From: Candidatus Nitronauta litoralis
GTDB taxonomy: Bacteria > Nitrospinota > Nitrospinia > Nitrospinales > Nitrospinaceae
Length of the DNA: 64,000 nt
Direction of reading: 5' to 3'
Assembly (NCBI GenBank): GCA_015698285.1
Contig: CP048685.1
Coordinates: 2,294,001 to 2,358,000 of the forward strand
Part shown: positions 1 through 64,000 of the stretch, one piece after another
Position numbering within the stretch: the stretch's first letter is position 1
How the letters are laid out: the number at the start of each line of letters is the position of its first letter
Translations under genes and position numbers: made by a program
The notes under the pieces: generated by a model
The model's input: the letters and a program-made list of their open reading frames with translations, nothing else
What the model was told of the DNA's origin: nothing
Databases searched by the model: none

Positions 1-178
1 GCTTCCGGGGACATTTGTTTATGCCAATGCAGGTAGCAACCTGGCTTCCATCAACTCACTGAAAGATATTGCATCGCCTCAGGTTCTGGGGGCTTTCATT
101 CTTCTTGGGTTGTTTGCCCTGGTGCCGACTCTTTATCAAAAACTCAAGCAGCGAAAAAGACAATCTTTTCCTGCCTGA
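1..178 (+). CDS. TVP38/TMEM64 (VTT/DedA-like) membrane protein, C-terminal fragment
   Basis: An open frame enters from the left edge (codons from base 2) and stops with TGA at 176-178, giving 58 residues. It begins LPGTFVYANAGSNLASI and carries one hydrophobic segment (LGAFILLGLFALVP) followed by a short basic tail (KLKQRKRQ). This matches the end of TVP38/TMEM64-family integral membrane proteins: a conserved pre-helix PGTF.Y.NAG loop, a last transmembrane helix and a basic cytoplasmic tail. The family is linked to lipid scrambling or membrane homeostasis, but the substrate cannot be told here. The start lies outside the window. Confidence 0.6.
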   Translation, partial: LPGTFVYANAGSNLASINSLKDIASPQVLGAFILLGLFALVPTLYQKLKQRKRQSFPA

Positions 179-396
179 AGGTTTTTCTGAAAAAAAAATT
201 CGAAAAGGTCCACAAAGCGTAAGTCTTTCCGGGACAAAGGACTCAGGGTTTAGTGGGCCGGCGGGTCACCTGATACCACCACAAAACCGAAAAGAACAAT
301 TCTCAAATTTTTACTATTTGTATTTAAAGAGCTCTTTTTTTTTGGATGTTATCAAGGAAACTTTCGCCTGAAATTCTGAGAAACTATTCAAAAAAA

Positions 397-448
397 GACA
401 GGAGTGTGGGTTGCCCAGCCCATCCCATAATCAGCTCCTGTTTGTTTT
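397..448 (+). terminator. possible rho-independent terminator
   Basis: Inverted arms ACAGGAG (398-404) and CTCCTGT (435-441) enclose about 30 bases and are followed by a T-rich run (441-449). The site lies about 220 bp after the end of the membrane-protein gene, so it may end that transcript. The long loop lowers confidence. The rest of 179-752 is AT-rich with no convincing gene. Confidence 0.35.
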
Positions 449-752
449 TCCCTCCTATTTCCTCAATGTAGAATCGTTTGATTTTTTTTCATCTGCAATC
501 AAAACTCTAAATCGAAAATAAATTAAGCAGAAATTCCCTCCCGATCTGGTTTGGGTAAAGGCTCAAAAAAAACACTAATGGCCTTAGTGGGAGGGTTGGA
601 GAAATATTCAGAAAGAGACCAAGGCACTTGCAAGGAATTTTTTAAAAATGATTTTCATTACTATAATTGTGTGGTAAAAAGTACTAATATTTTTTAAATT
701 CATTGAATTTTGTGACTTTAAAGTTCTTTTTTCTGGTAATCTGTTTAAAAAT

Positions 753-781
753 TTGACAATAAAATTTTATTTCGATAACTT
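753..781 (+). promoter_or_regulatory. possible sigma-70 promoter of the di-haem oxidoreductase gene
   Basis: A consensus -35 (TTGACA, 753-758) is followed after 17 bases by a weak -10 (TAACTT, 776-781) in very AT-rich DNA. The distance to the start codon at 824 is suitable. The poor -10 makes this only a suggestion. Confidence 0.3.
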
Positions 782-823
782 TTTAATGTTAATTTTACTT
801 GTAAAATTTTTGGGAGAAACTGT

Positions 824-2413
824 ATGATTCTTAATTCCAGGCCATTGGTTTTTGTATTAGCGGTATTGCTAAGTTGTCAGGCGGGGTTTGAGACAGAAGC
901 CTTTGCTCAATTAACCGACATTACTCAAACACCGAACACCGCAGGCAGGGGAATTGCTTTGTCGCTGGAACAACAGATTAGTGTTGGTTCTGGCAATATT
1001 ACCACCCCAGACTCCTCCCACTATCAAATCAAACGCGATCCTGCCCGGGCCATCCGGCGAGGGCGCCAGTTGTTTCAGCGAAAGTTTACTCGTGCGCAGG
1101 GGCAGGGTCCACGAACTTCAACAGATGGAATAGGAGATATTGAAACAATAGGTGCTCTCGGCGCTGGGTTATCTGATTCCTGTGCCGCTTGTCACGGATT
1201 GCCTCGTGGGTCAGCAGGTTTTGGTGGTGATGTTGTGACGCGACCGGATGGGCGCAATGCCCCCCATCTTTTTGGTCTGGGCTTAAAAGAACAATTGGCT
1301 GATGAAATAACTCGCGACTTGCGTGCGCTTCGTGAGCAGGCTCTCATCGACGCAGCCGCTTCCGGCACTCCGGAGCAGATCAGGCTTAAAAGCAAGGGTA
1401 TCCATTACGGAAAGCTTACCGCGAATCCGGATGGCACTGTGGATACAAGCCAGGTGAAGGGGATTAATCCTGACCTTCGAGTTCGGCCTTTCTTTGCCGA
1501 GGGAGGGACTGTCTCTATTCGCGAATTTGTTGTTGGAGCATTAAGTGCCGAAATGGGTTTGCAGTCTGCCGACCCCTGTCTGAAAGCCGCCTCAGCAGGT
1601 GGGATGTGTGTTACTCCTTCCGGGATGGTTCTTGATGGAGCTCTGGACGCAATTGAAGCGCCGCCAATTGCAGACTCCTCAGTGGACGGCGACCTGGATG
1701 GGGTCACCCATGAAGTGGATCCTGCGGTGGTGGATTATCTTGAATTTTATCTATTGAATTATTTCAAGCCAGGTACGGGTGAAACCGATTTTGACACGCA
1801 GGCAGGATTTGAACTGATTAAAAAGATCGGTTGCACCCGCTGCCACCAACAAAACCTGAAGGTCGAATCTGACCGGCGAGTGGCCGATGTTGAAACCCGA
1901 TTCAACCCGAAAAAAGGCCAATGGAATCGACTGTTCGCGAAAGCTGAAACGCGGTTCTACAAGGAAGATGATGGACAACCGCTTCCATTAATTTTACCTG
2001 ACGGCGATGCTTTCCGCGTTAATAAAATTTTCACCGATTTCAAACGACACGACCTGGGACCAAATTTTCATGAATTGAATTATGACGGGACCATCCAGAA
2101 AGAATTTATGACAGCCCCACTTTGGGGAGTAGGGTCTACCGCTCCCTATGGCCACGATGGACGCAGTATATCTTTGAAAGAGGTGATTTTGCGTCATGGC
2201 GGTGAAGCTGAAAAATCCCAGAAAAATTTTCGACACCTCCCAAGGCATCAACAGGATCAGATTCTTAAAGCTCTCCGTAGTCTTATTCTGTTCCCACCGG
2301 ATAACACCGCGTCGAATCTAAACGAGGGTGATCCCACCACCCCCGGGTTTCCCCAGTTTGGTCAGGGGAAAATCGACCTGAGCGTGTTGTTTTCCACCCC
2401 GGGTCCGGAGTAG
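824..2413 (+). CDS. secreted di-haem oxidoreductase (DHOR / COG3488-type, thiol oxidoreductase-like)
   Basis: 529 residues with an N-terminal Sec signal peptide (hydrophobic run at about 7-20, Ala-rich cleavage region near 27), so it should be periplasmic. Two c-type haem sites are visible: C120-x-x-C123-H124 (CAACH) and C337-x-x-C340-H341 (CTRCH). The C-terminal stretch LWGVGSTAPYGHDGRSISL, followed by a conserved His-Gly-Gly, is typical of the di-haem oxidoreductase family related to cytochrome c peroxidases. The length is normal for the family. A good Shine-Dalgarno (GGGAGAAACTGT before ATG) supports the start. It is a single-gene unit, convergent with the sulfite-oxidase-like gene. The electron donor and physiological substrate are not known. 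Confidence 0.85.
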   Translation: MILNSRPLVFVLAVLLSCQAGFETEAFAQLTDITQTPNTAGRGIALSLEQQISVGSGNITTPDSSHYQIKRDPARAIRRGRQLFQRKFTRAQGQGPRTSTDGIGDIETIGALGAGLSDSCAACHGLPRGSAGFGGDVVTRPDGRNAPHLFGLGLKEQLADEITRDLRALREQALIDAAASGTPEQIRLKSKGIHYGKLTANPDGTVDTSQVKGINPDLRVRPFFAEGGTVSIREFVVGALSAEMGLQSADPCLKAASAGGMCVTPSGMVLDGALDAIEAPPIADSSVDGDLDGVTHEVDPAVVDYLEFYLLNYFKPGTGETDFDTQAGFELIKKIGCTRCHQQNLKVESDRRVADVETRFNPKKGQWNRLFAKAETRFYKEDDGQPLPLILPDGDAFRVNKIFTDFKRHDLGPNFHELNYDGTIQKEFMTAPLWGVGSTAPYGHDGRSISLKEVILRHGGEAEKSQKNFRHLPRHQQDQILKALRSLILFPPDNTASNLNEGDPTTPGFPQFGQGKIDLSVLFSTPGPE

Positions 2414-2462
2414 GCCACCCCGGATCCGATGCTGCCCTCCTGGGGGAGGCGCAGCGCGGTAT

Positions 2463-2499
2463 ACCGTTGAGACCGGTCCTTGTGGACCGGTCCCACGGT
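2463..2499. terminator. strong hairpin between convergent genes
   Basis: A perfect 9-bp stem, GACCGGTCC (2471-2479) with GGACCGGTC (2484-2492), has a TTGT loop. It is extended outward by ACCGT (2463-2467) and ACGGT (2495-2499). It sits between two convergent genes and probably ends transcription from one or both sides. There is no T-run, so factor-independent termination is not certain. A smaller CCTCC/GGAGG hairpin lies just before it (about 2434-2449). Confidence 0.5.
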
Positions 2500-2521
2500 G
2501 TGCCTGCTTGTTGTAAAGGTT

Positions 2522-3535
2522 TTAGAAAACCTTGAATTCAATCCGGTGGAAACCGTTTACGCCTGCAGGGAAGGGGTCACGTTTGTACCCGCTCTGGATT
2601 CCACTGTAAAGATCGGCAGCACGAACCATCACGGAATAATGTCCGGGACCCAGCGGGACCGACGCATTCCAGAATACCCAGGAATAGTTTGAAAGGGGTT
2701 TCCCCAGGGTTGCAAGTTGCCAGGTTTTGCCTTCATCAAACGAAATTTCGACCCGGATGATTCCACGATCTCCAGCAAAAGCAACACCACGAATGTTATG
2801 GTTACCCCGTAACAGATTCTCGCCCTGGTGCGGCCAATCGATACGGGAAAAAATCTGGACACGGGCATCGCGCGTCCACCCCTTTTTATTCCAGTATCCA
2901 GGTTGTCTTCCTGCTGAGAATTCCAGTTCCTGTATCCACTTGACCTGTTTGATTCCGTAAAGTCCAGGAATGAGTAGCCGCAACGGATAACCGTGGTCCT
3001 TCGTCAGCCTCTCGCCATTCATATGCGTGGCCAGCAAAGCAGCCGGGTGGCGTGCTTTCTTTATTGGAATTGATTCATGGTAACCATCGGCCCCTCTCAC
3101 AATCATCCAGTCAGCATCACTACTTGGACTAACTTCTTCCAGCAGTTTGCGTAACGAGATACCCTGCCATTTGGCGTTGCCTATTGCGTGGCCCCCTACC
3201 GGGTTACCAATACAGGAGAGCGTGATGATTTTTTGAACCTGTGGTTTAGCAGCGATCGCTTTCAGATTCAGAGAAAGAGGCCGTTCGACTTCACCATGGA
3301 TCTGGAGCATCCAATCTGGAGCTCCTGCTTTTACATAGTCGGGAACACCGGAGATGTCTTCAACATAAAAACGTGAGGTGGGAGTTATTGGCGAAGTATC
3401 GCCTGTTGGAACGGTGAATCGCGGGGCCATGTTGGCCACCGGTTTTAATTTTAAAGCAGCCAGAGCACGGAAGGGCAGGGCAGCAAATAAAAACGCCCAT
3501 CCCGCAATAATCTGCAGGAACCGGGCGCGAGTCAT
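2522..3535 (-). CDS. sulfite-oxidase-like molybdopterin oxidoreductase
   Basis: 337 residues. The N-terminus has a long hydrophobic stretch (about 8-26) after RAR, so the protein is exported or anchored; the pattern is not a clear Tat RR motif. The oxidoreductase molybdopterin domain spans roughly 50-220 and contains the likely molybdenum-ligating Cys108 in ITLSCIGNPVGG, then HESIPIKKA and a PLRLLIPGLYGIKQVKW stretch typical of the sulfite oxidase fold. The C-terminal part (about 235-330; VRIEISFDEGKTW, YSVMVRAADLYSG) matches the Mo-cofactor dimerisation domain. It is the last gene of a four-gene operon, starting 19 bp after the ArsM-like gene. The substrate may be sulfite or another oxyanion; this cannot be decided from sequence. 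Confidence 0.8.
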   Translation of the reverse strand: MTRARFLQIIAGWAFLFAALPFRALAALKLKPVANMAPRFTVPTGDTSPITPTSRFYVEDISGVPDYVKAGAPDWMLQIHGEVERPLSLNLKAIAAKPQVQKIITLSCIGNPVGGHAIGNAKWQGISLRKLLEEVSPSSDADWMIVRGADGYHESIPIKKARHPAALLATHMNGERLTKDHGYPLRLLIPGLYGIKQVKWIQELEFSAGRQPGYWNKKGWTRDARVQIFSRIDWPHQGENLLRGNHNIRGVAFAGDRGIIRVEISFDEGKTWQLATLGKPLSNYSWVFWNASVPLGPGHYSVMVRAADLYSGIQSGYKRDPFPAGVNGFHRIEFKVF

Positions 3536-3554
3536 ATTTTAAAGGGGGGTTGTG

Positions 3555-4535
3555 TCAGCCGCAGCAGGAGTCGCCAGCTTCCGGCTCAAAATTTTCGTTG
3601 TCCGGGTCGATGATGCTGAAATGGTCCCGGTAGGGAGGTTGACTCAAAAGGTGTCCTGTTGAGTCGTCGACTTCAGTGGGAACACCTACCTGGTATTCCT
3701 GTCCGGCGACTTCTATCTTGTTGAATGGGCCACCGTAAACCGCGAAAAATTCTTTGCAGCATGAAGGGTCGGCGAGTGGATCTGGTTTGAAGCCTTCCAG
3801 AATATAGGAGTAAAACTTGATGCCTTCGACCTCTTTCCAGAGATAGTCCTTCACCACGCGGAATCCGTGGAATTCTGCCTTGCGTGCATAGTCCAGAAAT
3901 TCTTCTAGTGTCAGTGCTCCCGAGATACATTCGCCCCAGAGTTCCTTATTGGTGCGCATGGTTTCTGGCACAGGTTGGTCGGAAATGATGTCTGAAATGA
4001 CGAAACGACCGCCGGGTTTGAGAATCCTCTTGATTTCGCGAAAGACCTCTTGTTTTTCAGTCGACAGGTTGACCACGCAGTTGGAGGTCACGACATTGGC
4101 AGTGGTATCATCTACAGGGATGGCTTCCAGAAACCCTTGATGAAATTCAACGTTTGAATACCCCAGGTTGGAAGCGACCTCTTTTGAATGGTGACGCGCT
4201 TTGTCCAGCATTTCATCGGTCATATCAATACCGATCACGCGGCCCTCTGCACCCACAACTTTTGCTGCGATGAAACAGTCGATGCCTCCACCGGAACCAA
4301 GGTCGACCAGTGTTTCCCCGGATGTAATGGACGCACGGCTGACCGGGCTGCCACAGCCATAGGAAATAGACAAAACCTCTTCCGGAATATGGGATAAATC
4401 GCCCGTGTCATATTTGACCGGACAGCACAGGCTTTCCTGGCTGGCGACAGCCGCTTTTGCATAAAAATCCCGAACTTCATTGCGAGAAACACCTTGTTGG
4501 GTTGCGGCCTGGTTTGCAGATGACCGGTCGTTCAT
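3555..4535 (-). CDS. ArsM-like SAM-dependent methyltransferase
   Basis: 326 residues. A class I SAM-binding motif LVDLGSGGGIDC (about 76-87) is followed by GRVIGIDMTDEML and VVTSNCVVNLS, and then by VISDIISDQPVPE and WGECISGAL. These motifs, with the Cys residues in YGCGSP (C61), SNC and ECISG, are those of arsenite methyltransferases. Extra cysteine pairs occur at LCCPV (37-38), SCCKEFF and the C-terminal DSCCG, which suggests metalloid or metal binding. The C-terminal domain (about 250-326) is longer than in minimal ArsM. It lies between the anti-sigma gene and the sulfite-oxidase-like gene in one transcription unit. An ArsR-type regulator is encoded divergently. Arsenic as substrate is inference. 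Confidence 0.75.
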   Translation of the reverse strand: MNDRSSANQAATQQGVSRNEVRDFYAKAAVASQESLCCPVKYDTGDLSHIPEEVLSISYGCGSPVSRASITSGETLVDLGSGGGIDCFIAAKVVGAEGRVIGIDMTDEMLDKARHHSKEVASNLGYSNVEFHQGFLEAIPVDDTTANVVTSNCVVNLSTEKQEVFREIKRILKPGGRFVISDIISDQPVPETMRTNKELWGECISGALTLEEFLDYARKAEFHGFRVVKDYLWKEVEGIKFYSYILEGFKPDPLADPSCCKEFFAVYGGPFNKIEVAGQEYQVGVPTEVDDSTGHLLSQPPYRDHFSIIDPDNENFEPEAGDSCCG

Positions 4536-4565
4536 GCTGATATCCTTTCGTTAATTGGGAGCCTG

Positions 4566-4862
4566 TCAGGGGTTAAGAGATTTTTTCAGTCGCTCTTTAA
4601 ACTCCGGACTGAGCTGTTCATTCTTTAGCACTGGAGAATCTTCCTGTCCCAGGCATTGGGCAAGACCTCCAAGAGTCTGGAGTTGTTGCAGATAACATTT
4701 ACAAACCCCGCACAGGACCAAGTGCATTCTAAGTCTCATTTTCTGGCAGAAAGTGAGAGGATGATCCAGGCTTTCCGAAATGAGAGGAGAAGTCTGTTCG
4801 CAGGATAGTCTCATCCATTTAACCACGCGAGTATTCAGTTTTTCAACCAGGGAGCCACTCAT
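4566..4862 (-). CDS. zinc-finger anti-sigma factor
   Basis: 98 residues. The region around 18-65 (LSCEQTSPLISESLDHPLT, then RMHLVLCGVCKCY) matches the zf-HC2 anti-sigma pattern: an early Cys near SCEQ, then His-x3-Cys-x2-Cys near 47-54 as zinc ligands. There is no transmembrane helix, so it should be a soluble, cytoplasmic zinc anti-sigma. Its ATG overlaps the stop of the sigma-factor gene by 4 bp (ATGA type), implying translational coupling and a matched sigma/anti-sigma pair. It is followed 30 bp later by the ArsM-like gene. Cysteine-zinc anti-sigmas often sense redox stress or metals; here that is inference. Confidence 0.75.
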   Translation of the reverse strand: MSGSLVEKLNTRVVKWMRLSCEQTSPLISESLDHPLTFCQKMRLRMHLVLCGVCKCYLQQLQTLGGLAQCLGQEDSPVLKNEQLSPEFKERLKKSLNP

Positions 4863-5428
4863 TTCTGATCCAGATTGTGGTGATTCTCAAGACATTTCTT
4901 TAGTTGGTTTCTTGCACGATGCAGTATTACCCATAAATTTGTCGGTTGTATATCAAATTCCTTACAAATTTCAGCAGAATCCAACCCTTCGACCTCTTTC
5001 ATAACAAAAATAGCCCTAAATTTCTCATTCAATCTATTCATACATTTGGCCAACGCTTGCGCCAATTCCGTGTTCTCTGCTGCTTTTTCAGGTTCGAGTG
5101 CCCATTTCCGTGGAGGGTGAATCCAGTGTCCGGTTTCATCATAGGCATCTTCGTATGGGTCCGAATCGTCGTCGGATGTTAATTCAAAAGTCCTTTGTTT
5201 TTTGACGTGCCGGAAATGGTCCAGGATTTTATGTTTCAGGATGCCAAAGAGCCAGCTTTTCTCGGTCGATCGGCCCTGAAAGGATTTGCTTGATTGAAGC
5301 GCTGCCATCAGGGCTGTCTGGACCAGTTCTTCAGCGACATCCTGATCTTTGACCCGGACCAGTGCGAACCGGTACAACATGTCGCCGTAGCGATCAACCC
5401 ATTCCTCACTGTTCAGGGATTCGCTCAT
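4859..5428 (-). CDS. ECF-type RNA polymerase sigma factor
   Basis: 189 residues. Region 2 (about 10-80: MLYRFALVRVKDQDVAEELVQ, then SWLFGILKHKILDHFRHVKKQ) and region 4 (about 120-180: LNEKFRAIFVMKEVEGLDSAEI and a helix-turn-helix ending HRARNQLKK) are both present, and there is no region 3, as in ECF sigma factors. An acidic linker (DDDSDPYEDAYDE) lies between them. A weak GGAAC-type ribosome site precedes the ATG. It heads the operon sigma - anti-sigma - ArsM-like - sulfite-oxidase-like, and probably drives at least part of this operon. The arrangement with a divergent ArsR gene suggests dual control. Confidence 0.9.
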   Translation of the reverse strand: MSESLNSEEWVDRYGDMLYRFALVRVKDQDVAEELVQTALMAALQSSKSFQGRSTEKSWLFGILKHKILDHFRHVKKQRTFELTSDDDSDPYEDAYDETGHWIHPPRKWALEPEKAAENTELAQALAKCMNRLNEKFRAIFVMKEVEGLDSAEICKEFDIQPTNLWVILHRARNQLKKCLENHHNLDQK

Positions 5429-5457
5429 TAATTGTTCCGATATCCTGTTGTCCCTTG

Positions 5458-5486
5458 TTGACGGGTCCCGGTTGAGTTCCTATACT
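5458..5486 (+). promoter_or_regulatory. sigma-70 promoter of arsR-like gene (leaderless)
   Basis: TTGACG (5458-5463) and TATACT (5481-5486) are separated by exactly 17 bases. The expected start of transcription falls at or next to the ATG at 5493, so the mRNA would be leaderless. No Shine-Dalgarno is seen before this ATG, which fits. The site lies in the 64-bp gap to the divergent sigma-factor gene. Confidence 0.6.
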
Positions 5487-5492
5487 GCACTC

Positions 5493-5816
5493 ATGACCAA
5501 ACAACCTGACACAGGTGAATGCGCCCGTATTTTGAAAGCACTTGGCGACGAATCCCGACTCCACATAGTTCGTCACTTGTTGCAGGGTGAAAAAAATGTT
5601 TCCGAGTTGGTTGATCTCCTGGCCATGCCTCAACCTCAAGTGTCCCACCACTTGTCTATTTTAAGGGCCAGCGGTCTCACAGGGTCTCGCCGCGAAGGCA
5701 CCAGAATCATTAATTTCATTGAACCCGAAGTACGATCCCTCCTTACAAAAGAATCCCTCGGTCTTGATTTTGGCTGCTGTTCGATTCAGTTCGATGAACG
5801 CGGACCCGCTTCCTAG
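5493..5816 (+). CDS. ArsR-family winged-helix regulator
   Basis: 107 residues from the ATG at 5493; an upstream in-frame TTG at 5448 would add 15 residues but lies before the promoter. The order is typical of ArsR/SmtB: ILKALGDESRLHIVRHLL, then VSELVDLLAMPQPQVSHHLSILRASGL as the recognition helix-turn-helix, then the wing RREGTRIINF. The C-terminus has LGLDFGCCSIQF, a Cys pair that could bind a metal or metalloid. It is transcribed divergently from the sigma/anti-sigma/ArsM-like operon and is a good candidate repressor of the shared region. Its effector is unknown. Confidence 0.85.
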   Translation: MTKQPDTGECARILKALGDESRLHIVRHLLQGEKNVSELVDLLAMPQPQVSHHLSILRASGLTGSRREGTRIINFIEPEVRSLLTKESLGLDFGCCSIQFDERGPAS

Positions 5817-5857
5817 CGATTGTTCACAAACATAAAATCCGTTGCCTATTCTAACCT

Positions 5858-5886
5858 TGAATCGGAACTATCTGATTCATTTTTTT
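5858..5886 (+). terminator. rho-independent terminator after arsR-like gene
   Basis: TGAATC (5858-5863) pairs with GATTCA (5874-5879) and is followed by seven T (5880-5886). It lies 42 bp after the ArsR stop and before the convergent miaA-slt gene. Confidence 0.6.
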
Positions 5887-5901
5887 AAGATGCGTTTGAG
5901 G

Positions 5902-8900
5902 TTAGAAAACCCTGTTGTTTTCCTGACGGGATGCGGCATCTGAATATAAACGTCTATAAATTCCGTAGTTGCGCATGACCCGTTTGACATAACCTCGAGT
6001 CTCAGGGTAGGGAATAGATTCTATAAAAACATCTTCGTCCCGGATGTGAGCAAATCGCTTGAGCCATTTTTCCAAAACATGCGGTCCGGCATTATATGAA
6101 ATGAGAAGGTACATACCCTTATTTCCAAACCGTTCTGTGAGCTGCCCGAGAAACTTGATACCCAGACTCACATTGACCCGTGCGTCAAACAGGGTTTCCG
6201 GGTCGTAAGAAGTATCGCCCTTTCCTGCAGAATACAGGCGCCTACCGGTTTCAGGCATGATCTGCATCAACCCGCGTGCTCCGGCAGGCGAGACAATGTC
6301 GTCGTCAAAAAGGCTTTCCTGCCGGATAAGCCCATCGACAAAAAACGGATCAACCGAGTAGGCGGCTGCAGGTTTTTTGATCAGATCGAAATAGGCCAGG
6401 GGGAAAAAGTTTTTCCAAAATGCGACGGGTAAATCTTTTTCCCCAGCCGGTTGTTTGTAATCGCGGTACATATAAAGAACCCGCATGGCTTCCGGGTAGG
6501 CCCGGCTTTTAATATACAAGTCGGAGGCCCACAAAACCCCGGACAGGTTTTTACGCAGGGTGGAAACAGCTTTCCGCGCTTCCAGTCGGGCTTCATCGTA
6601 GAGACCCATTTCCGATAAGGTAATGGCCCGAGTGTAATGGAAATTTTCCTGTTCGGTCAAGGAACGGTTTAGTCCTTTGGGGCTTTCCCCTGGAGAGGTG
6701 AACCCGGTTTTGATCATGCGAGGCACAGTATTTGCCGGTAGTTCCTGTTTGAGCAATATCACCTTCTCCTCAGCGCGTACCCCATAATAAGTATATGGAA
6801 ATTGTTCAAGCAGGGTGGCAAAAGTCTTTAGAGCTTCGAGTTTTTTTCCGGATAACTCGTTGAGTTTTGCAAGCCAGAAAAGATTTTTTGCAGTCCAGAT
6901 AGTGCCCGGCCAGCGTTCGATGTTTTTCTGAAACTGTTTGATTCCTTCACCAAAATTTTTTGTCCTGAAAGCGATCCACCCGAGCCGCCATGCGGCTTTT
7001 TCAAGGTATGAACTGCTTCCACCCATGGCCAACAGTTCACTGTAGTATTTTTTTGCGGGATCATATTGTTTGCTGTTTTCGTGCAATCGACCTAGATAAA
7101 AACGCGACGTGGCTTTCCAGGAATTTTTTGAAGTAGTCTCGAGGACTTTTCTGAAATACTTTTTTGCTTCCCCGTCGTGTCCCAGGTTCCATAGCGTACG
7201 ACCAATTTTGAATCTGGCCTGCTGGAGTTTTCCATGGTTGGGGTAGATTTTGATAAATTCTTTTAAGATAGAAACTACCAACTGGCGCTTTCGGACTCCG
7301 TTATAGGCTTTCGCCATATTGAAGTACCATTCAACGGGAAGTTTCCTGTTGCCCATTTCATTTTTGTAGGCATTCAGTTCACGCAAAGCCTCTTTGTATC
7401 GTGCGGACTTGAAAAGGCGTGAGACCCTTTTGTTTAGCTCTCGCTCTGTAAGGGAGGGTGGCTTGAGAGCCTGGCTCCTGACAATCCTCTTGAGAGCTTT
7501 CTCTGCAACTTTTGCTGATTCGTGATTGGGGTGTTCCACAAAAATTTTGCGATAGTTGAGATAGGCACGACTGGGTAGTTTTTCTGTTTCCTGGAGTCTG
7601 CCCGCCTGCAGGATGAGCTCTGGAATAAACTGGGCAAAATCTGACTCTGCCTTTTTGCCAGTCAAACGGGCTATGGCCTCTTCCAGAAAAAATATAGCCT
7701 GCTCAGTCTGGCCAAGTCCATGCAGGGCACGGGCACGCAATTGTTCGGCTTGAGGGATGATCCGCGACTGTGGAAAATTTTGTAACAGATAAGAGGTTTC
7801 TTCAAAGGCGCTTTTCGCGGAACCCAAAGCAAGGTTGATCTTTGCCAGCTCAAGCCGTGTGTAATCCTCCAGTTCTGGCAAAGCAGTTAGTGATTTTTGA
7901 AAATAGGTCGTGGCTTCTTTGTATTTTTTTTGTTTGGAAAGGCAGCGCCCCATTAAAAATCCAGCGCGGATACCCTGAGGGGTGTTTGCTTCATTAGAAA
8001 CCAGGGGCTTCAAAGCTTCGCAAGCAGCTTTGGGTTTTTTGTACTTAAGATAACGGGCCGCGTCCTGCATTTGCCCTGCCCAGGATTTCGCAACTGGAAA
8101 TACCAGAAAAAGGGCAAGGACTGACAGTGCAGCCACTGCACTGATGGTCCCTGACAGTTTTGCAAGGATCTGGGTTTTTAAGGTTCGGGGAGTTTCTTTT
8201 GGGCCGACTTCAATCGTTTGTGCTCCCGGGCTTTTTTTAAACCAGGTGATTTGTCGTTTTGCGTAGCGTCGGGTTTCACGTTTTATATCTTCTACTGCAT
8301 CCTCAAGGTCCATTTGATGCTTGATGACCTTGTTCAATTGGGCATAACCGATTCCCTGAAACGGTTTGCATGTTTCGGGGATTCCCTGATCCTGCAAATC
8401 GCGCACTTCGCCTAACCACCCCTTTTTGATCATCTGGTCCACGCGTTTGTTGACTGCTTCATAAAGTCGGGTGCGGTCCATGGTCAGGACAAAGAGATGG
8501 ACATCGTAGTTTCTGAAGGTGTGGGAGTCTTTCTCATGATATTGAGACAATGGGTTCCCGGTTTGATAAAAAACGGTCAACGCTCGTTCGATTCGAGAAG
8601 GGTCGGTGGGTTTAATTCTTTCAGCGCCGACGGGATCTACCTTCACCAACTCGGCGTGCATCGCCTCCGGACCTTTCAATTTAATTTCTTTTCGAATCCG
8701 GTTCCGGAGTTCCGGGTCAGCCGCTTCACCACACTCAAAATTCTCCATGAGTACCTTTAAGTAAAGGCCGGTTCCTCCGGCGAGAACAGGAATACGGCTC
8801 TTTTGATGCAGGCCATGAATTATGGTTTCTGCACGTTGTTTAAAATCGTGGGCTGTGAACTCCTCGTGGGGTTCCAGGCTGTCGATCAGGTGGTGTTTCA

Positions 8901-9069
8901 CACGTGCGCGCAGTTCGGCTGATGGTTTGGCGGTGCCAATATCAAAATGCTTGTAGACCTGCATCGAATCCGCGCTGATGATTTCCGTATTCAGAGTTTC
9001 TGCCAGTTCAACGGCAGTTTCACTCTTCCCGGTAGCGGTGGGACCGGCCAGGATAATTAAAGGATTCAT
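5902..9069 (-). CDS. miaA: fusion: MiaA tRNA dimethylallyltransferase + membrane-anchored TPR/lytic transglycosylase
   Basis: A single 1055-codon frame. Residues 1 to about 300 are a full-length MiaA: P-loop GPTATGKS (9-16), IISADSMQVYK, LAGGTGLYLK, DPSRIERAL and the C-terminal QITWFKK. MiaA adds a dimethylallyl group to A37 of UNN-reading tRNAs in the cytoplasm. Residues about 308-326 form one hydrophobic helix (SAVAALSVLALFLVFPVA). From 333 to about 870 there are TPR-like helical repeats, and about 905-1040 form a transglycosylase SLT domain with catalytic Glu918 (RQES), GLMQIMPETG and SYNAGP. This second half resembles Slt70-type murein hydrolases of the periplasm. No stop codon separates the halves. 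An internal GTG (Val312, 8136-8134) preceded by AGGGA could let the transglycosylase be made separately with the helix as signal peptide. Its start overlaps trmN by 50 bp. Confidence 0.9.
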   Translation of the reverse strand: MNPLIILAGPTATGKSETAVELAETLNTEIISADSMQVYKHFDIGTAKPSAELRARVKHHLIDSLEPHEEFTAHDFKQRAETIIHGLHQKSRIPVLAGGTGLYLKVLMENFECGEAADPELRNRIRKEIKLKGPEAMHAELVKVDPVGAERIKPTDPSRIERALTVFYQTGNPLSQYHEKDSHTFRNYDVHLFVLTMDRTRLYEAVNKRVDQMIKKGWLGEVRDLQDQGIPETCKPFQGIGYAQLNKVIKHQMDLEDAVEDIKRETRRYAKRQITWFKKSPGAQTIEVGPKETPRTLKTQILAKLSGTISAVAALSVLALFLVFPVAKSWAGQMQDAARYLKYKKPKAACEALKPLVSNEANTPQGIRAGFLMGRCLSKQKKYKEATTYFQKSLTALPELEDYTRLELAKINLALGSAKSAFEETSYLLQNFPQSRIIPQAEQLRARALHGLGQTEQAIFFLEEAIARLTGKKAESDFAQFIPELILQAGRLQETEKLPSRAYLNYRKIFVEHPNHESAKVAEKALKRIVRSQALKPPSLTERELNKRVSRLFKSARYKEALRELNAYKNEMGNRKLPVEWYFNMAKAYNGVRKRQLVVSILKEFIKIYPNHGKLQQARFKIGRTLWNLGHDGEAKKYFRKVLETTSKNSWKATSRFYLGRLHENSKQYDPAKKYYSELLAMGGSSSYLEKAAWRLGWIAFRTKNFGEGIKQFQKNIERWPGTIWTAKNLFWLAKLNELSGKKLEALKTFATLLEQFPYTYYGVRAEEKVILLKQELPANTVPRMIKTGFTSPGESPKGLNRSLTEQENFHYTRAITLSEMGLYDEARLEARKAVSTLRKNLSGVLWASDLYIKSRAYPEAMRVLYMYRDYKQPAGEKDLPVAFWKNFFPLAYFDLIKKPAAAYSVDPFFVDGLIRQESLFDDDIVSPAGARGLMQIMPETGRRLYSAGKGDTSYDPETLFDARVNVSLGIKFLGQLTERFGNKGMYLLISYNAGPHVLEKWLKRFAHIRDEDVFIESIPYPETRGYVKRVMRNYGIYRRLYSDAASRQENNRVF

Positions 9070-9775
9070 AGATTGATTTCATTGCTGAGGTGTAAGAACC
9101 GTTTTTCTCATAGATAAAAAACCGGTCTTCCTCGCAGTTTGCCTCCTCAAGGTTCCGTTCAGCTAGTATCAGAAAAAACCGTGCGGGCAAAGATTCGTTG
9201 CCAAAAACTTTCCTTACCTTAACGGGTTGGAGTCCATTCGAAACCAGTACCTGTTTGACTTCTTCCAGCCGTTCAGTGGGATACGCCAGACACAGTTTTC
9301 CGCCAGGGTTTAAGTGTTTCTCTGCGCGGGAGACTAGAGACTCAAGAGTCAGGGTAATTTCATGTCGTGCCAGTGCTTTTTCCCGATCCGGGTTGATACG
9401 TCCGCTGTTAAGTTTTCGATAGGGTGGATTACTGATAACCCAATCAAAGGTTTCATTTAAATGTGCCAGGGACCATTCCAGGAAATCTGCGTGCACCAGT
9501 TGGACGCGGTCCAGTGCATTGTTGTCTGCTAAATTGGATTGCGCTTTTTGGATCAGGGATTCCTGGATTTCAATAGCACGGAACAAAAGTTTCGGCTGCC
9601 GGGTGAGCAGTAATAACGGAATAATGGAACAGCCCGTCCCCACTTCAAGGCACCGGCTGCCAGCTTCCGGTCTGACAAAGTCTGCCAGAAGAAAAGGCTC
9701 CATTGAAAACCGATAGCCTGTCCCATTTTGATCGAGAACCAAACTCACGGAAGCTCCTGAAAAACGATAACCCAT
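9020..9775 (-). CDS. trmN: tRNA1(Val) A37 N6-methyltransferase-like (TrmN/YfiC family)
   Basis: 251 residues. The Rossmann-fold SAM motif LEVGTGCSIIPLLLL (about 39-53) and the N6-adenine motif NPPY (about 114-117), followed by ARHEITLTLESLVSRAEKHL and GGKLCLAYPTERL, are those of the YfiC/TrmN6 branch. The length agrees with the family (about 245). Its 3' end overlaps the miaA start by 50 bp, so both genes are probably co-transcribed. Both products act at tRNA position A37, which supports the assignment. It is divergent from the small membrane-protein gene at 9955. Confidence 0.85.
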   Translation of the reverse strand: MGYRFSGASVSLVLDQNGTGYRFSMEPFLLADFVRPEAGSRCLEVGTGCSIIPLLLLTRQPKLLFRAIEIQESLIQKAQSNLADNNALDRVQLVHADFLEWSLAHLNETFDWVISNPPYRKLNSGRINPDREKALARHEITLTLESLVSRAEKHLNPGGKLCLAYPTERLEEVKQVLVSNGLQPVKVRKVFGNESLPARFFLILAERNLEEANCEEDRFFIYEKNGSYTSAMKSIYESFNYPGRSHRYREE

Positions 9776-9869
9776 TAATAATATGGGTCATCGGCCTCTT
9801 AAGCGCACAGTCTAGCCCAAACATGCCCTGTGCACAAGGTTTGACGGGGGAGAGGGGTTGTGAAAGTAA

Positions 9870-9899
9870 TTGATTTTAAAGAAGGTTTGTCCTTATAAT
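9870..9899 (+). promoter_or_regulatory. sigma-70 promoter of small membrane-protein gene
   Basis: TTGATT (9870-9875) and a perfect TATAAT (9894-9899) are separated by 18 bases, about 55 bp before the ATG at 9955. Confidence 0.5.
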
Positions 9900-9954
9900 C
9901 GTACAGCCGTAACGATTTTGGTTCTCTTTAGGACTGATCAGATGGGGGAGCGAT

Positions 9955-10227
9955 ATGGATTTTATCAAGAATTTGATGAACGAGGGGCAAATGATGGGTG
10001 TTGGATTTTTCCTCCTCGGAGTATTTTTATTGAACTGGTGTGCCAAAATGGAGCGGCGTGACTACCAGATTTTACGTGACCCCAAACTCAAATGGGAGAT
10101 GATCGACAAAGATAAAAAACGCACCCGTGACCTGAAGAGACAATCGATGCGCGGCACAATTATGACACTTACAGGGCTGGGCTGCGCGATATATGGAGCG
10201 GTCACTTTCTTTATGAATGTAGAGTGA
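9955..10227 (+). CDS. small membrane protein of unknown function
   Basis: 90 residues. The ATG at 9955 follows a good ribosome site (GGGGGAGCGAT). Two hydrophobic helices (about 14-29, GVGFFLLGVFLLNW, and about 68-85, TIMTLTGLGCAIYGAVTFF) flank a charged, basic central segment (ERRDYQILRDPKLKWEMIDKDKKRTRDLKR). It is thus likely an inner-membrane hairpin with a cytoplasmic or periplasmic basic loop. It stands alone between two minus-strand operons with its own promoter. I do not recognise a family. Confidence 0.65.
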   Translation: MDFIKNLMNEGQMMGVGFFLLGVFLLNWCAKMERRDYQILRDPKLKWEMIDKDKKRTRDLKRQSMRGTIMTLTGLGCAIYGAVTFFMNVE

Positions 10228-10258
10228 AAGCTGGGGAAAAATAGAAAACGCAGTCCAC

Positions 10259-11230
10259 CTATCCCAGGAATCTGGACCAGCGTGAATATTTTTTAGTAAG
10301 AAGCCGGATCACTGGCTCGCCGGAACACACTAAAGGGTGATGACGGCAAGCGAAGACAAGACCTTTTTCTGGTGCCTTTATTTCTTCCAGGACTTTTCCA
10401 TCATACAATCCTTGAATCTCACCCAGTTTTTGACCTGCTTCAACGGTTATCTTTGTTCCAACTTCGCTGATAAAAAAGCCTGCGCGTTCACAGGTTATTT
10501 CCCTCTCCCCATTGGCTGCATAGAGGCTGGTATCTTGTTTCGCTTCTTTCATTTCAGGGTGCGTTAGTAATCCGGTGGCAAGAAGATAATTCAACATCCC
10601 CTTGAATAACTTTTCTCCACTATTTCTGTCCATAACAGAGGCCTCACCTGTTCCGATGGCCAGGGCTTTTAAATGGCAGTCCTGCCATTGTTTGAGGACC
10701 TGCAAATTTTCCAGAGGGTTTTTTTCTTCCAGCAAAGCCACTTCGAGCCCTAAGGAGCCGGCAAGTTTTTTCATTTTGCCATCTGCTTTTAACAGATTGA
10801 CGTGAGGCATTTCCTGCCACCATCTTTTTGGTCCTTTCAGTACGATTGCGAAGTCGGAGCGGACGGTATGTTGCAGAAGAATATTGCACAGTTTTTCCGT
10901 GAGTTCCCCTTCAATGGTTCCGGGGAATGCGACGTTTGTATCCAGGTGGTCAAAGTTCCAGACAGAGGCACCGGCTTCCATGGCTCTTAAATGAACCACA
11001 GGAAACAGTTGAATGTTTCCTGTGATCTGGTAACCATTTCCCAATCCATCCGAAATCTGATCGAGAAAAGCAGCGAGACGCATGACACTGTAAAGTCCGG
11101 TAAGACTATGACCGTGCAGGCCCGTCACAATTGAAACGGTCTCGGGAATCTCTTCTTTTCCAAACCAGGACCGTTTGTACAGGGTGACGGGTTCTCCTAA
11201 TGGTGATGTGGTTTCGTAAAGGATTTCCAT
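10259..11230 (-). CDS. succinylglutamate desuccinylase/aspartoacylase-like protein lacking zinc ligands
   Basis: 323 residues from the ATG at 11230; a longer frame reaches 11419 but overlaps the previous gene. The ATG shares its A with the preceding stop (TGATG), so translation is coupled. The fold matches its upstream neighbour along the whole length (VTGLHG, FPVVH, DTNVAFPG, C-terminal KVLEEIKAP.KGL.F). The M14 zinc motif is broken: HGDE of the neighbour is HGHS here (Glu to Ser42), and the third ligand His aligns with Lys132 (VLKGPK instead of DFHASN). It is probably not a working metallohydrolase. It may be a regulatory or ligand-binding paralogue. It is the last gene of the FmdB-NtrBC operon. 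Confidence 0.75.
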   Translation of the reverse strand: MEILYETTSPLGEPVTLYKRSWFGKEEIPETVSIVTGLHGHSLTGLYSVMRLAAFLDQISDGLGNGYQITGNIQLFPVVHLRAMEAGASVWNFDHLDTNVAFPGTIEGELTEKLCNILLQHTVRSDFAIVLKGPKRWWQEMPHVNLLKADGKMKKLAGSLGLEVALLEEKNPLENLQVLKQWQDCHLKALAIGTGEASVMDRNSGEKLFKGMLNYLLATGLLTHPEMKEAKQDTSLYAANGEREITCERAGFFISEVGTKITVEAGQKLGEIQGLYDGKVLEEIKAPEKGLVFACRHHPLVCSGEPVIRLLTKKYSRWSRFLG

Positions 11231-12201
11231 CACGGTGGAGGCTCCTTTTCCAGTGCGACCCGCGCCAAAAGTGACCCGGCATATGTGATGGGATGTTCCC
11301 GAAGAGTGAACAGCAATCCGGATGCCGGGGCTTTTATTTCTTCCAGCACTTTTCCCCGGACCGGATCCAGGATGTTTCCAATGTGCTGGCCTTCTCCAAC
11401 AAATTCGCCCAAATGGCAATCCGAAACAAACAGCCCTGGTTTTTCAGCACTGACCGATATCACCTGATTGGCCCTGATCGGCAAAGGGTTTTTCATTCGT
11501 CCTGCCACCGAGACTGATTGATCCAGAATACCGGTTTCTTTCATAAGGTGAACAATCCCAGCAAATACCTGGTCGCCATACTCGGGTGTGATGCGGTGGC
11601 AGATTCCGGCTTCGATGACAAGGGTGCGGACTTTGGATTTGTTCAGGTTGTAGCCTAGAGTCGCCGCGAACAGGTCTGCCATGGGATGGGACCATACCAG
11701 ATCTGTATTGGTGAGCATGGCAAGCGGTAACAGCGAGGAAGACCACTCATCAATCATACGGACTTGTGGTAATTCCTGGAGGTGCAGGTTGCTGGCATGA
11801 AAATCCACCGCAATATCGGCATGGGTTTTGATATCTTCAATCAGTTTTGATGAAAATTGCGCCGTGAGCTCTTTTGGTTTGGGAAGACCCATGGTCCGGT
11901 TCATGTCAGTGCCGTGACCAGGCCACAACCGTGAAGCGTGATTAAGCGCCGGAGGATTGACCGCGGGATATACGTGTACCTCACCCAAAAGTGATGACGG
12001 GTTATTCGTTTCTATTTGTTCAAGAAAATTGAGAAGCCGGTGTCCGACGTACAAGCCTTCGAGTTCGTCCCCATGCAGGCCCGTGATAAAGGCCAGGCGA
12101 GGAGTGTTGACTTGTTTTTTCTCGGGCAGGAAGGATTGGCGGAGGAGTTCCACCCGGGTTAAAAACGGGGTTTCAAATGAAGCGATGACCTCGGTTTTCA
12201 T
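11230..12201 (-). CDS. succinylglutamate desuccinylase/aspartoacylase family zinc hydrolase
   Basis: 323 residues. The AstE/AspA (M14-like) zinc site is intact: H43-x-x-E46 in TGLHGDELEG and H135 in DFHASN. Between them lies the substrate-binding region with YPAVNPPAL and GTDMNRTM. The C-terminal barrel domain repeats the pattern GLFVSDCHLGEFVGEGQ...VRGKVLEEIKAPASGLLF. Such enzymes cleave N-acyl or amide bonds of amino-acid derivatives; the exact substrate is unknown. The ATG overlaps the stop of the NtrC-like gene by 4 bp, and its own stop overlaps the start of the degenerate paralogue. The operon context suggests a nitrogen-linked role. Confidence 0.8.
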   Translation of the reverse strand: MKTEVIASFETPFLTRVELLRQSFLPEKKQVNTPRLAFITGLHGDELEGLYVGHRLLNFLEQIETNNPSSLLGEVHVYPAVNPPALNHASRLWPGHGTDMNRTMGLPKPKELTAQFSSKLIEDIKTHADIAVDFHASNLHLQELPQVRMIDEWSSSLLPLAMLTNTDLVWSHPMADLFAATLGYNLNKSKVRTLVIEAGICHRITPEYGDQVFAGIVHLMKETGILDQSVSVAGRMKNPLPIRANQVISVSAEKPGLFVSDCHLGEFVGEGQHIGNILDPVRGKVLEEIKAPASGLLFTLREHPITYAGSLLARVALEKEPPP

Positions 12202-13679
12202 TTGATCCCGTCTTCGGGGGTTCCTTCCTTTTGGTTGAGATGGCGACCTTTTTTAGGCTCGATATTCAGCGCATCAATTTTTCTCTTCAACGTGTTGCGA
12301 TTGATCCCAAGAGCCTTGGCCGTGGCGACCTGGTTTCCATTGAGTCTGCGCAACAGGTGTTCAAACAGGTTTTTCTCAAGTGCGTCCACCAGCTTGTCAT
12401 ACAGGTTCCCGTGGTCACTTTCTGCATGGCTTTGCAGAAAGCCCCGAACCAACGGATCAAGGTGTTGTTCCCAGAATTCATTGACCGCAGATTTTCCGAT
12501 GACACCTTCTTGCAGTCCGGGTGGAAGGTGTTCGGGAAGGATGGCACCACCTGAGGCCAGTACCGCACCGCGCTTGATTACGTTTTCCAGTTCTCTAATA
12601 TTGCCCGGCCACTGATAGTTTTTAAAAAGACGATCCACCTCCGGCGAAAGAAAAACCGATTCGTGCGCGAGTTCCTCTGAAATCCTGCGTAAGAAAAAAT
12701 TCGCAAGATGCGGGACATCTTCCAGCCGTTCGCGTAATGGTGGCAGTGGAATCTGTATTACATTGAGGCGGTGAAACAGGTCTTCACGAAACAATTTCTG
12801 TTTCATCAACTCATGCAGGTTTTGGTTGGTCGCCGCAATAATGCGGACATCAACTTTGACAGGCTCCCGACCGCCGACTCTATAAAACTCGTTGTTCTGC
12901 AATACACGCAGAATTTTTGCCTGTAGTGAAATTTCCATGTCACCAATTTCATCGAGGAACAAGGTGCCTCGGTTGGCGAGTTCGAATTTACCCTTTTTAG
13001 ATTCGACGGCCCCGGTGAAGGCCCCTTTCTCGTGGCCGAACAATTCGGATTCCAAAAGTTCTCGGGCGATGGCGGCACAGTTGATGGCGATGAATTTTTC
13101 TTCCACCCGGTGCGAATAATAGTGCAGCGCTCTCGCCACCATTTCTTTCCCGGTGCCGCTTTCACCTGTGATCAGAACGGCGAGATCGGTGACGGATGCT
13201 TTTCCGATTGTTTTGAAAATATCCTGCATGTGCTTGCTGCGCCCAATGATGGCATCGACAGAAAAAGCTTCTTCAGGGGGAGTTGGTTCTTTTTCAGGAG
13301 GTTTGATATTACTGGTTTCCACCACACGGTCGACAAGGTCGTAGATGTCTTCGAGGTCAAAGGGTTTACTCACGTAATCAAAGGCTCCCTGCCGCATGGC
13401 CTCAATCGTGTTATTCATCGTGTCCTGTGCGGTCATCACCACAACGGGCGGGGAGGGCTTGCGGGATTTTATTGCTGTTAGCAAATCCAGTCCGCTCATG
13501 CCTTCCATGAAAATGTCGGTGAAGATGAGGAGGTAGTCGTTGCGCTGGATTTTATCTAATGCCTGCTGGGCAGACTCTGCGGTGTGCACGGTGATGTTTC
13601 TTTTTTCGAGGGCCTTTTTGAAAACCCAGAGGATACTCTCTTCGTCATCGACCACAAGGATTTTATTGGAAACCGTCAT
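12198..13679 (-). CDS. NtrC-family sigma-54 response regulator
   Basis: 493 residues. The receiver domain (1 to about 125) has the acidic pair DD (11-12), phospho-acceptor Asp55 (IFTDIFMEG) and VSKPFDL. The AAA+ sigma-54 interaction domain (about 145-375) has Walker A GESGTGKE, the GAFTGA loop that touches sigma-54, GTLFLDEIGDM and the arginine-finger region. A Fis-type helix-turn-helix (about 440-475: NQVATAKALGINRNTLKRKI) closes the protein. It starts 5 bp after the kinase gene, so the two form a two-component pair. Downstream it overlaps the aspartoacylase-like gene by 4 bp. Confidence 0.93.
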   Translation of the reverse strand: MTVSNKILVVDDEESILWVFKKALEKRNITVHTAESAQQALDKIQRNDYLLIFTDIFMEGMSGLDLLTAIKSRKPSPPVVVMTAQDTMNNTIEAMRQGAFDYVSKPFDLEDIYDLVDRVVETSNIKPPEKEPTPPEEAFSVDAIIGRSKHMQDIFKTIGKASVTDLAVLITGESGTGKEMVARALHYYSHRVEEKFIAINCAAIARELLESELFGHEKGAFTGAVESKKGKFELANRGTLFLDEIGDMEISLQAKILRVLQNNEFYRVGGREPVKVDVRIIAATNQNLHELMKQKLFREDLFHRLNVIQIPLPPLRERLEDVPHLANFFLRRISEELAHESVFLSPEVDRLFKNYQWPGNIRELENVIKRGAVLASGGAILPEHLPPGLQEGVIGKSAVNEFWEQHLDPLVRGFLQSHAESDHGNLYDKLVDALEKNLFEHLLRRLNGNQVATAKALGINRNTLKRKIDALNIEPKKGRHLNQKEGTPEDGIK

Positions 13680-13684
13680 AGGTG

Positions 13685-14770
13685 TTAGACCTGTTGAATG
13701 GGGAGAAAGACTTGAACCTGCGTGCCCTCGCCCTTACTGGAGATGACCTTGATATTTCCGTGGTGATTTTCCACTATCTTCAAGGAAATGGGGAGTCCCA
13801 GCCCGCTGCCTTTTGATTTTGTAGTTTGAAATGGCACAAACAAGGTCTTGAGATGTTCCTCTGGAATGCCAACTCCATCATCGGCAATTTCGACGACAAT
13901 ATCCTGGTGCGGGCTGGGATTATTTTTGGTTTTTACGGTGTAATCCGAGCGGAACCGGGTAGTCAGTTTTATTTTCCCTCCATCTTGAAGGGCCTCGCGA
14001 GCGTTGCGGATTAAATTAAGGAACACCTGTTTTAACTGATCTTCATCACCTGGAATCTGCGGCAGACTGGGATCATAACACTGGATGAACTCGATTTTGT
14101 TTTTGGCCTGGTCTTTTTCCAATATCAATATTTCTTCCAGGATACGATGGATGTTGATTGGCTCAAGGTTTGGAGGATTCCGTTCGGCAAGACTCAGCAT
14201 GCGACTCATCATCCGGTTGATACGATCCACTTCCTTGATGACAATGTCCAGGTATTCCTTGTGCTCTTCATCCTCCAATCTGGATTTCAGTAATTGCGCC
14301 GAGCCACTGATGGCGACCAGTGGATTTTTTATTTCGTGCGCCATGCCCAGAGAAAGAACTCCCATGCGCGAAATCTGGTCGATCTGTCGTGAAGTTTCTT
14401 CCAGTTCCTGGACCAGACTACGATCACGGATGTGCAGGACTGCCCACTGAATGCCCTGTTCTCCAGGAAGGTACGGTGCGATGGTCAGGCTTGCGGGAAA
14501 GGGGACGTGCTCGTTTTTTCTGCGACCAAAACATTCGATATCGCGGAAGGAGGTTCCATCCTGGCAGGTCTCCTTAATCTTCATTTCTATTTCGGGATGA
14601 TTGGGGAAAAATTCGGTGATCGATTTACCACAAAAGGCATCCTGAGACTGGCGAAACATTTCCTCGGTGGCAAAATTTCCCTGCTTGATTATGCCTTCAG
14701 GAGAAACCAGCAGAATAGAATCTATCAGAGAAGCCAGAATGTTCGGGGCAAACGTGGAGTTCCCTGTCAT
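13685..14770 (-). CDS. PAS-containing NtrB-like sensor histidine kinase
   Basis: 361 residues, no membrane helix, so it is cytoplasmic. A PAS domain spans about 10-120 (ILLVSPEGIIKQGNFATEEMF). The dimerisation/phospho-acceptor helix carries His145 (LGMAHEIKNPLVAISGSAQLL). The ATPase domain has the N-box NLIRNAREAL, DDGVGIPEE and GSGLGLPISLKIVENHHG. This order is that of NtrB (GlnL) kinases. It lies 5 bp before its NtrC-like partner and 19 bp after the fmdB-like gene. The sensed signal is not visible. Confidence 0.92.
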   Translation of the reverse strand: MTGNSTFAPNILASLIDSILLVSPEGIIKQGNFATEEMFRQSQDAFCGKSITEFFPNHPEIEMKIKETCQDGTSFRDIECFGRRKNEHVPFPASLTIAPYLPGEQGIQWAVLHIRDRSLVQELEETSRQIDQISRMGVLSLGMAHEIKNPLVAISGSAQLLKSRLEDEEHKEYLDIVIKEVDRINRMMSRMLSLAERNPPNLEPINIHRILEEILILEKDQAKNKIEFIQCYDPSLPQIPGDEDQLKQVFLNLIRNAREALQDGGKIKLTTRFRSDYTVKTKNNPSPHQDIVVEIADDGVGIPEEHLKTLFVPFQTTKSKGSGLGLPISLKIVENHHGNIKVISSKGEGTQVQVFLPIQQV

Positions 14771-14789
14771 GACAGTCTGGCTTGAAGGG

Positions 14790-15191
14790 TCAAGCTTTGG
14801 TCGCTTTCTTTTTCTTTTTGCTCCGGGTGGAGTACGGATTTTTTTCTTTAGGCTTCTTAATCGGTTCGGTCAACGCTTTGGGCGGGGGAGCCGATTCATC
14901 CGTTGGTCCTCCATCGCCTTTTACACCATGGCTGCAAGTGGAGCCACAGGTGTGGCCTGCACCCGGGTTGGCGTCTTTGGCTTCATTGTCTATTCCCTGT
15001 CTGCGGGATTCCGATGGGTAATCAGTCGCATACCAGCCGCTGCCTTTCAGAATAAAGCCAGCTGCGGATACCATGCGCTTGGGCTTGCTGCGGCATCCGT
15101 CTATAATGCAGGTCTTGGGGTCGGGACCACTGATCGAGACCATTAACTCGAACTGGTGCCCCTTTCCACATTCGTATTCATAAATCGGCAT
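14790..15191 (-). CDS. FmdB-family zinc-ribbon protein
   Basis: 133 residues. It starts MPIYEYECGKGHQFELMVSI, the standard start of FmdB-type putative regulators. The first metal-binding Cys is in YECGKGH; the usual second CxxC pair is replaced by TCIIDGC. It continues with a Ser/Lys-rich linker and a second cysteine group (HTCGSTCSHG) and ends in a very basic tail (KKKKKATKA). A strong ribosome site (GGAGGAAAGTTTCA) precedes the ATG. It heads the operon with the two-component genes. The family function is still poorly defined. Confidence 0.8.
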   Translation of the reverse strand: MPIYEYECGKGHQFELMVSISGPDPKTCIIDGCRSKPKRMVSAAGFILKGSGWYATDYPSESRRQGIDNEAKDANPGAGHTCGSTCSHGVKGDGGPTDESAPPPKALTEPIKKPKEKNPYSTRSKKKKKATKA

Positions 15192-15254
15192 TGAAACTTT
15201 CCTCCATATTTTTTAGAACCCCGGGGGGTGGCTGACGTCAGATTTTTCCAATGG

Positions 15255-15282
15255 GACAGGGTAAATTTGGATTTGCCCTGTC
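15255..15282. terminator. stable hairpin between ilvE and fmdB-like gene
   Basis: GACAGGG (15255/15256-15262) and AAAT pair with ATTT and CCCTGTC (15276-15282) around a TTGG loop: about 12 bp of stem with one wobble. It lies between ilvE and the next minus-strand operon and may separate their transcripts. No T-run follows on either strand, so it is only terminator-like. The remainder of 15192-15424 shows no gene. Confidence 0.4.
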
Positions 15283-15424
15283 TCTCAATAATACCTAAAA
15301 ACTGACGTGGCAAGGCCTTGAATCATTTTTTGCCATGGCCACTTGCCCGATCAGGATCATTCAAGATTATATCCTAAAAACCCAATGTCTGCTGAAAAAT
15401 TAGGCAGAAATGGAGATGGCGGAC

Positions 15425-16342
15425 TTATAAAGGGGTCAGCCAATCCGGATAGAGATCAATTTTCCCGCGCAGGATATCGAAAAAGGTCTTCTGGATACGG
15501 TCAGTGATCTCCCCTTTGTGACCCGACCCGATTACTCGTGAGTCGACCTCGCGAACGGGGGTGATTTCCGCAGCGGTACCGGTCAGAAAAATTTCCTCTG
15601 CTGTGTATAACTCATCCCGTGTCATTTGGCGCTCGACTAACGGGATATCGAGGTGTCCACAGATTTTGATGACGGCATCGCGCGTGATGCCATCCAGACA
15701 ACCGCTGGCCAGCGGTGGTGTCTGTAGTGTTCCATTTTTCCACAGGAATAAGTTTTCGCCGGAACCTTCTGAGACAAAACCGTTGGGATCGAGCAGGATC
15801 GCTTCGTCATAACCATCGCGGACCGCTTCCATTTTGGCCAGGATGGAATTGATATAGTAACCGCAGGCCTTCGCTTTCGTCATGGTGGCGTTGATGTGAT
15901 GCCGGGTGTATGAAGACAGGCGGACGTTGATGCCCTTGTTGAGCGCTTCGTCGCCAAGATAGGTGCCCCAGGGCCATGCGGCGATGGCAACGCGCACGTC
16001 GACCCCGGCAGGATTCAACCCCATCTTGTTATCGCCCAGGAAAATGATCGGGCGGATGTAGCATTCTTCCAGTTTGTTGACTTTTACCGTTTCAACGATG
16101 GCGTTGAAAATTGTTTCATTGCTGAAAGGAACGTCCATACCCAGGATGCGGGCCGAGCCGAACAGACGGTCGACGTGTTCCTGGAGACGGAAGATAGCAG
16201 AGGTTTTATCGCTTTTCTGGTAACAGCGGATGCCTTCGAAGACTCCGTAACCATAATGCAATGTGTGGGTGAGGACATGGACATTGGCCTCGTGCCATGG
16301 GACGAGCTTGCCGTCCATCCAGATTTGTTCAGATTTTTCCAT
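15425..16342 (-). CDS. ilvE: branched-chain amino acid aminotransferase
   Basis: 305 residues from the ATG at 16342; an ATG at 16354 would add 4 residues but has AGG directly against it, whereas the second has AGGA about 11 bases upstream. Class IV PLP aminotransferase features are visible: HTLHYGYGVFEGIRCY, RLQEHVDRLFGSARIL, the PLP-lysine region TKAKACGYYINSILAK, SEGSGENLFLWKNG and FLTGTAAEITPVREVD. The length is normal for IlvE (about 305-308). It transfers amino groups between glutamate and the keto acids of Leu, Ile and Val in the cytoplasm. It appears to be a separate transcription unit. Confidence 0.92.
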   Translation of the reverse strand: MEKSEQIWMDGKLVPWHEANVHVLTHTLHYGYGVFEGIRCYQKSDKTSAIFRLQEHVDRLFGSARILGMDVPFSNETIFNAIVETVKVNKLEECYIRPIIFLGDNKMGLNPAGVDVRVAIAAWPWGTYLGDEALNKGINVRLSSYTRHHINATMTKAKACGYYINSILAKMEAVRDGYDEAILLDPNGFVSEGSGENLFLWKNGTLQTPPLASGCLDGITRDAVIKICGHLDIPLVERQMTRDELYTAEEIFLTGTAAEITPVREVDSRVIGSGHKGEITDRIQKTFFDILRGKIDLYPDWLTPL

Positions 16343-16354
16343 ACCGCTTGGCAT

Positions 16355-17220
16355 CCTGCTTGAAGTTAATTTTGGGTGTTTGGGGTCCGCATGTGCTTTG
16401 ATTTTCTACCAACGCCAAAGGGAAATACCCGGTGTTTAGTAGATCCTCCTCGATCACTCTTTAGCCTGTAAAGAGGAAGCGTCAGGATATCATAAACGTT
16501 GGGGCTCCAAATACCGGGGGGCGTTCTGTTACCGTTTGCCACTATTCGGGTTGCGCCGGATTTTGATCATTGTAGAGAGGGCATCGGGGGAAAATCAAGT
16601 TAAATGAGTAGATTTTCGAAAAAGTGGGGGAAGGGGGCGGAAGGGCAAGCAGTGCGGGTGGATTCGGGTGGAGAGCATCGCAAAACCCTGTAAATCAGGA
16701 AGGGGTTTCTTCCAGGTGATTTCCAGGCAGAAAACAGATTCCTCCCCCTTCACCGATGAAACCTTTGCATAACTCCAAGATCAAAAACAAAGGCGAGATT
16801 CTTCGTCACCCTTCGGGTTCCTCAAAATGACATTCCCTTGATTTTATTTGTCACACTGCGCCTGGAGCTTGTCCTGGGCTGGTCGAAGGGAGGTGGGGCT
16901 TCCTTGCTTGCCCCCTAAAAAATACAGTTACGCAAAACTCTCATCACCTGTTGTTTTATCAATAAGTAATCAGAATCAGTTGTAAATTTCCCTCCCCTTG
17001 CGAGGGAAGGATGCGGGAGGGGTCATGGAATCAACCTTCCCCATACCCCCTCCTTTTTAATTCAAAATCGCGAATAGCGCTTCTTGAACAAGGGAATCTG
17101 GAATTTTGTTTTAGTTTCGCAAATCTATCATTACCGGAGGGGGGGAAGGCGAAGCCATGGGGTTTTGGGGCAGGGTCGGGACCCCTATATATGGCTGATT
17201 TGGTGGGGACCCCCATAAAA
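16355..17220. other. intergenic region with degenerate palindromic repeats, no gene
   Basis: No reading frame here looks coding. The stretch 16780-16900 contains short hairpin-like blocks (CCTTCGGG, GGGGC...GCCCC at about 16893-16912) and motifs of the kind seen in dispersed palindromic repeats (TTCTTCG, TCAAAATGACA, TGTCACACTG). The stretch 16990-17060 has CCCTCCCC/GGGAGGGG type inverted blocks, partly mirrored by GGAGGGGGGGAAGG at about 17136. These look like decayed non-coding mobile repeats. That reading is inference from composition only. Confidence 0.4.
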
Positions 17221-17224
17221 TAAA

Positions 17225-17253
17225 TTGACATGCTACAATGGGTTTGATATTCA
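17225..17253 (+). promoter_or_regulatory. promoter of tRNA-Lys
   Basis: A consensus TTGACA (17225-17230) and, after 17 bases, TATTCA (17248-17253) lie 18 bp before the tRNA. The -10 is imperfect. Confidence 0.5.
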
Positions 17254-17270
17254 GTACGTTCGGTATTTGC

Positions 17271-17343
17271 GGGCCGCTAGCTCAGTTGGTAGAGCAACGC
17301 CCTTTTAAGGCGTGGGTCGAAGGTTCGAGCCCTTCGCGGCTCA
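17271..17343 (+). tRNA. tRNA-Lys (anticodon TTT)
   Basis: A 73-nt cloverleaf: acceptor GGGCCGC (17271-17277) pairs with GCGGCTC (17336-17342), with discriminator A at 17343. The D-arm is GCTC...GAGC. The anticodon stem ACGCC/GGCGT has loop CTTTTAA, giving TTT. The T-arm contains GGTTCGAGCC. The 3' CCA is not encoded; CTA follows. Confidence 0.95.
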
Positions 17344-17360
17344 CTACTCGCAAGAGAGTT

Positions 17361-17396
17361 ACGGGTCAAGCCGGAACGAGGCTTGTCCCGTTTTTT
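17361..17396 (+). terminator. rho-independent terminator after tRNA-Lys
   Basis: ACGGGTCAAGCC (17361-17372) pairs with GGCTTGTCCCGT (17380-17391) with one mismatch, around loop GGAACGA, followed by a T-run to 17396. Confidence 0.8.
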
Positions 17397-17466
17397 CCGG
17401 TTTTAATCGCAGAGGAAATGGAGTACCGTTTTCTTCTGTGAGCAGAAAAGGTGACCAGCAAGAGAG

Positions 17467-17488
17467 TCCGGCTCCCCGCCGGATTTTT
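17467..17488 (+). terminator. short hairpin with T-run before tRNA-Glu
   Basis: TCCGGC (17467-17472), loop TCCCC, GCCGGA (17478-17483), then five T (17484-17488). It insulates tRNA-Glu from upstream transcription or is part of its leader. Confidence 0.55.
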
Positions 17489-17521
17489 CATGCGAGTTTT
17501 GTCATCAAAAAGTTACAGGGC

Positions 17522-17599
17522 GTCCCCATCGTCTAGCCAGGCCCAGGACACCGGCCTTTCACGCCGGCGACGCGGGTTCGAATCCCGCTGGGGACGCCA
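17522..17599 (+). tRNA. tRNA-Glu (anticodon TTC)
   Basis: Acceptor GTCCCCA (17522-17528) pairs with TGGGGAC (17589-17595). The anticodon stem CCGGC/GCCGG has loop CTTTCAC, giving TTC. The T-arm is CGGGTTCGAATCCCG. Discriminator G (17596) and an encoded CCA (17597-17599) end the gene, in contrast to the neighbouring tRNA-Lys. Confidence 0.95.
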
Positions 17600-17629
17600 G
17601 TTTATTCTCTCTTTTTGGGGAGAAAAGGT

Positions 17630-17875
17630 ATGAAGAAAGACCACAGGCTGTTTTCAAAAAATATTTCCCCTGAAGAATTAAATGTGATTGTTGAGATTGA
17701 TGACGAAGGATTTTATGTCGCTTCGGTAGTAGAACTTCCAGGGTGCCATACTCTAGCCAAGTCTTTCGAAGGATTGATGAACAGGCTAAAAGAAGCTGTA
17801 AGTCTTTATATAGATGTTGAAGGCCCTCCAGAGATGCCATCCCGTTTTGTTGGGGCATTTCGAATTCCAATTTAG
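17630..17875 (+). CDS. HicB-like antitoxin
   Basis: 81 residues from the ATG at 17630, preceded by GGGGAGAAAAGGT. The partial RNase-H-like HicB core is clear: VIVEIDDEGFYVASVVELPGC, then HTLAKSFEGLMNRLKEAVSLYI. It is short and lacks a separate C-terminal DNA-binding domain, as in minimal HicB proteins. It begins 31 bp after tRNA-Glu and is followed 9 bp later by a HicA-like gene, which supports a toxin-antitoxin pair in antitoxin-first order. HicB proteins bind and block HicA and often repress their own operon. Confidence 0.8.
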   Translation: MKKDHRLFSKNISPEELNVIVEIDDEGFYVASVVELPGCHTLAKSFEGLMNRLKEAVSLYIDVEGPPEMPSRFVGAFRIPI

Positions 17876-17884
17876 TAATAAAAC

Positions 17885-18058
17885 ATGCCTCCCCTTCCCA
17901 GGATAACGGGCAGGAAACTGCTCAATTGTCTACAGAAATTTGGCTTCAAAATTATTCGTAGTAAGGGGAGTCATTTTTTTATGAAATATGATGATGGGCG
18001 AAGAAGACGGAAAAAAATAGACGTTACCGTGACGAGGGATGCCGCTTCAGGTAATTAA
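17885..18058 (+). CDS. HicA-like toxin, short or truncated C-terminus
   Basis: 57 residues. The N-terminal two thirds match HicA mRNA interferases: LPRITGRKLLNCLQKFGFK, then IIRSKGSHFFMKYDDGRR with the conserved Gly-Ser-His, whose His30 is the catalytic residue. The usual ending (a Val-Pro-x-His strand followed by a final helix) is missing: the frame ends IDVTVTRDAASGN. In the next frame (about 18029-18065) the DNA reads RGMPLQVINRKP, which resembles a missing last helix, so a small frameshift is likely. It may be an inactive remnant or an unusually short toxin. It was not long enough to be obvious as an open frame. Confidence 0.65.
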   Translation: MPPLPRITGRKLLNCLQKFGFKIIRSKGSHFFMKYDDGRRRRKKIDVTVTRDAASGN

Positions 18059-18235
18059 CCGAAAACCATAAAGGGAAAGAGGCAAGTCTTTTCCTGACTA
18101 CAACTGGAAGGCTTGAAAATTTTCCCTTCCTTTACCTCACTGAGGCCGGGCAGGTGTCGGGTGGGTTAGTAGAAAAAATATCAAGGTGAAATAAAAAGCT
18201 GTAGTTCGAATACTGGTGTTACCTGAACTGGCGGG

Positions 18236-18763
18236 TCAGGATGTCCACAGCTCAATTTGACGCCAGGGTTCTGGTACCAACAATTTTCCTTCATAATTTG
18301 GTTCTGAATTGCACAGGCGGATGGACTGCCAGGCGCCATGCCAATCAGTTGGTAATGGATAAGGTGTTTTGACTTTGTCCTCTGCTTTAAATCCAAAGTG
18401 ACAATAATAAGCCGGGTCACCAAGAACAAATACAGAACCGGTTTTACAATTTTCCAGATGTTTTAAACCCCTGTGAACCAGCGCACTTCCAACTCCCTGC
18501 CTATGCAAAGCAGGTGTTACTGCAAGCGGACCTAATAGCGCCACCTTATTTTTGCTTCCTTCAATGTGGCAAAAAGTAAAACAAATATGTCCTGCGATTT
18601 CCTTTTCATTTTTTCCAACGAGTGATTTCACTCCTGGCCCAAAACCCTGGAGTGTTCTCACAAGCGGTAATAAGTCCTCGTCAGGGAAGGCGTCTTTATA
18701 TAGTTGTTCAATCCCGGAAAGGTCACTGGGGCGGCTTTGGCGAATTTCCAGTTTGCTTGTCAT
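18236..18763 (-). CDS. GNAT-family N-acetyltransferase (YhbS-like)
   Basis: 175 residues. The acetyl-CoA binding loop is RQGVGSALVHRGLKHL (about 103-118), preceded by the strand ALLGPLAVTPALH and followed by VFVLGDPAYYCHFGFK, a segment typical of COG3153 (YhbS-like) acetyltransferases. The N-terminus IRQSRPSDLSGIEQLYKDAF is also standard. It is a single gene on the minus strand; the 180 bp between it and the HicA-like gene hold no clear feature. The substrate is unknown. Confidence 0.85.
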   Translation of the reverse strand: MTSKLEIRQSRPSDLSGIEQLYKDAFPDEDLLPLVRTLQGFGPGVKSLVGKNEKEIAGHICFTFCHIEGSKNKVALLGPLAVTPALHRQGVGSALVHRGLKHLENCKTGSVFVLGDPAYYCHFGFKAEDKVKTPYPLPTDWHGAWQSIRLCNSEPNYEGKLLVPEPWRQIELWTS

Positions 18764-18850
18764 TTTATTATTATAGTCATGATTTATGTTTATGGATGAT
18801 ACAAGTCTGCACTCTAAGCCTCTCTTTTGATAATTTTCATTTACTTATTG

Positions 18851-18905
18851 TAAATCGCTCAACGCTTGATTAAGAGCAGGGTTCCAGAGATTCGAAAATA
18901 TCATT
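18851..18905. repeat. dispersed short repeat, copy R1
   Basis: Contains AATCG, TTGAT, GGGTTCCAGAGATTCGAAAA. The same order of blocks occurs at 19951-20037 and 32901-32985. Similarity is partial. Confidence 0.4.
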
Positions 18906-18997
18906 ATTAGTTGATCCCATCGGTATTTGGTCATACCCTTATGAGCTTATAAATTATTCATTAAATTAGCTCGTTATCAAGTGCAGGTAAGTGAAAC

Positions 18998-19726
18998 ATG
19001 ACGACTTTGGTTGTAGGAGCCAGCGGGGCAACTGGACGTTTGCTCCTGAATCATTTATTGGACCGTGGGCAACAGGTGCGAATCATTGTCCGATCCACTG
19101 ATAGCCTGTCCGATGTAGTCGCCAACCACAATAATTTAACTGTCATCCAGGCAAATGTCGTGGACCTGAGTGATGCGGAGCTTGCCCAACATGTTAGGGG
19201 ATGTAACGCATTGGCATCTTGTCTTGGGCATAATCTGAGTTTTAAGGGGATTTTCGGTCCGCCGCGCAGGCTTGTATCGGATGCTACTCGGCGACTCTGC
19301 AATGCCTTAAAGGCAAACAATCCAGAAAGACCCGTCAAGTTTGTGCTCATGAACACGGCTGGAAATAGTAACCGGGACCTTAAGGAAAAGGTTTCTTTCA
19401 GGAATAAATGTGTCGTTGGTCTCCTTCGCCTCATGTTGCCACCTCACGTGGATAACGAAAAAGCTGCAGATTACCTGCGCACCCAGATCGGCCAGAATGA
19501 TGGACTCATTGAATGGGTGGTGGTGCGTCCTGACAGTTTGCTCGATGAAGATGAAGTAAGTGAATTTACAGTCCATCCCTCGCCGACTCGATGTGCAATT
19601 TTCAATGCTGGAACAACCAGCCGAATAAATGTGAGTTACTTCATGGCGGATTTGATTTGCAACGAGGACACGTGGCACAAGTGGAAAGGCAGAATGCCAG
19701 TGGTCTACAATAAGGAAGAGGGGTAG
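18998..19726 (+). CDS. NAD(P)H-binding atypical short-chain dehydrogenase
   Basis: 242 residues. The N-terminal Rossmann motif VVGASGATGRLLL (5-17) is the GxxGxxG fingerprint of atypical/extended SDR (NmrA-like, YwnB-like) proteins. VNDVDLS-like acidic turn (ANVVDLSDAEL) and CNALASCLGHNLSF follow, and WVVVRPDSLLDEDE marks the substrate side. The catalytic YxxxK of classical SDRs is not seen. An AGGTAAG element precedes the ATG. It is a monocistronic gene; the substrate is unknown. Confidence 0.75.
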   Translation: MTTLVVGASGATGRLLLNHLLDRGQQVRIIVRSTDSLSDVVANHNNLTVIQANVVDLSDAELAQHVRGCNALASCLGHNLSFKGIFGPPRRLVSDATRRLCNALKANNPERPVKFVLMNTAGNSNRDLKEKVSFRNKCVVGLLRLMLPPHVDNEKAADYLRTQIGQNDGLIEWVVVRPDSLLDEDEVSEFTVHPSPTRCAIFNAGTTSRINVSYFMADLICNEDTWHKWKGRMPVVYNKEEG

Positions 19727-20195
19727 CGATCTGGGAAAACAGGTTCGAACCTGGTGCCATTGCGTGAAGTCAAATAAACGCGGATTCAAATAATAAGTCC
19801 AATTCCACTCATAAAAGAGGCACGAATCGATTGTTAAACATTTGGTTGGGTGTCAGATACTGACAGGTTTTCCTGGGGCGATTATTCAGGTTGTCGACAA
19901 ACTTTTTTAAAGCCAGCTATTTCGAGAACGCCATAAAAACCTAAACCTTTAATAATCGGCTTAAAGTTTGATGGACTGTGGGGTTCCAGAGGTTCGAAAA
20001 ATTTCGTTTCGAATGCCAAGGTAGAAGCATTGCTCGGATTAATTTATCGGCTAGCTATGGACATATGATAAAGCTTATAGTTTAAAAGCAGATGTTCAAA
20101 TCTATGGGAAGATCATCTAAACCCAACCCAAAGCGGACATTCATCTAATGAGCATGTTTAGGTTAAGGTGAAAGTAGTCAACTTTAGAAATCTTA
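19727..20195. other. intergenic stretch, no gene; contains repeat copy R2
   Basis: No coding frame is convincing. It contains a perfect 14-bp palindrome, CAGGTTCGAACCTG (19740-19753), and the second copy of the dispersed repeat (19951-20037; AATCGGC, TTTGATGGAC, GGGTTCCAGAGGTTCGAAAAA). Confidence 0.4.
19951..20037. repeat. dispersed short repeat, copy R2
   Basis: Shares AATCGGC, TTTGATGGAC, GGGTTCC and TTCGAAAAA in the same order and spacing with R3 (32901-32985), and less well with R1 (18851-18905). It ends near GCTCGGA in both R2 and R3. Confidence 0.5.
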
Positions 20196-20201
20196 AAAGA
20201 G

Positions 20202-20226
20202 AAAAACCTGACCCCGAAGGACCAGG
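20202..20226 (-). terminator. rho-independent terminator of the MBL-fold gene
   Basis: On the minus strand CCTGGTCC pairs with GGGGTCAGG around a TTCG tetraloop (two G-U pairs) and is followed by TTTTT. It lies about 60 bp past the stop of the gene that ends at 20288. Confidence 0.7.
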
Positions 20227-20287
20227 CTTTCTTCCAAATTTTTCCTAAATTAGGTTCCTTGGTGGGCATCAAAATAGCCCATAAAAA

Positions 20288-21184
20288 TTATTTTTTATTT
20301 GGTCTCCACGGAAATGGCCCCATCCATTCATCGAGGAGAATCCGCCAAGCGTTCATCGGCAACCATTCCTTATACATAGCCCAATCCTTATATTTGGGAA
20401 GCTGAACTACATTCGGAACCATCATAGGGTTCGTTCCTTTTTTAAATTCTGCAAAAATGGCGGCGCGTAAGTCGCGAATGAATTGCAAACTATCAGCGAC
20501 ATCTTGTTTCGACCCTCCTTGTAAAGGATGTTGTCTTTCATTGTGCGATGCTACAAATTTTTTAAAATCCAGTTTCAAAACTTCTTCCAAAGATCGTTCC
20601 CACTCCTTGATATTAAAATCTGGAACAATATTAAACATCACTCTTTTAGGTGTAACTATATCCGCTATATAAGCAATTTTTTGCTTTGGCAAAAGAAAGA
20701 CCGTCATGCCCAAACCGTGATTCATCCCAAAATAGTGCAACTCAACCGTCGTGCCACCAAGCGAAAGATCCTTCCGGGTTCCACTCCAGCTTTCATCCGG
20801 TACCACCATATCTGCCCCTGGGTTAGCTTGCATCCATTCGTAGGCTTCGATATGAGCCAAGGTTTTCGCTCCGGCATTTTTGAACACCTGACCACCACTC
20901 GAATGGTCCCAATGATTGTGGCTGTGTAACAGATAATGAATTGGTTTGTCTGTAATTTTTTTGATTGCTTCTACGAATCCTGCTGCATGTTTGGAATTAA
21001 CGGATTCAATAGCAATCACACCCTCGTTAGTTACAACAAACATTGAAAAATAACCATTCGCTGGGTTCCCATAGCTATAAACACCATCATCTATCTTGGC
21101 AGTATGAGGAGGGAGGTTTTCAGCAAATGCGACACCAAATGAAAAAAAGACTGTGATCAACACCACACCAATAAACTTATTCAT
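20288..21184 (-). CDS. secreted metallo-beta-lactamase-fold hydrolase
   Basis: 298 residues with a clear Sec signal peptide (about 1-21, ending GVAFA), so the protein is periplasmic. The zinc motif HxHxDH is H89-N-H91-W-D93-H94, followed by GMNHGLG (third His region) and ASHNERQH. The fold resembles class B3-like or alkylsulfatase-like MBL hydrolases; beta-lactam cleavage cannot be assumed. It follows the extradiol dioxygenase gene after an 87-bp gap and may belong to the sigma-54-controlled operon. A strong terminator follows it, so it is the last gene. Confidence 0.8.
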   Translation of the reverse strand: MNKFIGVVLITVFFSFGVAFAENLPPHTAKIDDGVYSYGNPANGYFSMFVVTNEGVIAIESVNSKHAAGFVEAIKKITDKPIHYLLHSHNHWDHSSGGQVFKNAGAKTLAHIEAYEWMQANPGADMVVPDESWSGTRKDLSLGGTTVELHYFGMNHGLGMTVFLLPKQKIAYIADIVTPKRVMFNIVPDFNIKEWERSLEEVLKLDFKKFVASHNERQHPLQGGSKQDVADSLQFIRDLRAAIFAEFKKGTNPMMVPNVVQLPKYKDWAMYKEWLPMNAWRILLDEWMGPFPWRPNKK

Positions 21185-21271
21185 TTTTTATATTCCTTTA
21201 GTCAAAAGATTGCTCATATTTCAAAAATTTCAAAAAAGAGTGTTACGTATATGACGAAGGTTTTTTAAAAT

Positions 21272-22060
21272 TTATGAGATCATAACTCCTCGCATTGATA
21301 TTCCTTTGGAAACCATTCCCTCAATCGGAAAAGTGACTCTCTCTTCTTCATTCTGCAGGGCAATAATGTAGATCAATGGCAAGAAGTGTTCCGGTGTTGG
21401 CGCTGAAAGGTGCGCAATCTCACCCAGGGATTCAAACTCCAGGATTCCCTGATGATCTCCTTTTAGTAAAAGGTGTTTGATCTTTTCATCAAACTCGATG
21501 GCCCAATCCGCAGGTTCGTCATCCGGATTAGAACTAAAAAACTGAAGGTTGTGGACGATATTTCCGCTACCTAAAACCAACACCCCTTCGTCTCTCAGAG
21601 GTTTTAATTCTTGAGCCAGGTCATAATGTTCTTGAGGAGACAAACTTCTATCCAGGCTCAATTGCAGAACTGGAATATTTGCTTCAGGATACATTTTTAT
21701 CAGAAGTCCCCAGGTCCCATGATCCAACCCCCAACTGGAATCCAGTTCAACATGGACTTTGGTTATTAGGGATTGAATTCTTTTTGCAAGGTCTAAACTG
21801 CCTTTTGCCGGGTACTGAATATCAAACAAAGCCTGAGGAAAATTTCCAAAGTCGTGAATGGTTCTCGGGTTCTCCATTGCGGTCACGAAAGCGCCTCGTG
21901 TTACCCAATGAGCGGAAATAGACAAGATGGCTTTAGGTTTGTTAAGGCATTTCCCCAAAATTTCCCAGTTATTTGAATACTTGTTCTTTTCGATGATATT
22001 CATCGGGCTGCCATGGCCTAAAAACAAAGCTGGCATTTTTTGATTTTGAATTGTATTCAT
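21272..22060 (-). CDS. extradiol ring-cleavage dioxygenase (LigB/DODA, YgiD-like)
   Basis: 262 residues. Motifs of the 4,5-DOPA-extradiol-dioxygenase branch of LigB proteins are visible: ALFLGHGSPMNI (His16), ILSISAHWVTRGAF (His51), SSWGLDHGTWGLL, and VLGSGNIVHNL with the later metal His. The length matches YgiD-type proteins (about 260). No signal peptide is seen, so it should be cytoplasmic. It would cleave a catechol-type ring next to the hydroxyls. It lies 17 bp after the intradiol dioxygenase gene, clearly in one operon. The natural substrate is unknown. Confidence 0.85.
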   Translation of the reverse strand: MNTIQNQKMPALFLGHGSPMNIIEKNKYSNNWEILGKCLNKPKAILSISAHWVTRGAFVTAMENPRTIHDFGNFPQALFDIQYPAKGSLDLAKRIQSLITKVHVELDSSWGLDHGTWGLLIKMYPEANIPVLQLSLDRSLSPQEHYDLAQELKPLRDEGVLVLGSGNIVHNLQFFSSNPDDEPADWAIEFDEKIKHLLLKGDHQGILEFESLGEIAHLSAPTPEHFLPLIYIIALQNEEERVTFPIEGMVSKGISMRGVMIS

Positions 22061-22077
22061 CTCTTTACCTTCTTCCC

Positions 22078-22929
22078 CTAAAAAGTGAGGACAAAATCAT
22101 AATTCCCCACCAACCCATCGGTTATTTTGTTAGCACGGTCTTTCTTGTATTCTATGATTATGTTTTCCTGCTCATCCTGAGTCAGTCGCTCGCTTCTTAA
22201 AATTGCATCTTTGGCGTTCAACTTCTGAATGAAATCATTGTGCTCGATTTGATTTCCCTTGAAATAAAGTTGAGTCACCAACTGAGGGATGCCCGGTGCG
22301 GTAACCATGAAATGCAGATGCGGAGGTCGATACCAGCTATTCCCCAGACTCGGTTTATCCGATTCGTTATCTTTCCCGATCCGCACGGGGTAGAAACCCG
22401 GAACGACGGTCTTGAACCAGTAATTTCCCTCTGCATCGGTGATGCAACGGCCCCAATGCTGGAAATTTTCATCGAGTTTTCTTTCGATCCATTCCCCGGT
22501 TATCGGGTGCTGGAAACGGTGTGCATCCGTGTCTCCCCGGTGGTTGTAGCGTCCGGAGGCCGAAGCGTTCCACATAATGAGGACGGCTCCGGGTAGGGGG
22601 CTCTTTGTGTTGTCCGAATCTTTGAATAAAACCTTGCCCTTGATATATACCACCTGACCCCGGGCAGTTTCCTGATGGCCATTGATGAGGGTAAGGTCGT
22701 TGTCGTTGGCTTCACTTATGGGAAGCCGAAAGTCAAGATTTTCACGAACCTCATGAACCGGATCCCCATCATCAGGGAAAAAGGGCCCCAGCGTCTGTCT
22801 TGGAGTTTTAAGGTTTAACATCTGGCCAAAAGCCGAATTTGTGATCAGGGTTCCAGCGGCGGCCCCCACCGTTCCCAGACCGGTCCTTAAGAAGTTTCTT
22901 CGGGAAAACATGTTTGTTTTATTTTTCAT
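22078..22929 (-). CDS. Tat-exported intradiol dioxygenase-like protein
   Basis: 283 residues. A twin-arginine signal (SRRNFLRTGLG, RR at 10-11, then an Ala/Gly-rich hydrophobic run to about 35) predicts folded export. The intradiol dioxygenase core follows: LGPFFPDDGDP, the iron ligands Tyr128 (GRYNHRGDTD), Tyr180 (VPGFYPVRIG), His204 and His206 (RPPHLHFMV). All four ligands of the family are present. Such proteins cleave catechols between the hydroxyls with non-haem Fe(III). It lies between doxX and the extradiol enzyme gene with short spacers (20 and 17 bp). Confidence 0.87.
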   Translation of the reverse strand: MKNKTNMFSRRNFLRTGLGTVGAAAGTLITNSAFGQMLNLKTPRQTLGPFFPDDGDPVHEVRENLDFRLPISEANDNDLTLINGHQETARGQVVYIKGKVLFKDSDNTKSPLPGAVLIMWNASASGRYNHRGDTDAHRFQHPITGEWIERKLDENFQHWGRCITDAEGNYWFKTVVPGFYPVRIGKDNESDKPSLGNSWYRPPHLHFMVTAPGIPQLVTQLYFKGNQIEHNDFIQKLNAKDAILRSERLTQDEQENIIIEYKKDRANKITDGLVGNYDFVLTF

Positions 22930-22949
22930 GGCAACACCTCTCTAAAAAT

Positions 22950-23456
22950 TTATTGAGTAAACAAGGAAAGCTTTCTTGAAACGAAAGGAGTTTTTGAAAA
23001 TTTCAAAAACTTTTCTGAAATCCATTGATCGACAGAAAACTTTCCGCCTCCGGTGATAATCAAGGCAACAGCGATCCCGATTGCTAAAATATGGAACTCA
23101 AAACCTTCACCAGCTTGTTTGCCAGACCAGTTCATAAAAAATCCATTGCCCCAGTGAGCGGTGGCAGCAGCACCCGTCATGATTGCCGCAATTCCGGCGG
23201 CACTAAATCGAGTGAGAAAACCGGTAAGCAGCCCCAAACTTCCCAAAAATTCTCCAGCAAAAATCAACAAGACCAGTCCCGTGGGCAGTCCCATTTTTTG
23301 GGTAAAAAATCCCAGAGTCCCTTCAAACCCGAACCCTCCAAACCATCCTAAAACCTTTTGCGCTCCATGAGGAAAGATAACCAATGCCAAGGTAATACGC
23401 AGTACAAGAGGGGTAATGGAATCTTCCGTTTTAAAAAATTGTTTTAAATAATCCAT
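22950..23456 (-). CDS. DoxX-family membrane protein
   Basis: 168 residues with four hydrophobic helices. The start (LVLRITLALVIFPHGAQKVLGWFGG), GFFTQKMGLP, EFLGSLGLLTG and AHWGNGFFMNW are hallmarks of the DoxX family of four-helix inner-membrane proteins. Members are linked to thiosulfate:quinone oxidoreductase or to oxidative stress complexes. Here it lies in an operon with ring-cleaving dioxygenases, and may connect oxidised products with the quinone pool; that is inference. The gap to the preceding exported-protein gene is 105 bp. Confidence 0.87.
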   Translation of the reverse strand: MDYLKQFFKTEDSITPLVLRITLALVIFPHGAQKVLGWFGGFGFEGTLGFFTQKMGLPTGLVLLIFAGEFLGSLGLLTGFLTRFSAAGIAAIMTGAAATAHWGNGFFMNWSGKQAGEGFEFHILAIGIAVALIITGGGKFSVDQWISEKFLKFSKTPFVSRKLSLFTQ

Positions 23457-23561
23457 GGCTTTTTCTCCAGATATAAACAGTTATAAATTAGTTGGGTTGC
23501 TTTCAACTTAAGATGGCGAGGCAGGAGTGGTTCCAGAAACACTCCTGCCTTACCAGGGGGG

Positions 23562-24182
23562 TTAATGAACCACTGGGTGGCCATCTTGGTCTTTGACGTT
23601 ATCCTGCAAGTTGTTGATGATTAAATAACCAGATGCTGTCATGTTTTTTCCATAAGATGAATCTGAGTCTTGCTGTGAATCCTGTTTGATAAGATCCACA
23701 CGAACCTTAATTGCGCCTCCGCCTTGAATTCCTTCTAAATTACCCGTTCCAGATGTGAAGGTTAATTTGCCTTGACAGTTTTCCTTGGGACCTTCACAGG
23801 AAATTTTAGCGTTGGCCTTATATCCTATTTGATCGGTTAACTGACAGGTGCCTTGTAAAACATCATTTCCTGACTGATTAATATGAACTGCAAAAGGACA
23901 ATCCATTCTGGCGGCATGCATGTAATGGGTTTTATTTGTATGATCTTTTACAAAAAATGTTCCTTTCATTACACCCGAGTAAAACTCCTGCCCTTTACCT
24001 ACAGGATAGACATTCCCTTCTGCCCGCCAACTGGCTATGGCTCTTTTGTCATCAGCATCATCTGCCTGGGCTGGCCCTGAAAAGTTTAGGATCAGGAAAC
24101 CGGTGAGCAACGTCATCCAAAAACTTTGTTTGCAAAAATAAGCCCAGTTTTTTTCACTTAAAGAATGTTTTAAATCGTTCAT
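23562..24182 (-). CDS. exported protein of unknown function
   Basis: 206 residues from the ATG at 24182, preceded by GGAG at a good distance; an in-frame ATG at 24197 has no such site. A signal peptide is visible (about 22-40, FWMTLLTGFLILNF, ending PAQADD). The mature part is rich in beta-type residues and contains two Cys pairs (DCPF, GTCQ, SCEGPKENCQ) that could form disulfides. GTGNLEGIQGGG and YLIINNLQDN resemble the end of small secreted beta-barrel proteins. It is the first gene behind a sigma-54 promoter and leads the DoxX/dioxygenase operon. I do not recognise the family. Confidence 0.7.
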   Translation of the reverse strand: MNDLKHSLSEKNWAYFCKQSFWMTLLTGFLILNFSGPAQADDADDKRAIASWRAEGNVYPVGKGQEFYSGVMKGTFFVKDHTNKTHYMHAARMDCPFAVHINQSGNDVLQGTCQLTDQIGYKANAKISCEGPKENCQGKLTFTSGTGNLEGIQGGGAIKVRVDLIKQDSQQDSDSSYGKNMTASGYLIINNLQDNVKDQDGHPVVH

Positions 24183-24242
24183 TTTTTTTCTCCACATATA
24201 AGGGTTAAAAAAACAGAACTGAGGTTTTCATTGACTTTAAAT

Positions 24243-24258
24243 AGCAGTTTTGATGCCA
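24243..24258 (-). promoter_or_regulatory. sigma-54 (-24/-12) promoter of the DoxX/dioxygenase operon
   Basis: The minus strand reads TGGCAT-N5-CTGCT, with the invariant GG and GC dinucleotides at the exact 12-base spacing of sigma-54 promoters (consensus TGGCAC-N5-TTGCA/T). The transcript would begin near 24231, about 50 bp before the ATG at 24182. The divergently encoded protein is a sigma-54 activator. Confidence 0.7.
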
Positions 24259-24334
24259 AACAGTCCTGTCCTCTTAACCTATTGTTTTTATTATATTTTT
24301 ATATTTGTTTGGTTCGTGCTTTGAAAATATTAAT

Positions 24335-24378
24335 CCGTTTTATAACGGTAAAACATTGCTAGGCAACGTAATTACGTT
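24335..24378. promoter_or_regulatory. two inverted repeats, candidate enhancer/operator of the sigma-54 activator
   Basis: CCGTT-N4-AACGG (24335-24348) and the perfect palindrome AACGTAATTACGTT (24365-24378) lie about 80-120 bp upstream of the sigma-54 promoter, where enhancer sites are expected. The second also overlaps the activator's own promoter, so it could serve for autoregulation. Confidence 0.5.
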
Positions 24379-24383
24379 ATGAT
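24356..24383 (+). promoter_or_regulatory. sigma-70 promoter of the sigma-54 activator gene
   Basis: TTGCTA (24356-24361) and TATGAT (24378-24383), 16-base spacer. The start of transcription would fall at about the ATG (24390), and no Shine-Dalgarno is seen, so the mRNA may be leaderless. Confidence 0.45.
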
Positions 24384-24389
24384 AGGGCC

Positions 24390-26018
24390 ATGAATGAGTC
24401 AGACTATTTCCCTACTGCGATCAGCAAACTTAGAGAATTGCTTTTAGCCTTACCCCAGGCTCGAAATGTGGATTCTTTACTTCAAATGATGATTCAAAAA
24501 TACGCTGAGGACCCATCACTTGCGCTCTGCCGGATCTGGCTTATTCGTCCGGGAGATCAATGTGAAACCTGCAGGCTTAGAAAAGAGTGCCTTGACCAGA
24601 CCCAGTGTTTGCATCTGGTTGCTCAAAGTTATGGGGTGGGAGCTGACCCAAAAAAAGTAGATACAGAGGACGATTACACCAGGATTCCATTGGGCGTTGG
24701 AAAAGTCGGACGTTCCGCAGTCACCGCAGAGGTGGAGGATGCTCTATCGCAAAAAGAAGATTTGGAATACATGGTTTCCAGACATTGGGCTCAGCGGGTA
24801 AATGTCCTGGGGCTTGCGGTTATACCTGTTGTGTTTCGGGGGAAAGTGCTTGGAGTAAACAGCTTTGTTCCCTTTAAAGATGCGGATATGAAAGGTGAAG
24901 GGCTTTTTTGGGGAAGATTGGTAGCTGATCATCTGGCAGTTTCCATCACTAACGCTGAAGCGTTCGAAAAAATTGAAGTGCTCAATAAACAACTGGCAGA
25001 AGAAAACGAATACCTGAACCAGGAGCTTGAGGAGACTGCGGCTTTTGGGGAAATACTGGGCCAGAGTCCTCCCATGAAATCCCTGGTGCAGCAGATTGAA
25101 ATGGTAGCCGGCACGGATGCCAATGTTTTGATAACCGGAGAATCCGGGACCGGAAAAGAACTGGTGGCTCGGGAGATTCACCAAAGGAGCCAACGTTCGA
25201 ACCGGCCATTGATAAAAGTTAACTGCGCCTCCATTCCACGAGACCTTTATGAAAGCGAATTTTTTGGTCATGTAAAGGGTTCTTTCACCGGGGCCATTCA
25301 GGACAGGCGGGGACGTTTTGAACTTGCCAACGGAGGAACTTTGTTCTTGGATGAAGTAGGGGAGATACCACTGGAGATGCAAAGCAAACTGTTGCGGGTG
25401 ATCCAGGAGGGAGAGTTCGAGCGAATTGGTGACGAGCGCACTCAAAAAACCGAGGTGCGAATTCTGGCGGCGACTAATCGAAACCTAAAAAAGGAAGTGC
25501 AGGCGGGAGCCTTTCGGGGAGACCTGTTTTATCGTCTGAATGTATTTCCTGTCGAACTTCCACCCTTGAAAGAACGCAAAGGTGACATCCCTTTACTGGC
25601 GAATCATTTTGTCAGCCTGGCTTCCCGAAAATTTAATAAACCAGTAAAACCCTTGTCCGCAAATTTAATGTCCCAACTGCAAAAATATGACTGGCCAGGA
25701 AATATCCGGGAGCTTCAATATTTGATCGAACGTGCGGTAATCATTTCTCAAGGAGGAAGGATTAAATTAGAACTGCCTGATGTTAAAACGGAACAAACAG
25801 TAAAGGAAAAAACCACCTCACAAGTGGATGTCACTGAGGTGATACCTGAAAAAGAAATGAAGCGTCGGGAAAAGGAAAATATTATTCACGCTCTCAATCA
25901 ATGTGCAGGAAAAATATACGGGGAAGACGGTGCCGCAAAACTTTTAGGTATCAAACCAACAACTCTTACTACTCGTATTAAAGCAATGGGAATAAAAAAG
26001 ACCTTCCTTGTAAAATGA
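24390..26018 (+). CDS. GAF-domain sigma-54-dependent transcriptional activator
   Basis: 542 residues. The N-terminal GAF-type sensor domain (about 20-190) contains a cysteine cluster (CETCRLRKECLDQTQC, about 51-66) that could bind a metal or act as a redox sensor. A short coiled coil (about 190-215, VLNKQLAEENEYLNQELEE) leads to the AAA+ domain (about 222-455) with Walker A GESGTGKE, GSFTGA in place of the usual GAFTGA, and GTLFLDEVGEI. The C-terminal Fis-type helix-turn-helix (about 500-538) has AAKLLGIKPTTLTTRIKAM. It is divergent from the dioxygenase operon with its sigma-54 promoter and is its likely activator. There is no receiver domain, so it responds directly to a ligand. Confidence 0.9.
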   Translation: MNESDYFPTAISKLRELLLALPQARNVDSLLQMMIQKYAEDPSLALCRIWLIRPGDQCETCRLRKECLDQTQCLHLVAQSYGVGADPKKVDTEDDYTRIPLGVGKVGRSAVTAEVEDALSQKEDLEYMVSRHWAQRVNVLGLAVIPVVFRGKVLGVNSFVPFKDADMKGEGLFWGRLVADHLAVSITNAEAFEKIEVLNKQLAEENEYLNQELEETAAFGEILGQSPPMKSLVQQIEMVAGTDANVLITGESGTGKELVAREIHQRSQRSNRPLIKVNCASIPRDLYESEFFGHVKGSFTGAIQDRRGRFELANGGTLFLDEVGEIPLEMQSKLLRVIQEGEFERIGDERTQKTEVRILAATNRNLKKEVQAGAFRGDLFYRLNVFPVELPPLKERKGDIPLLANHFVSLASRKFNKPVKPLSANLMSQLQKYDWPGNIRELQYLIERAVIISQGGRIKLELPDVKTEQTVKEKTTSQVDVTEVIPEKEMKRREKENIIHALNQCAGKIYGEDGAAKLLGIKPTTLTTRIKAMGIKKTFLVK

Positions 26019-26174
26019 TTATTGTCTTAGTACTGTCTAACCTCTTCTCCAAAGGGGATTTGGAGCCTGCCAACCTTAATTCCCTGTCGTTAAATAGCTT
26101 GTAGAAATTTCGATCAGGATGTTTAGGATCGATTGCGGCCTTTCACGCCCAAATCGAGTATATTTTGTTTTTTT

Positions 26175-26534
26175 ATGTCGCAAGAATTTAGCATTCGATT
26201 AAGAGAGGCGCGATCAAAATGAGGTACTTTGGAGGCCTTGGCTAAGGAGGTTGGGATTACATGTAACACTTTGCAGGCGTGGGAAACAAAAAAAAGGACA
26301 AAAGATCAAATTTTTGATAATATCGACATGCCAAAACCCCAATCACCGGATTCCCAAGAGGAACTCTCAAAAGAGGAAAATGCCTTGCTATTAAAGGTGC
26401 TAATGGAAGATCGAGAAGATCACAGAGAGAGACTCAAAATATTGGAAAACTATATCAAATATTTGAGGGGCCTTCTGGAGAAAAACCTGTTTAAACATTA
26501 CCCTTTAAGCTATCGAAGCGGGACCGAGGGATAG
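26175..26534 (+). pseudogene. small helix-turn-helix regulator interrupted by an in-frame TGA
   Basis: An ATG at 26175 opens MSQEFSIRLREARSK, then an in-frame TGA (26220-26222), then in the same frame GTLEALAKEVGITCNTLQAWE (26223 on) and a charged, helical tail to 26534. The two pieces together form one XRE-like helix-turn-helix of normal spacing, so the stop is probably a nonsense mutation. Re-initiation at TTG 26229 (101 residues) would lose helix 1. The C-terminal part (EELSKEENALLLKVL, RERLKILENYIKYLRGLL) is likely a coiled coil for dimerisation. A diverged copy of this C-terminal part lies at 28751. Confidence 0.6.
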
Positions 26535-26551
26535 ACCTTCCACCCAGGAAG
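26533..26551. repeat. conserved hairpin, copy 1
   Basis: ACCTTCC and GGAAGGT flank a 4-base loop within GATAG...TTGTC, directly after the regulator frame. The same element follows the regulator copy at 28938-28956. There is no T-run. It may be an RNA processing or attenuation element. Confidence 0.45.
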
Positions 26552-26596
26552 GTTGTCAAGCTTCGAGCAAGAAAGCAAAAGGCATAAAAATGATTT

Positions 26597-27202
26597 ATGA
26601 GCGTGCTACAAGAATCCTTAAAATCAGAACTGCCTTCAATATTCACAAAACTTGCTCTGCTTCTAGGTTTAGCGTTAACAGCAAAATGGATAATTACTAC
26701 GATATTAAAAACATTATTCTCCAAGGCAAAAAATATAGTCGTCACCAAAATTAAAAAAGAAAACTTCACTGAACAAAAAAGCCAGAATGAAAGTCAGCAG
26801 TTTGATAGAAGAATCAGCACTTCATACTTTTATTCAAAAAGACCCGTCACATCGGCTGAACAAAAACTATACTTTGCACTCGTTAGAGCAGTTCCGGATT
26901 TGCTGATACTGCCACAAGTGGCTTTCTCCCAATTCATTGGAACAAGAGGAGGAGACAGCAAGGAAAACTTCGCTCTCTTTGGAACTGCCAGGCAGAAAGT
27001 CGTAGATTTTCTAATTTGCGATAAAGCATTCAATATCATTTGCGCAATCGAACTAGACGATAAATCTCATGAAAACAAAGGAGAAGAAGATTTCAAAAGA
27101 GATGAAATCCTTCGGGAATCGGGAATCAACTGCCTTAGGTTTAAGGTCGGACATTTACCAGCTATAGCAGAAATTAAAGAAACAATTCTTACAAACTCGT
27201 AA
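26597..27202 (+). CDS. membrane-anchored DUF2726 protein (nuclease-like fold)
   Basis: 201 residues. A hydrophobic N-terminal helix (about 15-32, TKLALLLGLALTAKWII) anchors the protein. A basic stretch and the DUF2726 domain (about 75-195) follow: YFYSKRPVTSAEQKLYFALVRA, then LILPQVAF, KVVDFLICD, CAIELDDKSHE, RDEILRESGINCLRF. The Asp...Glu-x-Asp order recalls PD-(D/E)XK nucleases, but activity is inference. No clear ribosome site is seen. It lies behind the interrupted regulator and the hairpin, in AT-rich accessory DNA, upstream of an IS element. A mobile or defence role is possible but not shown. Confidence 0.7.
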   Translation: MSVLQESLKSELPSIFTKLALLLGLALTAKWIITTILKTLFSKAKNIVVTKIKKENFTEQKSQNESQQFDRRISTSYFYSKRPVTSAEQKLYFALVRAVPDLLILPQVAFSQFIGTRGGDSKENFALFGTARQKVVDFLICDKAFNIICAIELDDKSHENKGEEDFKRDEILRESGINCLRFKVGHLPAIAEIKETILTNS

Positions 27203-27218
27203 TCAAAAAAAATTTCTC

Positions 27219-27338
27219 ATGGTTGAGACATTTTTAAAATTTCACAACGAAATTAGAGCTATTGTAATTGCACTGGCCGGCTTAATTGGGATCCCACAAC
27301 TAATCTGGAGAGGAATTACACAAGAGAGATCATCCTAG
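27219..27338 (+). CDS. possible 39-residue membrane peptide
   Basis: MVETFLKFHNEIRAIVIALA followed by a hydrophobic GLIGIPQLIW and a short polar tail, ending at TAG 27336-27338. One membrane helix fits about residues 13-28. It starts 16 bp after the DUF2726 gene and may be co-transcribed with it. There is no obvious ribosome site, and I recognise no family. Confidence 0.3.
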   Translation: MVETFLKFHNEIRAIVIALAGLIGIPQLIWRGITQERSS

Positions 27339-27428
27339 GCAGCAAAAATTCAGGCGAAAAATGCGACGAGGTCATTGGTTGAAAATGCCCATGGTCGAGC
27401 AATTGAGTAACTCTCAACAGTTTGAAAC

Positions 27429-28468
27429 TCACGAGATAGGTTGACAGGTTTTGGTAGTATTGAACCTTTTTAACCGGAGGTCGTGATGACACCAGAAGAA
27501 CAAGATATTCATCGTAAGCTTCGAGCCTTAGATCACGCAAAAGCAATCAGAAACGTTTCCAAAACCTGCCGCTATTTCGGGATTTCAAGAACCACTTTCT
27601 ATGAATGGAGGCGGGCCTACGAGGAAAAAGGAGAGCCTGGCCTGATCAATCGAAGCCCAGGACCTTCCTATGGAAATGTGCCGCACCTATACCCGGATGA
27701 GGTTTATGAAAAAATCCTTTACCTTCGTAAGACCTATCACATGGGTCCGCAAAGAATCGCGTGGTACCTTGAACGCTATCACAAAATTCGTATCTCATCC
27801 GGTGCGGCTCCCCGGACCTTGGTTCGACACGGATTGAACCGCCTTCCCAGAAACCAAAAAAGAAAGCCCTGAAAACGGTTCGTTATGAAAAACAGGTGCC
27901 GGGTCATCACATTCAAGTCGATGTGAAGTTTCTTATATTTCCCCAACCAGACGGATCGAAGATCAAACGGTACCAATACACGGCGATTGACGATGCCACT
28001 CGAATCAGGGCTTTAAAGGTCTACAAAAAACACACGCAAAAGAATGCGATCAATTTCATCGATTATGTGATCGACAAGTTTCCCTTTCGAATCCAAACTG
28101 TCCGGACCGACAACGGGCACGAGTTCCAATCAAAATTCCACAGGCACGTAGAGGATAGAGGCATTCGCCATCATTACATCAAACCGGGTACTCCGCGCCT
28201 CAACGGTAAGGTCGAACGTTCCCACAAAACTGATAAGCAGGAGTTCTATCAGCTACTGGAATATACGGATGACGTGGACTTGAATAAAAAACTGCAAGAA
28301 TGGGAAAACTTCTACAACTGCCATAGACCTCACGGAGCGTTTAAAGGGAAAACCCCGTATGAAATCCTGAAAGAAAAAATGGCCAGTTGAAGAGCTGTGG
28401 GCCCTGTGCGAAAACGCTAAGCATTTTCCACAAGTCCACAGCCTAAACTGTTAACCGATTTCCGGACT
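27429..28468 (+). mobile_element. IS481-family-like insertion sequence
   Basis: A transposase frame (27483-28390) is flanked by imperfect inverted repeats: left GGTTGACAGGTTTTGG (27439-27454), right in inverse GGTTAACAGTTTAGG (about 28443-28457). The left outer limit is supported by a decayed second copy that begins at the same base (30213, CACGAGAT). The right limit is approximate. No target duplication was identified. Confidence 0.75.
27483..28390 (+). pseudogene. IS481-type transposase, -1 frameshifted
   Basis: Frame 1 (27483-27872) encodes the helix-turn-helix part (VSKTCRYFGISRTTFYEWRR). Frame 2 (open from about 27860, to 28390) encodes the DDE/rve catalytic part: HHIQVDVKFL (first Asp), VRTDNGHEFQ (second Asp), LNGKVERSHKTDKQEF (Glu) and YNCHRPHGAFKGKTPYE. 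The parts join through a -1 shift in an A6 run (27856-27861, A6G). Read that way, the protein is continuous (...KKALKTVRYEKQVPGHH). The slip site is not in the canonical X-XXY-YYZ phase, so a one-base deletion or transcriptional slippage in the A-run is likelier than programmed frameshifting. All catalytic residues are present. Confidence 0.8.
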
Positions 28469-28497
28469 CTCACACCAAGATAAAAAGGTTTGTCACT

Positions 28498-28582
28498 GCC
28501 ATTGCAAGTCGAACACTTTGAACCAACGAAAAAAAAACCTCCCTAGACTCTCTGGAGAGGGGAGCCTGGAAGAGTTTTTTGG
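28498..28582. repeat. repeated element with terminator-like core, copy 1
   Basis: GCCATTG, AGTCGAACACTTTGAACCAAC, an A-run, AACCTCCC, AGACTCTCTGGAGAGG and GGAG follow one another as in 29731-29812. In this copy the outer stem is damaged (CCTCCCT against GAAGAG). Confidence 0.55.
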
Positions 28583-28750
28583 GAATTAAGTATTTTCTCC
28601 TATCTGTTTCAGAGTTTTCAGAAAATTTCCCCTTACCCAAACATATGGTTGTAAAGTTAATTTTTCCAATAAAATAAAGGTAAGAGATCCTTTCTTAGCA
28701 AGAAATTTTCTCAGGAATTTGATAGTATCCATTTAGAATATTTTTAATAA

Positions 28751-28915
28751 CCGGATTCCCAAGAGGAACTCTTAAAAGAGGAAAAGAACTTGCTTCTGAA
28801 ATTACTCCTCAATAACTGTGAGGACCAATGGGACCGGATCAATATTTTGGGAAAGTACCTCGAGCAACTGAAGAACCTGCCCGAACAATCCAATTTAAAT
28901 TCGTCCCTTAAATAA
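28751..28915 (+). pseudogene. C-terminal fragment of a second regulator copy
   Basis: The frame reads PDSQEELLKEEKNLLLKLLL and ends LEQLKNLPEQSN...K at TAA 28913-28915. It is clearly related to the C-terminus of the regulator at 26175-26534 at both DNA and protein level, but the helix-turn-helix half is absent and TAA (28748-28750) precedes it directly. No start is possible. Confidence 0.65.
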
Positions 28916-28937
28916 TTCGAAGTTGGCCCGAAGGATA

Positions 28938-28956
28938 GACCTTCCTCCTAAGAAGG
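28938..28956. repeat. conserved hairpin, copy 2
   Basis: ACCTTC and GAAGGT with a short loop, inside GATAG...TTGTC, as at 26533-26551. It again lies between a regulator C-terminus and a different small gene. Confidence 0.45.
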
Positions 28957-29001
28957 TTGTCCAGTTTCGAAAAAAAACCGCCTAAATCAGGGGACAAAAG
29001 T

Positions 29002-29223
29002 ATGCCCGATAATACTAAGCCAGAATATGGCTCTCAAAAACTGACCGAAATTGGAAAAAGGGTTTGGGAAAAACCGTTCTCTTCATCAGGAATTACTTAT
29101 GGGGAATGGTTAATTGGACAAACCGCCCACTCGGAAAACGATCCAAAATGGTCTATTCGTTCTGCCATAGAAACTTGTAATTTACTGGGGAGTTTTTCAG
29201 AGGATCTGGGTCAGGAGTTCTAA
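29002..29223 (+). CDS. 73-residue protein of unknown function
   Basis: Starts at ATG 29002 with a good ribosome site (CAGGGGACAAAAGT); an in-frame TTG at 28957 is possible but less likely. The sequence is charged and soluble: MPDNTKPEYGSQKLTEIGKR, then WEKPFSSSGITYGEWLIGQ and WSIRSAIETCNLLGSF. No signal peptide or membrane helix. It occupies the same place behind the hairpin as the DUF2726 gene does behind copy 1. I recognise no family. Confidence 0.5.
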   Translation: MPDNTKPEYGSQKLTEIGKRVWEKPFSSSGITYGEWLIGQTAHSENDPKWSIRSAIETCNLLGSFSEDLGQEF

Positions 29224-29347
29224 CTCCAAAACTATTTCAACTTTAAAATTCCTGAAATTATGACGTTAGCTTTATTTTGTATTGCCTTTCACGGCTCTGG
29301 GAATAATTCTAGCCTGTTGACTGGTTTATAAGCAGGAAGCAGCAGCG

Positions 29348-29542
29348 TTGGAAAAAACTGGAAACTCCCTGATTGACCATGCAGGGTGGTACAGTCAGAG
29401 TATCAAGTTGTCAGATTTAATACTTAATGAGGCACGTACTATAAACCTCAAAGAAAACCGTCCATTCCACCCCGTAATCAGAACAAACGGGACGGGCGCC
29501 CCAGCCTTGGCTGCTTGGTGGTTCAATTTAAGAGATGGATAA
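29348..29542 (+). CDS. doubtful 64-residue open frame
   Basis: Begins with TTG after AGGA at about 10 bases. It encodes MEKTGNSLIDHAGWYSQSIK and ends GTGAPALAAWWFNLRDG. It has no recognisable domain and may be a fragment of an older gene. It is listed because codon use is not obviously random and it is in the same orientation as its neighbours. Confidence 0.25.
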   Translation: MEKTGNSLIDHAGWYSQSIKLSDLILNEARTINLKENRPFHPVIRTNGTGAPALAAWWFNLRDG

Positions 29543-30062
29543 AAAGCCTTTCTTTTTTTTTCACAAACTCAAAACATTGTTGTTGCCAGCAAGGAAAAAT
29601 TCTTTAATGGTAAGTCTTAAAGATCCGGAAAGGTTATGCAAGAACACCTAATGGGTAATTGAGGTTTAAGAAGGAATTTATTTTGAGTTTAAAAATTCAA
29701 TGACCGCGCCAAAAAAATAAAATTGTCGCGGCCATTGATAGTCGAACACTTTGAACCAACAAAAAAAACCTCCCAAGACTCTCTGGAGAGGAGAGGCTGG
29801 GAGGTTTCTTAATTAGAAAACTGCGTTTTAAGTTATGAGTGGGTCCTGAATTTAAATACAACTAAGGCAATTGATAGAAGAAAGAAAATAAGAATGTTCA
29901 TGGTTCAGGTTCCTTCCATCTAAGCTAGGGTTAGAAGACCAAAATGGAAATGATTTCCTGTAAAGCCCCTCCACAATACATTTCGTTTTTTCATTCAATT
30001 TGAGTAATGGTGAGATCACTCAAGAACCAACTCTATTATTGGGCCATTAAACCCAAATAATG
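29543..30062. other. AT-rich accessory stretch without a gene
   Basis: Apart from the repeated terminator element (29731-29812) nothing is visible. Short frames in all directions are broken by stops. Confidence 0.5.
29731..29812. terminator. repeated element, copy 2, with intact terminator hairpin
   Basis: AAACCTCCCA (29766-29775) pairs with TGGGAGGTTT (29798-29807). A smaller internal stem lies inside, with A8 before and T-rich bases after, so it can terminate on both strands. The flank GTCGAACACTTTGAACCAAC is shared with copy 1 at 28498-28582. Confidence 0.65.
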
Positions 30063-30195
30063 TCAAATCCGGTACCAGAAGGCCGTGCATTCAACCCAAA
30101 CCGGCAAATGATCTGAGCCAAATGTATTTTGCCCCTTTTCCGCATTAGTGAACGGGTTTCTTCGTTCTCCTGCAACATATACATTTTTTAATTTG
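30063..30195 (-). pseudogene. C-terminal remnant of an endonuclease/exonuclease/phosphatase-family protein
   Basis: On the minus strand the DNA reads PAKLKNVYVAGERRNPF, then TNAEKGQNTFGSDHLPVWVE, ending at the stop 30063-30065. GSDHLPVWVE is the signature last motif of the EEP (DNase I-like) fold with the catalytic Asp-His. Two TAA codons lie directly upstream in frame, and the decayed IS copy starts about 10 bp further on. The gene was cut by, or lost beside, that IS. Confidence 0.65.
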
Positions 30196-30212
30196 GCCGG
30201 TTATTAAAAATG

Positions 30213-30440
30213 CACGAGATTGGTTGCCAGGCTTTGGTAGTATTGAACCTTTTCAACCTTAGATCGTGAGGTGACACCTGAAGAACGAGATATCAGTCCA
30301 AAACTGAGAGTTCTGGACCACGCCAAGGAAACCGAAAACGTTTCTAAAACCTGCCGTTATTTTGAGGTTTCTGTAATTACTTTTTACTGTTGGGTGCGGG
30401 CTTAAGACGAAAAGGGAGAGTCTGACTTGACCAATAGGGT
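30213..30440 (+). mobile_element. decayed 5' fragment of the same IS481-like element
   Basis: The sequence from CACGAGAT through TTGGTAGTATTGAACCTTTT to the transposase start (VTPEERDISPKLRVLDHAKE, then NVSKTCRYFEVS) is homologous to 27429-27655 but carries a TAA stop after WVRA and several substitutions. Only the left fifth of the element remains. Confidence 0.75.
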
Positions 30441-30617
30441 CATATCCCGCCGGAAATAACAATGGAATAGGGGTAGGTAAAAAGTGAAATTTAATCTTAT
30501 TTTGAATTGTGCCTTCTAAATTCATAAATAATATTTCTTTCAATTCCTTTTTTAAGTATTAAATTTAAATAACTTAGGGCCATTGTCCCAGCAGACCATG
30601 ATTTTTCCCTTTACTTT

Positions 30618-30643
30618 TTTCTATAATTCTATAAATTTAGAAA
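30618..30643 (+). promoter_or_regulatory. arsR promoter -10 and inverted-repeat operator
   Basis: TTTCTA (30618-30623) and TAGAAA (30638-30643) form an inverted repeat around a perfect TATAAT (30622-30627). This is the usual place for ArsR binding. A convincing -35 is not seen. The leader to the ATG at 30645 would be only about 10 bases without Shine-Dalgarno. Confidence 0.5.
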
Positions 30644-30644
30644 T

Positions 30645-30983
30645 ATGAAATCATCTATTGCGGTTGCAGCCCTATCTGCCCTGGCACAGGAACACCGGTT
30701 GGAAATTTTTCGTCTTCTTGTACGTAAAGGGATTCAAGGTATTCCGGCAGGTGAAATTGGAAAAAAACTGGGTATACCACCATCGACGCTTTCTTTTCAT
30801 TTAAGCCAACTCAAAAATGCAGGCCTGATTCAATGTCGTCGGGAAAGCCGGACCTTATTTTATTCTGCAAATTATCTGTCGATGAATGAGCTCATGGCTT
30901 ACCTGACTGAAAATTGCTGCAAGGGAGATGCAGAAACTTGTGAAAACTCTGTCGTAAGTATTTCTGAGGCATCAGGCAAATAA
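30645..30983 (+). CDS. arsR: ArsR-family arsenical-resistance regulator
   Basis: 112 residues. [39 protein letters not shown] (helix-turn-helix), [20 protein letters not shown] (wing) are standard ArsR/SmtB. Cysteines near the C-terminus ([13 protein letters not shown]) could bind As(III), a type of site known in some ArsR proteins. It is the first gene of the arsR-arsC-acr3 operon; the stop is 2 bp before arsC. It should repress the operon until arsenite binds. Confidence 0.9.
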
Positions 30984-30985
30984 CA

Positions 30986-31480
30986 ATGTCCGGCAAGGTA
31001 ATAAATGTTCTTTTCCTTTGTACTGGCAATTCAGCCCGGAGCATCATGGCGGAGGCTATTCTAAATAATATAGCTGAAGGCCGTTTTCAGGCCTACAGCG
31101 CTGGCAGCCATCCTGTATGTGCAGTGAATCCACTTGCCATTGCTCTCTTGGGCGACCGGGGAGTCTGGGAACCCTATTTAAGAAGCAAAAGCTGGGATGA
31201 GTTTACAAAATCAAATTCTCCAAACTTCGACATAGTCATTACCGTTTGTGACAACGCCGCTGGAGAAACCTGTCCAGTCTGGATAGGCAATCCCATCAAA
31301 CTTCATTGGGGATTGGAAGACCCTGCTGCCGCTGGAGGATCGTATGCAGAACGTATGAAGGCCTTTGAACAAACTTTTGAGCAGCTTGAAAAACGAATCA
31401 AGACTCTGGTGGGTTTTCTGAAAGATGATATTGATGCAAAAAATTTAAAGAATCATTTTGAGGGGATGGAGTTGTTATGA
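30986..31480 (+). CDS. arsC: arsenate reductase, low-molecular-weight phosphatase type (thioredoxin-linked)
   Basis: 164 residues. The P-loop C12-TGNSAR ([19 protein letters not shown]) and the redox cysteines Cys88 and Cys96 ([14 protein letters not shown]) match the ArsC/LMW-PTP branch, which reduces As(V) to As(III) by an internal disulfide cascade. The C-terminal helix after [13 protein letters not shown] is longer than the minimal form. The stop overlaps the acr3 start (ATGA), so the two are coupled. Confidence 0.92.
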
Positions 31481-32517
31481 CATCTGAAGAAACATCACCT
31501 TTGGGTTTGTTTGAACGGTACCTCTCCGTATGGGTAGGGTTATGTATATTAGCTGGAGTTGGCCTGGGTTTTGTTTTGCCTGGTTTATTTCAGGCAGTAG
31601 CCCAGATAGAATACGCCAGCGTGAATCTTATTGTAGCGGTTTTTATTTGGATAATGATTTATCCAATGATGGTCAATGTAGACTTCGCTTCAATTAAGGA
31701 TGTTGGGAAAAAACCAAAGGGTTTATGCATAACGCTCGTTGTGAACTGGCTTATTAAACCCTTCACGATGGCTGCCTTAGGTATTTTGTTTTTTGAGAAC
31801 TTGTTTCTTGGCCTTGTAGAACCACAAACGGCAAAGGAATATATTGCTGGAATGATTTTACTGGGTGTTGCTCCTTGTACAGCGATGGTATTTGTCTGGA
31901 GTCAATTGGTTCGGGGTGACGCGAATTATACTCTGGTGCAAGTATCAATAAATGACATTATCATGGTTTTTGCGTTTGCGCCGATAACTGCTTTTCTTTT
32001 AGGCGTAACAAATATTGTTGTGCCGTGGGAAACGCTATTTCTTTCTGTCGTCCTCTACGTGGTAGTTCCCCTGGTGGCTGGGTATTTCACTCGCAAGGTT
32101 CTGGACAGTTCCAGCAAACATGAACGCATTGACAGTTTTACAGCAAAAATAAAACCATTTTCAATCATGGGACTTTTAGCAACTGTAGTGCTGTTGTTTG
32201 GATTTCAGGCGCAAACCATTATTGAAAAGCCACTTGTCATTGCCTTAATTGCGACACCACTTTTGATACAAAGTTATGGTATTTTTGCGATAGCCTACGG
32301 TTGGGCCTATATATGGAAGGTTCCATTTAACACTGCCGCTCCAGCTGCATTGATTGGCACATCCAACTTTTTTGAACTGGCGGTTGCAGCAGCGATTGGC
32401 CTCTTTGGGTTGAATTCAGGGGCGGCATTAGCAACTGTTGTCGGTGTCCTTGTTGAAGTACCTGTAATGTTATCACTCGTTCGAATAGCAAATAGTACAC
32501 GTAGATTTTATATCTAA
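31477..32517 (+). CDS. acr3: Acr3-family arsenite efflux permease
   Basis: 346 residues with about ten hydrophobic helices. Signature stretches: [60 protein letters not shown] (conserved Cys required in the family), [16 protein letters not shown] and the late [20 protein letters not shown]. It exports arsenite from the cytoplasm using the membrane potential. It is the last gene of the operon. Confidence 0.93.
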
Positions 32518-32587
32518 CCAACCCTCCTGTTTTAGAAAAATCCAGGAACATATCCAATACAGAGTTCAAGAGTCTTTTTAATGACCT

Positions 32588-32779
32588 TTAGAGCAAAGCT
32601 TCCGACTTAAACCTACCCGCAGGACCTGCGTTGTAAGTCCACCGTTTGATGTTCACCGCCACCGCCGTAAAATAAATATGTAGCCGGAATTTGTTGAATC
32701 CTCTGAACCGCGCCCGCCTCAAGCCGTGATACCGTTTCATCTTGGATAACTTGTTTTCCATCCCTGACCGCAGCCTCAT
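32588..32779 (-). pseudogene. C-terminal transposase remnant
   Basis: MENKLSKMKRYHGLRRARFR, then GFNKFRLHIYFTAVAVNIKR. The pattern YHGLRRARFRG...K...YFTA.AVN.KR is that of the last segment of IS5/IS1182-type DDE transposases. The catalytic part is missing; upstream (higher coordinates) the frame is broken. It marks an old insertion directly after acr3. Confidence 0.6.
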
Positions 32780-32900
32780 AACTTTCTTTAAGTGACGCGG
32801 GAACGTTAAATTTTTGCCTTTTTATTCCTCAAAAATACAATAAATATGTCCGTTCAAGGTTTTCTTTTTCGAAAAATCCTGATCTTCTCGCGCATCTTTA

Positions 32901-32985
32901 AATCGGCAAAAACTTTGATGGACAATTGGGTTCCGTGGCTCGAAAAAATTTTGTTAAAAAACTGGGCAGAATCTGCTCGGACCAT
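32901..32985. repeat. dispersed short repeat, copy R3
   Basis: AATCGGC, CTTTGATGGAC, GGGTTCC, CTCGAAAAA, GCTCGGA in the order and spacing of R2 (19951-20037). The rest of 32780-33154 holds no supported gene. Confidence 0.5.
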
Positions 32986-33154
32986 TCGATCCCGCAGTTG
33001 GTTGTATGTAATAATGTTTTTAGTAATAAAGCTGGTGTCCTGGTTTTTTGAATGACCGTCTCTATTCGACTCAAAGCCGACAGGAAGTTTATTTTAATTT
33101 AAAATTGAAATCAGTCATAACTCGATCTCTTGTTATTTAAAAAGGAATACCTCA

Positions 33155-34372
33155 ATGTCCAAATTGGAAATTGTTGAAATGCTGCTCAACGATCAGTCTT
33201 ACCATATAGAGTTCAATGGTTTCTTAACCAACCATGCCAAACAAGGGGTTGTCGCCCTTATGGGGCTTGGTGCATCCGCTCAAAGGATTAAGGAGTATTA
33301 CGAGCACTATGCGAAGCAAACTACTTATGGGTTTGGATTGGAGACCCCGAAAATCTCTGAGCGCGAAATCACTCAAAACAACTGGCAGGTATATTTTGGG
33401 AAGCATTGCAGTTTCACTTCCTATTGCGAGGTTTTTGATCAAAAGGAAAAAGAACTTGGAATGGATCGGCTGCTGGAAGAGTATGTTCCCATTCTGTTAC
33501 CGGGATGTGTTGGCTCCCTCATGCACGGCACGATACACCTTGGGTGGGGGTTAGACTCTGGCAATCGCTGGATGATCATTGAAGGCCTGGCCTATATGGC
33601 ATTTTCTTATGTTTCGTGTCAGCCTGAAAAAATTTTTTCATCGACTTTCGATTCAGAAGCGGACAAGTCCATCCTGGGCTCGTTACTTCATATGGCCGAA
33701 GAGTGGGAAACAAATGGCGAAGCTCTAGACAAGTGGCGTCAAGCAACTCTCGCCAGTGATAAGTACATTGCTTCTTCTGGATTTCATCCCGAACTCTCGA
33801 TGACGGGGTTTCAATACGATATCGCCAAGGTATTAACAGAAGGACATCCACTAATCCACACAACCCCCGCTTGGATTGAGAGTCTCGATATGGAAACAAT
33901 ATGGAGAGAGCTTTATGAGGGGACCACTCTTTTATATTTGGCCAAGCCGGGAGACTTCATCGTGCTCCATCTAATTACCTCTTTGCATGGGATGGAACAA
34001 ATTGTAAACCGAATCCCCGCCCATCATCAGAAACGCGCTATCAAATGTTATTGGACAGCCATGCTAGGAATTGTTTTTTCTGATGATGACATTCCAACTC
34101 GGGCAACACTGGAAGCTCTCCATTCAAAATACCAGAATACTGTCGATCAGGTTGAGGCTGTGGAGGTAGGGCAAACTTGGGATGAAATTATCGCCCGGGC
34201 AATTATTGAGGAAGAGGAACACAATCCAAAATTAGTATACGTGCAACGCCTGCTGTGGAAGAGGTTTGGTCATCGCTCTCTTTTTCGCGACGCGGCCAGT
34301 AAGTTCACCACAACACCGAAAGTAAGTAAAATAGAAACTGGGCTAGGCGCAGGTGTTGATCGCCCGTGTTAA
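33155..34372 (+). CDS. questin-oxidase-like protein
   Basis: 405 residues. FNGFLTNHAKQGVVALMGLG, ASAQRIKEYYEHYAKQTTYG, then LPGCVGSLMHGTIHLGWGLD and GLAYMAFSYVS fit the questin oxidase/Baeyer-Villiger family (DUF4243). The family is alpha-helical, with conserved His residues (NHA, MHGTIHLG, VLHLITSLHGM). Fungal members oxidise anthraquinones; bacterial roles are unknown. No signal peptide. A plausible ribosome site (AAAGGAATACCTCA) precedes the ATG. It is monocistronic. The 250 bp after it show no feature. Confidence 0.75.
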   Translation: MSKLEIVEMLLNDQSYHIEFNGFLTNHAKQGVVALMGLGASAQRIKEYYEHYAKQTTYGFGLETPKISEREITQNNWQVYFGKHCSFTSYCEVFDQKEKELGMDRLLEEYVPILLPGCVGSLMHGTIHLGWGLDSGNRWMIIEGLAYMAFSYVSCQPEKIFSSTFDSEADKSILGSLLHMAEEWETNGEALDKWRQATLASDKYIASSGFHPELSMTGFQYDIAKVLTEGHPLIHTTPAWIESLDMETIWRELYEGTTLLYLAKPGDFIVLHLITSLHGMEQIVNRIPAHHQKRAIKCYWTAMLGIVFSDDDIPTRATLEALHSKYQNTVDQVEAVEVGQTWDEIIARAIIEEEEHNPKLVYVQRLLWKRFGHRSLFRDAASKFTTTPKVSKIETGLGAGVDRPC

Positions 34373-34625
34373 TCAACACATCAATCAGTTGTTTTATTGA
34401 ATACTTAAGGGAAAGTTGCAAATGATAAAAGGGATTAAAAACGTTTTAATTTCTATGTTTTTATTTCTTCCACGACAAAGTTTCGCTGATTAAATAATTA
34501 CTAAAAAAATTTAAAACCCTCATTTAGCGACAGGGAACCTCCTGACTTAGGTTTGGAAAATATAAATTTTGTTGAAATAGATGTCTCTCCCTTCCGAGAT
34601 GTGATTTTTTCTTGTATTTAATACC

Positions 34626-37600
34626 TTAATAATCCATTTCCCAATTGAGCCCTAATTTTGAATCAGATGTCCCGGTCATTTCTCCTTCTATTTTTAAGTT
34701 TGGAGTCACTTCGACCTGAACTTTGGCACCTGTCGACCCGGGTTTGCTTCCCTGGGTGACGCCAACAAAAACTTTGTCTGAAATATATTTTCCAGCTTCC
34801 ACCTTAGCCCCCCCATCGCCGTCTCCACCAATATCAACAGAATCTAAACCAAGATTTGAGCTGAGTTTATCGGTTATGGAAGGGCCTGACCCCGTAAGAC
34901 CCGCCAACTCAGCTGCGGAACTAGCTAGTTTGATTGCTTCAAAAGGCGTAATATTTCCCGCGTCTTTGTTAAACAGAAAACGCGAAAGTATTTCATCCTG
35001 TGGCATTTGAGGGATGGACCGGTATGAAATAGAAGGCTGAGTGGCGGGGCCGGTTAAAGAAAAAATAATTTTCCATTTTGGATCATCGACCTCAGCCTCA
35101 AAATCAATTTCGGGATCTTTTTTGGGAGCGTTTTCCAGGGAGATTATCCCACGTTTGAATTTTAAATTTTTCCCCAGAATCTTCCATAATCCCTGCCGTA
35201 CTTTGAGTTTCCCATTTGCGTTGGGGGTATTTGTAGTTCCTGTCACGTGAATGTTACCTTGCATTTCTGCTTCCAGCCCGCGGCCTTTCAGATATATCTG
35301 GTTAGGTGCGTGAATTTTTACATCCAGTCTGGATTGGATGGGTGGAGTCGAGGTATTCGAATCCTTAGCAGAAGGTTTTTCCGAATGGCCTGATTTTGGT
35401 TTTCTCTCTACTTCGACGACAACCAGGTTCGACGGCAGTTTGTCGGGAATTCTTATCTCGGCCTTGTTGATTTCAACGTTTCCTGAAAGAACACTGTTTG
35501 AAAGCGGGCCTTTTAAAGTCAGGTCGCTACTCACCTGAGTTTTGAGCATGTCTATAGCTGCAAGGATAGCCTGGTTCATTTTGACGGTGAAGTTGGCGGT
35601 GTAATCAATTTCTTTTGTTTTATGCAAGGTGCCTTTGGCTAAAATCACACCTTGCTCAGGTGTATTTGCTGAAAGTCGCTTCAGATGGATGGAGCCCGGG
35701 GTGGCTGACAGGTCTAGCGTAATATTCTTTAAGTGTGTCCCAAACTGGACGATTTGATATTCCCCTTCTTTTAAATTTACAGAGCCTGTTAACTGGGGAA
35801 ATCCGACTGTTCCCTGGGCGGAGCCATTTAAATTTAGATGACCACGAATCCAGTTTCCAGCGCCGACAAGGAAAGGGTTTAACCCAGTGAGATCAATATC
35901 TCCGTTTAATTTCCCATTCAAAGCTGCCGAGTTTGAAATGAGTTTGTCCCAATGTGAGGCTTTTAAAATTGGGATAGAACCGTTAAAAGAAAGGTGTCCA
36001 ATCCTGGGTTGTTTGAAGGCCGCCTGGGCACTTATCAAGTCATTTTTCAAATTAATATCTATATTCCCTGTTCCCATGTATTGTTTTGAATCTTCCACAT
36101 TAAGAGAATGAACATTGGAAACATTTAGATGGGTTGTTCCATCCGGGTTTGCCGGACTACCGCTGAGATTGACTTGTCCATTCAGTTGCCCTCGTATTTT
36201 TAACTCTGGCAAGGCGTGGTCGAGAAGAGCTAGAGGTATTTGATTAAAATTTGCACTCAAGGTTTGTCTGGGAGAACCGAGAAAAAGATCAGCTTGAATT
36301 TGACCACCCAGAACACGTAAATCTAAATTGGAAACTTTTGTCACATCATCAGAAAACTCCAGTTTTATAGGATTGACACTTTCGATAGGTGTTTTTCCAA
36401 AGGATCCTTCTAATCGAGAAATTGTAAATTCACTTCCTGCACCACTTTGCGACCATTGTCCATTTAAGTTAGCTCTTACAGTTTCCTTGAAATGCCCGGT
36501 AGATTGAAACGCCCAGGTTAGATCGTTCATCTTCCCTTTCACCTTACCATTCAGTGTGTCGAGAATTCCTTTGCCGGTTTTCATGCCCTTAAGGATCAGC
36601 TTGGAATTGATCTCCGGACTATCAAGAAGGTGATGAATCCGTCCTGTCAAGTTTGCTTTTGATAGAGTGATGGGTGTGTTTTTTCCTACGGATAAATCTG
36701 ACCCGTTCAGAGAGAATCTCAGGGATTGTTTATACTCTTCAAACGCCGTTACTTTAACTTGGAGCTTGCCGGAAATCTGCTGATCAAACGTGTTTGCAAT
36801 CATGGAAAGTTCCGAAAACCCACCTTCAATCGAACCTTTAGACAAACCTGACAAGATCGAGTGTGACAAGTTGCCTCTCAACTCCAGGCCAGGGAGAGTG
36901 ATGCCGAGACCTGAAACATGAACCACTTTTTGTGGAGTTAGGCGGTAGTGGGCTTTCAATTGGGTTTCGAGTCCCTGAACATGTCCCAAAAGCTGAATTG
37001 AACCGTTGGGTTGTTTGGCAAGATTCTGGCCAGTTAAGCTGGCCTTTAGGTGTTTCATGCTGATATCGTTGAACTTGATTTGTGGACTTTCCAGTTGAGC
37101 TTTTACCTGAATATGTTGAATATTTCCGGTGGCCTGTCCTGTGATTTTGAGTTTCCCAGACACATGTTGGCCGATGGTTTTTTCAATAAAGTTGATTTGG
37201 GGGAGGTTGGCATTCCAGTTTGCGAAAAGGTGATTTCTGGAATCGAGCGAGGCGTTTGCTGTGATGGTAACGGGTCGGGCAGAAATGACAAGTTTGGAAA
37301 CATCTATTTGCCCTTCAGGGTTTCTGGATAGTTTTCCATTTATGAAAACATCCTCTTTGAGGATATTATCCAATTCTGTGATTCCCGATGAAAATCGATT
37401 TGTCTTTGCTGCAAACAATGAATTGATCTGTTTTCCTGAATTTGAAACTTTACTCTCTGCAGTCAAGGAAAGGGAGCCGCCGAGCTTGCTGGTTGTGAGA
37501 TGGTTGAATTGGCTTAAATCTGGAATCTCAACCTGATTGTTCAAGAGAAGGGTTTCTCCCCAGTTAACCAGCCGACCCCTTGTCTGAAGGTTCATATTGG

Positions 37601-39110
37601 GCACAGTTAGCAGGGCTCTATGAATCAGCACCTCACGGTTTTCCAGGTTGGCTGTCAATTGGATATCAAAATTCGGTTGGGGGCCTAGCAGGTCCAATAC
37701 TTTTGGGTCCAGTCTCTGCGGATTGACTGCTTTCATATTTGCCTGGACATCCCACGCGGATGAAGAAGCGTTCAGGTGGGTTGCGGGTCTGGCTGTTAAA
37801 GACAAGTCAAATGAATCGAGGGTGATGAGCCTGGACTGGGGATGTGTGATTTTCAGAGTTGAGGTAATAACAGGGGATTTAATAGGGCCTTTTGCATTCC
37901 CGGACAGGGCAAGCGATTTCCAGTGTACTCCCTGAACCAGTGAATCTCCTACTGTAGATACTTTTAGAAAATAATCGAGGTTCATCTTCGAACCTGGCAG
38001 GTCGATTTTTCCTTTTGTGGTTATTTCTCCAAATTTTCCGGATAAATTAAAGGAGCGTAACTGAAGGGCACCGGAAGTTTCTTTGGATACTGCAGAAGAA
38101 AAAATGATTTCTTTTCCTTGTAAGGGATGAAGTCGTTTTGGAAGAATCGATTTCAGGCTTCCCTTTAGATTGGTTTTCAAAGTCGAAATATTTTGACTAT
38201 CGGTTTGGATGGTTGCGTCTCCTTTTAGCCATAAACCTGTTCCTGCCTTCACGTCGATCAGGCACTTCCATTCCTTAATGAGACCGCTACCTTTTATCGT
38301 TGCCGAAACAGGTTCATTTCCTCTCAGGTCAAGGAGTTTGCCAAAAAGGCCGCCTGCGGGTTCACCTGCATCCATTGATAGGCGAAGAGAATGGTTAAAG
38401 GGATTGAATACGATATCTGCATTTAAAAATGCGGGAGTTCTGTCTATTCGTTTCAGAGCAACTTTTGCAAAAATTCCTTTTTCCAAATCCCCTAAATCGG
38501 CTGACCCTGCCAGAGTGAATTGTGCTGATTCGCCCAGAATATTTTTCCCAAGTGATATCTTGCCTATTGCAAATCGATTGAGTGTGATTCCGACAGGTAA
38601 TTCAAGGTTGAAAGGTTTTGAAGTCTCTAATCTGGTTGCGTTCTCTTCTTGTTCAGCATTGGGCATGCGAGCCAGTGTCAACTGATCTAGAGTAAATTGG
38701 TTTATAAACAGCTCTCCTGAAAACAGAGACCAGGGGTTCCAGTTTAATTTGAAACCGATCAAATCCAGCCAAACCCCGTTTTCATCCATTATTTTGAGAG
38801 ATTGAAACTGAAGAGAGAAGGGGAGGTTGGTTTCTAACTGTTCTAATTCAAATTTCTGTCCCGATTGCGCGGCAATGTTTCTTGCCTGAGTGATGATGAT
38901 TTCCTTTCCGGAATCGGTTTGTATGCCAACCAGTAGAACGGCCAGAGTCATCAGGAGTGTCAGGCTTCCCCAAAGAAGTGTACGAAACAGAAACCGGGTT
39001 ACCTTGGAAAAGGAAACTTGCTTTGGCTTTCCCTTGTCTGTTAAGGAACCAGAATTTTTCTTGTCAGAAAGTTCTGGGGGTTCGAATGATTGGGATCGTT
39101 TCGATGTCAT
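34626..39110 (-). CDS. tamB: TamB-like translocation/assembly module protein
   Basis: 1494 residues from the ATG at 39110; an upstream in-frame ATG at 39296 would overlap tamA by 185 bp and is unlikely. A single signal-anchor helix (about 39-60, FRTLLWGSLTLLMTLAVLLV) leads to a very long, repetitive beta-strand region of AsmA/TamB type (LNLSGNVRG-like alternation). The C-terminal DUF490/TamB domain (about 1150-1494) has GQVNLSGSPANPDGTTHLNV, KLKVRQGLWKILGKNLKFKR, then DPEIDFEAEVDDPKW and the final barrel-binding strand. It spans the periplasm and, with TamA, inserts outer-membrane proteins or moves phospholipids. Its ATG lies one base after the tamA stop. Confidence 0.92.
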   Translation of the reverse strand: MTSKRSQSFEPPELSDKKNSGSLTDKGKPKQVSFSKVTRFLFRTLLWGSLTLLMTLAVLLVGIQTDSGKEIIITQARNIAAQSGQKFELEQLETNLPFSLQFQSLKIMDENGVWLDLIGFKLNWNPWSLFSGELFINQFTLDQLTLARMPNAEQEENATRLETSKPFNLELPVGITLNRFAIGKISLGKNILGESAQFTLAGSADLGDLEKGIFAKVALKRIDRTPAFLNADIVFNPFNHSLRLSMDAGEPAGGLFGKLLDLRGNEPVSATIKGSGLIKEWKCLIDVKAGTGLWLKGDATIQTDSQNISTLKTNLKGSLKSILPKRLHPLQGKEIIFSSAVSKETSGALQLRSFNLSGKFGEITTKGKIDLPGSKMNLDYFLKVSTVGDSLVQGVHWKSLALSGNAKGPIKSPVITSTLKITHPQSRLITLDSFDLSLTARPATHLNASSSAWDVQANMKAVNPQRLDPKVLDLLGPQPNFDIQLTANLENREVLIHRALLTVPNMNLQTRGRLVNWGETLLLNNQVEIPDLSQFNHLTTSKLGGSLSLTAESKVSNSGKQINSLFAAKTNRFSSGITELDNILKEDVFINGKLSRNPEGQIDVSKLVISARPVTITANASLDSRNHLFANWNANLPQINFIEKTIGQHVSGKLKITGQATGNIQHIQVKAQLESPQIKFNDISMKHLKASLTGQNLAKQPNGSIQLLGHVQGLETQLKAHYRLTPQKVVHVSGLGITLPGLELRGNLSHSILSGLSKGSIEGGFSELSMIANTFDQQISGKLQVKVTAFEEYKQSLRFSLNGSDLSVGKNTPITLSKANLTGRIHHLLDSPEINSKLILKGMKTGKGILDTLNGKVKGKMNDLTWAFQSTGHFKETVRANLNGQWSQSGAGSEFTISRLEGSFGKTPIESVNPIKLEFSDDVTKVSNLDLRVLGGQIQADLFLGSPRQTLSANFNQIPLALLDHALPELKIRGQLNGQVNLSGSPANPDGTTHLNVSNVHSLNVEDSKQYMGTGNIDINLKNDLISAQAAFKQPRIGHLSFNGSIPILKASHWDKLISNSAALNGKLNGDIDLTGLNPFLVGAGNWIRGHLNLNGSAQGTVGFPQLTGSVNLKEGEYQIVQFGTHLKNITLDLSATPGSIHLKRLSANTPEQGVILAKGTLHKTKEIDYTANFTVKMNQAILAAIDMLKTQVSSDLTLKGPLSNSVLSGNVEINKAEIRIPDKLPSNLVVVEVERKPKSGHSEKPSAKDSNTSTPPIQSRLDVKIHAPNQIYLKGRGLEAEMQGNIHVTGTTNTPNANGKLKVRQGLWKILGKNLKFKRGIISLENAPKKDPEIDFEAEVDDPKWKIIFSLTGPATQPSISYRSIPQMPQDEILSRFLFNKDAGNITPFEAIKLASSAAELAGLTGSGPSITDKLSSNLGLDSVDIGGDGDGGAKVEAGKYISDKVFVGVTQGSKPGSTGAKVQVEVTPNLKIEGEMTGTSDSKLGLNWEMDY

Positions 39111-39111
39111 T

Positions 39112-40974
39112 TTAAAATGATTGTCCGATGCTAATATAGAAGGCCCAGTCGTCATCAATCGGCCGTTTGTTGACTGGAAAACCAACGTCAAGCCGGAGTG
39201 GGCCGAAACTGGTGTAATAACGAAACCCGACTCCTGCCCCCCATTGAAATCCTTCGTCCAGGTCTGGGAGCTCAGAGTCGAATGCATTTCCTCCATCTAT
39301 AAAAGGAACAACTCCTATGTCACCGATTCGAAGACGAAGTTCAAGGCTGAGTTCCATAAGGCTTTCCGCCCCAAGAGGGTCATTTTGATTATCCAAGGGG
39401 CCGACCTGTTGGAATTCATAGCCACGAATAGAGCCTCCTCCTCCGGCATAAAACCGTTTGTCTGAAGGGATGGTCGATTCCATATCAGCAAGAATGCTGC
39501 CGACGGTAAAACGCCCTGCGAGAATGGCTCGCCCGTTGTTAAGAACATCCCAATACCCACGGCTTGTCAGAGAAAGGATAGTGAAGCCGGTGCCGGGTCC
39601 CACCAGGGTCAGATAAGGAGCAAGTCCGATTTCGTGGCTCATGCCGGACCTGGGGTCAAAATAATCATCGCGTGTGTCGTGGGTCATGGCTAATGGAAGC
39701 CCGAGCACACCAAAGGTTTCCAGGCCATTATTGTTTTCAATTTCAGAAAGTTCCGCTGTGACACTTGCTGTACCGCTTAAGGCAGGAGTGAATTGACGTT
39801 TCAAACCAAGCGAGCCAAAAACTGCTTCACGTTCGTAGGAATCGAACTTTTCACTGGCAATTGATCCATTGATCAAAAAATCCTGTTTCCGAGTCAAAAA
39901 CTCCGGTTTCAAAAATTCACCATGAAGTGTTTTGTTTATTTCTTCGAATTCATTGATGCCAATACGGCTAAGGGTTCCAGTGATTTTTAGGCGCTCCCCT
40001 TGTCCAAATAAATTCCGGTGGCCCCAGTAGGTTTTTATTTCTCCACCAATGTTATTTGAGTAATTCACTCCAGCTCCGATGAACTTTCTTTTGCGTTCTT
40101 TTAAATGGAGAATGACCGGTAGAGTGATCGTTTTGGAAGCATGTTTAGGGGCATTGTCTCGGAATTTCAGTTTAATGGAGGAAAAAACCTCCAATGAAAG
40201 CAGGTTGGATTTATAATCTGAAAACTTTTTTGGATTATAAAATTCTCCCCTTTTCCAGGGAGCCAGTTTGGCGATGAAAGCGGGGGACACTGTTTGGGTT
40301 CCTTTGATAATCAGTTTTCCCAGCCGAACCCTGGGTCCTATCGAAACTTTAAGAAACACATCCATTGTGTTTTTTTCAGTGTCGATGGTTAGCGTTCGTT
40401 TTTTGACAGCCCCGTAAGGGAAACCATTTTTATTTAACCTGGTTAAAATCAGCTTCTCCAAGTCCAGCACTTTTGATGGAATGGAGGGTTCTCCCCTTGA
40501 AATAGGAAGCGTGAGTTTTTTAATGAAAGAGGGATGTAGTCCCTTGATCCTAATTTTGTTGAAGCGATATTGGGGACCGGGGGTGACCTTTATTTTTACC
40601 TTGTGTTTTATGTTGGAAGGAATCGAATTGGAATTTATTTTTTCCAGAGAAAGCGATCCAATAAAAACTTCAATGGTTCCGGAATAATATCCAAATGATT
40701 CGAGAACCTTTTGTAATCGGACCTGATCCTGTTTTGCCCGATGAATCAGACCGGCCGATGTGGCTAGAGGGAGGATTCTTAATTGGGTCAGGTTTGAAGA
40801 GTTTTGAAGCATTTCCAGTAAATCTTCTTGTTGCGATCCTTCAAAATCCACTTCATAGTCTATCTCGGTACTTAAAGAAGGGGTGGTGATGAAAAATAGA
40901 ATGAATAATATCAGGGAAAGTGCAGGTTTGTATTCCCCAGGAAACTTCCAAATGAAATTAAATACTGACATCAA
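39112..40974 (-). CDS. tamA: TamA/BamA-family outer-membrane assembly protein
   Basis: 620 residues. A hydrophobic signal sequence (about 16-33) is followed by POTRA domains (about 35-270: YEVDFEGSQQEDLLEML, FNKIRIKGLHPSFIKKL, GKLIIKGTQTVSPAFIAKL). The C-terminal 16-strand barrel of the Omp85 type (about 290-620) contains DTRDDYFDPRSG, RFYAGGGGSIRGYEFQQVGP (loop 6 RGY motif) and the final strand ending in Phe. The pair tamA-tamB in one operon is typical. Confidence 0.92.
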   Translation of the reverse strand: MMSVFNFIWKFPGEYKPALSLILFILFFITTPSLSTEIDYEVDFEGSQQEDLLEMLQNSSNLTQLRILPLATSAGLIHRAKQDQVRLQKVLESFGYYSGTIEVFIGSLSLEKINSNSIPSNIKHKVKIKVTPGPQYRFNKIRIKGLHPSFIKKLTLPISRGEPSIPSKVLDLEKLILTRLNKNGFPYGAVKKRTLTIDTEKNTMDVFLKVSIGPRVRLGKLIIKGTQTVSPAFIAKLAPWKRGEFYNPKKFSDYKSNLLSLEVFSSIKLKFRDNAPKHASKTITLPVILHLKERKRKFIGAGVNYSNNIGGEIKTYWGHRNLFGQGERLKITGTLSRIGINEFEEINKTLHGEFLKPEFLTRKQDFLINGSIASEKFDSYEREAVFGSLGLKRQFTPALSGTASVTAELSEIENNNGLETFGVLGLPLAMTHDTRDDYFDPRSGMSHEIGLAPYLTLVGPGTGFTILSLTSRGYWDVLNNGRAILAGRFTVGSILADMESTIPSDKRFYAGGGGSIRGYEFQQVGPLDNQNDPLGAESLMELSLELRLRIGDIGVVPFIDGGNAFDSELPDLDEGFQWGAGVGFRYYTSFGPLRLDVGFPVNKRPIDDDWAFYISIGQSF

Positions 40975-41625
40975 AAACTAAGAAAAAGTTCATAAGGTTC
41001 CATTCCATTAGCAAGTTAAGGGAGAGGAACTTTTAGGCTGAAGAACGTTTATAAGTTATAAAATATTAAAAATCGTTGGGTTAATTCTTGGGTTTGAGGC
41101 TGTTTTAAAAAGTTATTTTCAGCTTTAACGCACCCAACCCTCTTGGTATGTGAAGATTTTTGAGTAAAGAGAAAGTCTCACTTTAGAGGTACTCTTATAC
41201 CAATAGCGGTTAAAACGGAAAATGACATGAGGTATTTACTATGATCTCATAGAAATAACTGGAAATCCGGGTGGAAATATCTGAAAGCTCGTGTTGTTTT
41301 GTTCCCTGGAGAAAAAGGGGAGTCTTTTTAGCTTGGGGAAGGTAAGGAAAGAACCATCTGGATTGGATATCCAATACTGTTTGGGGGATGAGTGCCAGAG
41401 TGGGGAAAATTCCTGTGATGCTTCTTTTCAATCCTCGTGTTTCTATCTCAAAAAACCATATCGATCAAGGTCTGTCTGACGACATGGACTGACAGGAAAC
41501 AGTAAAACCTTTTTTCAAATCTTTCCAGTTGAAACACGGTCCCATTTTGGTGCCTGGAGAGAAAGCTGTATCCTCAAATTGGGATCATTGTCTCTACGCA
41601 AAAACGTTTTGCCTGTTTAAATAAA
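40975..41625. other. intergenic, no supported gene
   Basis: Two overlapping opposite frames (41210-41431 and 41291-41479) have no domain, no ribosome site and no coding look. No clear promoter for tamA was found. Confidence 0.45.
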
Positions 41626-41796
41626 TCAGCTGATTGAGTTTAAGGCGATCAGTCTCAATGCGTAACCTTGCAAAGAAATGGAAAGGGCGCAAAGACTGAC
41701 TGGGAAAAAGGAATTTGGCCGGTTTAAAGAAATTCCCAGCACAATGAAGTTGGCAATCATTGAGGTGACTAGAACATAAAAGGCCGGGTTTTCCAT
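41626..41796 (-). CDS. 56-residue small membrane protein
   Basis: MENPAFYVLVTSMIANFIVL, then a polar turn (SLNRPNSFFP) and a second hydrophobic run (VSLCALSISLQGYALRLIAL). Two membrane helices are likely. The ATG at 41796 has an excellent ribosome site (CCAGGAGAAAACAAG). It is too short for usual gene calling. It lies alone in a 1.2-kb gap. Family unknown. Confidence 0.5.
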   Translation of the reverse strand: MENPAFYVLVTSMIANFIVLGISLNRPNSFFPVSLCALSISLQGYALRLIALNSIS

Positions 41797-41799
41797 CTT

Positions 41800-42206
41800 G
41801 TTTTCTCCTGGAAAGTTTTCTTTTGAAGAGTTTGTATTGCTGGTGCTGATTGTTGCCTTGATTTAAAGAAGTGGTTTCCCAGGCAACCGTCGTTACTATG
41901 AAATTTAATATCTATTCTTTGGGGATAGAAGGTTTTGTTGGTGGTCTTCCTATGTGTTCATTGTTTTTCATGAATAGATGAGAGGATTCCGATTGTTGAA
42001 TTGTGTGGACTTTCAACACCTTTATTGGAATCACATTTTTAAAAGTTCCTGGACCCTCGTAGACACGGGTTTCATATAGAGTACTCCTTTTATTATGAAA
42101 AGACTGATTTGAATTTCCTTGATCGGTTGCTCAAATCTTCCCCTCCCCTGAAAAACTAGACAGACCGGCCTGTTTTAAGGTCTGGGGAAATTATTGAGGA
42201 GGTGCC
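41800..42206. other. intergenic, possible leader of the decayed methyltransferase gene
   Basis: No gene. A modest hairpin (CAGACC...GGTCTG, about 42161-42185) lies about 20 bp before the pseudogene start. Confidence 0.35.
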
Positions 42207-43172
42207 ATGCTGCAAACACAAAAGTTTGATAAAAAGGCATCGGATCAGTTATCTGAAAGTTTAGTTGCAACGTTAAGCCGGGGCGCATTATCCCTTAAGC
42301 TTTCTTTGGGCCATAGAACATGGTTACCGGTGGAGTTATAAAGTATGACGCGGAGGATAAATCATATTTTCTGCTTCCTGAACATGCAGCATGGTTGTCG
42401 CGGAAGTCTGTGGAAGGCAATATTGCGGTTTTGGGCAATATATTTCGCAGCTGTGTAGCGTCGAGGATCAAATATTAGACTGCTTTAAAATTGGTGGAGG
42501 TGTTCCCTATCCATCATTCAAGCGATTCCATGAAATTATGGAAGAGGATAGTGGTCAATCGTTTTTCCCTGTAATTGTAGATCAGGTTATTCCTTTGATG
42601 GAATGAAGGAAGCTTTGGTTGAGGGTGTAAATGTTCTGGATGTGGGTTGCGGTAGGCGAAGGGCACTGTTGGAACTGGCAATAGCGTTTCCGGAAAGCCG
42701 CTTCACCGGCTACGATCTTTCTCATGAAGCAATCGCCTATGCCAATCAGGAAGTGAAAAGAAGAGGTTTGGCGAGTTTGGATTTCCTGGTCCGGGATGTT
42801 TCAAGTTTCAATGAAAAGGAACAGTTTTTTCTGATTCTAGCCTTGGACTCTATCCATGATCAGGCTGATCCGAGACAGGTCCTTGCAAATATTTATCAAT
42901 CATTAAATCCCAAGGGAAGTTTTATGATGCAGGATATTTCAGGATCCACACATGTTCACAAAAGTATAAGTCATCCCTTGGGGACACTGCTCTATACCAT
43001 TTCCTGTATGCATTGTATGATCGTATCTCTGGAACAAGGAGGCGAAGGTCTTGGAGCAATGTGGGGCATTGAAAAAGCTCAAGACATGCTTCGGGAAACA
43101 GGTTTTAAAAAAGTGAATATCAACCGCCTGGACCATGATTTCCAAAATTGCTATTTCGTGGCACAAAAGTAA
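42207..43172 (+). pseudogene. decayed SAM-dependent methyltransferase gene
   Basis: Four blocks of one protein lie in three frames: MLQTQKFDKKASDQLSESLV...LKLSLGHRT (42207 on), MVTGGVIKYDAEDKSYFLPE-like (42320 on), GQYISQLCSVEDQILDCF...DQVIPLME (to 42606), and MKEALVEGVNVLDVGCGRRR... to 43172. Together they match a full methyltransferase of the type with an N-terminal winged helix and C-terminal SAM domain (DVGCG, YDLSHEAIAYANQE, DSIHDQADPRQVL, PLGTLLYTISCMHC). About 40-50 residues appear deleted between blocks 1 and 2, and frameshifts lie near 42430 and 42600. A perfect GAGGAGGT ribosome site before the ATG remains. The last block could still be translated alone, but without substrate domain. 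Confidence 0.75.
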
Positions 43173-43590
43173 AAAAAGAGCTTAGGGGAAAACAAAGTCT
43201 GGTTTTCAATTTATTCCTTATTCGATCGAAAAGCTAATAACTCTAACAGGGTTTACTAAGGTGACAAGGGATATTAAAAACGGATTAGTAACTGCATTGG
43301 CTACTAAGGATTAGATAAGATTTCTTAAATTGAGGGCGGGAAGTGTTCCGGGAGACGCTGTGATGCCATGCCTTCGTTTCCTTTTAAACTGGTTTGTCAT
43401 TCACAGCTTTAATACTAATTTTATTACACAGAACGCTTCCCTTAGAAAAACCCTCCTCTGACGAACCTTTGAATTTCAGGTAAAAAGAATCTTTAGCCGT
43501 CAAGAATGCATCTGAATCTTGAACGATGTGAATTGAAATTGAACTGATTTTTAAAATTAGTTTTTAATGATAAGGAAAGCTGTAAAAAGA
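43173..43590. other. intergenic, no feature recognised
   Basis: AT-rich, with stops in all frames and no clear hairpin with T-run. Confidence 0.4.
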
Positions 43591-45081
43591 ATGGAAACAC
43601 TCGACTCTAAACAATCCCAGTTCAATTTCGATAACAGCTTCGCCCGTACCTTTGAGGGCTTTTTCGCTCCTTGCGAGGCGGCCCCGGCAATTGCTCCGAA
43701 AATATTGCAATTCAACCATGCACTTGCTGAAGAGCTTGGGCTGGACCCGGTTGCACTCGATTCGGAAGCAGGCCAGGCGATATTCTCCGGCAATGAAGTA
43801 CCCGTTGGCGCCGAACCCATAGCCCAGGTTTATGCCGGGCACCAGTTTGGCGGGTACGCATCTCAACTGGGGGATGGACGCGCGCTGCTTCTTGGTGAAG
43901 TGATTGATACAAATCAAAAACGCCGCGATATCCAGTTGAAAGGGTCGGGCCCCACTCCATTTTCGCGGGGCGGAGATGGAAAGGCACCGCTTGGGCCGGT
44001 GTTACGCGAGTACCTGATTGGAGAGAGCATGCATGCTCTCGGGATCCCGACGACAAGGGCCCTGGCTGCCGTCGCCACCGGTGAAGATGTTTATCGGGAA
44101 AAGGTTTTGCCCGGTGCTGTGCTCACCCGTATAGCCGCCAGCCACATTCGTGTTGGAACCTTCGAATTTTTTGCAAGGAAAGGTGGAGTCGAAAAAGTTC
44201 GCGAGCTCGCCGATTATTCAATTGCACGGCATTACCCGGATATAGCCGATGCGGAAAATCCATACCTGGCATTCTTCAAAGCTGTTTCCGACGCCCAGGC
44301 TTCTCTGGTGGCCCGCTGGATGAATATCGGTTTCATTCACGGGGTGATGAACACCGACAACATGACGATCTCCGGCGAGACTATCGATTACGGGCCTTGT
44401 GCATTTATGGACACCTATCGACCGGGCACCGTGTTCAGTTCGATTGATCGTCACGGCCGATATGCTTATGCGAACCAGCCAGTGATCCTGGGCTGGAACC
44501 TGACTCGATTGGCTGAAACGCTGATTCCCCTGGTTGATCCTGTCAAGGACCGATCCATCGAACTGTTGAATGAATGCATCCAGAATATTCCATCACTTTA
44601 TGAAACACACTGGCTGGCCGGGATGCGATCGAAGATTGGTTTGACGACGGAAGATCCGCAGGATCTGGATTTGATGAACGATCTTTTATGGGTGATGAAA
44701 GATGCCGAGGCAGATTTCACTCTTTTTTTCCGCCGTCTCTCTCAGGTCTTGCGGGGTGATTCCGACCCAGTGCAAGAAGTGCTTGATCAGTCCGGTGCCT
44801 TTAATGTCTGGGCTCGGCGGTGGGAGAAGCGCCTGGAGAAGGAAGGAACTGATCCGGAGTCTGGTGCACAAACCATGGACCAGGTAAATCCGATCTATAT
44901 TCCACGCAACCATAAAGTTGAAGAAGCTCTTGCCGCCGCAACCGATAAGGAAGACATGACACCTTTCACGGAATTGCTATCTGTTATAAGTCATCCATTC
45001 GATGAAGTTCCAGGAAAAGAAGCTTATGCCGGGCCGCCACCTGTACCCGACCCATCCTATAAAACCTTCTGCGGAACCTGA
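43591..45081 (+). CDS. selO: SelO-family protein adenylyltransferase (YdiU)
   Basis: 496 residues from ATG 43591 (AAGGA upstream); an ATG at 43567 would add 8 residues. Signature stretches: FDNSFARTFEGFFAPCEAAP, YAGHQFGGYASQLGDGRALL, RDIQLKGSGPTPFSRGGDGK, APLGPVLREYLIGESMHALG and GFIHGVMNTDNMTISGETID. They form the pseudokinase-like fold that transfers AMP from ATP to Ser, Thr or Tyr of other proteins, a role in redox homeostasis in known members. The C-terminus ends KTFCGT with the conserved Cys that is selenocysteine in some relatives. Monocistronic or with the DUF1801 gene 110 bp downstream. Confidence 0.93.
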   Translation: METLDSKQSQFNFDNSFARTFEGFFAPCEAAPAIAPKILQFNHALAEELGLDPVALDSEAGQAIFSGNEVPVGAEPIAQVYAGHQFGGYASQLGDGRALLLGEVIDTNQKRRDIQLKGSGPTPFSRGGDGKAPLGPVLREYLIGESMHALGIPTTRALAAVATGEDVYREKVLPGAVLTRIAASHIRVGTFEFFARKGGVEKVRELADYSIARHYPDIADAENPYLAFFKAVSDAQASLVARWMNIGFIHGVMNTDNMTISGETIDYGPCAFMDTYRPGTVFSSIDRHGRYAYANQPVILGWNLTRLAETLIPLVDPVKDRSIELLNECIQNIPSLYETHWLAGMRSKIGLTTEDPQDLDLMNDLLWVMKDAEADFTLFFRRLSQVLRGDSDPVQEVLDQSGAFNVWARRWEKRLEKEGTDPESGAQTMDQVNPIYIPRNHKVEEALAAATDKEDMTPFTELLSVISHPFDEVPGKEAYAGPPPVPDPSYKTFCGT

Positions 45082-45190
45082 GTTATCTATTCGTTTTGTC
45101 TGTCCAAAAAATGACATCCTGCCAAAAGAAGTTCGATTCCCAGCGTTTCTCTAGTAAAAAGTATGAAGTCTAGTAATGGAGTAAACCTCT

Positions 45191-45589
45191 ATGAAAGGTC
45201 TTTTCCTGTTTTCGAGTTCAGTTAAACGAGACCCAGCCATCGACCGTTGGATGAATGAGAGGCCCGATGAGCTTGGCGCTATCGCCCGGCATTGGTTTAC
45301 GGTGATGAGGGCTTCGGGAGACGATGTCCGGGAGCTATTGCACGATGGCCATCCAACGGCTTGTGTTGGTGAAGCCGCGTTTGCTTATGTCAATGCCTTT
45401 AAGGCCCACGTCAATGTTGGTTTCTTCCGCGGAGCAGAGCTCGCCGACCCGGATGGTTTGCTTGAGGGCACTGGTAAATTCATGCGTCATGTAAAGTTGA
45501 GGCCCCAAAGTGACGTCGATACCCAGGCTCTGAAGAGGCTGATCGAATCGGCTTACACCGATATGAAGGGACGTCTTAAGGAAGGGTAA
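45191..45589 (+). CDS. DUF1801-domain protein
   Basis: 132 residues. AIARHWFTVMRASGDDVREL, LLHDGHPTACVGEAAFAYVN and AFKAHVNVGFFRGAELADPD fit the DUF1801/YdhG fold, a small alpha-beta domain. The ribosome site GGAGTAAACCTCT precedes the ATG. Function unknown. It follows selO in the same direction, convergent with the symporter gene. Confidence 0.75.
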   Translation: MKGLFLFSSSVKRDPAIDRWMNERPDELGAIARHWFTVMRASGDDVRELLHDGHPTACVGEAAFAYVNAFKAHVNVGFFRGAELADPDGLLEGTGKFMRHVKLRPQSDVDTQALKRLIESAYTDMKGRLKEG

Positions 45590-45661
45590 CTGGTATTGTA
45601 TGAAATGATTTACCTTATGAATTTGATCATTACAAAAAACTGAAAATAAAAAACCGGAGTT

Positions 45662-47071
45662 TTATAATGGGATTTTCTCGATACCGGTTTCAGAGAGATC
45701 CACAGGTGTGATTCGCTCTGAAAAAGGCGCTGCTGATCCCAGTAAGACACAGGCCGCCAAATCACCAGTGAGGTTGACGACTGTTCTGCTCATGTCCAGA
45801 ATGCGGTCTACCCCCATGATCAAAACAAGTCCTTCTGTTGGGATGCCAAAGTCACCTGCAATATTTCCAAGGATGACCAATCCCACCCCCGGTGTTCCGG
45901 GTGAACCGATGGATGAGGCCACCAGGGTAACGATAATCAGTGATAATTCTCCAACTGAAAGTTCAATATGTGCCATCTGGGCTAAAAATATAATGGCAAC
46001 GGCCTGATAAAGGGCGGTTCCGGCCATGTTAACAGTGGCTCCCAGTGGTACGACCAGGCTGGCAATACTTTCCGGAACTTTCAACTTTTCGACCGCGGTT
46101 TTAATCGACAATGGCATCACAGCAGCAGAACTGGATGTTGAAAACGCCAGTAGCTGGGCTTCCGCGATGTTTGAGGCGAAGGTTAGAGGATTTTGTCGAC
46201 CAATGATTGTAACTAAAATGAAATAGGAAGCCAGGAGGAGAAACAATCCTGACAACACGGTTAAAACATAGACTCCCATACCAACAATTGTGTCAAACCC
46301 CACATTTGAAATCAGTTGCGCCATAAGACCAAAAACCGCCCAGGGTGCCAGAAGCATGGCCCATTTGACAACGGTCATGGAAACTTCCATTATGGACTCC
46401 ATCCAGTCCAGAAAAGGTTTTACTTTTTCTCTGTCGGCTGTCGTGCAGGCAATCCCCAGCAAAATAGAAAAAATCACGATCCCTAACATTTCGCCTTCCG
46501 CAAGTGCGGCTAAGGGTTTTCTGGGAATCAGCCCCGCGATCAGTTCTGGGACACTGGAATTAAGTGGTTCTTTTTTTTCAAGAGAAGGGGCTGGAATACT
46601 GGGTTGGGTACTGGTGCTTTTAAGTTCAACGTAAGAACCCGGTTGGATGGTCAACCCTAATGCGATTCCCAAGGCCGCTGCAAGAGCAGTGGTTGCAACC
46701 ACAAAAACCGTGAATTTCGCCCCAATGGTTTTTAATTGTTCCCCACTGGAGGACTGGCTCAGGCCAATTATGATGGAAGCCAGAACCAGAATACTGACCA
46801 CCATTCCAATCAGCCCTAAAAATAATTTACCGGGAAGGGCCAACCAACCACCTATCTGATGGGCTTTTTCAGGAGGCATCCATCCCAGATCCGGTCCTAA
46901 TATGGCCCCAACAATAACCCCGGCAATCAACCCAATTATTACTTTAAGCCACAATCGGTTTTTAACCAGACTTTCGAGGCGTTCGGCTAAACCTCCCAAA
47001 AACTCTGTTGTGGTATCGACTACAAAAAAATTTTTCCCTTTAAATGTTGGAACAATATTGAAACCAATCAT
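45662..47071 (-). CDS. dicarboxylate/amino-acid:cation symporter (DAACS family)
   Basis: 469 residues, eight membrane helices and two re-entrant loops. The serine-rich re-entrant motif SSSAAVMPLSI, the GATVNMAGTALYQAV ion-binding motif and the C-terminal DRILDMSRTVVNLTGDLAAC are family hallmarks. It would bring glutamate, aspartate or C4-dicarboxylates into the cell with Na+ or H+. An insertion of about 35 residues rich in Ser/Pro (STQPSIPAPSLEKKEPL) in the loop after helix 4 is longer than in typical GltP. It may be co-transcribed with the upstream SnoaL-like gene (46 bp). Confidence 0.9.
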   Translation of the reverse strand: MIGFNIVPTFKGKNFFVVDTTTEFLGGLAERLESLVKNRLWLKVIIGLIAGVIVGAILGPDLGWMPPEKAHQIGGWLALPGKLFLGLIGMVVSILVLASIIIGLSQSSSGEQLKTIGAKFTVFVVATTALAAALGIALGLTIQPGSYVELKSTSTQPSIPAPSLEKKEPLNSSVPELIAGLIPRKPLAALAEGEMLGIVIFSILLGIACTTADREKVKPFLDWMESIMEVSMTVVKWAMLLAPWAVFGLMAQLISNVGFDTIVGMGVYVLTVLSGLFLLLASYFILVTIIGRQNPLTFASNIAEAQLLAFSTSSSAAVMPLSIKTAVEKLKVPESIASLVVPLGATVNMAGTALYQAVAIIFLAQMAHIELSVGELSLIIVTLVASSIGSPGTPGVGLVILGNIAGDFGIPTEGLVLIMGVDRILDMSRTVVNLTGDLAACVLLGSAAPFSERITPVDLSETGIEKIPL

Positions 47072-47117
47072 GGATTATGTCCCAGGAAAAAAGAAGCGGA
47101 AAAAGGGTGGGGGCTTT

Positions 47118-47540
47118 TCAGTCTTCATGCTTTTCCATCGTAAAGGGGGCTGAGGAATGCATTTGGGTAATTAACCAGTTGTTTTTTTCTTTTACAAATA
47201 CTCCAGTTAACCGCAGCATCAAGTTAATTTCCTGGTCTTCCCAGGCAAGCCTGGCCTCAAGGTCAGAAGAAATCCAGGCCACTGTATCCTTTTCGGAGAC
47301 CATCAAATTATGGTATTTCAAAGAAGTTATCTTCTCTTTCTGGTTTAGACTTTGTTCGATCCTGGATCGGATATTTTCCCGGCCGATTTGTTTTTCCTCC
47401 AGGCCGGAATTTATCAATGTCGTGTCCGGTTCTGGTGAATAATGGGTGATCACGTCATCCAACTGACCTTTAAGATACGACTCAAAATATTTGTCCAAAA
47501 CATTTTTAATTTCATCTCTGGTCTCTGGGCTAGCTTTCAT
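47118..47540 (-). CDS. SnoaL/NTF2-like protein
   Basis: 140 residues. The N-terminal helix (EIKNVLDKYFESYLKGQLDD) followed by VITHYSPEPDTTLINSG, then alternating strands (TVAWISSDLEARLAWEDQE, MLRLTGVFVKEKNNWLITQM, HSSAPF) are those of the NTF2-like/SnoaL superfamily (cone-shaped alpha+beta fold). No signal peptide. Role may be binding of a small ligand. It precedes the symporter gene. Confidence 0.75.
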   Translation of the reverse strand: MKASPETRDEIKNVLDKYFESYLKGQLDDVITHYSPEPDTTLINSGLEEKQIGRENIRSRIEQSLNQKEKITSLKYHNLMVSEKDTVAWISSDLEARLAWEDQEINLMLRLTGVFVKEKNNWLITQMHSSAPFTMEKHED

Positions 47541-47703
47541 ATTCTGTCCTGCTTAAATGGATATAATTAATACTCTATTATAACGCAGATCAAAAAACGT
47601 AGATGCCTGCTGGAAAAAAGGATTTTTTTTCAAGATGGATATGCGGACGAATATGTCCGGTCGTTTTTATAGAAAATCTGGCGTCTGATTAATTAGGATA
47701 TTT

Positions 47704-50700
47704 CTATTGCCTGGCTCCAGCGGGTTTTCTTCCAAAATCAGATAGTATGGAATACAAGCAGGGCACGACGATCAAAACAAGTCCGGTGGAGGCGATGAGC
47801 CCGAAAACAAGACTGGTCACCAGGGGAGTGAGCACCTGTGCCTGCAAACTTTTTTCAGCCAATAGAGGCAATAGGCCAGCAATGGTGGTGAGGGAAGTCA
47901 GTAACACCGCCCGAAATCGTTGACGACTGGCCTGCTTGGCTGCTTCGACGACTTCTTTTCCTTCCTCGACTCCCATACGAATAAATTCAACAAGTAATAT
48001 GGAGTCGTTGATAACGACACCGGCCAGCGATACAAATCCCATCATGCTGACCGTTGAAAGATCGAGCCCCATCAACACGTGTCCCCAGATGACGCCGATC
48101 AATGAAAAGGGTATGGCCACCATAACGATCAAGGCCTCCACGTAACTTTTCAGCTGGAAGCTTAAAAGGATGAACACGCCAAATATTCCGAACATGAACG
48201 CCTTCATCATGGATTTTCCAGTTTTACCGGTTTCTTTTTGCTGACCCTCCAGCGAATAAGTGACGCCGGGATACTTTTGGATCAATCCCTTTAAAAAACG
48301 CTTTTCTGTATCTTTGATGACTTCCTGTGCATTGGTGACCTGAGGATTGATGTCGCCTTGAACCGAAACCGTGCGTTGTGAATTTACCCGCTGAATCCGG
48401 GCAATGCCCCTGCCTTGCTCCAGATAAGCCACCTCACCCAGAGGGTAAAGATTGCCTTCCGCATCGGTAACGTAAAAATTTTCCAGATCTGACAAGCTGT
48501 TCTGATCCTGTCTGCTCACCTGAACATCAATTTCATACGATTCTGAACCGACCTGGATTTCATTTGCGGTTCGCCCAAACAAGGCAGCGCGTAGTTGGCC
48601 GGCGATCATGGAAGAATTGAGCCCGCGGGCTAAGGCCCCAGGTTTCATTCGAACCTGAATTTCCGGTTTCCCCGGTCGCAAATCATCCTGAAGATCAAAA
48701 ACGCCTTCGTATTGTTTCAACCAGGCAAGCAACTCAAGCGATGCACGTTTCATCTGAGTCAAATCTTCCCCTTGCAAACGGATATCGATGGGCAATCCTC
48801 CCGGTCCAATAGCCGGTTCTTTGTAAGTGATATTGATAACCCTGGGGATGGATCCGACTTCCTGTCTCCATTGCCCTGTAACTGTTTCCAGATCCGAGGT
48901 GCGGATTTCTGCTGCTAACAGATCGACGGATACAGTGGCGACGTGAGGGCCGGTTTCGTGAGCATCCAGATTTTGACTGTAATGAACCACTACATTTTGA
49001 ATGAGGTCCTGGTTTCCGGGTTGCCTGGGTTTCAGGTTTGTATTCACCTGCATAATGGAATTCACAACATGTTTCACAATGGATTCCATTTCCTCAAGTG
49101 GAGTTCCCTGTGGGGCAAGAATCCGGGCCTGGAGGACGTCACCATCTATTTCTGGGAAACCCACGATCTTGACTCGACCTCCACCGATCATTCCCATGGA
49201 AAAAAGCATCACTGCAATCAAAAGTCCAATAAACAAATAGCGCCATTTCACAGCAGAGTCGACCAATCTTCCGAGAACTTTGTGCCGCACCTTTTCAAAC
49301 AAGGATTCAAATTTCACTCTGAACAAGTTGCGTTTGTTGTGGTCGTAGTTTTTTAAGGAATGGACCAGATGATTTGGAAGAATGAAAAAGGCTTCTATAA
49401 GACTGACACTGAGTGTGAGGAGAAGTACCACAGGCAACACCCATAAAACCTTTCCCATTTCTCCTTCAAGCATGAGGGGGATGCTGCCAAAAACCACCAT
49501 GGTTGTTATATAGGAAGAGAACACACCCAACGTCACCTGGCCGGTTCCTTCAACCGCGGCATCCAGTGAATTTTTACCCTTGGTTAATTGGGTCATCACA
49601 TTTTCCGAGATGACGATCGCATCATCCATCAATAGTCCAAGGGCAAGCAACAGGCCGACCATGGTCAGCATGTTGATAGAAAGGCCGAAGCTTTTCATGA
49701 AAAAGAAAGTTGCCATAAAGGACACGGGTAATCCCATGGCAACCCAGAAGGAAAGACGAAAAGTGAAAAACAACCATAATGTAATGAAAACCAGTATTAA
49801 TCCCTGAATCGCATTGCGGCTCAACATGGTTAATCGGTCCTTAATAATGTCGGTTCGATTCTGGGTCAGGGAAAAACTGACTCCGGGAGGTGATGCCTGT
49901 CTTTCCTGTTCAATAAAATCCCGGATCACCTTGATGATGCGCAATGAATCTTCAGTGGTGAGTTTCTGGATCTTGAGTAACCCGGCACGTTTTCCATTAA
50001 AAAGGATTTTCTCCTCCTCATTTTCAAACAGGTCGGTAATAGTCGCTATCTCTCCCAGACGCACTTCTTCGCCGGTGGTTCGCGAAATGATCAGCAGGTC
50101 TTCGTACTCTTTCAAGGTCCGGCGTTCATCTTTAAAACGGACGGAAATATCCGAGCCAGGGGTTTCAAGTGTGCCAGCAGGCAAATCAATATTCTGCCGT
50201 GCGATGGCATCGCTGATTTCCACAACACTCAAACCGTATTGCATTAATGTGGCCGCAGGTATTTCCACGCGGAATTGATGTTCGGAGAAACCAGAAATTT
50301 CCACCAGCGAAACCTCTGGCAAAAGTAAGAGGCGGTCTTTAAGGGCTTCGCAATACAGTTTGAGATCTGAAACCGACATGGGACCCGACACCGCGATCGA
50401 TACAACCGAATCCGTTCGTCCCAACTCCCGGATCACGGGGACTTCTGTCTGGTCAGGAAAGTCATCGATGGCTTCAACTTCCGTTTTGATTTCGTCCAGG
50501 AAGCGGCCGATATCGGCATCTTCATACATCTCCACTTCAACCCGACCCAGGTTTTCCCGCGATTCACTTTTTATTTCGAGGACATTGTTGACGTCGCGGA
50601 CCGCGTTTTCTATCCGCTGGCTGACAGCTTCTTCGACCTCTTCTGCAGTGGCGCCAGGGTAGGGAACGGAGATCTCGACTTTGGTTGCAGCAAAATGGGG

Positions 50701-50823
50701 GAAGGTTTCGCGTTGAAGTTCACCGATACTGATGAAGCCAAAGAACAGAGCGATGATCATCAGAAGATTGGCCGCCGTTGGGTGACCGGCGAAGAAACGC
50801 ATGAATTGGAGGTGGCGACCCAT
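47704..50823 (-). CDS. RND efflux transporter permease (HAE1-like)
   Basis: 1039 residues: a typical RND pump with twelve helices and two large periplasmic loops. ETFPHFAATKVEISVPYPGA and EEVEEAVSQRIENAVRDVNN start it. Helix 4 has the proton-relay pair in LLALGLLMDDAIVISENVMT. The second half has GFVSLAGVVINDSILLVEFI. It uses the proton motive force to move drugs or lipid-like compounds outward. It starts 4 bp after the adaptor gene; no outer-membrane channel gene is near. Substrate unknown. Confidence 0.92.
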   Translation of the reverse strand: MGRHLQFMRFFAGHPTAANLLMIIALFFGFISIGELQRETFPHFAATKVEISVPYPGATAEEVEEAVSQRIENAVRDVNNVLEIKSESRENLGRVEVEMYEDADIGRFLDEIKTEVEAIDDFPDQTEVPVIRELGRTDSVVSIAVSGPMSVSDLKLYCEALKDRLLLLPEVSLVEISGFSEHQFRVEIPAATLMQYGLSVVEISDAIARQNIDLPAGTLETPGSDISVRFKDERRTLKEYEDLLIISRTTGEEVRLGEIATITDLFENEEEKILFNGKRAGLLKIQKLTTEDSLRIIKVIRDFIEQERQASPPGVSFSLTQNRTDIIKDRLTMLSRNAIQGLILVFITLWLFFTFRLSFWVAMGLPVSFMATFFFMKSFGLSINMLTMVGLLLALGLLMDDAIVISENVMTQLTKGKNSLDAAVEGTGQVTLGVFSSYITTMVVFGSIPLMLEGEMGKVLWVLPVVLLLTLSVSLIEAFFILPNHLVHSLKNYDHNKRNLFRVKFESLFEKVRHKVLGRLVDSAVKWRYLFIGLLIAVMLFSMGMIGGGRVKIVGFPEIDGDVLQARILAPQGTPLEEMESIVKHVVNSIMQVNTNLKPRQPGNQDLIQNVVVHYSQNLDAHETGPHVATVSVDLLAAEIRTSDLETVTGQWRQEVGSIPRVINITYKEPAIGPGGLPIDIRLQGEDLTQMKRASLELLAWLKQYEGVFDLQDDLRPGKPEIQVRMKPGALARGLNSSMIAGQLRAALFGRTANEIQVGSESYEIDVQVSRQDQNSLSDLENFYVTDAEGNLYPLGEVAYLEQGRGIARIQRVNSQRTVSVQGDINPQVTNAQEVIKDTEKRFLKGLIQKYPGVTYSLEGQQKETGKTGKSMMKAFMFGIFGVFILLSFQLKSYVEALIVMVAIPFSLIGVIWGHVLMGLDLSTVSMMGFVSLAGVVINDSILLVEFIRMGVEEGKEVVEAAKQASRQRFRAVLLTSLTTIAGLLPLLAEKSLQAQVLTPLVTSLVFGLIASTGLVLIVVPCLYSILSDFGRKPAGARQ

Positions 50824-50827
50824 AGCG

Positions 50828-52162
50828 TCAGCGTTTCCCGGATAGTATATTTTTAATTTTGGTATCTTCTTCAGGTTTTAATAGCATGCCGTCAATCGCA
50901 GGAACGATATCGTGGGTGATCACTTTTTCTCCCCGTTTAACACCGGAATCAATTACAGCCAGGTTGCCCTGGAAGAATTCGATTATTACGGGGCGTCGCT
51001 CCAGCCTGTTTTTTGAATTGACCACATACAATTTGTTCTCATGGATAGCGGTGCGGGGAACCACTTTCTTTTTTGCCAGGGGTTTACCTGAAAGCTGAAC
51101 TTCAACGTACATGTTCCTTTCAAGGGGAGGGCGCCGTTTTTTACTGTTTTGCGAATAAGGATTGTCAACGGCAATAACGACACCCATCGTTCCGGTTCGC
51201 GGATCGGTTTCGCTGAATCGTATAAACCTTCCCTTCCACTTGATGATATGGTCGCCTTCTTTCCGTAAGATGATGGCCTGCAAGTCAATATCATCCTGAT
51301 AGTTTTTCGAGCGAGAGGTAGAGTTTGTATTGGGGGCGAACATCCAGCGTGGCACAAAGTTTCGCAACTGGAATCCAGGGATCTGCGCTTCGATTTCTAC
51401 TAAATCAATACTGCCCAGTTTGGTCAACACCTTGCCCGCGGAAACGGCCTGACCCACTTCGGCGCTGACTTCTGTAACTCGGGCGGGAAACGGTGCGAAG
51501 ATGGTTGTTTTATCCAGAACGATTTCGGCATCTTCCTTGCGCATAGTTTGGCTTTTTAATGTGGCTTCCAGTGCCTTACGCTGACTGGGCAGGCGGTCGA
51601 GTGAGCCGATATAATTTTCTACCGTATTCATCCTTGCCAGGAGGTTCAGCTTTTCCTTGTCCAACTGCGATTGAGCGATGATCCCTTCGTCAGCGAGCTT
51701 TTGCTGGCGTTGCAATTCGTCACGGTTGATCTCGAGAGCCTTTTTTTCAGTTTCCAGTTTTCGGAGTGTTTCCTTTTCAACTTGGTTGAGTTCCGCCAAT
51801 TGCGCCTGGGTGTTCAGGATATCCGCTTCGTATTGCTGGACCAGAAGTCGACTGGAGTCTGGTTCAATCTGAAAGAGGAGATCATCGGCAGAAACAAAAT
51901 CTCCTTTTTTTAAAGGTTCGCGCATCTGGGTGATGCGCCCGGAGACTTCCGCCACCGCTTCCCAGGTTTTTCCCGGTTGAACGTAGCCGTAACCTGACGC
52001 CCGTGGAATGAGATCTATTTGTGGAACCTGGATGTATTTAACAGTGGTTGCACGTTCCGCAACCGTCACCTGCCTGGGTTGCTGGCGTGTTCCTACCAGA
52101 TACATCATGGCGAATACACCCAGGGCGATACCGGGAATAATGAGGAGTTTTTTGAACATCAA
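50828..52162 (-). CDS. RND efflux periplasmic adaptor subunit
   Basis: 444 residues. N-terminal anchor helix (about 4-24, LLIIPGIALGVFAMMYLVG), lipoyl/barrel-sandwich halves (SGYGYVQPGKTWEAVAEVSG and TTIFAPFPARVTEVSAEVGQ), a long coiled coil between them (about 120-205, rich in Glu, Leu, Gln), and the beta-barrel and membrane-proximal domains. It links the permease to an outer-membrane channel. First gene of the two-gene operon. Confidence 0.9.
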   Translation of the reverse strand: MMFKKLLIIPGIALGVFAMMYLVGTRQQPRQVTVAERATTVKYIQVPQIDLIPRASGYGYVQPGKTWEAVAEVSGRITQMREPLKKGDFVSADDLLFQIEPDSSRLLVQQYEADILNTQAQLAELNQVEKETLRKLETEKKALEINRDELQRQQKLADEGIIAQSQLDKEKLNLLARMNTVENYIGSLDRLPSQRKALEATLKSQTMRKEDAEIVLDKTTIFAPFPARVTEVSAEVGQAVSAGKVLTKLGSIDLVEIEAQIPGFQLRNFVPRWMFAPNTNSTSRSKNYQDDIDLQAIILRKEGDHIIKWKGRFIRFSETDPRTGTMGVVIAVDNPYSQNSKKRRPPLERNMYVEVQLSGKPLAKKKVVPRTAIHENKLYVVNSKNRLERRPVIIEFFQGNLAVIDSGVKRGEKVITHDIVPAIDGMLLKPEEDTKIKNILSGKR

Positions 52163-52275
52163 GACTCATAGCCGGGTTGGTCCGGCGACCTCTAATTTAT
52201 TGATTCTTTATGGTTTAGCGTGTTTGTAATTGTACCACAAAGCGCTTGTTGAGCAGTAGGGTAGGTGGGGAATAA

Positions 52276-52304
52276 TTAACCGGCTAAAAGGGGTTGTGTA
52301 TAAT
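52276..52304 (+). promoter_or_regulatory. sigma-70 promoter of the VOC gene
   Basis: TTAACC (52276-52281), 17 bases, TATAAT (52299-52304), about 55 bp before the ATG at 52359. Confidence 0.5.
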
Positions 52305-52358
52305 CCAGACAGCCTTTCAAGTTTGAAGATAAAATTAGAAATCTTTTTGGGATTGAAA

Positions 52359-52724
52359 ATGATTCAGAAAAGCATGTTTGTTCTCGCGGTGCGGGACCTC
52401 GAAGCGTCTATCACTTTTTATCGCGATATTCTCGGGTTTGAAGTAAAAGAAATCGGGGACGATGGATGGCGAATTTTTGAAAAAGATGCGTGTCAGATCA
52501 TGGCAGGGCATTGTCCCGATTCTATCCCGGCTCACGATTTGGGGGATCATTCCTATTTTGCATATTTGATTGTAAATAATATCGATGAATATTTCGCAGA
52601 GGTTAAAGGAAAGGGCGTGGAGTTAATAAAAGACATCAGGAACGAGCCATGGAATATGAGGGAGTTTGGCTTGCGAACAAATGATGGGCACCGGATCATG
52701 ATCGGGCAGGAGTTAGGGAAATGA
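52359..52724 (+). CDS. VOC/glyoxalase-fold protein
   Basis: 121 residues from ATG 52359; an upstream in-frame ATG lies at or before the promoter region. SMFVLAVRDLEASITFYRDI, LGFEVKEIGDDGWRIFEKDA, then AYLIVNNIDEYFAEVKGKGV and DGHRIMIGQ form the two babbab modules of the vicinal-oxygen-chelate superfamily. It may be a glyoxalase, dioxygenase or resistance protein; the family label alone does not tell. Monocistronic. Confidence 0.82.
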   Translation: MIQKSMFVLAVRDLEASITFYRDILGFEVKEIGDDGWRIFEKDACQIMAGHCPDSIPAHDLGDHSYFAYLIVNNIDEYFAEVKGKGVELIKDIRNEPWNMREFGLRTNDGHRIMIGQELGK

Positions 52725-52902
52725 TGGAATTTTTACCCCAATGATATAAAAATTTACCTTGGAGATTAAAACAATTCAAGGGTGATGGGATGAGTTTTCT
52801 ATCGTTAAAAGTATTAATACATCTGCTACTGATTTTGAAACTGTTACCACAGGAAAAAGTTTAAAAAAATATATTTTTATCAGTTCGATTTTTATTCGGT
52901 TC

Positions 52903-53928
52903 TCACTTTTCAGGCCAATCGGCAAGAACGATCTTACCGATAGTCGCTCCCTGTTCGATCAGAGCATGTGCTTTGCGCAGATTGCTTGCATTGATAGGAC
53001 GTATGACGTTATTGGTTGTGGTGACGAGCTCCCCCTTTTCCACAAGGTCCGAAATTCTGTTGAGCAATTTCTGTTGTTCAATCATATCCTCCGTCTGGAA
53101 CATGGATCGGGTGAACATGAACTCCCAGGTAAAGGAAGCGCTTTTGCTCTTCAGTAAACCGAGTTCAACCGGTTCAGATGTTTCGACAATGGAGCAGATA
53201 CTGCCTTGCGGGGCAATCGCTTTTGCCATAGCCCCCCAGTGCTGGCCTGTGTTGTTGAGGCAAAGAATAAAATCAACTTGGGGCGTTTCAATGGCAACTA
53301 ACTCTGCATCAAGAGGGTTCCGGTGGTTGACTATTAGATCGGCACCCAGCTTTTTGGACCAGGCGGAAGACTCCGGACGGGAAGCGGTAGCGATCACTTT
53401 AAGTTTTGCCAGTTTTTTTGCCAGCTGGATTGCAATGGACCCAACCCCGCCAGCACCGCCGATGATGAGAATCGATCGCCCCGCATCTTTCCCTTCTGAT
53501 GAAATACCGAGTCGTTCGAACAAGGCTTCCCAGGCCGTAATGCCCGTGAGTGGCAATGCTGCGGCCTCTTCAAATGAGAGTGATTGAGGCATTCTTCCAA
53601 CAATGCGCTCATCGACCAACTGAAACTCGCTATTACTGCCGGGCCGTGTGATATCGCCTGCATAGAAGACCTTGTCTCCAACGGAAAAGTGGGCCACATC
53701 TGGACCAACCTCAATCACTTCACCGGCGGCATCCCAACCCAATACCTGCGGCGTGGTTGCAATGTCTTTTCCGGGCGCCCTCACTTTGGTGTCGACCGGA
53801 TTCACTGAAATGGCCTGGACCTTTACCAGCAGATCCTTCCCGGCAGGTTCCGGACAATCCATTTCGACATCGACCAGTGATTGTTCGTTTTCAATAGGTA
53901 AGTACTGGTATAACCCGACAGCTTTCAT
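52903..53928 (-). CDS. MDR-type zinc-binding alcohol dehydrogenase/quinone oxidoreductase-like protein
   Basis: 341 residues. VKVQAISVNPVDTKVRAPGK, VLGWDAAGEVIEVG, PLTGITAWEALFERL and the NADPH motif IIGGAGGVGSIAIQLAKKL are those of the ZADH/quinone oxidoreductase branch of medium-chain dehydrogenases (the TIGR02817-like group). Zinc ligands of classical ADH are absent. It likely reduces quinones or enals with NADPH. Its promoter region of about 75 bp is shared with the divergent GNAT gene. Confidence 0.87.
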   Translation of the reverse strand: MKAVGLYQYLPIENEQSLVDVEMDCPEPAGKDLLVKVQAISVNPVDTKVRAPGKDIATTPQVLGWDAAGEVIEVGPDVAHFSVGDKVFYAGDITRPGSNSEFQLVDERIVGRMPQSLSFEEAAALPLTGITAWEALFERLGISSEGKDAGRSILIIGGAGGVGSIAIQLAKKLAKLKVIATASRPESSAWSKKLGADLIVNHRNPLDAELVAIETPQVDFILCLNNTGQHWGAMAKAIAPQGSICSIVETSEPVELGLLKSKSASFTWEFMFTRSMFQTEDMIEQQKLLNRISDLVEKGELVTTTNNVIRPINASNLRKAHALIEQGATIGKIVLADWPEK

Positions 53929-54002
53929 GGCTGGATCCCCTGAGTTAAGATAAGGAAAAGTTTGTTTTTTCCTTAATTCCTTATTAAAAGAATAGTGTCG
54001 CT

Positions 54003-54446
54003 ATGGCTAGTATTAATCCGCCCAATGCTCATGATAAATCAGATTGGCTGAAGTTGTGGCAAGGTTATCTTGAATTTTATAAATCCGATTTGCCAGAAAA
54101 AATTTCCGACCTCACCTGGGAACGTTTTTTTGATCCAAATGAACCTGTATTCAGTTTGGGGGCTTATGAGGGCGAAACCATGGTTGGATTTGTGAATTAC
54201 ATTTTGCATCGATCAACCTGGTCCGAAAGTCACTATTGTTATCTGGAAGATATTTTTGTTTCCCCTTCCAAGCGGGGCAGGGGTATCGGGGGGCAACTAA
54301 TCAGTGCAGTGCAAGACTGTGCACAAGAGGCGGGATGTGCACGTCTTTATTGGATGACACATGAGGACAATATAACAGCTCAGATGCTTTACGACAAAGT
54401 TGCCAGGAAGTCGGGTTTTATCCAATACCGTTTACCACTTGAGTGA
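54003..54446 (+). CDS. GNAT-family N-acetyltransferase
   Basis: 147 residues. LWQGYLEFYKSDLPEKISDL at the start, YLEDIFVSPSKRGRGIGGQL (acetyl-CoA loop, RGRGIGGQLI) and GCARLYWMTHEDNITAQMLY, a close fit to the GNAT group with a W-x-T-x-x-x-N-x-x-A motif. Substrate unknown. Divergent from the MDR gene. Confidence 0.85.
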   Translation: MASINPPNAHDKSDWLKLWQGYLEFYKSDLPEKISDLTWERFFDPNEPVFSLGAYEGETMVGFVNYILHRSTWSESHYCYLEDIFVSPSKRGRGIGGQLISAVQDCAQEAGCARLYWMTHEDNITAQMLYDKVARKSGFIQYRLPLE

Positions 54447-54464
54447 AAAAATTTCCGTCTTTAA

Positions 54465-55375
54465 AAAGTGGTGCCGGCGGACAGGGAATAAATATGTTCT
54501 GCGAAGTCGTTTGCGGATAGGTTGGAATCGCTGTTGATATGCTGGAATTGAAAGGTGATATCGAGGAAACCTGGAATCGGTTGGACGATTTTAAATGAGA
54601 CCTGGTTGACGATGTCCTGGTGTTCCATTCCAATCAGTGGTGTGATGGACTGGAAATCCTGATAAATATATTGGTAGTTGGCTCGGACTTTGATTTCCAG
54701 GTTTTCGAGCTAAGGTATCAAGTGGTCCCCGCCAATTGAAAGGTTTTGAGCGACTTAGGTGGATTGCTGGTCGCGTGTGATTTTACCTTCAGGTGAGATA
54801 AGAGAACCAGATCATCCCTTCGCCTTCATCCAGCGTTATTTAGTTGGATATCCGCAGGGTGTGGTTTTGGCCATCACGCTGTGGAATCGCAAAGGAATCC
54901 TTTATGGTTAAAGCGTATTAAAGATCAAGTAGCCAGTTTTACATAACTGAGAAAAAAAGGCCGGATGACAGCGTGTGGGTCTTTTCGAAGTCGAGTTCTC
55001 CGAGTTTTATATAACTGAAGGAATAGCCAATATTAGTTTCAATTTTTTCAAATTCCTTTGTCAGAGTGAGGGACCCTGTGTGAATCTGCATGTCGAATGA
55101 ATGCAGGGTATCGTAAATACTCTGAAAGAAACCGTAGTCAGCCTGTAGGTTGAATGACTCTGCAGGAGACCAGTTGTAAAACCAGGAAAACTGGAAAAAG
55201 TGAGAAGGTTTTCCTCGCCGGTTGGCAGGTTAATGTCGCTGAGTATGACATTGTCATTTATTAAAGCCCCTGCCCGAAATCCCGCCTGCCAGGTTTTGCC
55301 TTGATCCTGACGGGCGATTGTTCCCAGGAAATCCTTCTTATGAGGTAAGTGGTTATTATTTAATCCTTACCCTGC
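54465..55375 (-). pseudogene. decayed copy of the TPR/beta-barrel protein gene
   Basis: The minus strand encodes, in broken frames, KTWQAGFRAGALINDNVILS, NLQADYGFFQSIYDTLHSFD and TKEFEKIETNIGYSFSYIKL. These align with the barrel half of the intact gene at 57411-58925 (WRVALRAGASIDDNVTLTDL, LDTGYDFFTSIYDNLHQFDM). The TPR half is absent and several frameshifts and stops occur. It lies directly after FecR protein B, as the intact gene follows FecR protein A, so the pair was duplicated and the second barrel gene lost. Confidence 0.8.
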
Positions 55376-55379
55376 CAAT

Positions 55380-57059
55380 TCAATTGCCAATGCCAATTCC
55401 GTTACCAATACCATTAACAATGCCGTTACCAAGTCCATTTCCAACCCCATTCACGATTCCGTTGCCATTCAGGGCCGGGGAGTTTGAAGTGGTGGAAATG
55501 GCCTGCATTGTGGTTTCCTTTACAGCGTTTTTTGCCATCTGTGTTGCGGAAGCTTTGGCTGCATTTTTGGCTACCGTTTGAGCAGCCTCTTTTGCTGCTG
55601 ATTGGGCTGCATTTTTCGCTGCGTTCTTGGCTACCGTTTGAGCCGCTACTTTTGCTGCGCTCTTGGCAGCCATTTTTGCAGCATCCTTGGCCGCCATTTT
55701 GGCAGCGCTTTTAGCCGCTAGTTTGGCAACCCCTTTTGCTGCGTTTTTTGCTGCAGACTGGGCTGCTGATTTAGCAACAATCTTGGCTGCATTTTTGGCT
55801 AAGTCTCCAACCATTTCATTTCCAATTATCCCATTCGCAAGGATTTTGCTCTCAATATTTTTGAGCTTGGCGAGTTTATTTTCCAGACTTTTTCCTTTTA
55901 CGTTAAGCCCTTTGGCCAGTTTTTTCTGAAGCCCCTTTGCTTTGCCAATCCCGTTATTTACTTTTGCCTTGTTGTTGCCTTTGTTGATGGATTTTCCAAA
56001 AGCCTTTCTATTTCTAAAGTCAGCTTTTGCAGCTTTCATAATTTTGGCCATTGTCATTTTCGGCCGGTTTTTCATTTTTTTATTCGGATTGGTCTTCTGG
56101 AAAACCCTGTTCATCAAAGCCGCATCAGCTTGCTGTAACCCTATGGAAGAACCATCTTTTGAAACTTCGTGCATGGTGCCGGCAATTACAAACTCATGCT
56201 TACCTTCTTTGCCATTGGGCAGGCGGGGGAAGGTTTCGACCTTGCCTTCGAGCCCCACAATCCTTGTTTTTCCTCCCGGTTCTACAATGGTCACAAACTC
56301 AGTGCCTCTAACCCCTGCAACGGCCACTGGAGTGATGACCCGAAACATGGAACCTTCAGCTTTCCCTTTGGTGACTTTGAAACGGACAGCTCCAAGTGCA
56401 ACATTCACGATAGTCTTCCGGAAGTCGCGCTCAGGATCATAAACATGTTCGGTGATATTGACGACTGCATCCTCACCCAGGGACATGGTGCTGCCATCAT
56501 CAAAAGTGAAGGTGATCATTGAGTTCAGGTCTGTTTCCACCCGGTCCTGCATAAATACGGGTGCCGCTATTTCGGATTGATTATAGGATTCTTCTTCACC
56601 CCGGAACTGAACTGCACGGCCCTGGAGCCCTGTGGTGAGGCCGACATCGGCTGTGCTGATGATCTCTGCTTCTTTCAAGTATTGCTTTTGTTCAAAAATG
56701 GATTTCCCCGCGGGTTGATCGGAAAAGGCATAGGTGATGCGCACGAATTCCTGCTGCGATAGAGGCTGGTCCGGATTTTTGCTGGCCAATACGTTAAAAC
56801 CTTTCTCTTTCAAATTATGCGCGATCTGTCCATACAAATCCTCATCAGACAGTGCGGATGCATTGGAAGGAATAACCGAACTCTGTTTCTGGTTTTTTAC
56901 CATGAGTTTAATGAATTCCATGCGAGTGACTTCATCTTCTTCACGGGCAAACGAAAAACCAGGGGCCGCCAGAAAAGAGGCGATGAGAATTGCGCTTAAG
57001 ATCTTTCGGGACAGTCTCCCGATTTTTTTATTTGAAGTATTTATTAATAACCAACTCAT
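55380..57059 (-). CDS. secreted FecR-domain protein B with Lys/Ala-rich and Gly/Asn-rich tail
   Basis: 559 residues from ATG 57059 (AAGGAAAAA upstream); the longer frame to 57248 would pass through the sigma-54 promoter. Signal peptide to about 38 (ILSAILIASFLAAPGFSFA). An S-layer-like helical region is followed by the FecR domain (about 185-290): MITFTFDDGSTMSLGEDAVV, TIVNVALGAVRFKVTKGKAE, then VAGVRGTEFVTIVEPGGKTR. The C-terminal third is an amphipathic repeat of AAK-type units (SAAKMAAKDAAKMAAKSAAK and similar, about 420-510), and the very end is GNGIVNGVGNGLGNGIVNG-like. It is paralogous to protein A. Probably extracellular or periplasmic. Function unknown. Confidence 0.8.
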   Translation of the reverse strand: MSWLLINTSNKKIGRLSRKILSAILIASFLAAPGFSFAREEDEVTRMEFIKLMVKNQKQSSVIPSNASALSDEDLYGQIAHNLKEKGFNVLASKNPDQPLSQQEFVRITYAFSDQPAGKSIFEQKQYLKEAEIISTADVGLTTGLQGRAVQFRGEEESYNQSEIAAPVFMQDRVETDLNSMITFTFDDGSTMSLGEDAVVNITEHVYDPERDFRKTIVNVALGAVRFKVTKGKAEGSMFRVITPVAVAGVRGTEFVTIVEPGGKTRIVGLEGKVETFPRLPNGKEGKHEFVIAGTMHEVSKDGSSIGLQQADAALMNRVFQKTNPNKKMKNRPKMTMAKIMKAAKADFRNRKAFGKSINKGNNKAKVNNGIGKAKGLQKKLAKGLNVKGKSLENKLAKLKNIESKILANGIIGNEMVGDLAKNAAKIVAKSAAQSAAKNAAKGVAKLAAKSAAKMAAKDAAKMAAKSAAKVAAQTVAKNAAKNAAQSAAKEAAQTVAKNAAKASATQMAKNAVKETTMQAISTTSNSPALNGNGIVNGVGNGLGNGIVNGIGNGIGIGN

Positions 57060-57140
57060 TTTTTCCTTGCCTCCACCTACGTAGGGAAAAATTTGATTAA
57101 TATTTGAAATTGGCCCATCTGGCCTGTGCATCATTACTAG

Positions 57141-57156
57141 AGCAAGGTTGGTGCCA
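57141..57156 (-). promoter_or_regulatory. sigma-54 promoter of FecR protein B gene
   Basis: The minus strand reads TGGCACCAACCTTGCT, an exact match to TGGCAC-N5-TTGCW. The transcript would start near 57130, about 70 bases before the ATG. Confidence 0.85.
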
Positions 57157-57289
57157 TATTGATTTACATTGAACTTATTTTCTAACTTATTGAAAATAAA
57201 GGGGAGTTCTTTTTTCTTTGAAATTCGATGATAGTGCCTGTAGATCATTTATTTATTAAAGGTGGTACATTTTTTATAAACATTTACAC

Positions 57290-57307
57290 CCTGGAATGTA
57301 TTCCAGG
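57290..57307. promoter_or_regulatory. perfect inverted repeat, candidate enhancer site
   Basis: CCTGGAATGTATTCCAGG is an 8-bp perfect inverted repeat with 2-base centre, about 135-150 bp upstream of the sigma-54 promoter at 57141-57156. The position is that of an enhancer for a sigma-54 activator. A transcription-end hairpin for the preceding gene is the alternative, but no T-run follows. Confidence 0.45.
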
Positions 57308-57410
57308 AGGGGTATTAAAATGCATTTAAACGTAAGAATTATTTTTATAGGGAGGATAAAAACAGAGTAGCCCTGCTGGTTTGAAAAAAGTATGGCGAAA
57401 ACAGGGATGT

Positions 57411-58925
57411 TTAGAAAGAGGCGCCGGCGGAGAGGCTGAAGACATTCTGGACGTAATCGTTCGCCAGGAAATTGGAAGCGCTATTCATGTACTGATACTG
57501 GAATATGATATCAAAGTAGTCCATAACGGGTTGGATGATTTCAAACGAAACAGAATTTCTGAAATCTATGCGCTCCTCTCCAATAAAAGGAGTGATAAAC
57601 AGATAGTCCTGATAGGTGAAATTATAGCTGGCCCGGATTTTGGTTTTTAGCTTTTCCAGGCAGGGGACAGGGTGTACTGCACCGACAGAAATATTTTGAG
57701 CGACATAAGTGACCTGGGGATCCCGGGTCACATCCGCTTCTGGTGCATAGGAAATCCAGGCCAATCCACCGTCATCATTCAGCGTGAAATAGTTGGATAT
57801 GCGCAACGAATGGTTATGACCATCGCGCGCCGGAGCACTGACAAATATCTTGGAACTCAGGAAATAACTGAGGTCCACATACCACCAATCTTTCAGGGTA
57901 AAGCTGACACCGGAATTGAATGTGTGGATGTATTCAAAATCGATTTCATCCAGTTTTATGTAGTTGAAGGTGTAGCCCATTTTCAAGTCGACATCTTCAA
58001 AACTTTTGGTGGCATTCACAAAACCTGAATGGATTTGCATATCAAACTGGTGCAGGTTGTCATAAATGCTTGTGAAAAAATCATATCCAGTGTCCAACGT
58101 GAATGTTTCAATGGGTTCGAACTGATAAGACCCGGAAAATGAATAGAACGTCAAAAGGTCGCCAACCCCGGTCGTTAGATTTAAGTCTGTTAAGGTGACG
58201 TTGTCGTCTATGGACGCACCAGCACGTAAAGCGACTCGCCAGGGCTTGGGTGGTTTCTGGCTTTCTATCAGGGACAGGAATTCGCGTGCAGAATTGGCTG
58301 TATTGGATTCGGGGTTGGTCTGTATACAAGCTTCAAATTGTGCTTTTGCTTCTTCATACTGTTTGGCTTTGTATCTCAATAAACCTATATTGAATTTGGC
58401 CAGTTGTTCAAAGTCGGGATCCATAGACCCCGCCATATTAAAACTGTTGATGGCCTGATCCACTTTTTTCAGACCCTGTAAAGCCAGTCCTTGAAAAAAC
58501 AGGGCCGCGCCATTTCCCGGGTCCGCGTAAATAACTTTATTAAAACTGGAAAGGGCCTCGGAATAATTTTTCCTGTTGTGGTGGGCAATCCCAAGATCCA
58601 TATAGACCTGGGAATAGTCTGGATTGATCTCCAGTGCTTTTTTAAAAGCTTCAATCGCCTCGCCAAATTTACCGACCTTGTTCAGGCTTGCTCCCAGATA
58701 ATAATAAGCTTCTGCCGGAGGAGAGGCCGATTCGAGCAAACCGGATTGAAGATCTCTAATGGCTTTGGAGAACAGCCCCTTTTTATAATTTTCGATCCCG
58801 GATTTAATGGGGGTGGTTACGGTTACCGATGCGGATGACGGAAGGGGGGCTCCAATGAAAATAACCGCAAAAAATAAAAGGCAGGAAAACAAAAAAACGC
58901 CTGCCAGATTATGTCGGGCCGACAT
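57411..58925 (-). CDS. TPR plus outer-membrane beta-barrel protein
   Basis: 504 residues. Signal peptide (about 9-33). Residues about 40-215 form five TPR units (AEAYYYLGASLNKVGKFGEA, IEAFKKALEINPDYSQVYMD, LGIAHHNRKNYSEALSSFNK). About 230-504 consist of alternating strands typical of an outer-membrane barrel (LRAGASIDDNVTLTDLNLTT, LDTGYDFFTSIYDNLHQFDM, LSAGASF ending in Phe). This plan, periplasmic TPR then barrel, recalls SLAM-, PgaA- and BcsC-type exporters of surface proteins or polysaccharides, but no family is certain. It follows FecR protein A and precedes FecR protein B. Confidence 0.75.
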   Translation of the reverse strand: MSARHNLAGVFLFSCLLFFAVIFIGAPLPSSASVTVTTPIKSGIENYKKGLFSKAIRDLQSGLLESASPPAEAYYYLGASLNKVGKFGEAIEAFKKALEINPDYSQVYMDLGIAHHNRKNYSEALSSFNKVIYADPGNGAALFFQGLALQGLKKVDQAINSFNMAGSMDPDFEQLAKFNIGLLRYKAKQYEEAKAQFEACIQTNPESNTANSAREFLSLIESQKPPKPWRVALRAGASIDDNVTLTDLNLTTGVGDLLTFYSFSGSYQFEPIETFTLDTGYDFFTSIYDNLHQFDMQIHSGFVNATKSFEDVDLKMGYTFNYIKLDEIDFEYIHTFNSGVSFTLKDWWYVDLSYFLSSKIFVSAPARDGHNHSLRISNYFTLNDDGGLAWISYAPEADVTRDPQVTYVAQNISVGAVHPVPCLEKLKTKIRASYNFTYQDYLFITPFIGEERIDFRNSVSFEIIQPVMDYFDIIFQYQYMNSASNFLANDYVQNVFSLSAGASF

Positions 58926-59180
58926 AATACCCCTCCACCAAAAAAATAGAATTAGCCGTTAGATTTTAACAGCTTAGCGATTATAGACCATTTTTCAAGC
59001 CAAATATGCCGAATTAATTCCTGTAAACCATTGAAATATTTTGATTTTTTCCAGGCAGGGCAAGTTGGGTTAGCGGAGCATTAAATTTTTCAATAGTTTA
59101 TAGGTTTAAGTGGATTGACTCTATCAAGCTAATATAAAAATAAAAAAAACAACTATTTGGGTAATGAGAGACGGTATAGT
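58926..59180. other. intergenic, AT-rich, no gene
   Basis: No frame and no clear promoter for the TPR/barrel gene. It probably depends on read-through from FecR protein A or an unrecognised promoter. Confidence 0.4.
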
Positions 59181-59216
59181 TAAAAAAAAACGGGATCCCC
59201 TTTTGACTGGGTCCCG
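59181..59216 (-). terminator. rho-independent terminator of FecR protein A gene
   Basis: Minus strand: CGGGAC (59216-59211) pairs with ATCCCG around an A-rich loop, with CC/GG inside, followed by nine T (59190-59182). It ends the FecR A transcript about 80 bp past its stop, although some read-through into the barrel gene is possible. Confidence 0.7.
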
Positions 59217-59294
59217 GTGCTTGTATGAAGATTAAGAAAGCTTTACGGTCCTAAACCAATTTCTATACCTTTCCCCTTCCCTTGTCCTTTGACG

Positions 59295-60863
59295 TTAACA
59301 GGGCGGGATTAAACAACCCCCACCGCCAATTCCACCGCCACCGCCAATTCCCGGTAGGGAAATTCCACCACCACCGCCAATTCCCGGCAGGGAAATTCCA
59401 CCGCCACCTCCAATTCCCGGTAGGGAAACTCCACCTCCAGCACCAATCCCTCCACCGATTCCGCCGCTAACAACACCGGCGCTGGATTGACTCAAGCCTC
59501 CTACAACCTCCCCAATTGATTGGCCTGTTGCACTCACAGTGCTCGGGTTGCCACCAGGATCGGCGATTCCTCCAAAAGTGTTTGCGGTTGTTTTGATCAC
59601 ATCTTTTGTAGAAGCTTTTATTGAATCTTTTGCGGCCTGTATGGCGGCCTCTTTAGCTGCCTCTATTGCAGCAATCTGGGCAGCACCTATTGCAGCAATC
59701 TGTGCAGCATCTTTTGCGGCCATCTGTGCAGCATCTTTTGCGGCCTCGGTCGCTGCGGATTGCGTTGCAGCATCGCTCGCTGCTGATTGCACTACATCAT
59801 TGGCTAGGATGTTTGCCGCTTTAAGGTCTGCTCCTGTTGCTTGCATGGCTTTTGCCAGGGTCATTCCGGGTTGTTCAGTCAATGTTTGATCGGGACTTGT
59901 TTGCTGGATTACATTGTTTAACGTGGCGGCATCTGCTTTCTGCACCCCCGAAGAAGCACCGTTTTCAGAAATACTGTTCATGGTTCCTGCAGAAACCATT
60001 TCGTGTTTGCCTTCCTTGCCATTGGGAAGTCGGGAAAATGTTTCGATCAGGCCTTCAATCCCGATAAACTTTGTGTTGCCACCGGGTTCAACGATAGTCA
60101 CAAACTCGGTACCCCTGACACCCGCAGTGGCGACCGGGGTCAGCACCTTGAATATGGATCCCTCGGCTTTACCTTTGGTGACTTTAAAGCGAACCGCACC
60201 TAAAGCCACATTCACGATGGTCTTGCGAAAATCTTTATCTGGATCGTAAATGTGCTCTGTAATGTTGACCACCGCATCTTCACCCAGTGACATGGTGCTG
60301 CCATCGTCAAAGGTAAAGGTGATCATGGAATCGAGATCCGTTTCCACCCGGTCCTGCATAAAAACCGGTCCGGCCAGTTCGGATGAAGAATAGCCCTCTA
60401 CCTCATCGCGGTATTGAACGGCACGTCCTTGCAATCCGGTGGTGAGGCCCACATCAGCAGTGCTGATGATGTGAGCATCTTTTAAATATTGTTTTTGGTC
60501 GAAAAGGGACTTCCCTGCGGGTTGACCCGAAAATGCATAGGTGAGGCGGACAAATTCCTGTCGGCTTAAAGGCTGGTCCGGCTTCTTACTGTCGAGAATA
60601 TTAAATCCATTCTTCTTAAGGTTTTGCGTCACCTGTTTGTACAATTCGTCATCTGAGAGCCTGGCCGCATTTTGGGGGACCATTTTACTGGTGCTTTGCT
60701 CCTTGGCCATGAGCCGGATAAACTCCATGCGAGTCACTTCTTCTTTTTGCCCCAGGGAGTAAACGGGAAATGCGAGAAACGCGGCAACAAAAAAAGTCCC
60801 AAGCAATTTACCTAAGGGAAGTCGCTGTCTTTTCAACGAGTTTTTTATGGGTAATTCATACAT
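59295..60863 (-). CDS. secreted FecR-domain protein A with Ala-rich segment and Gly-rich repeat tail
   Basis: 522 residues from ATG 60863 (GGAG at about 10 bases); the upstream ATG at 60884 lacks a ribosome site. Signal peptide (about 18-39, LLGTFFVAAFLAFPVYSLG). The FecR domain (about 175-280) is nearly the same as in protein B: MITFTFDDGSTMSLGEDAVV, IVNVALGAVRFKVTKGKAEG, VAGVRGTEFVTIVEPGGNTK. An Ala-rich helical region (about 365-425, DAAQMAAKDAAQIAAIGAAQ) and a three-fold ISLPGIGGGGG repeat lead to a C-terminal CLIPPC. The sugar- or iron-sensing FecR context is absent (no sigma/TonB genes), so this is an independent use of the domain. Confidence 0.8.
   Translation of the reverse strand: MYELPIKNSLKRQRLPLGKLLGTFFVAAFLAFPVYSLGQKEEVTRMEFIRLMAKEQSTSKMVPQNAARLSDDELYKQVTQNLKKNGFNILDSKKPDQPLSRQEFVRLTYAFSGQPAGKSLFDQKQYLKDAHIISTADVGLTTGLQGRAVQYRDEVEGYSSSELAGPVFMQDRVETDLDSMITFTFDDGSTMSLGEDAVVNITEHIYDPDKDFRKTIVNVALGAVRFKVTKGKAEGSIFKVLTPVATAGVRGTEFVTIVEPGGNTKFIGIEGLIETFSRLPNGKEGKHEMVSAGTMNSISENGASSGVQKADAATLNNVIQQTSPDQTLTEQPGMTLAKAMQATGADLKAANILANDVVQSAASDAATQSAATEAAKDAAQMAAKDAAQIAAIGAAQIAAIEAAKEAAIQAAKDSIKASTKDVIKTTANTFGGIADPGGNPSTVSATGQSIGEVVGGLSQSSAGVVSGGIGGGIGAGGGVSLPGIGGGGGISLPGIGGGGGISLPGIGGGGGIGGGGCLIPPC
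59345..59443. repeat. tandem 33-bp repeat (three copies) inside FecR protein A
   Basis: Units begin at 59345, 59378 and 59411 with CAATTCCCGG and encode ISLPGIGGGGG on the minus strand. Length variation by slippage is expected. Confidence 0.8.
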
Positions 60864-60945
60864 GTTGTTTTGACTCCAAAACATCGCAGGTAAAATACAA
60901 TTTTAGTTTAACCTTTTGACCTTATTAAGCCAGCCAAGAATTATT

Positions 60946-60962
60946 AGCCAAGGGTTGTGCCA
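60946..60962 (-). promoter_or_regulatory. sigma-54-like promoter of FecR protein A gene (imperfect -12)
   Basis: The minus strand has a perfect -24 element TGGCAC, then AACCC, then TTGGCT where TTGCT would be expected. Flanking bases resemble those at the exact promoter before protein B. Either the -12 has one extra G or the gene has lost full activity. Confidence 0.55.
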
Positions 60963-60963
60963 G

Positions 60964-61119
60964 TTTGGTTTGCATGAAAACTGTCTACTTAAAGCCTTTG
61001 ATTATGATGCTTTTTAAAAGTATTGTTTTGGTCCATTAATTATTAGGGCATATTTTAAGCTCTTGATATTTTATTATATATAAATGAAACAGGGTATTCA
61101 GGTTTTTATATTCCTGTTT
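60964..61119. other. intergenic, possible weak terminator of the GGDEF/EAL gene
   Basis: On the minus strand AACAGG and CCTGTT (about 61088-61115) enclose an AT-rich loop, without a good T-run. No other feature. Confidence 0.3.
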
Positions 61120-63294
61120 TTAATCCAATATTTTATTTATTTGTTTTTCGAGCATTTCTTCAATGGCTTCCGGGGAAACGGGTTTTGAGTACAGATACCC
61201 CTGGATCAAATCACAGCCCAGCATTTCCATTATCTGGTCTTCTTCCTTTGTTTCTACACCTTCTACAACCGTTTTTAAGTCAAGCATTTTAGCCAGATTC
61301 ACTATGGTTTTTACAATGGCCTGATTGGACTTGATTTCAATTCCCCGGACAAAACACTGGTCGATTTTCAAGCAGTGCAAAGGCATGTCTTTAAGGTATT
61401 TCATAGAGGAGTACCCTGTTCCAAAATCATCAATAGTGAGAAGAAGTCCGAGGTCTTTGAGATCTTGCAACTTTATAAGAGCTTCTTCAGTGTCTTCCAT
61501 GATTATGCTCTCGGTCAATTCCAATTCAATGCCATGGTCTGCAGATTCCGGAGATTCCACAATTTCCTTTACCAGATCAATCGCTCCATCATGGCTGAAT
61601 TGGATTCCAGAGAAGTTGATTGAAAGCGTAAAATCGGTGAAGCCCATGTTGTGCCATTTTTTAAGCTGTGAGCATCCTTTTCTTAAAATCCATTCTCCCA
61701 TGGGGATGATTAATCCGCTTTCTTCGGCGATTGGAATGAATTTGCCTGGTGAAATGCTTCCCATTTGGGGGTGATCCCACCTGACAAGCGCCTCTGCGCC
61801 CACAACCTGCTTTGTCCTGGCATCAACTTTAGGTTGGTAGAGTAAATAGAAATGACTTTTTCCCAGGGCATTTTTGATACCGCTGACAAGAGCCAGTTTA
61901 TTGAGTGCCAGGGGTTCTAAAGAAGATTCATAAAAACTGTATCGGTTTTTCCCTAATTGTTTTGATCGTGTCAGGGCCAGATCTGCATTTTCAACAAGGG
62001 TGGTTGCACTGTTTCCGTGAAAAGGGAACAGGGCAATACCAATGCTGCAAGTCAAGTGGATATCAAAAGAATGGATGCTGAACATTTTATCGATCAGCTT
62101 CATGATCACTTCTGCAAAACGTATCGCACTTTCGGTGGTATCTACACATGGCATGAGAAGGGCAAATTCGTCACCGCGGAGTCGGTATATATTGGCAACA
62201 GGACTGAACTCATCTTTAAGTCGTTTGGAGACTTCTTTCAGAAGAATGTCCCCCCCTTGATGGCCGAGTGAATCGTTTACTCTCTTGAACTCATCCATAT
62301 CTATGTGAAACAGGCCCAGCCTGATTTTATCCAGGCCACTATTTTCCTCAAGATTTTGAATGTCTTCCAGCAGACTGTTTCGGTTTGGCAGTGAGGTGAG
62401 GTGATCGAAATACGCGAGTTGCCGGATTTTTCTCTCCATTTTGACTCGCTCAGAAATATCATGAACAATAGCCACCAATTGGATTCTGGGTTCGGCTTCC
62501 ATTAACTGAAAACGGATTTCGACCGGGTAGGTGGTGCCGTCTTTCCTGGTCTGTCTTCCTTCAAATGCTGCCTGGGTTTGCGATTCAGCCACCAGGGGGT
62601 TTAGAAGTTTACGTATACTTTCTTCATTAGTTTCTGCCAGAATATCCAAAGGAGTTAACTGTTTGACTTCATCCAGTGTGTACCCCAGATTGTTCAGCGA
62701 ACGCTTGTTCATCTGGGAAATTTTCAAGCTGGAATAGTCGAAAATATAGATCTCATTGGTGGTGTCATCCAGGATTCGATTGAGACTGGATGTTTTTTTC
62801 TTTTGGACTTTTAGTTTTCTGTATCCCTGGTTGAGCTCCCCAAGGTCATCCCGGGTTCTGGAAACGAGGGTTTGCAGGAGGTTTTTCGAAAATTCCGGGT
62901 TCGTTGCAATCAATAAATCGAGACTATCCTGCCCGATTTTAAGCAGTGTAGATTGGGTCAATGCTTTTGCTCCTGCTGCCCTTGGCTGATTGTCGATCAG
63001 GGCCATCTCCCCAAAATATTCTCCGGCCTTTCTGACGGCCAGTTCTTTTTCCTGCTTGAATATCAGAATTTCGCCTTCAAGAACAAAATAGAAAAAAGGA
63101 TCTGTTTCATTTTCCTGAAACAAAAATTCCCCTCCTTCGACCACTATGGTTTCTGAATTGGCGAGGATTTCTTCGGCTTGAGTACGGGGGATTTTCTGGA
63201 AAAACTCAAAACCCAATATTTGGTTTGCTTGCATACAGAAACTCAATACAGTTGGACTTTTTAGTGATGGGGTTATAATAATACCACCCATCAT
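61120..63294 (-). CDS. cyclic-nucleotide-binding/PAS/GGDEF/EAL signalling protein
   Basis: 724 residues; a start at ATG 63234 (MQANQILGF) is also possible, as neither has a clear ribosome site. A cNMP-binding domain (about 30-150) has GEYFGEMALIDNQPRAAGAK, the phosphate-binding cassette. A PAS domain (about 185-290) follows. The GGDEF domain (about 300-460) has the active-site motif RGDEF in place of GGDEF (RLRGDEFALLM), a variant known in working enzymes. The EAL domain (about 475-715) has AEALVRWD, ELTESI, TIDDFGTGYSS and LKIDQCFV. It could make or break c-di-GMP according to a cyclic nucleotide. No membrane helix, so cytoplasmic. Divergent from the CHASE2 gene. Confidence 0.92.
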   Translation of the reverse strand: MMGGIIITPSLKSPTVLSFCMQANQILGFEFFQKIPRTQAEEILANSETIVVEGGEFLFQENETDPFFYFVLEGEILIFKQEKELAVRKAGEYFGEMALIDNQPRAAGAKALTQSTLLKIGQDSLDLLIATNPEFSKNLLQTLVSRTRDDLGELNQGYRKLKVQKKKTSSLNRILDDTTNEIYIFDYSSLKISQMNKRSLNNLGYTLDEVKQLTPLDILAETNEESIRKLLNPLVAESQTQAAFEGRQTRKDGTTYPVEIRFQLMEAEPRIQLVAIVHDISERVKMERKIRQLAYFDHLTSLPNRNSLLEDIQNLEENSGLDKIRLGLFHIDMDEFKRVNDSLGHQGGDILLKEVSKRLKDEFSPVANIYRLRGDEFALLMPCVDTTESAIRFAEVIMKLIDKMFSIHSFDIHLTCSIGIALFPFHGNSATTLVENADLALTRSKQLGKNRYSFYESSLEPLALNKLALVSGIKNALGKSHFYLLYQPKVDARTKQVVGAEALVRWDHPQMGSISPGKFIPIAEESGLIIPMGEWILRKGCSQLKKWHNMGFTDFTLSINFSGIQFSHDGAIDLVKEIVESPESADHGIELELTESIIMEDTEEALIKLQDLKDLGLLLTIDDFGTGYSSMKYLKDMPLHCLKIDQCFVRGIEIKSNQAIVKTIVNLAKMLDLKTVVEGVETKEEDQIMEMLGCDLIQGYLYSKPVSPEAIEEMLEKQINKILD

Positions 63295-63402
63295 AGTGTA
63301 AGCGGTACGAGGTTTTGTACAAGAAAATCCTTTTATCCAAGCGGTAGTTTCCCAACATAAATAGGATCAGCCAGTTTGAAACTTTGATTCGGCGATATTT
63401 TT

Positions 63403-64000
63403 ATGACCTTTAAAAAGAAAAATGAGTACTTTTTAGGGTTTGCGGCCACTATATTCACTCTCATCATCTATAGTTTGTCGCCTGGATTTATAAAAGATCT
63501 GGAATTGCTTTACCAGAACGCGCAGTTTCACTGGCGTGGACCCGATACCCCGGGAAAGGATATTGTCATCGCCTCGGTTGATGAAAAAAGCCTGGACAAA
63601 CTTGGTCGATGGCCCTGGTCCAGGGATGTTTTTGCCCGTATTGTCGATAATTTGACCGCTATGGGTGCCAGGGTAATTGCTTTTGATATGGTATTTTCGG
63701 GCGAAGATAATAGTGGAGGGCTTCCAGGGTTCCTCAAGCTAAAGGATAAACTGGGTCAAAAAGGGATTAAGGATTCTTCTGTTTTATCCATTTTGGATGA
63801 ATCCATAGAATCCGCAGATCGGGACAACCTATTTGCTACCGCCATTAAAAATTCGAGACGAGTTGTCCTTGGATATTTTTTTCATTTTGATCCCTCCACT
63901 TTAAGCCATCTTTCGCGTAAGGAACTGGACCAGAATTTTAAAAATATTAAATCCACCCGCTTCAGGGGATTTATTAAATCAGACCAATCCATCGATCCCT
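63403..64000 (+). CDS. CHASE2-domain protein, N-terminal part (truncated by window end)
   Basis: The ATG at 63403 opens a frame that runs to the right edge. A first membrane helix (about 9-27, YFLGFAATIFTLIIYSLSPG) is followed by the CHASE2 periplasmic sensor domain: ELLYQNAQFHWRGPDTPGKD, VIASVDEKSLDKLGRWPWSR, VFARIVDNLTAMGARVIAFD. CHASE2 is usually joined to adenylate cyclase, kinase or diguanylate cyclase domains, which would lie outside the window. The closeness of a cNMP-binding signalling protein is notable. Ribosome site not clear. Confidence 0.85.
   Translation, partial: MTFKKKNEYFLGFAATIFTLIIYSLSPGFIKDLELLYQNAQFHWRGPDTPGKDIVIASVDEKSLDKLGRWPWSRDVFARIVDNLTAMGARVIAFDMVFSGEDNSGGLPGFLKLKDKLGQKGIKDSSVLSILDESIESADRDNLFATAIKNSRRVVLGYFFHFDPSTLSHLSRKELDQNFKNIKSTRFRGFIKSDQSIDP

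Follow-up and report, generated by a model that had tools for sequence, protein, structure and literature searches.

What does a bacterial cell make from a single reading frame that joins a tRNA-modifying enzyme to a murein hydrolase? MiaA acts in the cytoplasm and SLT enzymes act on the periplasmic cell wall, and the two were encoded without interruption by one gene in Candidatus Nitronauta litoralis. The gene was examined within a window of 64,000 nucleotides, the whole stretch of DNA analysed (contig CP048685.1, positions 2,294,001 to 2,358,000), and in the genomes of relatives.

One open reading frame contains a complete MiaA and a complete SLT domain

The fused gene is a single open reading frame of 1055 codons with an ATG start (window positions 5902-9069, minus strand). 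By domain matches, its 1055-residue product consists of MiaA, a signal-peptide-like segment, helical repeats and an SLT domain, in that order. A sequence-only reading of this DNA had described a complete MiaA, a hydrophobic helix, TPR-like repeats and an SLT domain with Glu918 in one frame, and all of these parts were confirmed here by the open reading frame, profile matches and structure matches.

The MiaA part (residues 1-306; 8152-9069, minus strand) is complete, including its C-terminal strand and helix. The equivalog model TIGR00174 matched residues 4-280 over model positions 1-277 of 288 (E=1e-91), with a score of 307 bits against a cut-off of 149; PF01715 matched as well, and MiaA was the top fold match. 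The P-loop and the motifs DSMQVYK, GGTGLYLK and KRQITWF were all present, and columns invariant among 48 sequences included T11, K15, D34, S35, Q37, R159, R199, R267, R272 and W276. Given that the E. coli MiaA structure 2zm5 aligned over residues 4-303, and thus up to its own C-terminus, the hydrophobic core (residues 307-324; 8098-8151, minus strand) starts almost directly after MiaA ends. The genome is one contig of 3.92 Mb and held a single PF01715 (IPPT) gene; the fused gene is therefore the only source of MiaA that was found.

In the second half, TPR profile matches, the AlphaFold model and fold matches to 1qte and 5ohu placed a TPR-like helical superhelix at about residues 340-880 (6430-8052, minus strand), ahead of the SLT catalytic domain at residues 896-1008 (6046-6384, minus strand; PF01464, E=7e-23). 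Slt70 (1qsa) aligned to residues 886-1044 (E=6e-26), and Foldseek matched the two halves to MiaA 2zm5 and Slt70 1qte. The catalytic Glu918 (codon 6316-6318, minus strand) lies within an I-x-Q-E-S motif (I915, Q917, E918, S919) that was invariant in the 48 full-length orthologues. A second, separate SLT protein, with an open frame of about 810-950 codons, was observed in many genomes of the order; none was listed in the window's own genome.

Several neighbouring genes were also noted. A methyltransferase gene with an MTS domain, TrmN6-like (9020-9775, minus strand), overlaps the miaA start by 50 nt in another frame (9020-9069), and most genomes of the order showed an overlap of similar length. 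Next to the fused gene on its other side, positions 3555-5816 hold a sigma-70-type factor (by Pfam) with a small downstream open reading frame and, as judged by eye, a methyltransferase resembling arsenite methyltransferases and an ArsR-like regulator. Further away (10259-12201) lie two adjoining, overlapping open reading frames whose translations have, by eye, the look of paralogous succinylglutamate desuccinylase/aspartoacylase-type proteins.

The fusion is found throughout the order

Homologues were sought in 61 genomes of the same order and 77 of the phylum. Almost every genome of the order with coverage of the locus yielded a full-length collinear homologue, mostly at about 40% identity; some incomplete genomes in the order gave no miaA match, and one further genome (G029) ends ahead of the junction. 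The junction set comprised 59 junctions from 58 genomes in 4 families and 15 genera of Nitrospinota. In all 59, including those of three single-contig genomes (G000, G017 and G031), one frame ran from MiaA into the hydrophobic segment without a stop, and the internal stops flagged by the homologue search were terminal stops. One genome bin (G050) carried the fused gene in two differing copies (L007 and L052), for which bin contamination (5%) is a likely cause.

In other orders of the class, miaA and slt were separate genes. They were direct neighbours in two families (f8 and f9; L083-L087), with the slt start, as we infer the choice of start codon, 1-17 nt inside the miaA end in a different frame; they lay near each other in a third family (f7) and on different contigs in two more (f5 and f6). 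The fusion was absent from 71 genomes of the phylum of G084, including the Thermodesulfovibrionales locus L045, and from 69 genomes of the phylum of G081, the two genes lying at different places in both. Long open frames around miaA in five other genomes (G098, G143, G172, G175 and G223) were considered as well: two passed a quick motif screen, and no SLT domain was found in the tails inspected. In trees of each half, with midpoint rooting, the fused sequences were set apart from all outgroups, and a literature search found no paper on a MiaA-transglycosylase fusion. The sequence-only reading had named two separate genes in all related genomes as one finding that would count against it; this is what we found outside the order, whereas within the order the fusion held throughout.

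The junction is conserved in design and under purifying selection

When 48 full-length proteins were aligned, the junction followed a common plan, in which the motif KRQ-x-TWF is followed by a variable stretch, a helix with conserved positions and the hydrophobic core. In the helix, position 300 was Lys in 88%, position 302 Leu in 90% and position 306 Pro in 90% of the proteins, with Gln300 and Ser306 in the window's own genome. An AlphaFold model built with 48 sequences (mean pLDDT 87) was confident for the MiaA and SLT parts and of low confidence at residues 308-331; in it, one helix (294-321) links the end of MiaA to the core.

In MiaA, the repeats and the SLT domain, dN/dS pooled over 18 pairs was 0.10, 0.14 and 0.06, respectively; at the junction it was 0.19 (residues 280-306) and 0.22 (residues 307-331). 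The junction values indicate that these codons are under purifying selection and, by this sequence evidence, that the junction is translated. These data also bear on the idea that the fusion is an assembly or sequencing error, or a pseudogene, as might be asked where most genomes are draft assemblies. Both possibilities were rejected, their combined probability being negligible, in view of the 59 homologous junctions, the three single-contig genomes among them, dN/dS values that stay well below 1 in every part and the invariant catalytic residues.

Internal starts are not conserved

A translated junction might still accompany two products from nested starts, namely the full-length fusion (or MiaA alone) and a separately initiated, secreted SLT protein. 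For the window's own gene, the sequence-only reading had proposed such a start at the GTG codon of Val312 (8134-8136, minus strand). This proposal did not hold up, as the codon falls within the hydrophobic core, a start there would lack a basic n-region, and the codon is not conserved even within the same genus. Across the order, ATG, GTG and TTG were all absent within 25 codons before the core in 26 of the 59 junctions, and a start codon with a Shine-Dalgarno match of at least 4 bases was found near the core in only 5 of 59; as a background rate, matches of this strength precede roughly 16% of all in-frame start codons within these genes, and matches of at least 6 bases under 1%.

Two orthologues speak for nested starts. 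In L017, a GTG has a 5-base Shine-Dalgarno match. In L069, whose family is the first to branch off in the SLT tree, the sequence TAAGGA stands 10 nt before an in-frame ATG, about 18 codons past the KRQ-TWF motif and directly ahead of the core; the resulting MIKNKIFAK would be a good n-region, and the rarity of such Shine-Dalgarno matches adds to its weight. This signal, found in one genome, may have survived from the start that slt had in the ancestor. Considering the order as a whole, we regard production of the two proteins from nested starts as quite unlikely.

The hydrophobic segment resembles a cleavable signal peptide

A small-x-Ala motif was present in the 15 residues after the core in 51 of 59 junctions by a strict rule and in 57 of 59 by a loose rule. 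Shuffling the same 15 residues, a modest test in a region rich in Ala and small residues, gave a mean of 35.6 of 59 (standard deviation 3.2, maximum 44) under the strict rule and a mean of 46.4 (maximum 54) under the loose rule; windows of the mature region carried the motif in 24% (strict) or 48% (loose) of cases. Examples of the sites were SWA-G, AVA-G, VLA-N, SQA-G, TEA-K, SFA-E and ASA-S. In the window's own protein, the putative signal peptidase I site is S-W-A (residues 329-331; 8077-8085, minus strand), with a predicted cut between A331 and G332, and two signal peptidase S26 matches were found in the genome. Residues 307-331 thus look like a cleavable signal peptide, and the motif data favour cleavage as a prediction.

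This bears on the alternative of a stable bifunctional membrane protein, in which the chain would stay uncut and fix MiaA to the inner membrane, and the SLT domain would work outside and be tied to translation. Retention of the in-frame fusion in 59 junctions agrees with such a protein, as does the length of the window's own core with its flanks (27 residues by one definition), which is enough to span the membrane. However, small-x-Ala sites follow the core in nearly all orthologues, above the shuffled expectation; the core is short, at 12-15 residues, in 10 of 59; outgroup SLT proteins carry, as judged by eye, ordinary N-terminal signal-peptide-like segments; and the fusion could be conserved without any joint function. 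We therefore consider an uncut protein unlikely, though it deserves mention. The topology of the sequence-only reading, with MiaA inside and SLT outside, was supported as a prediction and recurred throughout the order, but its description of the transglycosylase as membrane-anchored is probably wrong for the SLT half, for which release is the more likely fate. It is more likely MiaA, rather than SLT, that keeps the membrane segment.

A probable polyprotein and its origin

We consider it probable that the gene encodes a natural polyprotein, of which MiaA remains cytoplasmic and from which signal peptidase I, acting at an internal signal peptide, frees a periplasmic transglycosylase. At the level of sequence, one frame and the lack of a conserved internal start show that the mRNA yields one chain. 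MiaA would then fold in the cytoplasm and modify tRNA, as its intact conserved motifs and its status as sole MiaA of the genome suggest. The last helix of MiaA would serve as the n-region and lead into the hydrophobic segment, which may act as an internal Sec signal. The TPR/SLT half would be exported and cut by signal peptidase I after the conserved small-x-Ala, here after Ala331. Two proteins are predicted to result: MiaA carrying a membrane tail at its C-terminus, and a lytic transglycosylase resembling Slt70 that is soluble and located in the periplasm.

Some features stand against the polyprotein. The charge of the n-region is weak, at about -3 to +3 across the 15 residues before the core; some 300 residues ahead of a signal peptide is unusual; a few orthologues are without a clean site, two of them (L014 and L069) having poor sites and two (L063 and L080) Gly at -1; and L069, a basal lineage, has its TAAGGA and ATG rightly placed for a separate start.

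The fusion would date back to a single event in the order's ancestor, which carried miaA and slt as a translationally coupled pair. A frame-changing indel in such an overlapping pair is the most likely route, because the outgroup genes are separate and, in the two families with neighbouring genes, overlap in different frames. Once formed, the weld may have persisted by being nearly harmless after cleavage, while loss of the slt start would make reversal hard. For the same reason, order-wide conservation of the fusion is no proof that the two activities depend on one another. A working device, in which MiaA would stay at the membrane, either for good or until cleavage by signal peptidase, and tRNA modification or the state of translation would be stoichiometrically tied to export of the murein hydrolase, appears rather unlikely to us.

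If the polyprotein reading is true, bacteria of a whole order have long kept a polyprotein of two unrelated housekeeping enzymes that work in different compartments. It would also mean that a signal peptide can have the C-terminal helix of a cytoplasmic enzyme in place of its n-region, and that gene welds of this kind can be made tolerable by signal peptidase. The reading would further predict that, in Nitrospinota, MiaA is bound to the membrane and the tRNA modifier and the murein hydrolase are synthesized in equal amounts. Moreover, automatic annotation with one name per gene would mask one of the two functions.

Comparison with known systems

Compared with known MiaA, the tRNA dimethylallyltransferase (TIGR00174; structures 2zm5, 3foz and 2qgn), the first half is a complete domain that scores above the equivalog cut-off and, in the fold match, is 36% identical to E. 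coli MiaA; it differs in that its C-terminal helix continues into the signal-peptide-like segment and a second enzyme. With Slt70-type soluble lytic transglycosylases (1qsa, 1qte and 5ohu), the second half shares an SLT domain with a catalytic Glu on a helical superhelix and an export signal ahead of it. The superhelix of the fusion, however, scored as TPR repeats, and the likeness beyond the SLT domain is structural, at 16-20% identity. In addition, Slt70-type enzymes have a cleavable signal peptide at the N-terminus, whereas the signal-like segment of the fusion is internal (residues 307-331), behind MiaA.

Bradyrhizobium FbcH is a cytochrome b/c1 polyprotein cut by signal peptidase. Here, too, one bacterial gene gives two proteins through cleavage at an internal signal sequence, although for the MiaA-transglycosylase fusion the cleavage is a prediction. 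Like a polyprotein, the fusion has a single frame without a conserved internal start, and an internal core followed by a small-x-Ala site. The FbcH products both belong to one membrane complex, in contrast to the two enzymes of the fusion, which have unrelated functions and compartments.

Follow-up and report, generated by a model that had tools for sequence, protein, structure and literature searches.

CHASE2 domains have few known inputs. In Sinorhizobium meliloti, cAMP synthesis by CHASE2 cyclases rises via the outer-membrane barrel NsrA, the receptor activating CyaK (PMC7529298, PMC13001267), and CyaK corresponds to SMb20776 (PMC5498481). Two reports naming FecR and CHASE2 together are relevant here: a Burkholderia biofilm operon, which combines FecR with a CHASE2 histidine kinase (PMC5192318), and an S. 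meliloti regulon, in which SMc02177, a FecR gene located beside cyaD1, is a target of cAMP, required to control infection but not to perceive the signal (PMC5498481). The role of FecR proteins outside sigma-factor systems is not agreed, and most type 11 (DUF560) barrels are without a known partner. In this work, we describe a module which unites a DUF560-type barrel, CHASE2 and FecR in a lineage including major marine nitrite oxidisers, and which offers candidate partners for each of them. No description of a Nitrospinota FecR/TPR-barrel/CHASE2 module was found in the literature searched, and the module is a new combination of known parts.

The analysed window is a stretch of 64,000 nucleotides, positions 2294001-2358000 of the single 3.92 Mb contig of Candidatus Nitronauta litoralis; coordinates below are those of the window unless a locus identifier or a position in kb or Mb is given. 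Read on the minus strand, it carries a gene for a cNMP-binding, PAS, GGDEF and EAL protein of 724 aa (61120-63294), followed by FecR A, a TPR-barrel gene, FecR B and a broken barrel gene. The EAL residues of the first protein are present (EALVRW, DDFGTGYSS, EGVET). A gene of a CHASE2 adenylate/guanylate cyclase (CHASE2 E 8.4e-58 and Guanylate_cyc E 4.9e-21 in Pfam) starts at 63403 on the plus strand, divergently from the other genes of the module, and occupies 63403-64000 of the window (759 aa; full gene L045:1404-3683). The initial annotation had named FecR A, barrel, FecR B and barrel remnant in this order on the minus strand, and all four are present; the end of the interval assigned to them (54465-60962) includes about 80 bases upstream of the FecR A start at 60884. 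What it missed were the CHASE2 adenylate cyclase and the cNMP-binding GGDEF/EAL genes, which define the module. The conserved unit is composed of the CHASE2 cyclase, the cNMP-binding-PAS-GGDEF-EAL protein, a FecR protein with a variable tail and the TPR-barrel.

The pairing of FecR with TPR-barrel genes, on whose recurrence the earlier reading had been made to depend, does recur in the Nitrospinota/Nitrospinaceae genomes used as relatives. In 61 genomes of the order, 19/28 TPR-barrel genes lie at most 10 kb from FecR (0.44 expected) and 17/28 are near a CHASE2 adenylate-cyclase gene (0.40 expected), and 53 of the 85 CHASE2 genes have FecR within 10 kb (1.42 expected); the expected values assume simple random placement, and the genomes are related, so that the counts are not independent trials. 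Some of the barrels unlinked to FecR sit at contig edges. The usual order is a CHASE2 cyclase divergent from the cNMP-binding-PAS-GGDEF-EAL, FecR and TPR-barrel genes. With one genome taken per species, full-length relatives of the window FecR were obtained only from Nitrospinota and from one MAG labelled Nitrospirae. Beyond Nitrospinota the evidence comes from a few individual loci and not from a survey: in five distant ones (Deltaproteobacteria, Binatia, Myxococcales; L101, L102, L103, L104 and L109) a TPR-barrel gene lies directly upstream of FecR and CHASE2 is absent from the fetched flanks, and in Bdellovibrio (L110) a FecR with a K/P-rich tail, a TPR-barrel and a CHASE2 cyclase occur together (hhalign E 4e-14). 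Several of the five loci also contain, after FecR, a gene of ~253 aa, which had no Pfam match in the one scanned.

FecR A (59295-60884, minus strand) encodes 529 aa with a signal peptide, a helical N-terminal domain, a FecR domain at residues 178-278 (PF04773, E 3.5e-14) and a low-complexity tail, and its AlphaFold2 model shows the fold of periplasmic FecR/PupR signalling domains (6ovk, Z 17.5; 4m0n, Z 17.1). The tail, residues 336-529 (59298-59879, minus strand), is built of Ala-rich and then Gly-rich 11-residue repeats, with 33-nt and 24-nt tandem repeats in the DNA. FecR B (55380-57248, minus strand) encodes up to 622 aa, with the likely start at ATG at 57059 and the FecR domain at residues 235-338 (PF04773, E 2.3e-16); its tail, residues 394-622 (55383-56069, minus strand), is of Lys/Ala-repeat and Gly-Asn character and has a net charge of +34. 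The two proteins are 70% identical over 331 aa (E 4e-176), for which the former description of a nearly identical domain was too strong, while the different low-complexity tails described along with it were found as stated: after the common 331 aa they are unrelated, being Ala/Lys-, Gly- and Asn-rich. By inspection, both proteins have Sec-type signal peptides and lack a lipobox. The Pfam scan returned the FecR domain alone, and the C-terminal 8-strand TbpBBD/lipoprotein C barrel was not found in either of them; likewise a DUF4880 anti-sigma part, an ECF sigma factor and an STN-TonB receptor were detected neither in FecR A and B nor among the window neighbours scanned.

The FecR domain is preceded by a conserved helical domain of ~90 aa (60444-60755 in FecR A) without a Pfam match, which in a search of 41 genomes was confined to FecR genes of this kind. 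An SLH-like, wall-binding reading of this domain looked plausible by eye and was rejected, as the Pfam SLH match was absent even at E 10. The start of the FecR region weakly matches the RTX adhesin anchoring domain 5ix9 (sequence E 4.7e-5; fold Z 7.4), "cell surface anchoring domain" and "antifreeze protein" being the depositors' names. The giant RTX adhesin is exported by type 1 secretion.

Tails of FecR proteins linked to the barrel measure 137-489 aa (n=22) versus 58-77 aa in related barrel-less FecRs (n=7), two proteins encoded at, or close to, the ends of contigs being excluded, and long tails were seen only where a barrel adjoins. The short-tailed proteins form a separate branch of the FecR tree, set apart by one deep split, so the contrast in length may reflect a single evolutionary event. 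The charge of the basic tails was compared with that of the acidic barrels and no correlation appeared.

The intact TPR-barrel gene (57411-58925, minus strand) encodes 504 aa with a signal peptide and a TPR_1 match (Pfam, E 2.6e-26). Its AlphaFold2 model, calculated with 28 homologues (pLDDT 90.6), comprises TPR helices at residues 39-222 and fourteen beta strands between 229 and 503; the outer-membrane assignment made before is thereby supported by a confidently predicted 14-strand barrel behind TPR helices. In structure comparison the helices align to MamA and other TPR proteins. For the whole layout BcsC is the best Foldseek match among the matches listed (E 1.9e-10), and PelB is also there, which, together with the GGDEF/EAL gene of the module, could speak for an exopolysaccharide pore like PgaA, BcsC or PelB, operating under c-di-GMP, with FecR as an accessory periplasmic protein. 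We regard this as very improbable: the BcsC match reflects mostly the common TPR-plus-barrel layout at 10% identity, the strands number 14 against 16 in PgaA (PMC8406197), and no polysaccharide synthase was found among the window neighbours scanned.

The barrel part alone resembles the 14-strand porins CymA (Z 22) and OmpG (Z 21), the matches to the two spanning Z 20-22. In some genomes the barrel is retained with no FecR adjoining, and the TPR part is then shortened or missing in about half of the cases. FecR-less barrels whose TPR part is reduced, as it is in the window pseudogene, are found in L057, L065 and L069. Both features would suit a structural, porin-like barrel with a FecR scaffold, neither transport nor signalling passing through them and the linkage resulting from shared regulation. 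That explanation seems to us rather improbable, for shared regulation alone is hard to reconcile with the CHASE2 linkage to three different barrels and with the FecR-TPR-barrel fusions described below.

As for the family of the barrel, no SLAM structure occurs among the PDB matches listed, which excludes nothing, and the Pfam search gave no PF04575 (SlipAM) match for the intact protein itself. Seven to eight members of the TPR-barrel family nevertheless score above the PF04575 cut-off of 22 bits, and a TPR-less barrel encoded elsewhere in the genome (locus 2, below) reaches 47 bits with the whole profile covered. The family also aligns with barrels of that locus type, whose best scores to PF04575 are 47-54 bits, over the entire barrel (hhalign Prob 99.9, E 6e-34). 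With relatives above the cut-off and an end-to-end alignment of the family, the resemblance to SLAM, rightly noticed in the initial annotation, is more than analogy: profile comparison shows the barrel to be distantly related to those of SLAM/type 11 (PF04575), and we do not class it as a member. A scan of viral contigs with the barrel gave no matches.

This relationship bears on the cargo-exporter pair with FecR cargo that had been suggested earlier, in which a SLAM-like pore would move the FecR protein or its tail to the surface as adhesive or matrix material, the cyclase and the GGDEF/EAL protein timing the process. The SLAM part of that proposal stands, together with the TPRs and the strand number of 14, both of which SLAM shares (PMC8406197), and the restriction of long tails to FecRs adjacent to a barrel, the likeness of the FecR domain to the anchoring domain 5ix9 and the behaviour of SMc02177 as an output and not a sensor (PMC5498481) point the same way. 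On the other side, the 8-strand barrel at the C-terminus of verified T11SS cargo is missing from FecR, as is, by inspection, a lipobox, and the tail-length contrast follows the one deep split of the FecR tree and may be one event. We consider export possible, though doubtful, as the main function of the pair.

The second-barrel pseudogene (54464-55336, minus strand) consists of pieces in two frames without the TPR half. It still aligns with the intact barrel, as had been claimed, over residues 214-504 in three pieces at ~50% identity (joint E 1e-77). Its two frame changes and five in-frame stops make it a true pseudogene, and since it begins 44 bases past the FecR B stop, its TPR half is absent, not decayed. 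A tree built from 28 FecR domains joins FecR B to the only FecR of the congener G002 (support 96/91), leaving FecR A outside this pair; the identity of FecR B is 82% with the G002 protein against 73% with FecR A. We therefore reject a recent tandem duplication: the doubling took place before the lineages of the window and of G002, at least, had parted, and was followed by loss. In two congeners a single FecR and a single barrel occur, and the remnant is absent. The broken barrel itself is placed among the barrels of the same genus, on a long branch. Two further genomes, G013 and G026, carry two FecR genes ahead of one barrel (L059:11213-14522 and L071:5044-8786), as several cargos per exporter would predict. 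The G013 FecRs are sisters and neither pair groups with that of the window, so that these double FecRs look like separate events.

Broader than the link to the TPR-barrel is the link of FecR to CHASE2 cyclases. Each of the three CHASE2 genes of the genome adjoins FecR and a gene for an outer-membrane barrel, and the barrel is different each time: the TPR-barrel of the window (locus 1), a TPR-less SlipAM barrel (locus 2) and ShlB/TpsB (locus 3). Locus 2, at about 640-646 kb, comprises the TPR-less SlipAM barrel, three small paralogous secreted proteins, FecR and a CHASE2 cyclase. The small proteins (192, 192 and 215 aa; L046:1237-3229, 641.2-643.2 kb) are encoded in tandem and have a common AQDIDDVxxGLDQDF start; the two scanned gave no Pfam match, and they are candidate cargo of the locus 2 barrel. 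Locus 3 contains ShlB/TpsB, FecR, a TPS-domain exoprotein (988 aa) and a CHASE2 cyclase in one run (L050:2667-8281 onward, about 2.518-2.526 Mb). Both locus types recur in other genomes; the parts of locus 3 are present also in G002 and G022 (L131, L132). FecR and the CHASE2 cyclase are constant while the barrel changes, so FecR appears mainly tied to the cyclase, and against the export of FecR it counts that the likely cargo of loci 2 and 3 are other genes, the small secreted proteins and TpsA. The remaining three FecR genes of the genome belong to classical ECF sigma/FecR/STN-TonB-receptor sets with DUF4880 (L047, 2.05 Mb; L048, 3.38 Mb; L049, 2.10 Mb). Taken with the three CHASE2 loci, these sets mean that at every FecR locus of the genome a signal output accompanies an outer-membrane barrel, and the three barrel versions suggest a common wiring rule of outer-membrane barrel, FecR relay and CHASE2 cyclase.

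Fused counterparts exist as well. Two relatives encode FecR, TPR and barrel as a single chain of ~1140 aa adjoining a CHASE2 cyclase (L129:9193-12600, L130:5416-8847), and the barrel of the L130 fusion is of TonB-receptor type (PF00593, 42 bits). A single chain of this kind beside a CHASE2 cyclase accords with a receptor no less well than with a cargo-exporter pair. On Sinorhizobium pSymB (L154) and on pNGR234b a FecR-TPR protein of ~1200 aa is encoded directly upstream of a CHASE2 cyclase gene. In pSymB of strain ml59 this cyclase is split between frames (L154:10630-12578), and in NGR234 it is open (L155:10612-12594). From its position upstream of a CHASE2 cyclase, the pSymB FecR-TPR(-barrel) protein is probably NsrA, the receptor known for the cyclase CyaK.

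Taking NsrA-CyaK and FecA-FecR signalling as models, we hold, with little more than even confidence, that the FecR/TPR-barrel pair supplies the outer-membrane and periplasmic portion of a system which signals from the surface to cAMP and then to c-di-GMP. The genes, the predicted folds, the kept linkage and the fused counterparts are the established part of this model; protein location, contacts, signal direction and second-messenger output are what we infer. The TPR-barrel would reside in the outer membrane with its TPRs facing the periplasm, into which the FecR protein would be secreted. The FecR domain would convey the condition of the barrel, or that of the FecR tail situated within or past it, to the CHASE2 domain in the periplasm, upon which the inner-membrane cyclase would produce cAMP. 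Binding of cAMP by the adjacent cNMP-binding GGDEF/EAL protein would then change c-di-GMP and with it, probably, attachment or matrix. The system of the window would in that case be a two-gene version of the FecR-TPR-barrel receptor with CHASE2 cyclase, of NsrA-CyaK type.

For the signalling model count the proximity of FecR to CHASE2 genes, the three CHASE2 loci with their different barrels, the fused proteins of the two relatives and the pSymB and pNGR234b loci, the FecR/PupR fold, the Bdellovibrio locus and the Burkholderia operon (PMC5192318). Against it stand the five TPR-barrel/FecR loci without CHASE2 in the fetched flanks, the difference between the TonB-receptor-like barrel of NsrA type and the SLAM-like one of the window, and the dispensability of SMc02177 for perception, by which the FecR proteins considered here may be outputs. 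A more specific form of the receptor, which we think unlikely, has the mostly basic FecR tail threaded into or through the SLAM-related barrel, the FecR domain remaining periplasmic and CHASE2 reading the tail; if true, a T11SS-like pore and the cargo belonging to it would here make up a sensor of contact or of a ligand. Receptor and export readings can both hold if the tail passes through the barrel and the FecR domain is retained in the periplasm.

Among known systems, FecI-FecR-FecA shares with the module the FecR fold and an outer-membrane barrel partner, but the window lacks the ECF sigma factor, DUF4880 and the STN/TonB receptor, and its output gene is a cyclase. The RTX adhesin offers a weak match to the FecR region and has no TPR-barrel in its system. 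The BiofilmReg operon of Burkholderia (response regulator, LysM-FecR, CHASE2 histidine kinase) likewise sets FecR beside a CHASE2 sensor and has a biofilm role (PMC5192318), with a kinase instead of a cyclase, a LysM-FecR and no TPR-barrel. With T11SS (SLAM, NilB, HrpB; DUF560/PF04575) the module has in common periplasmic TPRs, a predicted 14-strand barrel and a profile-level relation of the barrels; it differs in that the partner has neither TbpBBD nor a lipoprotein C barrel and that the setting is cAMP/c-di-GMP signalling. TbpBBD/lipoprotein C cargo is rarely nearby in Cluster 3 T11SS, too (PMC12282271), and FecR is unmentioned in the T11SS surveys (PMC8406197, PMC12282271). In NsrA-CyaK of S. 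meliloti, with the pSymB protein taken as NsrA, we see again an outer-membrane barrel, FecR and TPR parts, an adjacent CHASE2 cyclase and a cAMP output (PMC7529298, PMC13001267). FecR, TPR and barrel form one chain there and are separate genes in the window; the barrel of the NsrA-type fusion is TonB-receptor-like in its Nitrospinota counterpart, whereas that of the window is SLAM-like and accompanied by a long-tailed FecR, and to the NsrA-CyaK set the window module adds the cNMP-binding GGDEF/EAL protein.
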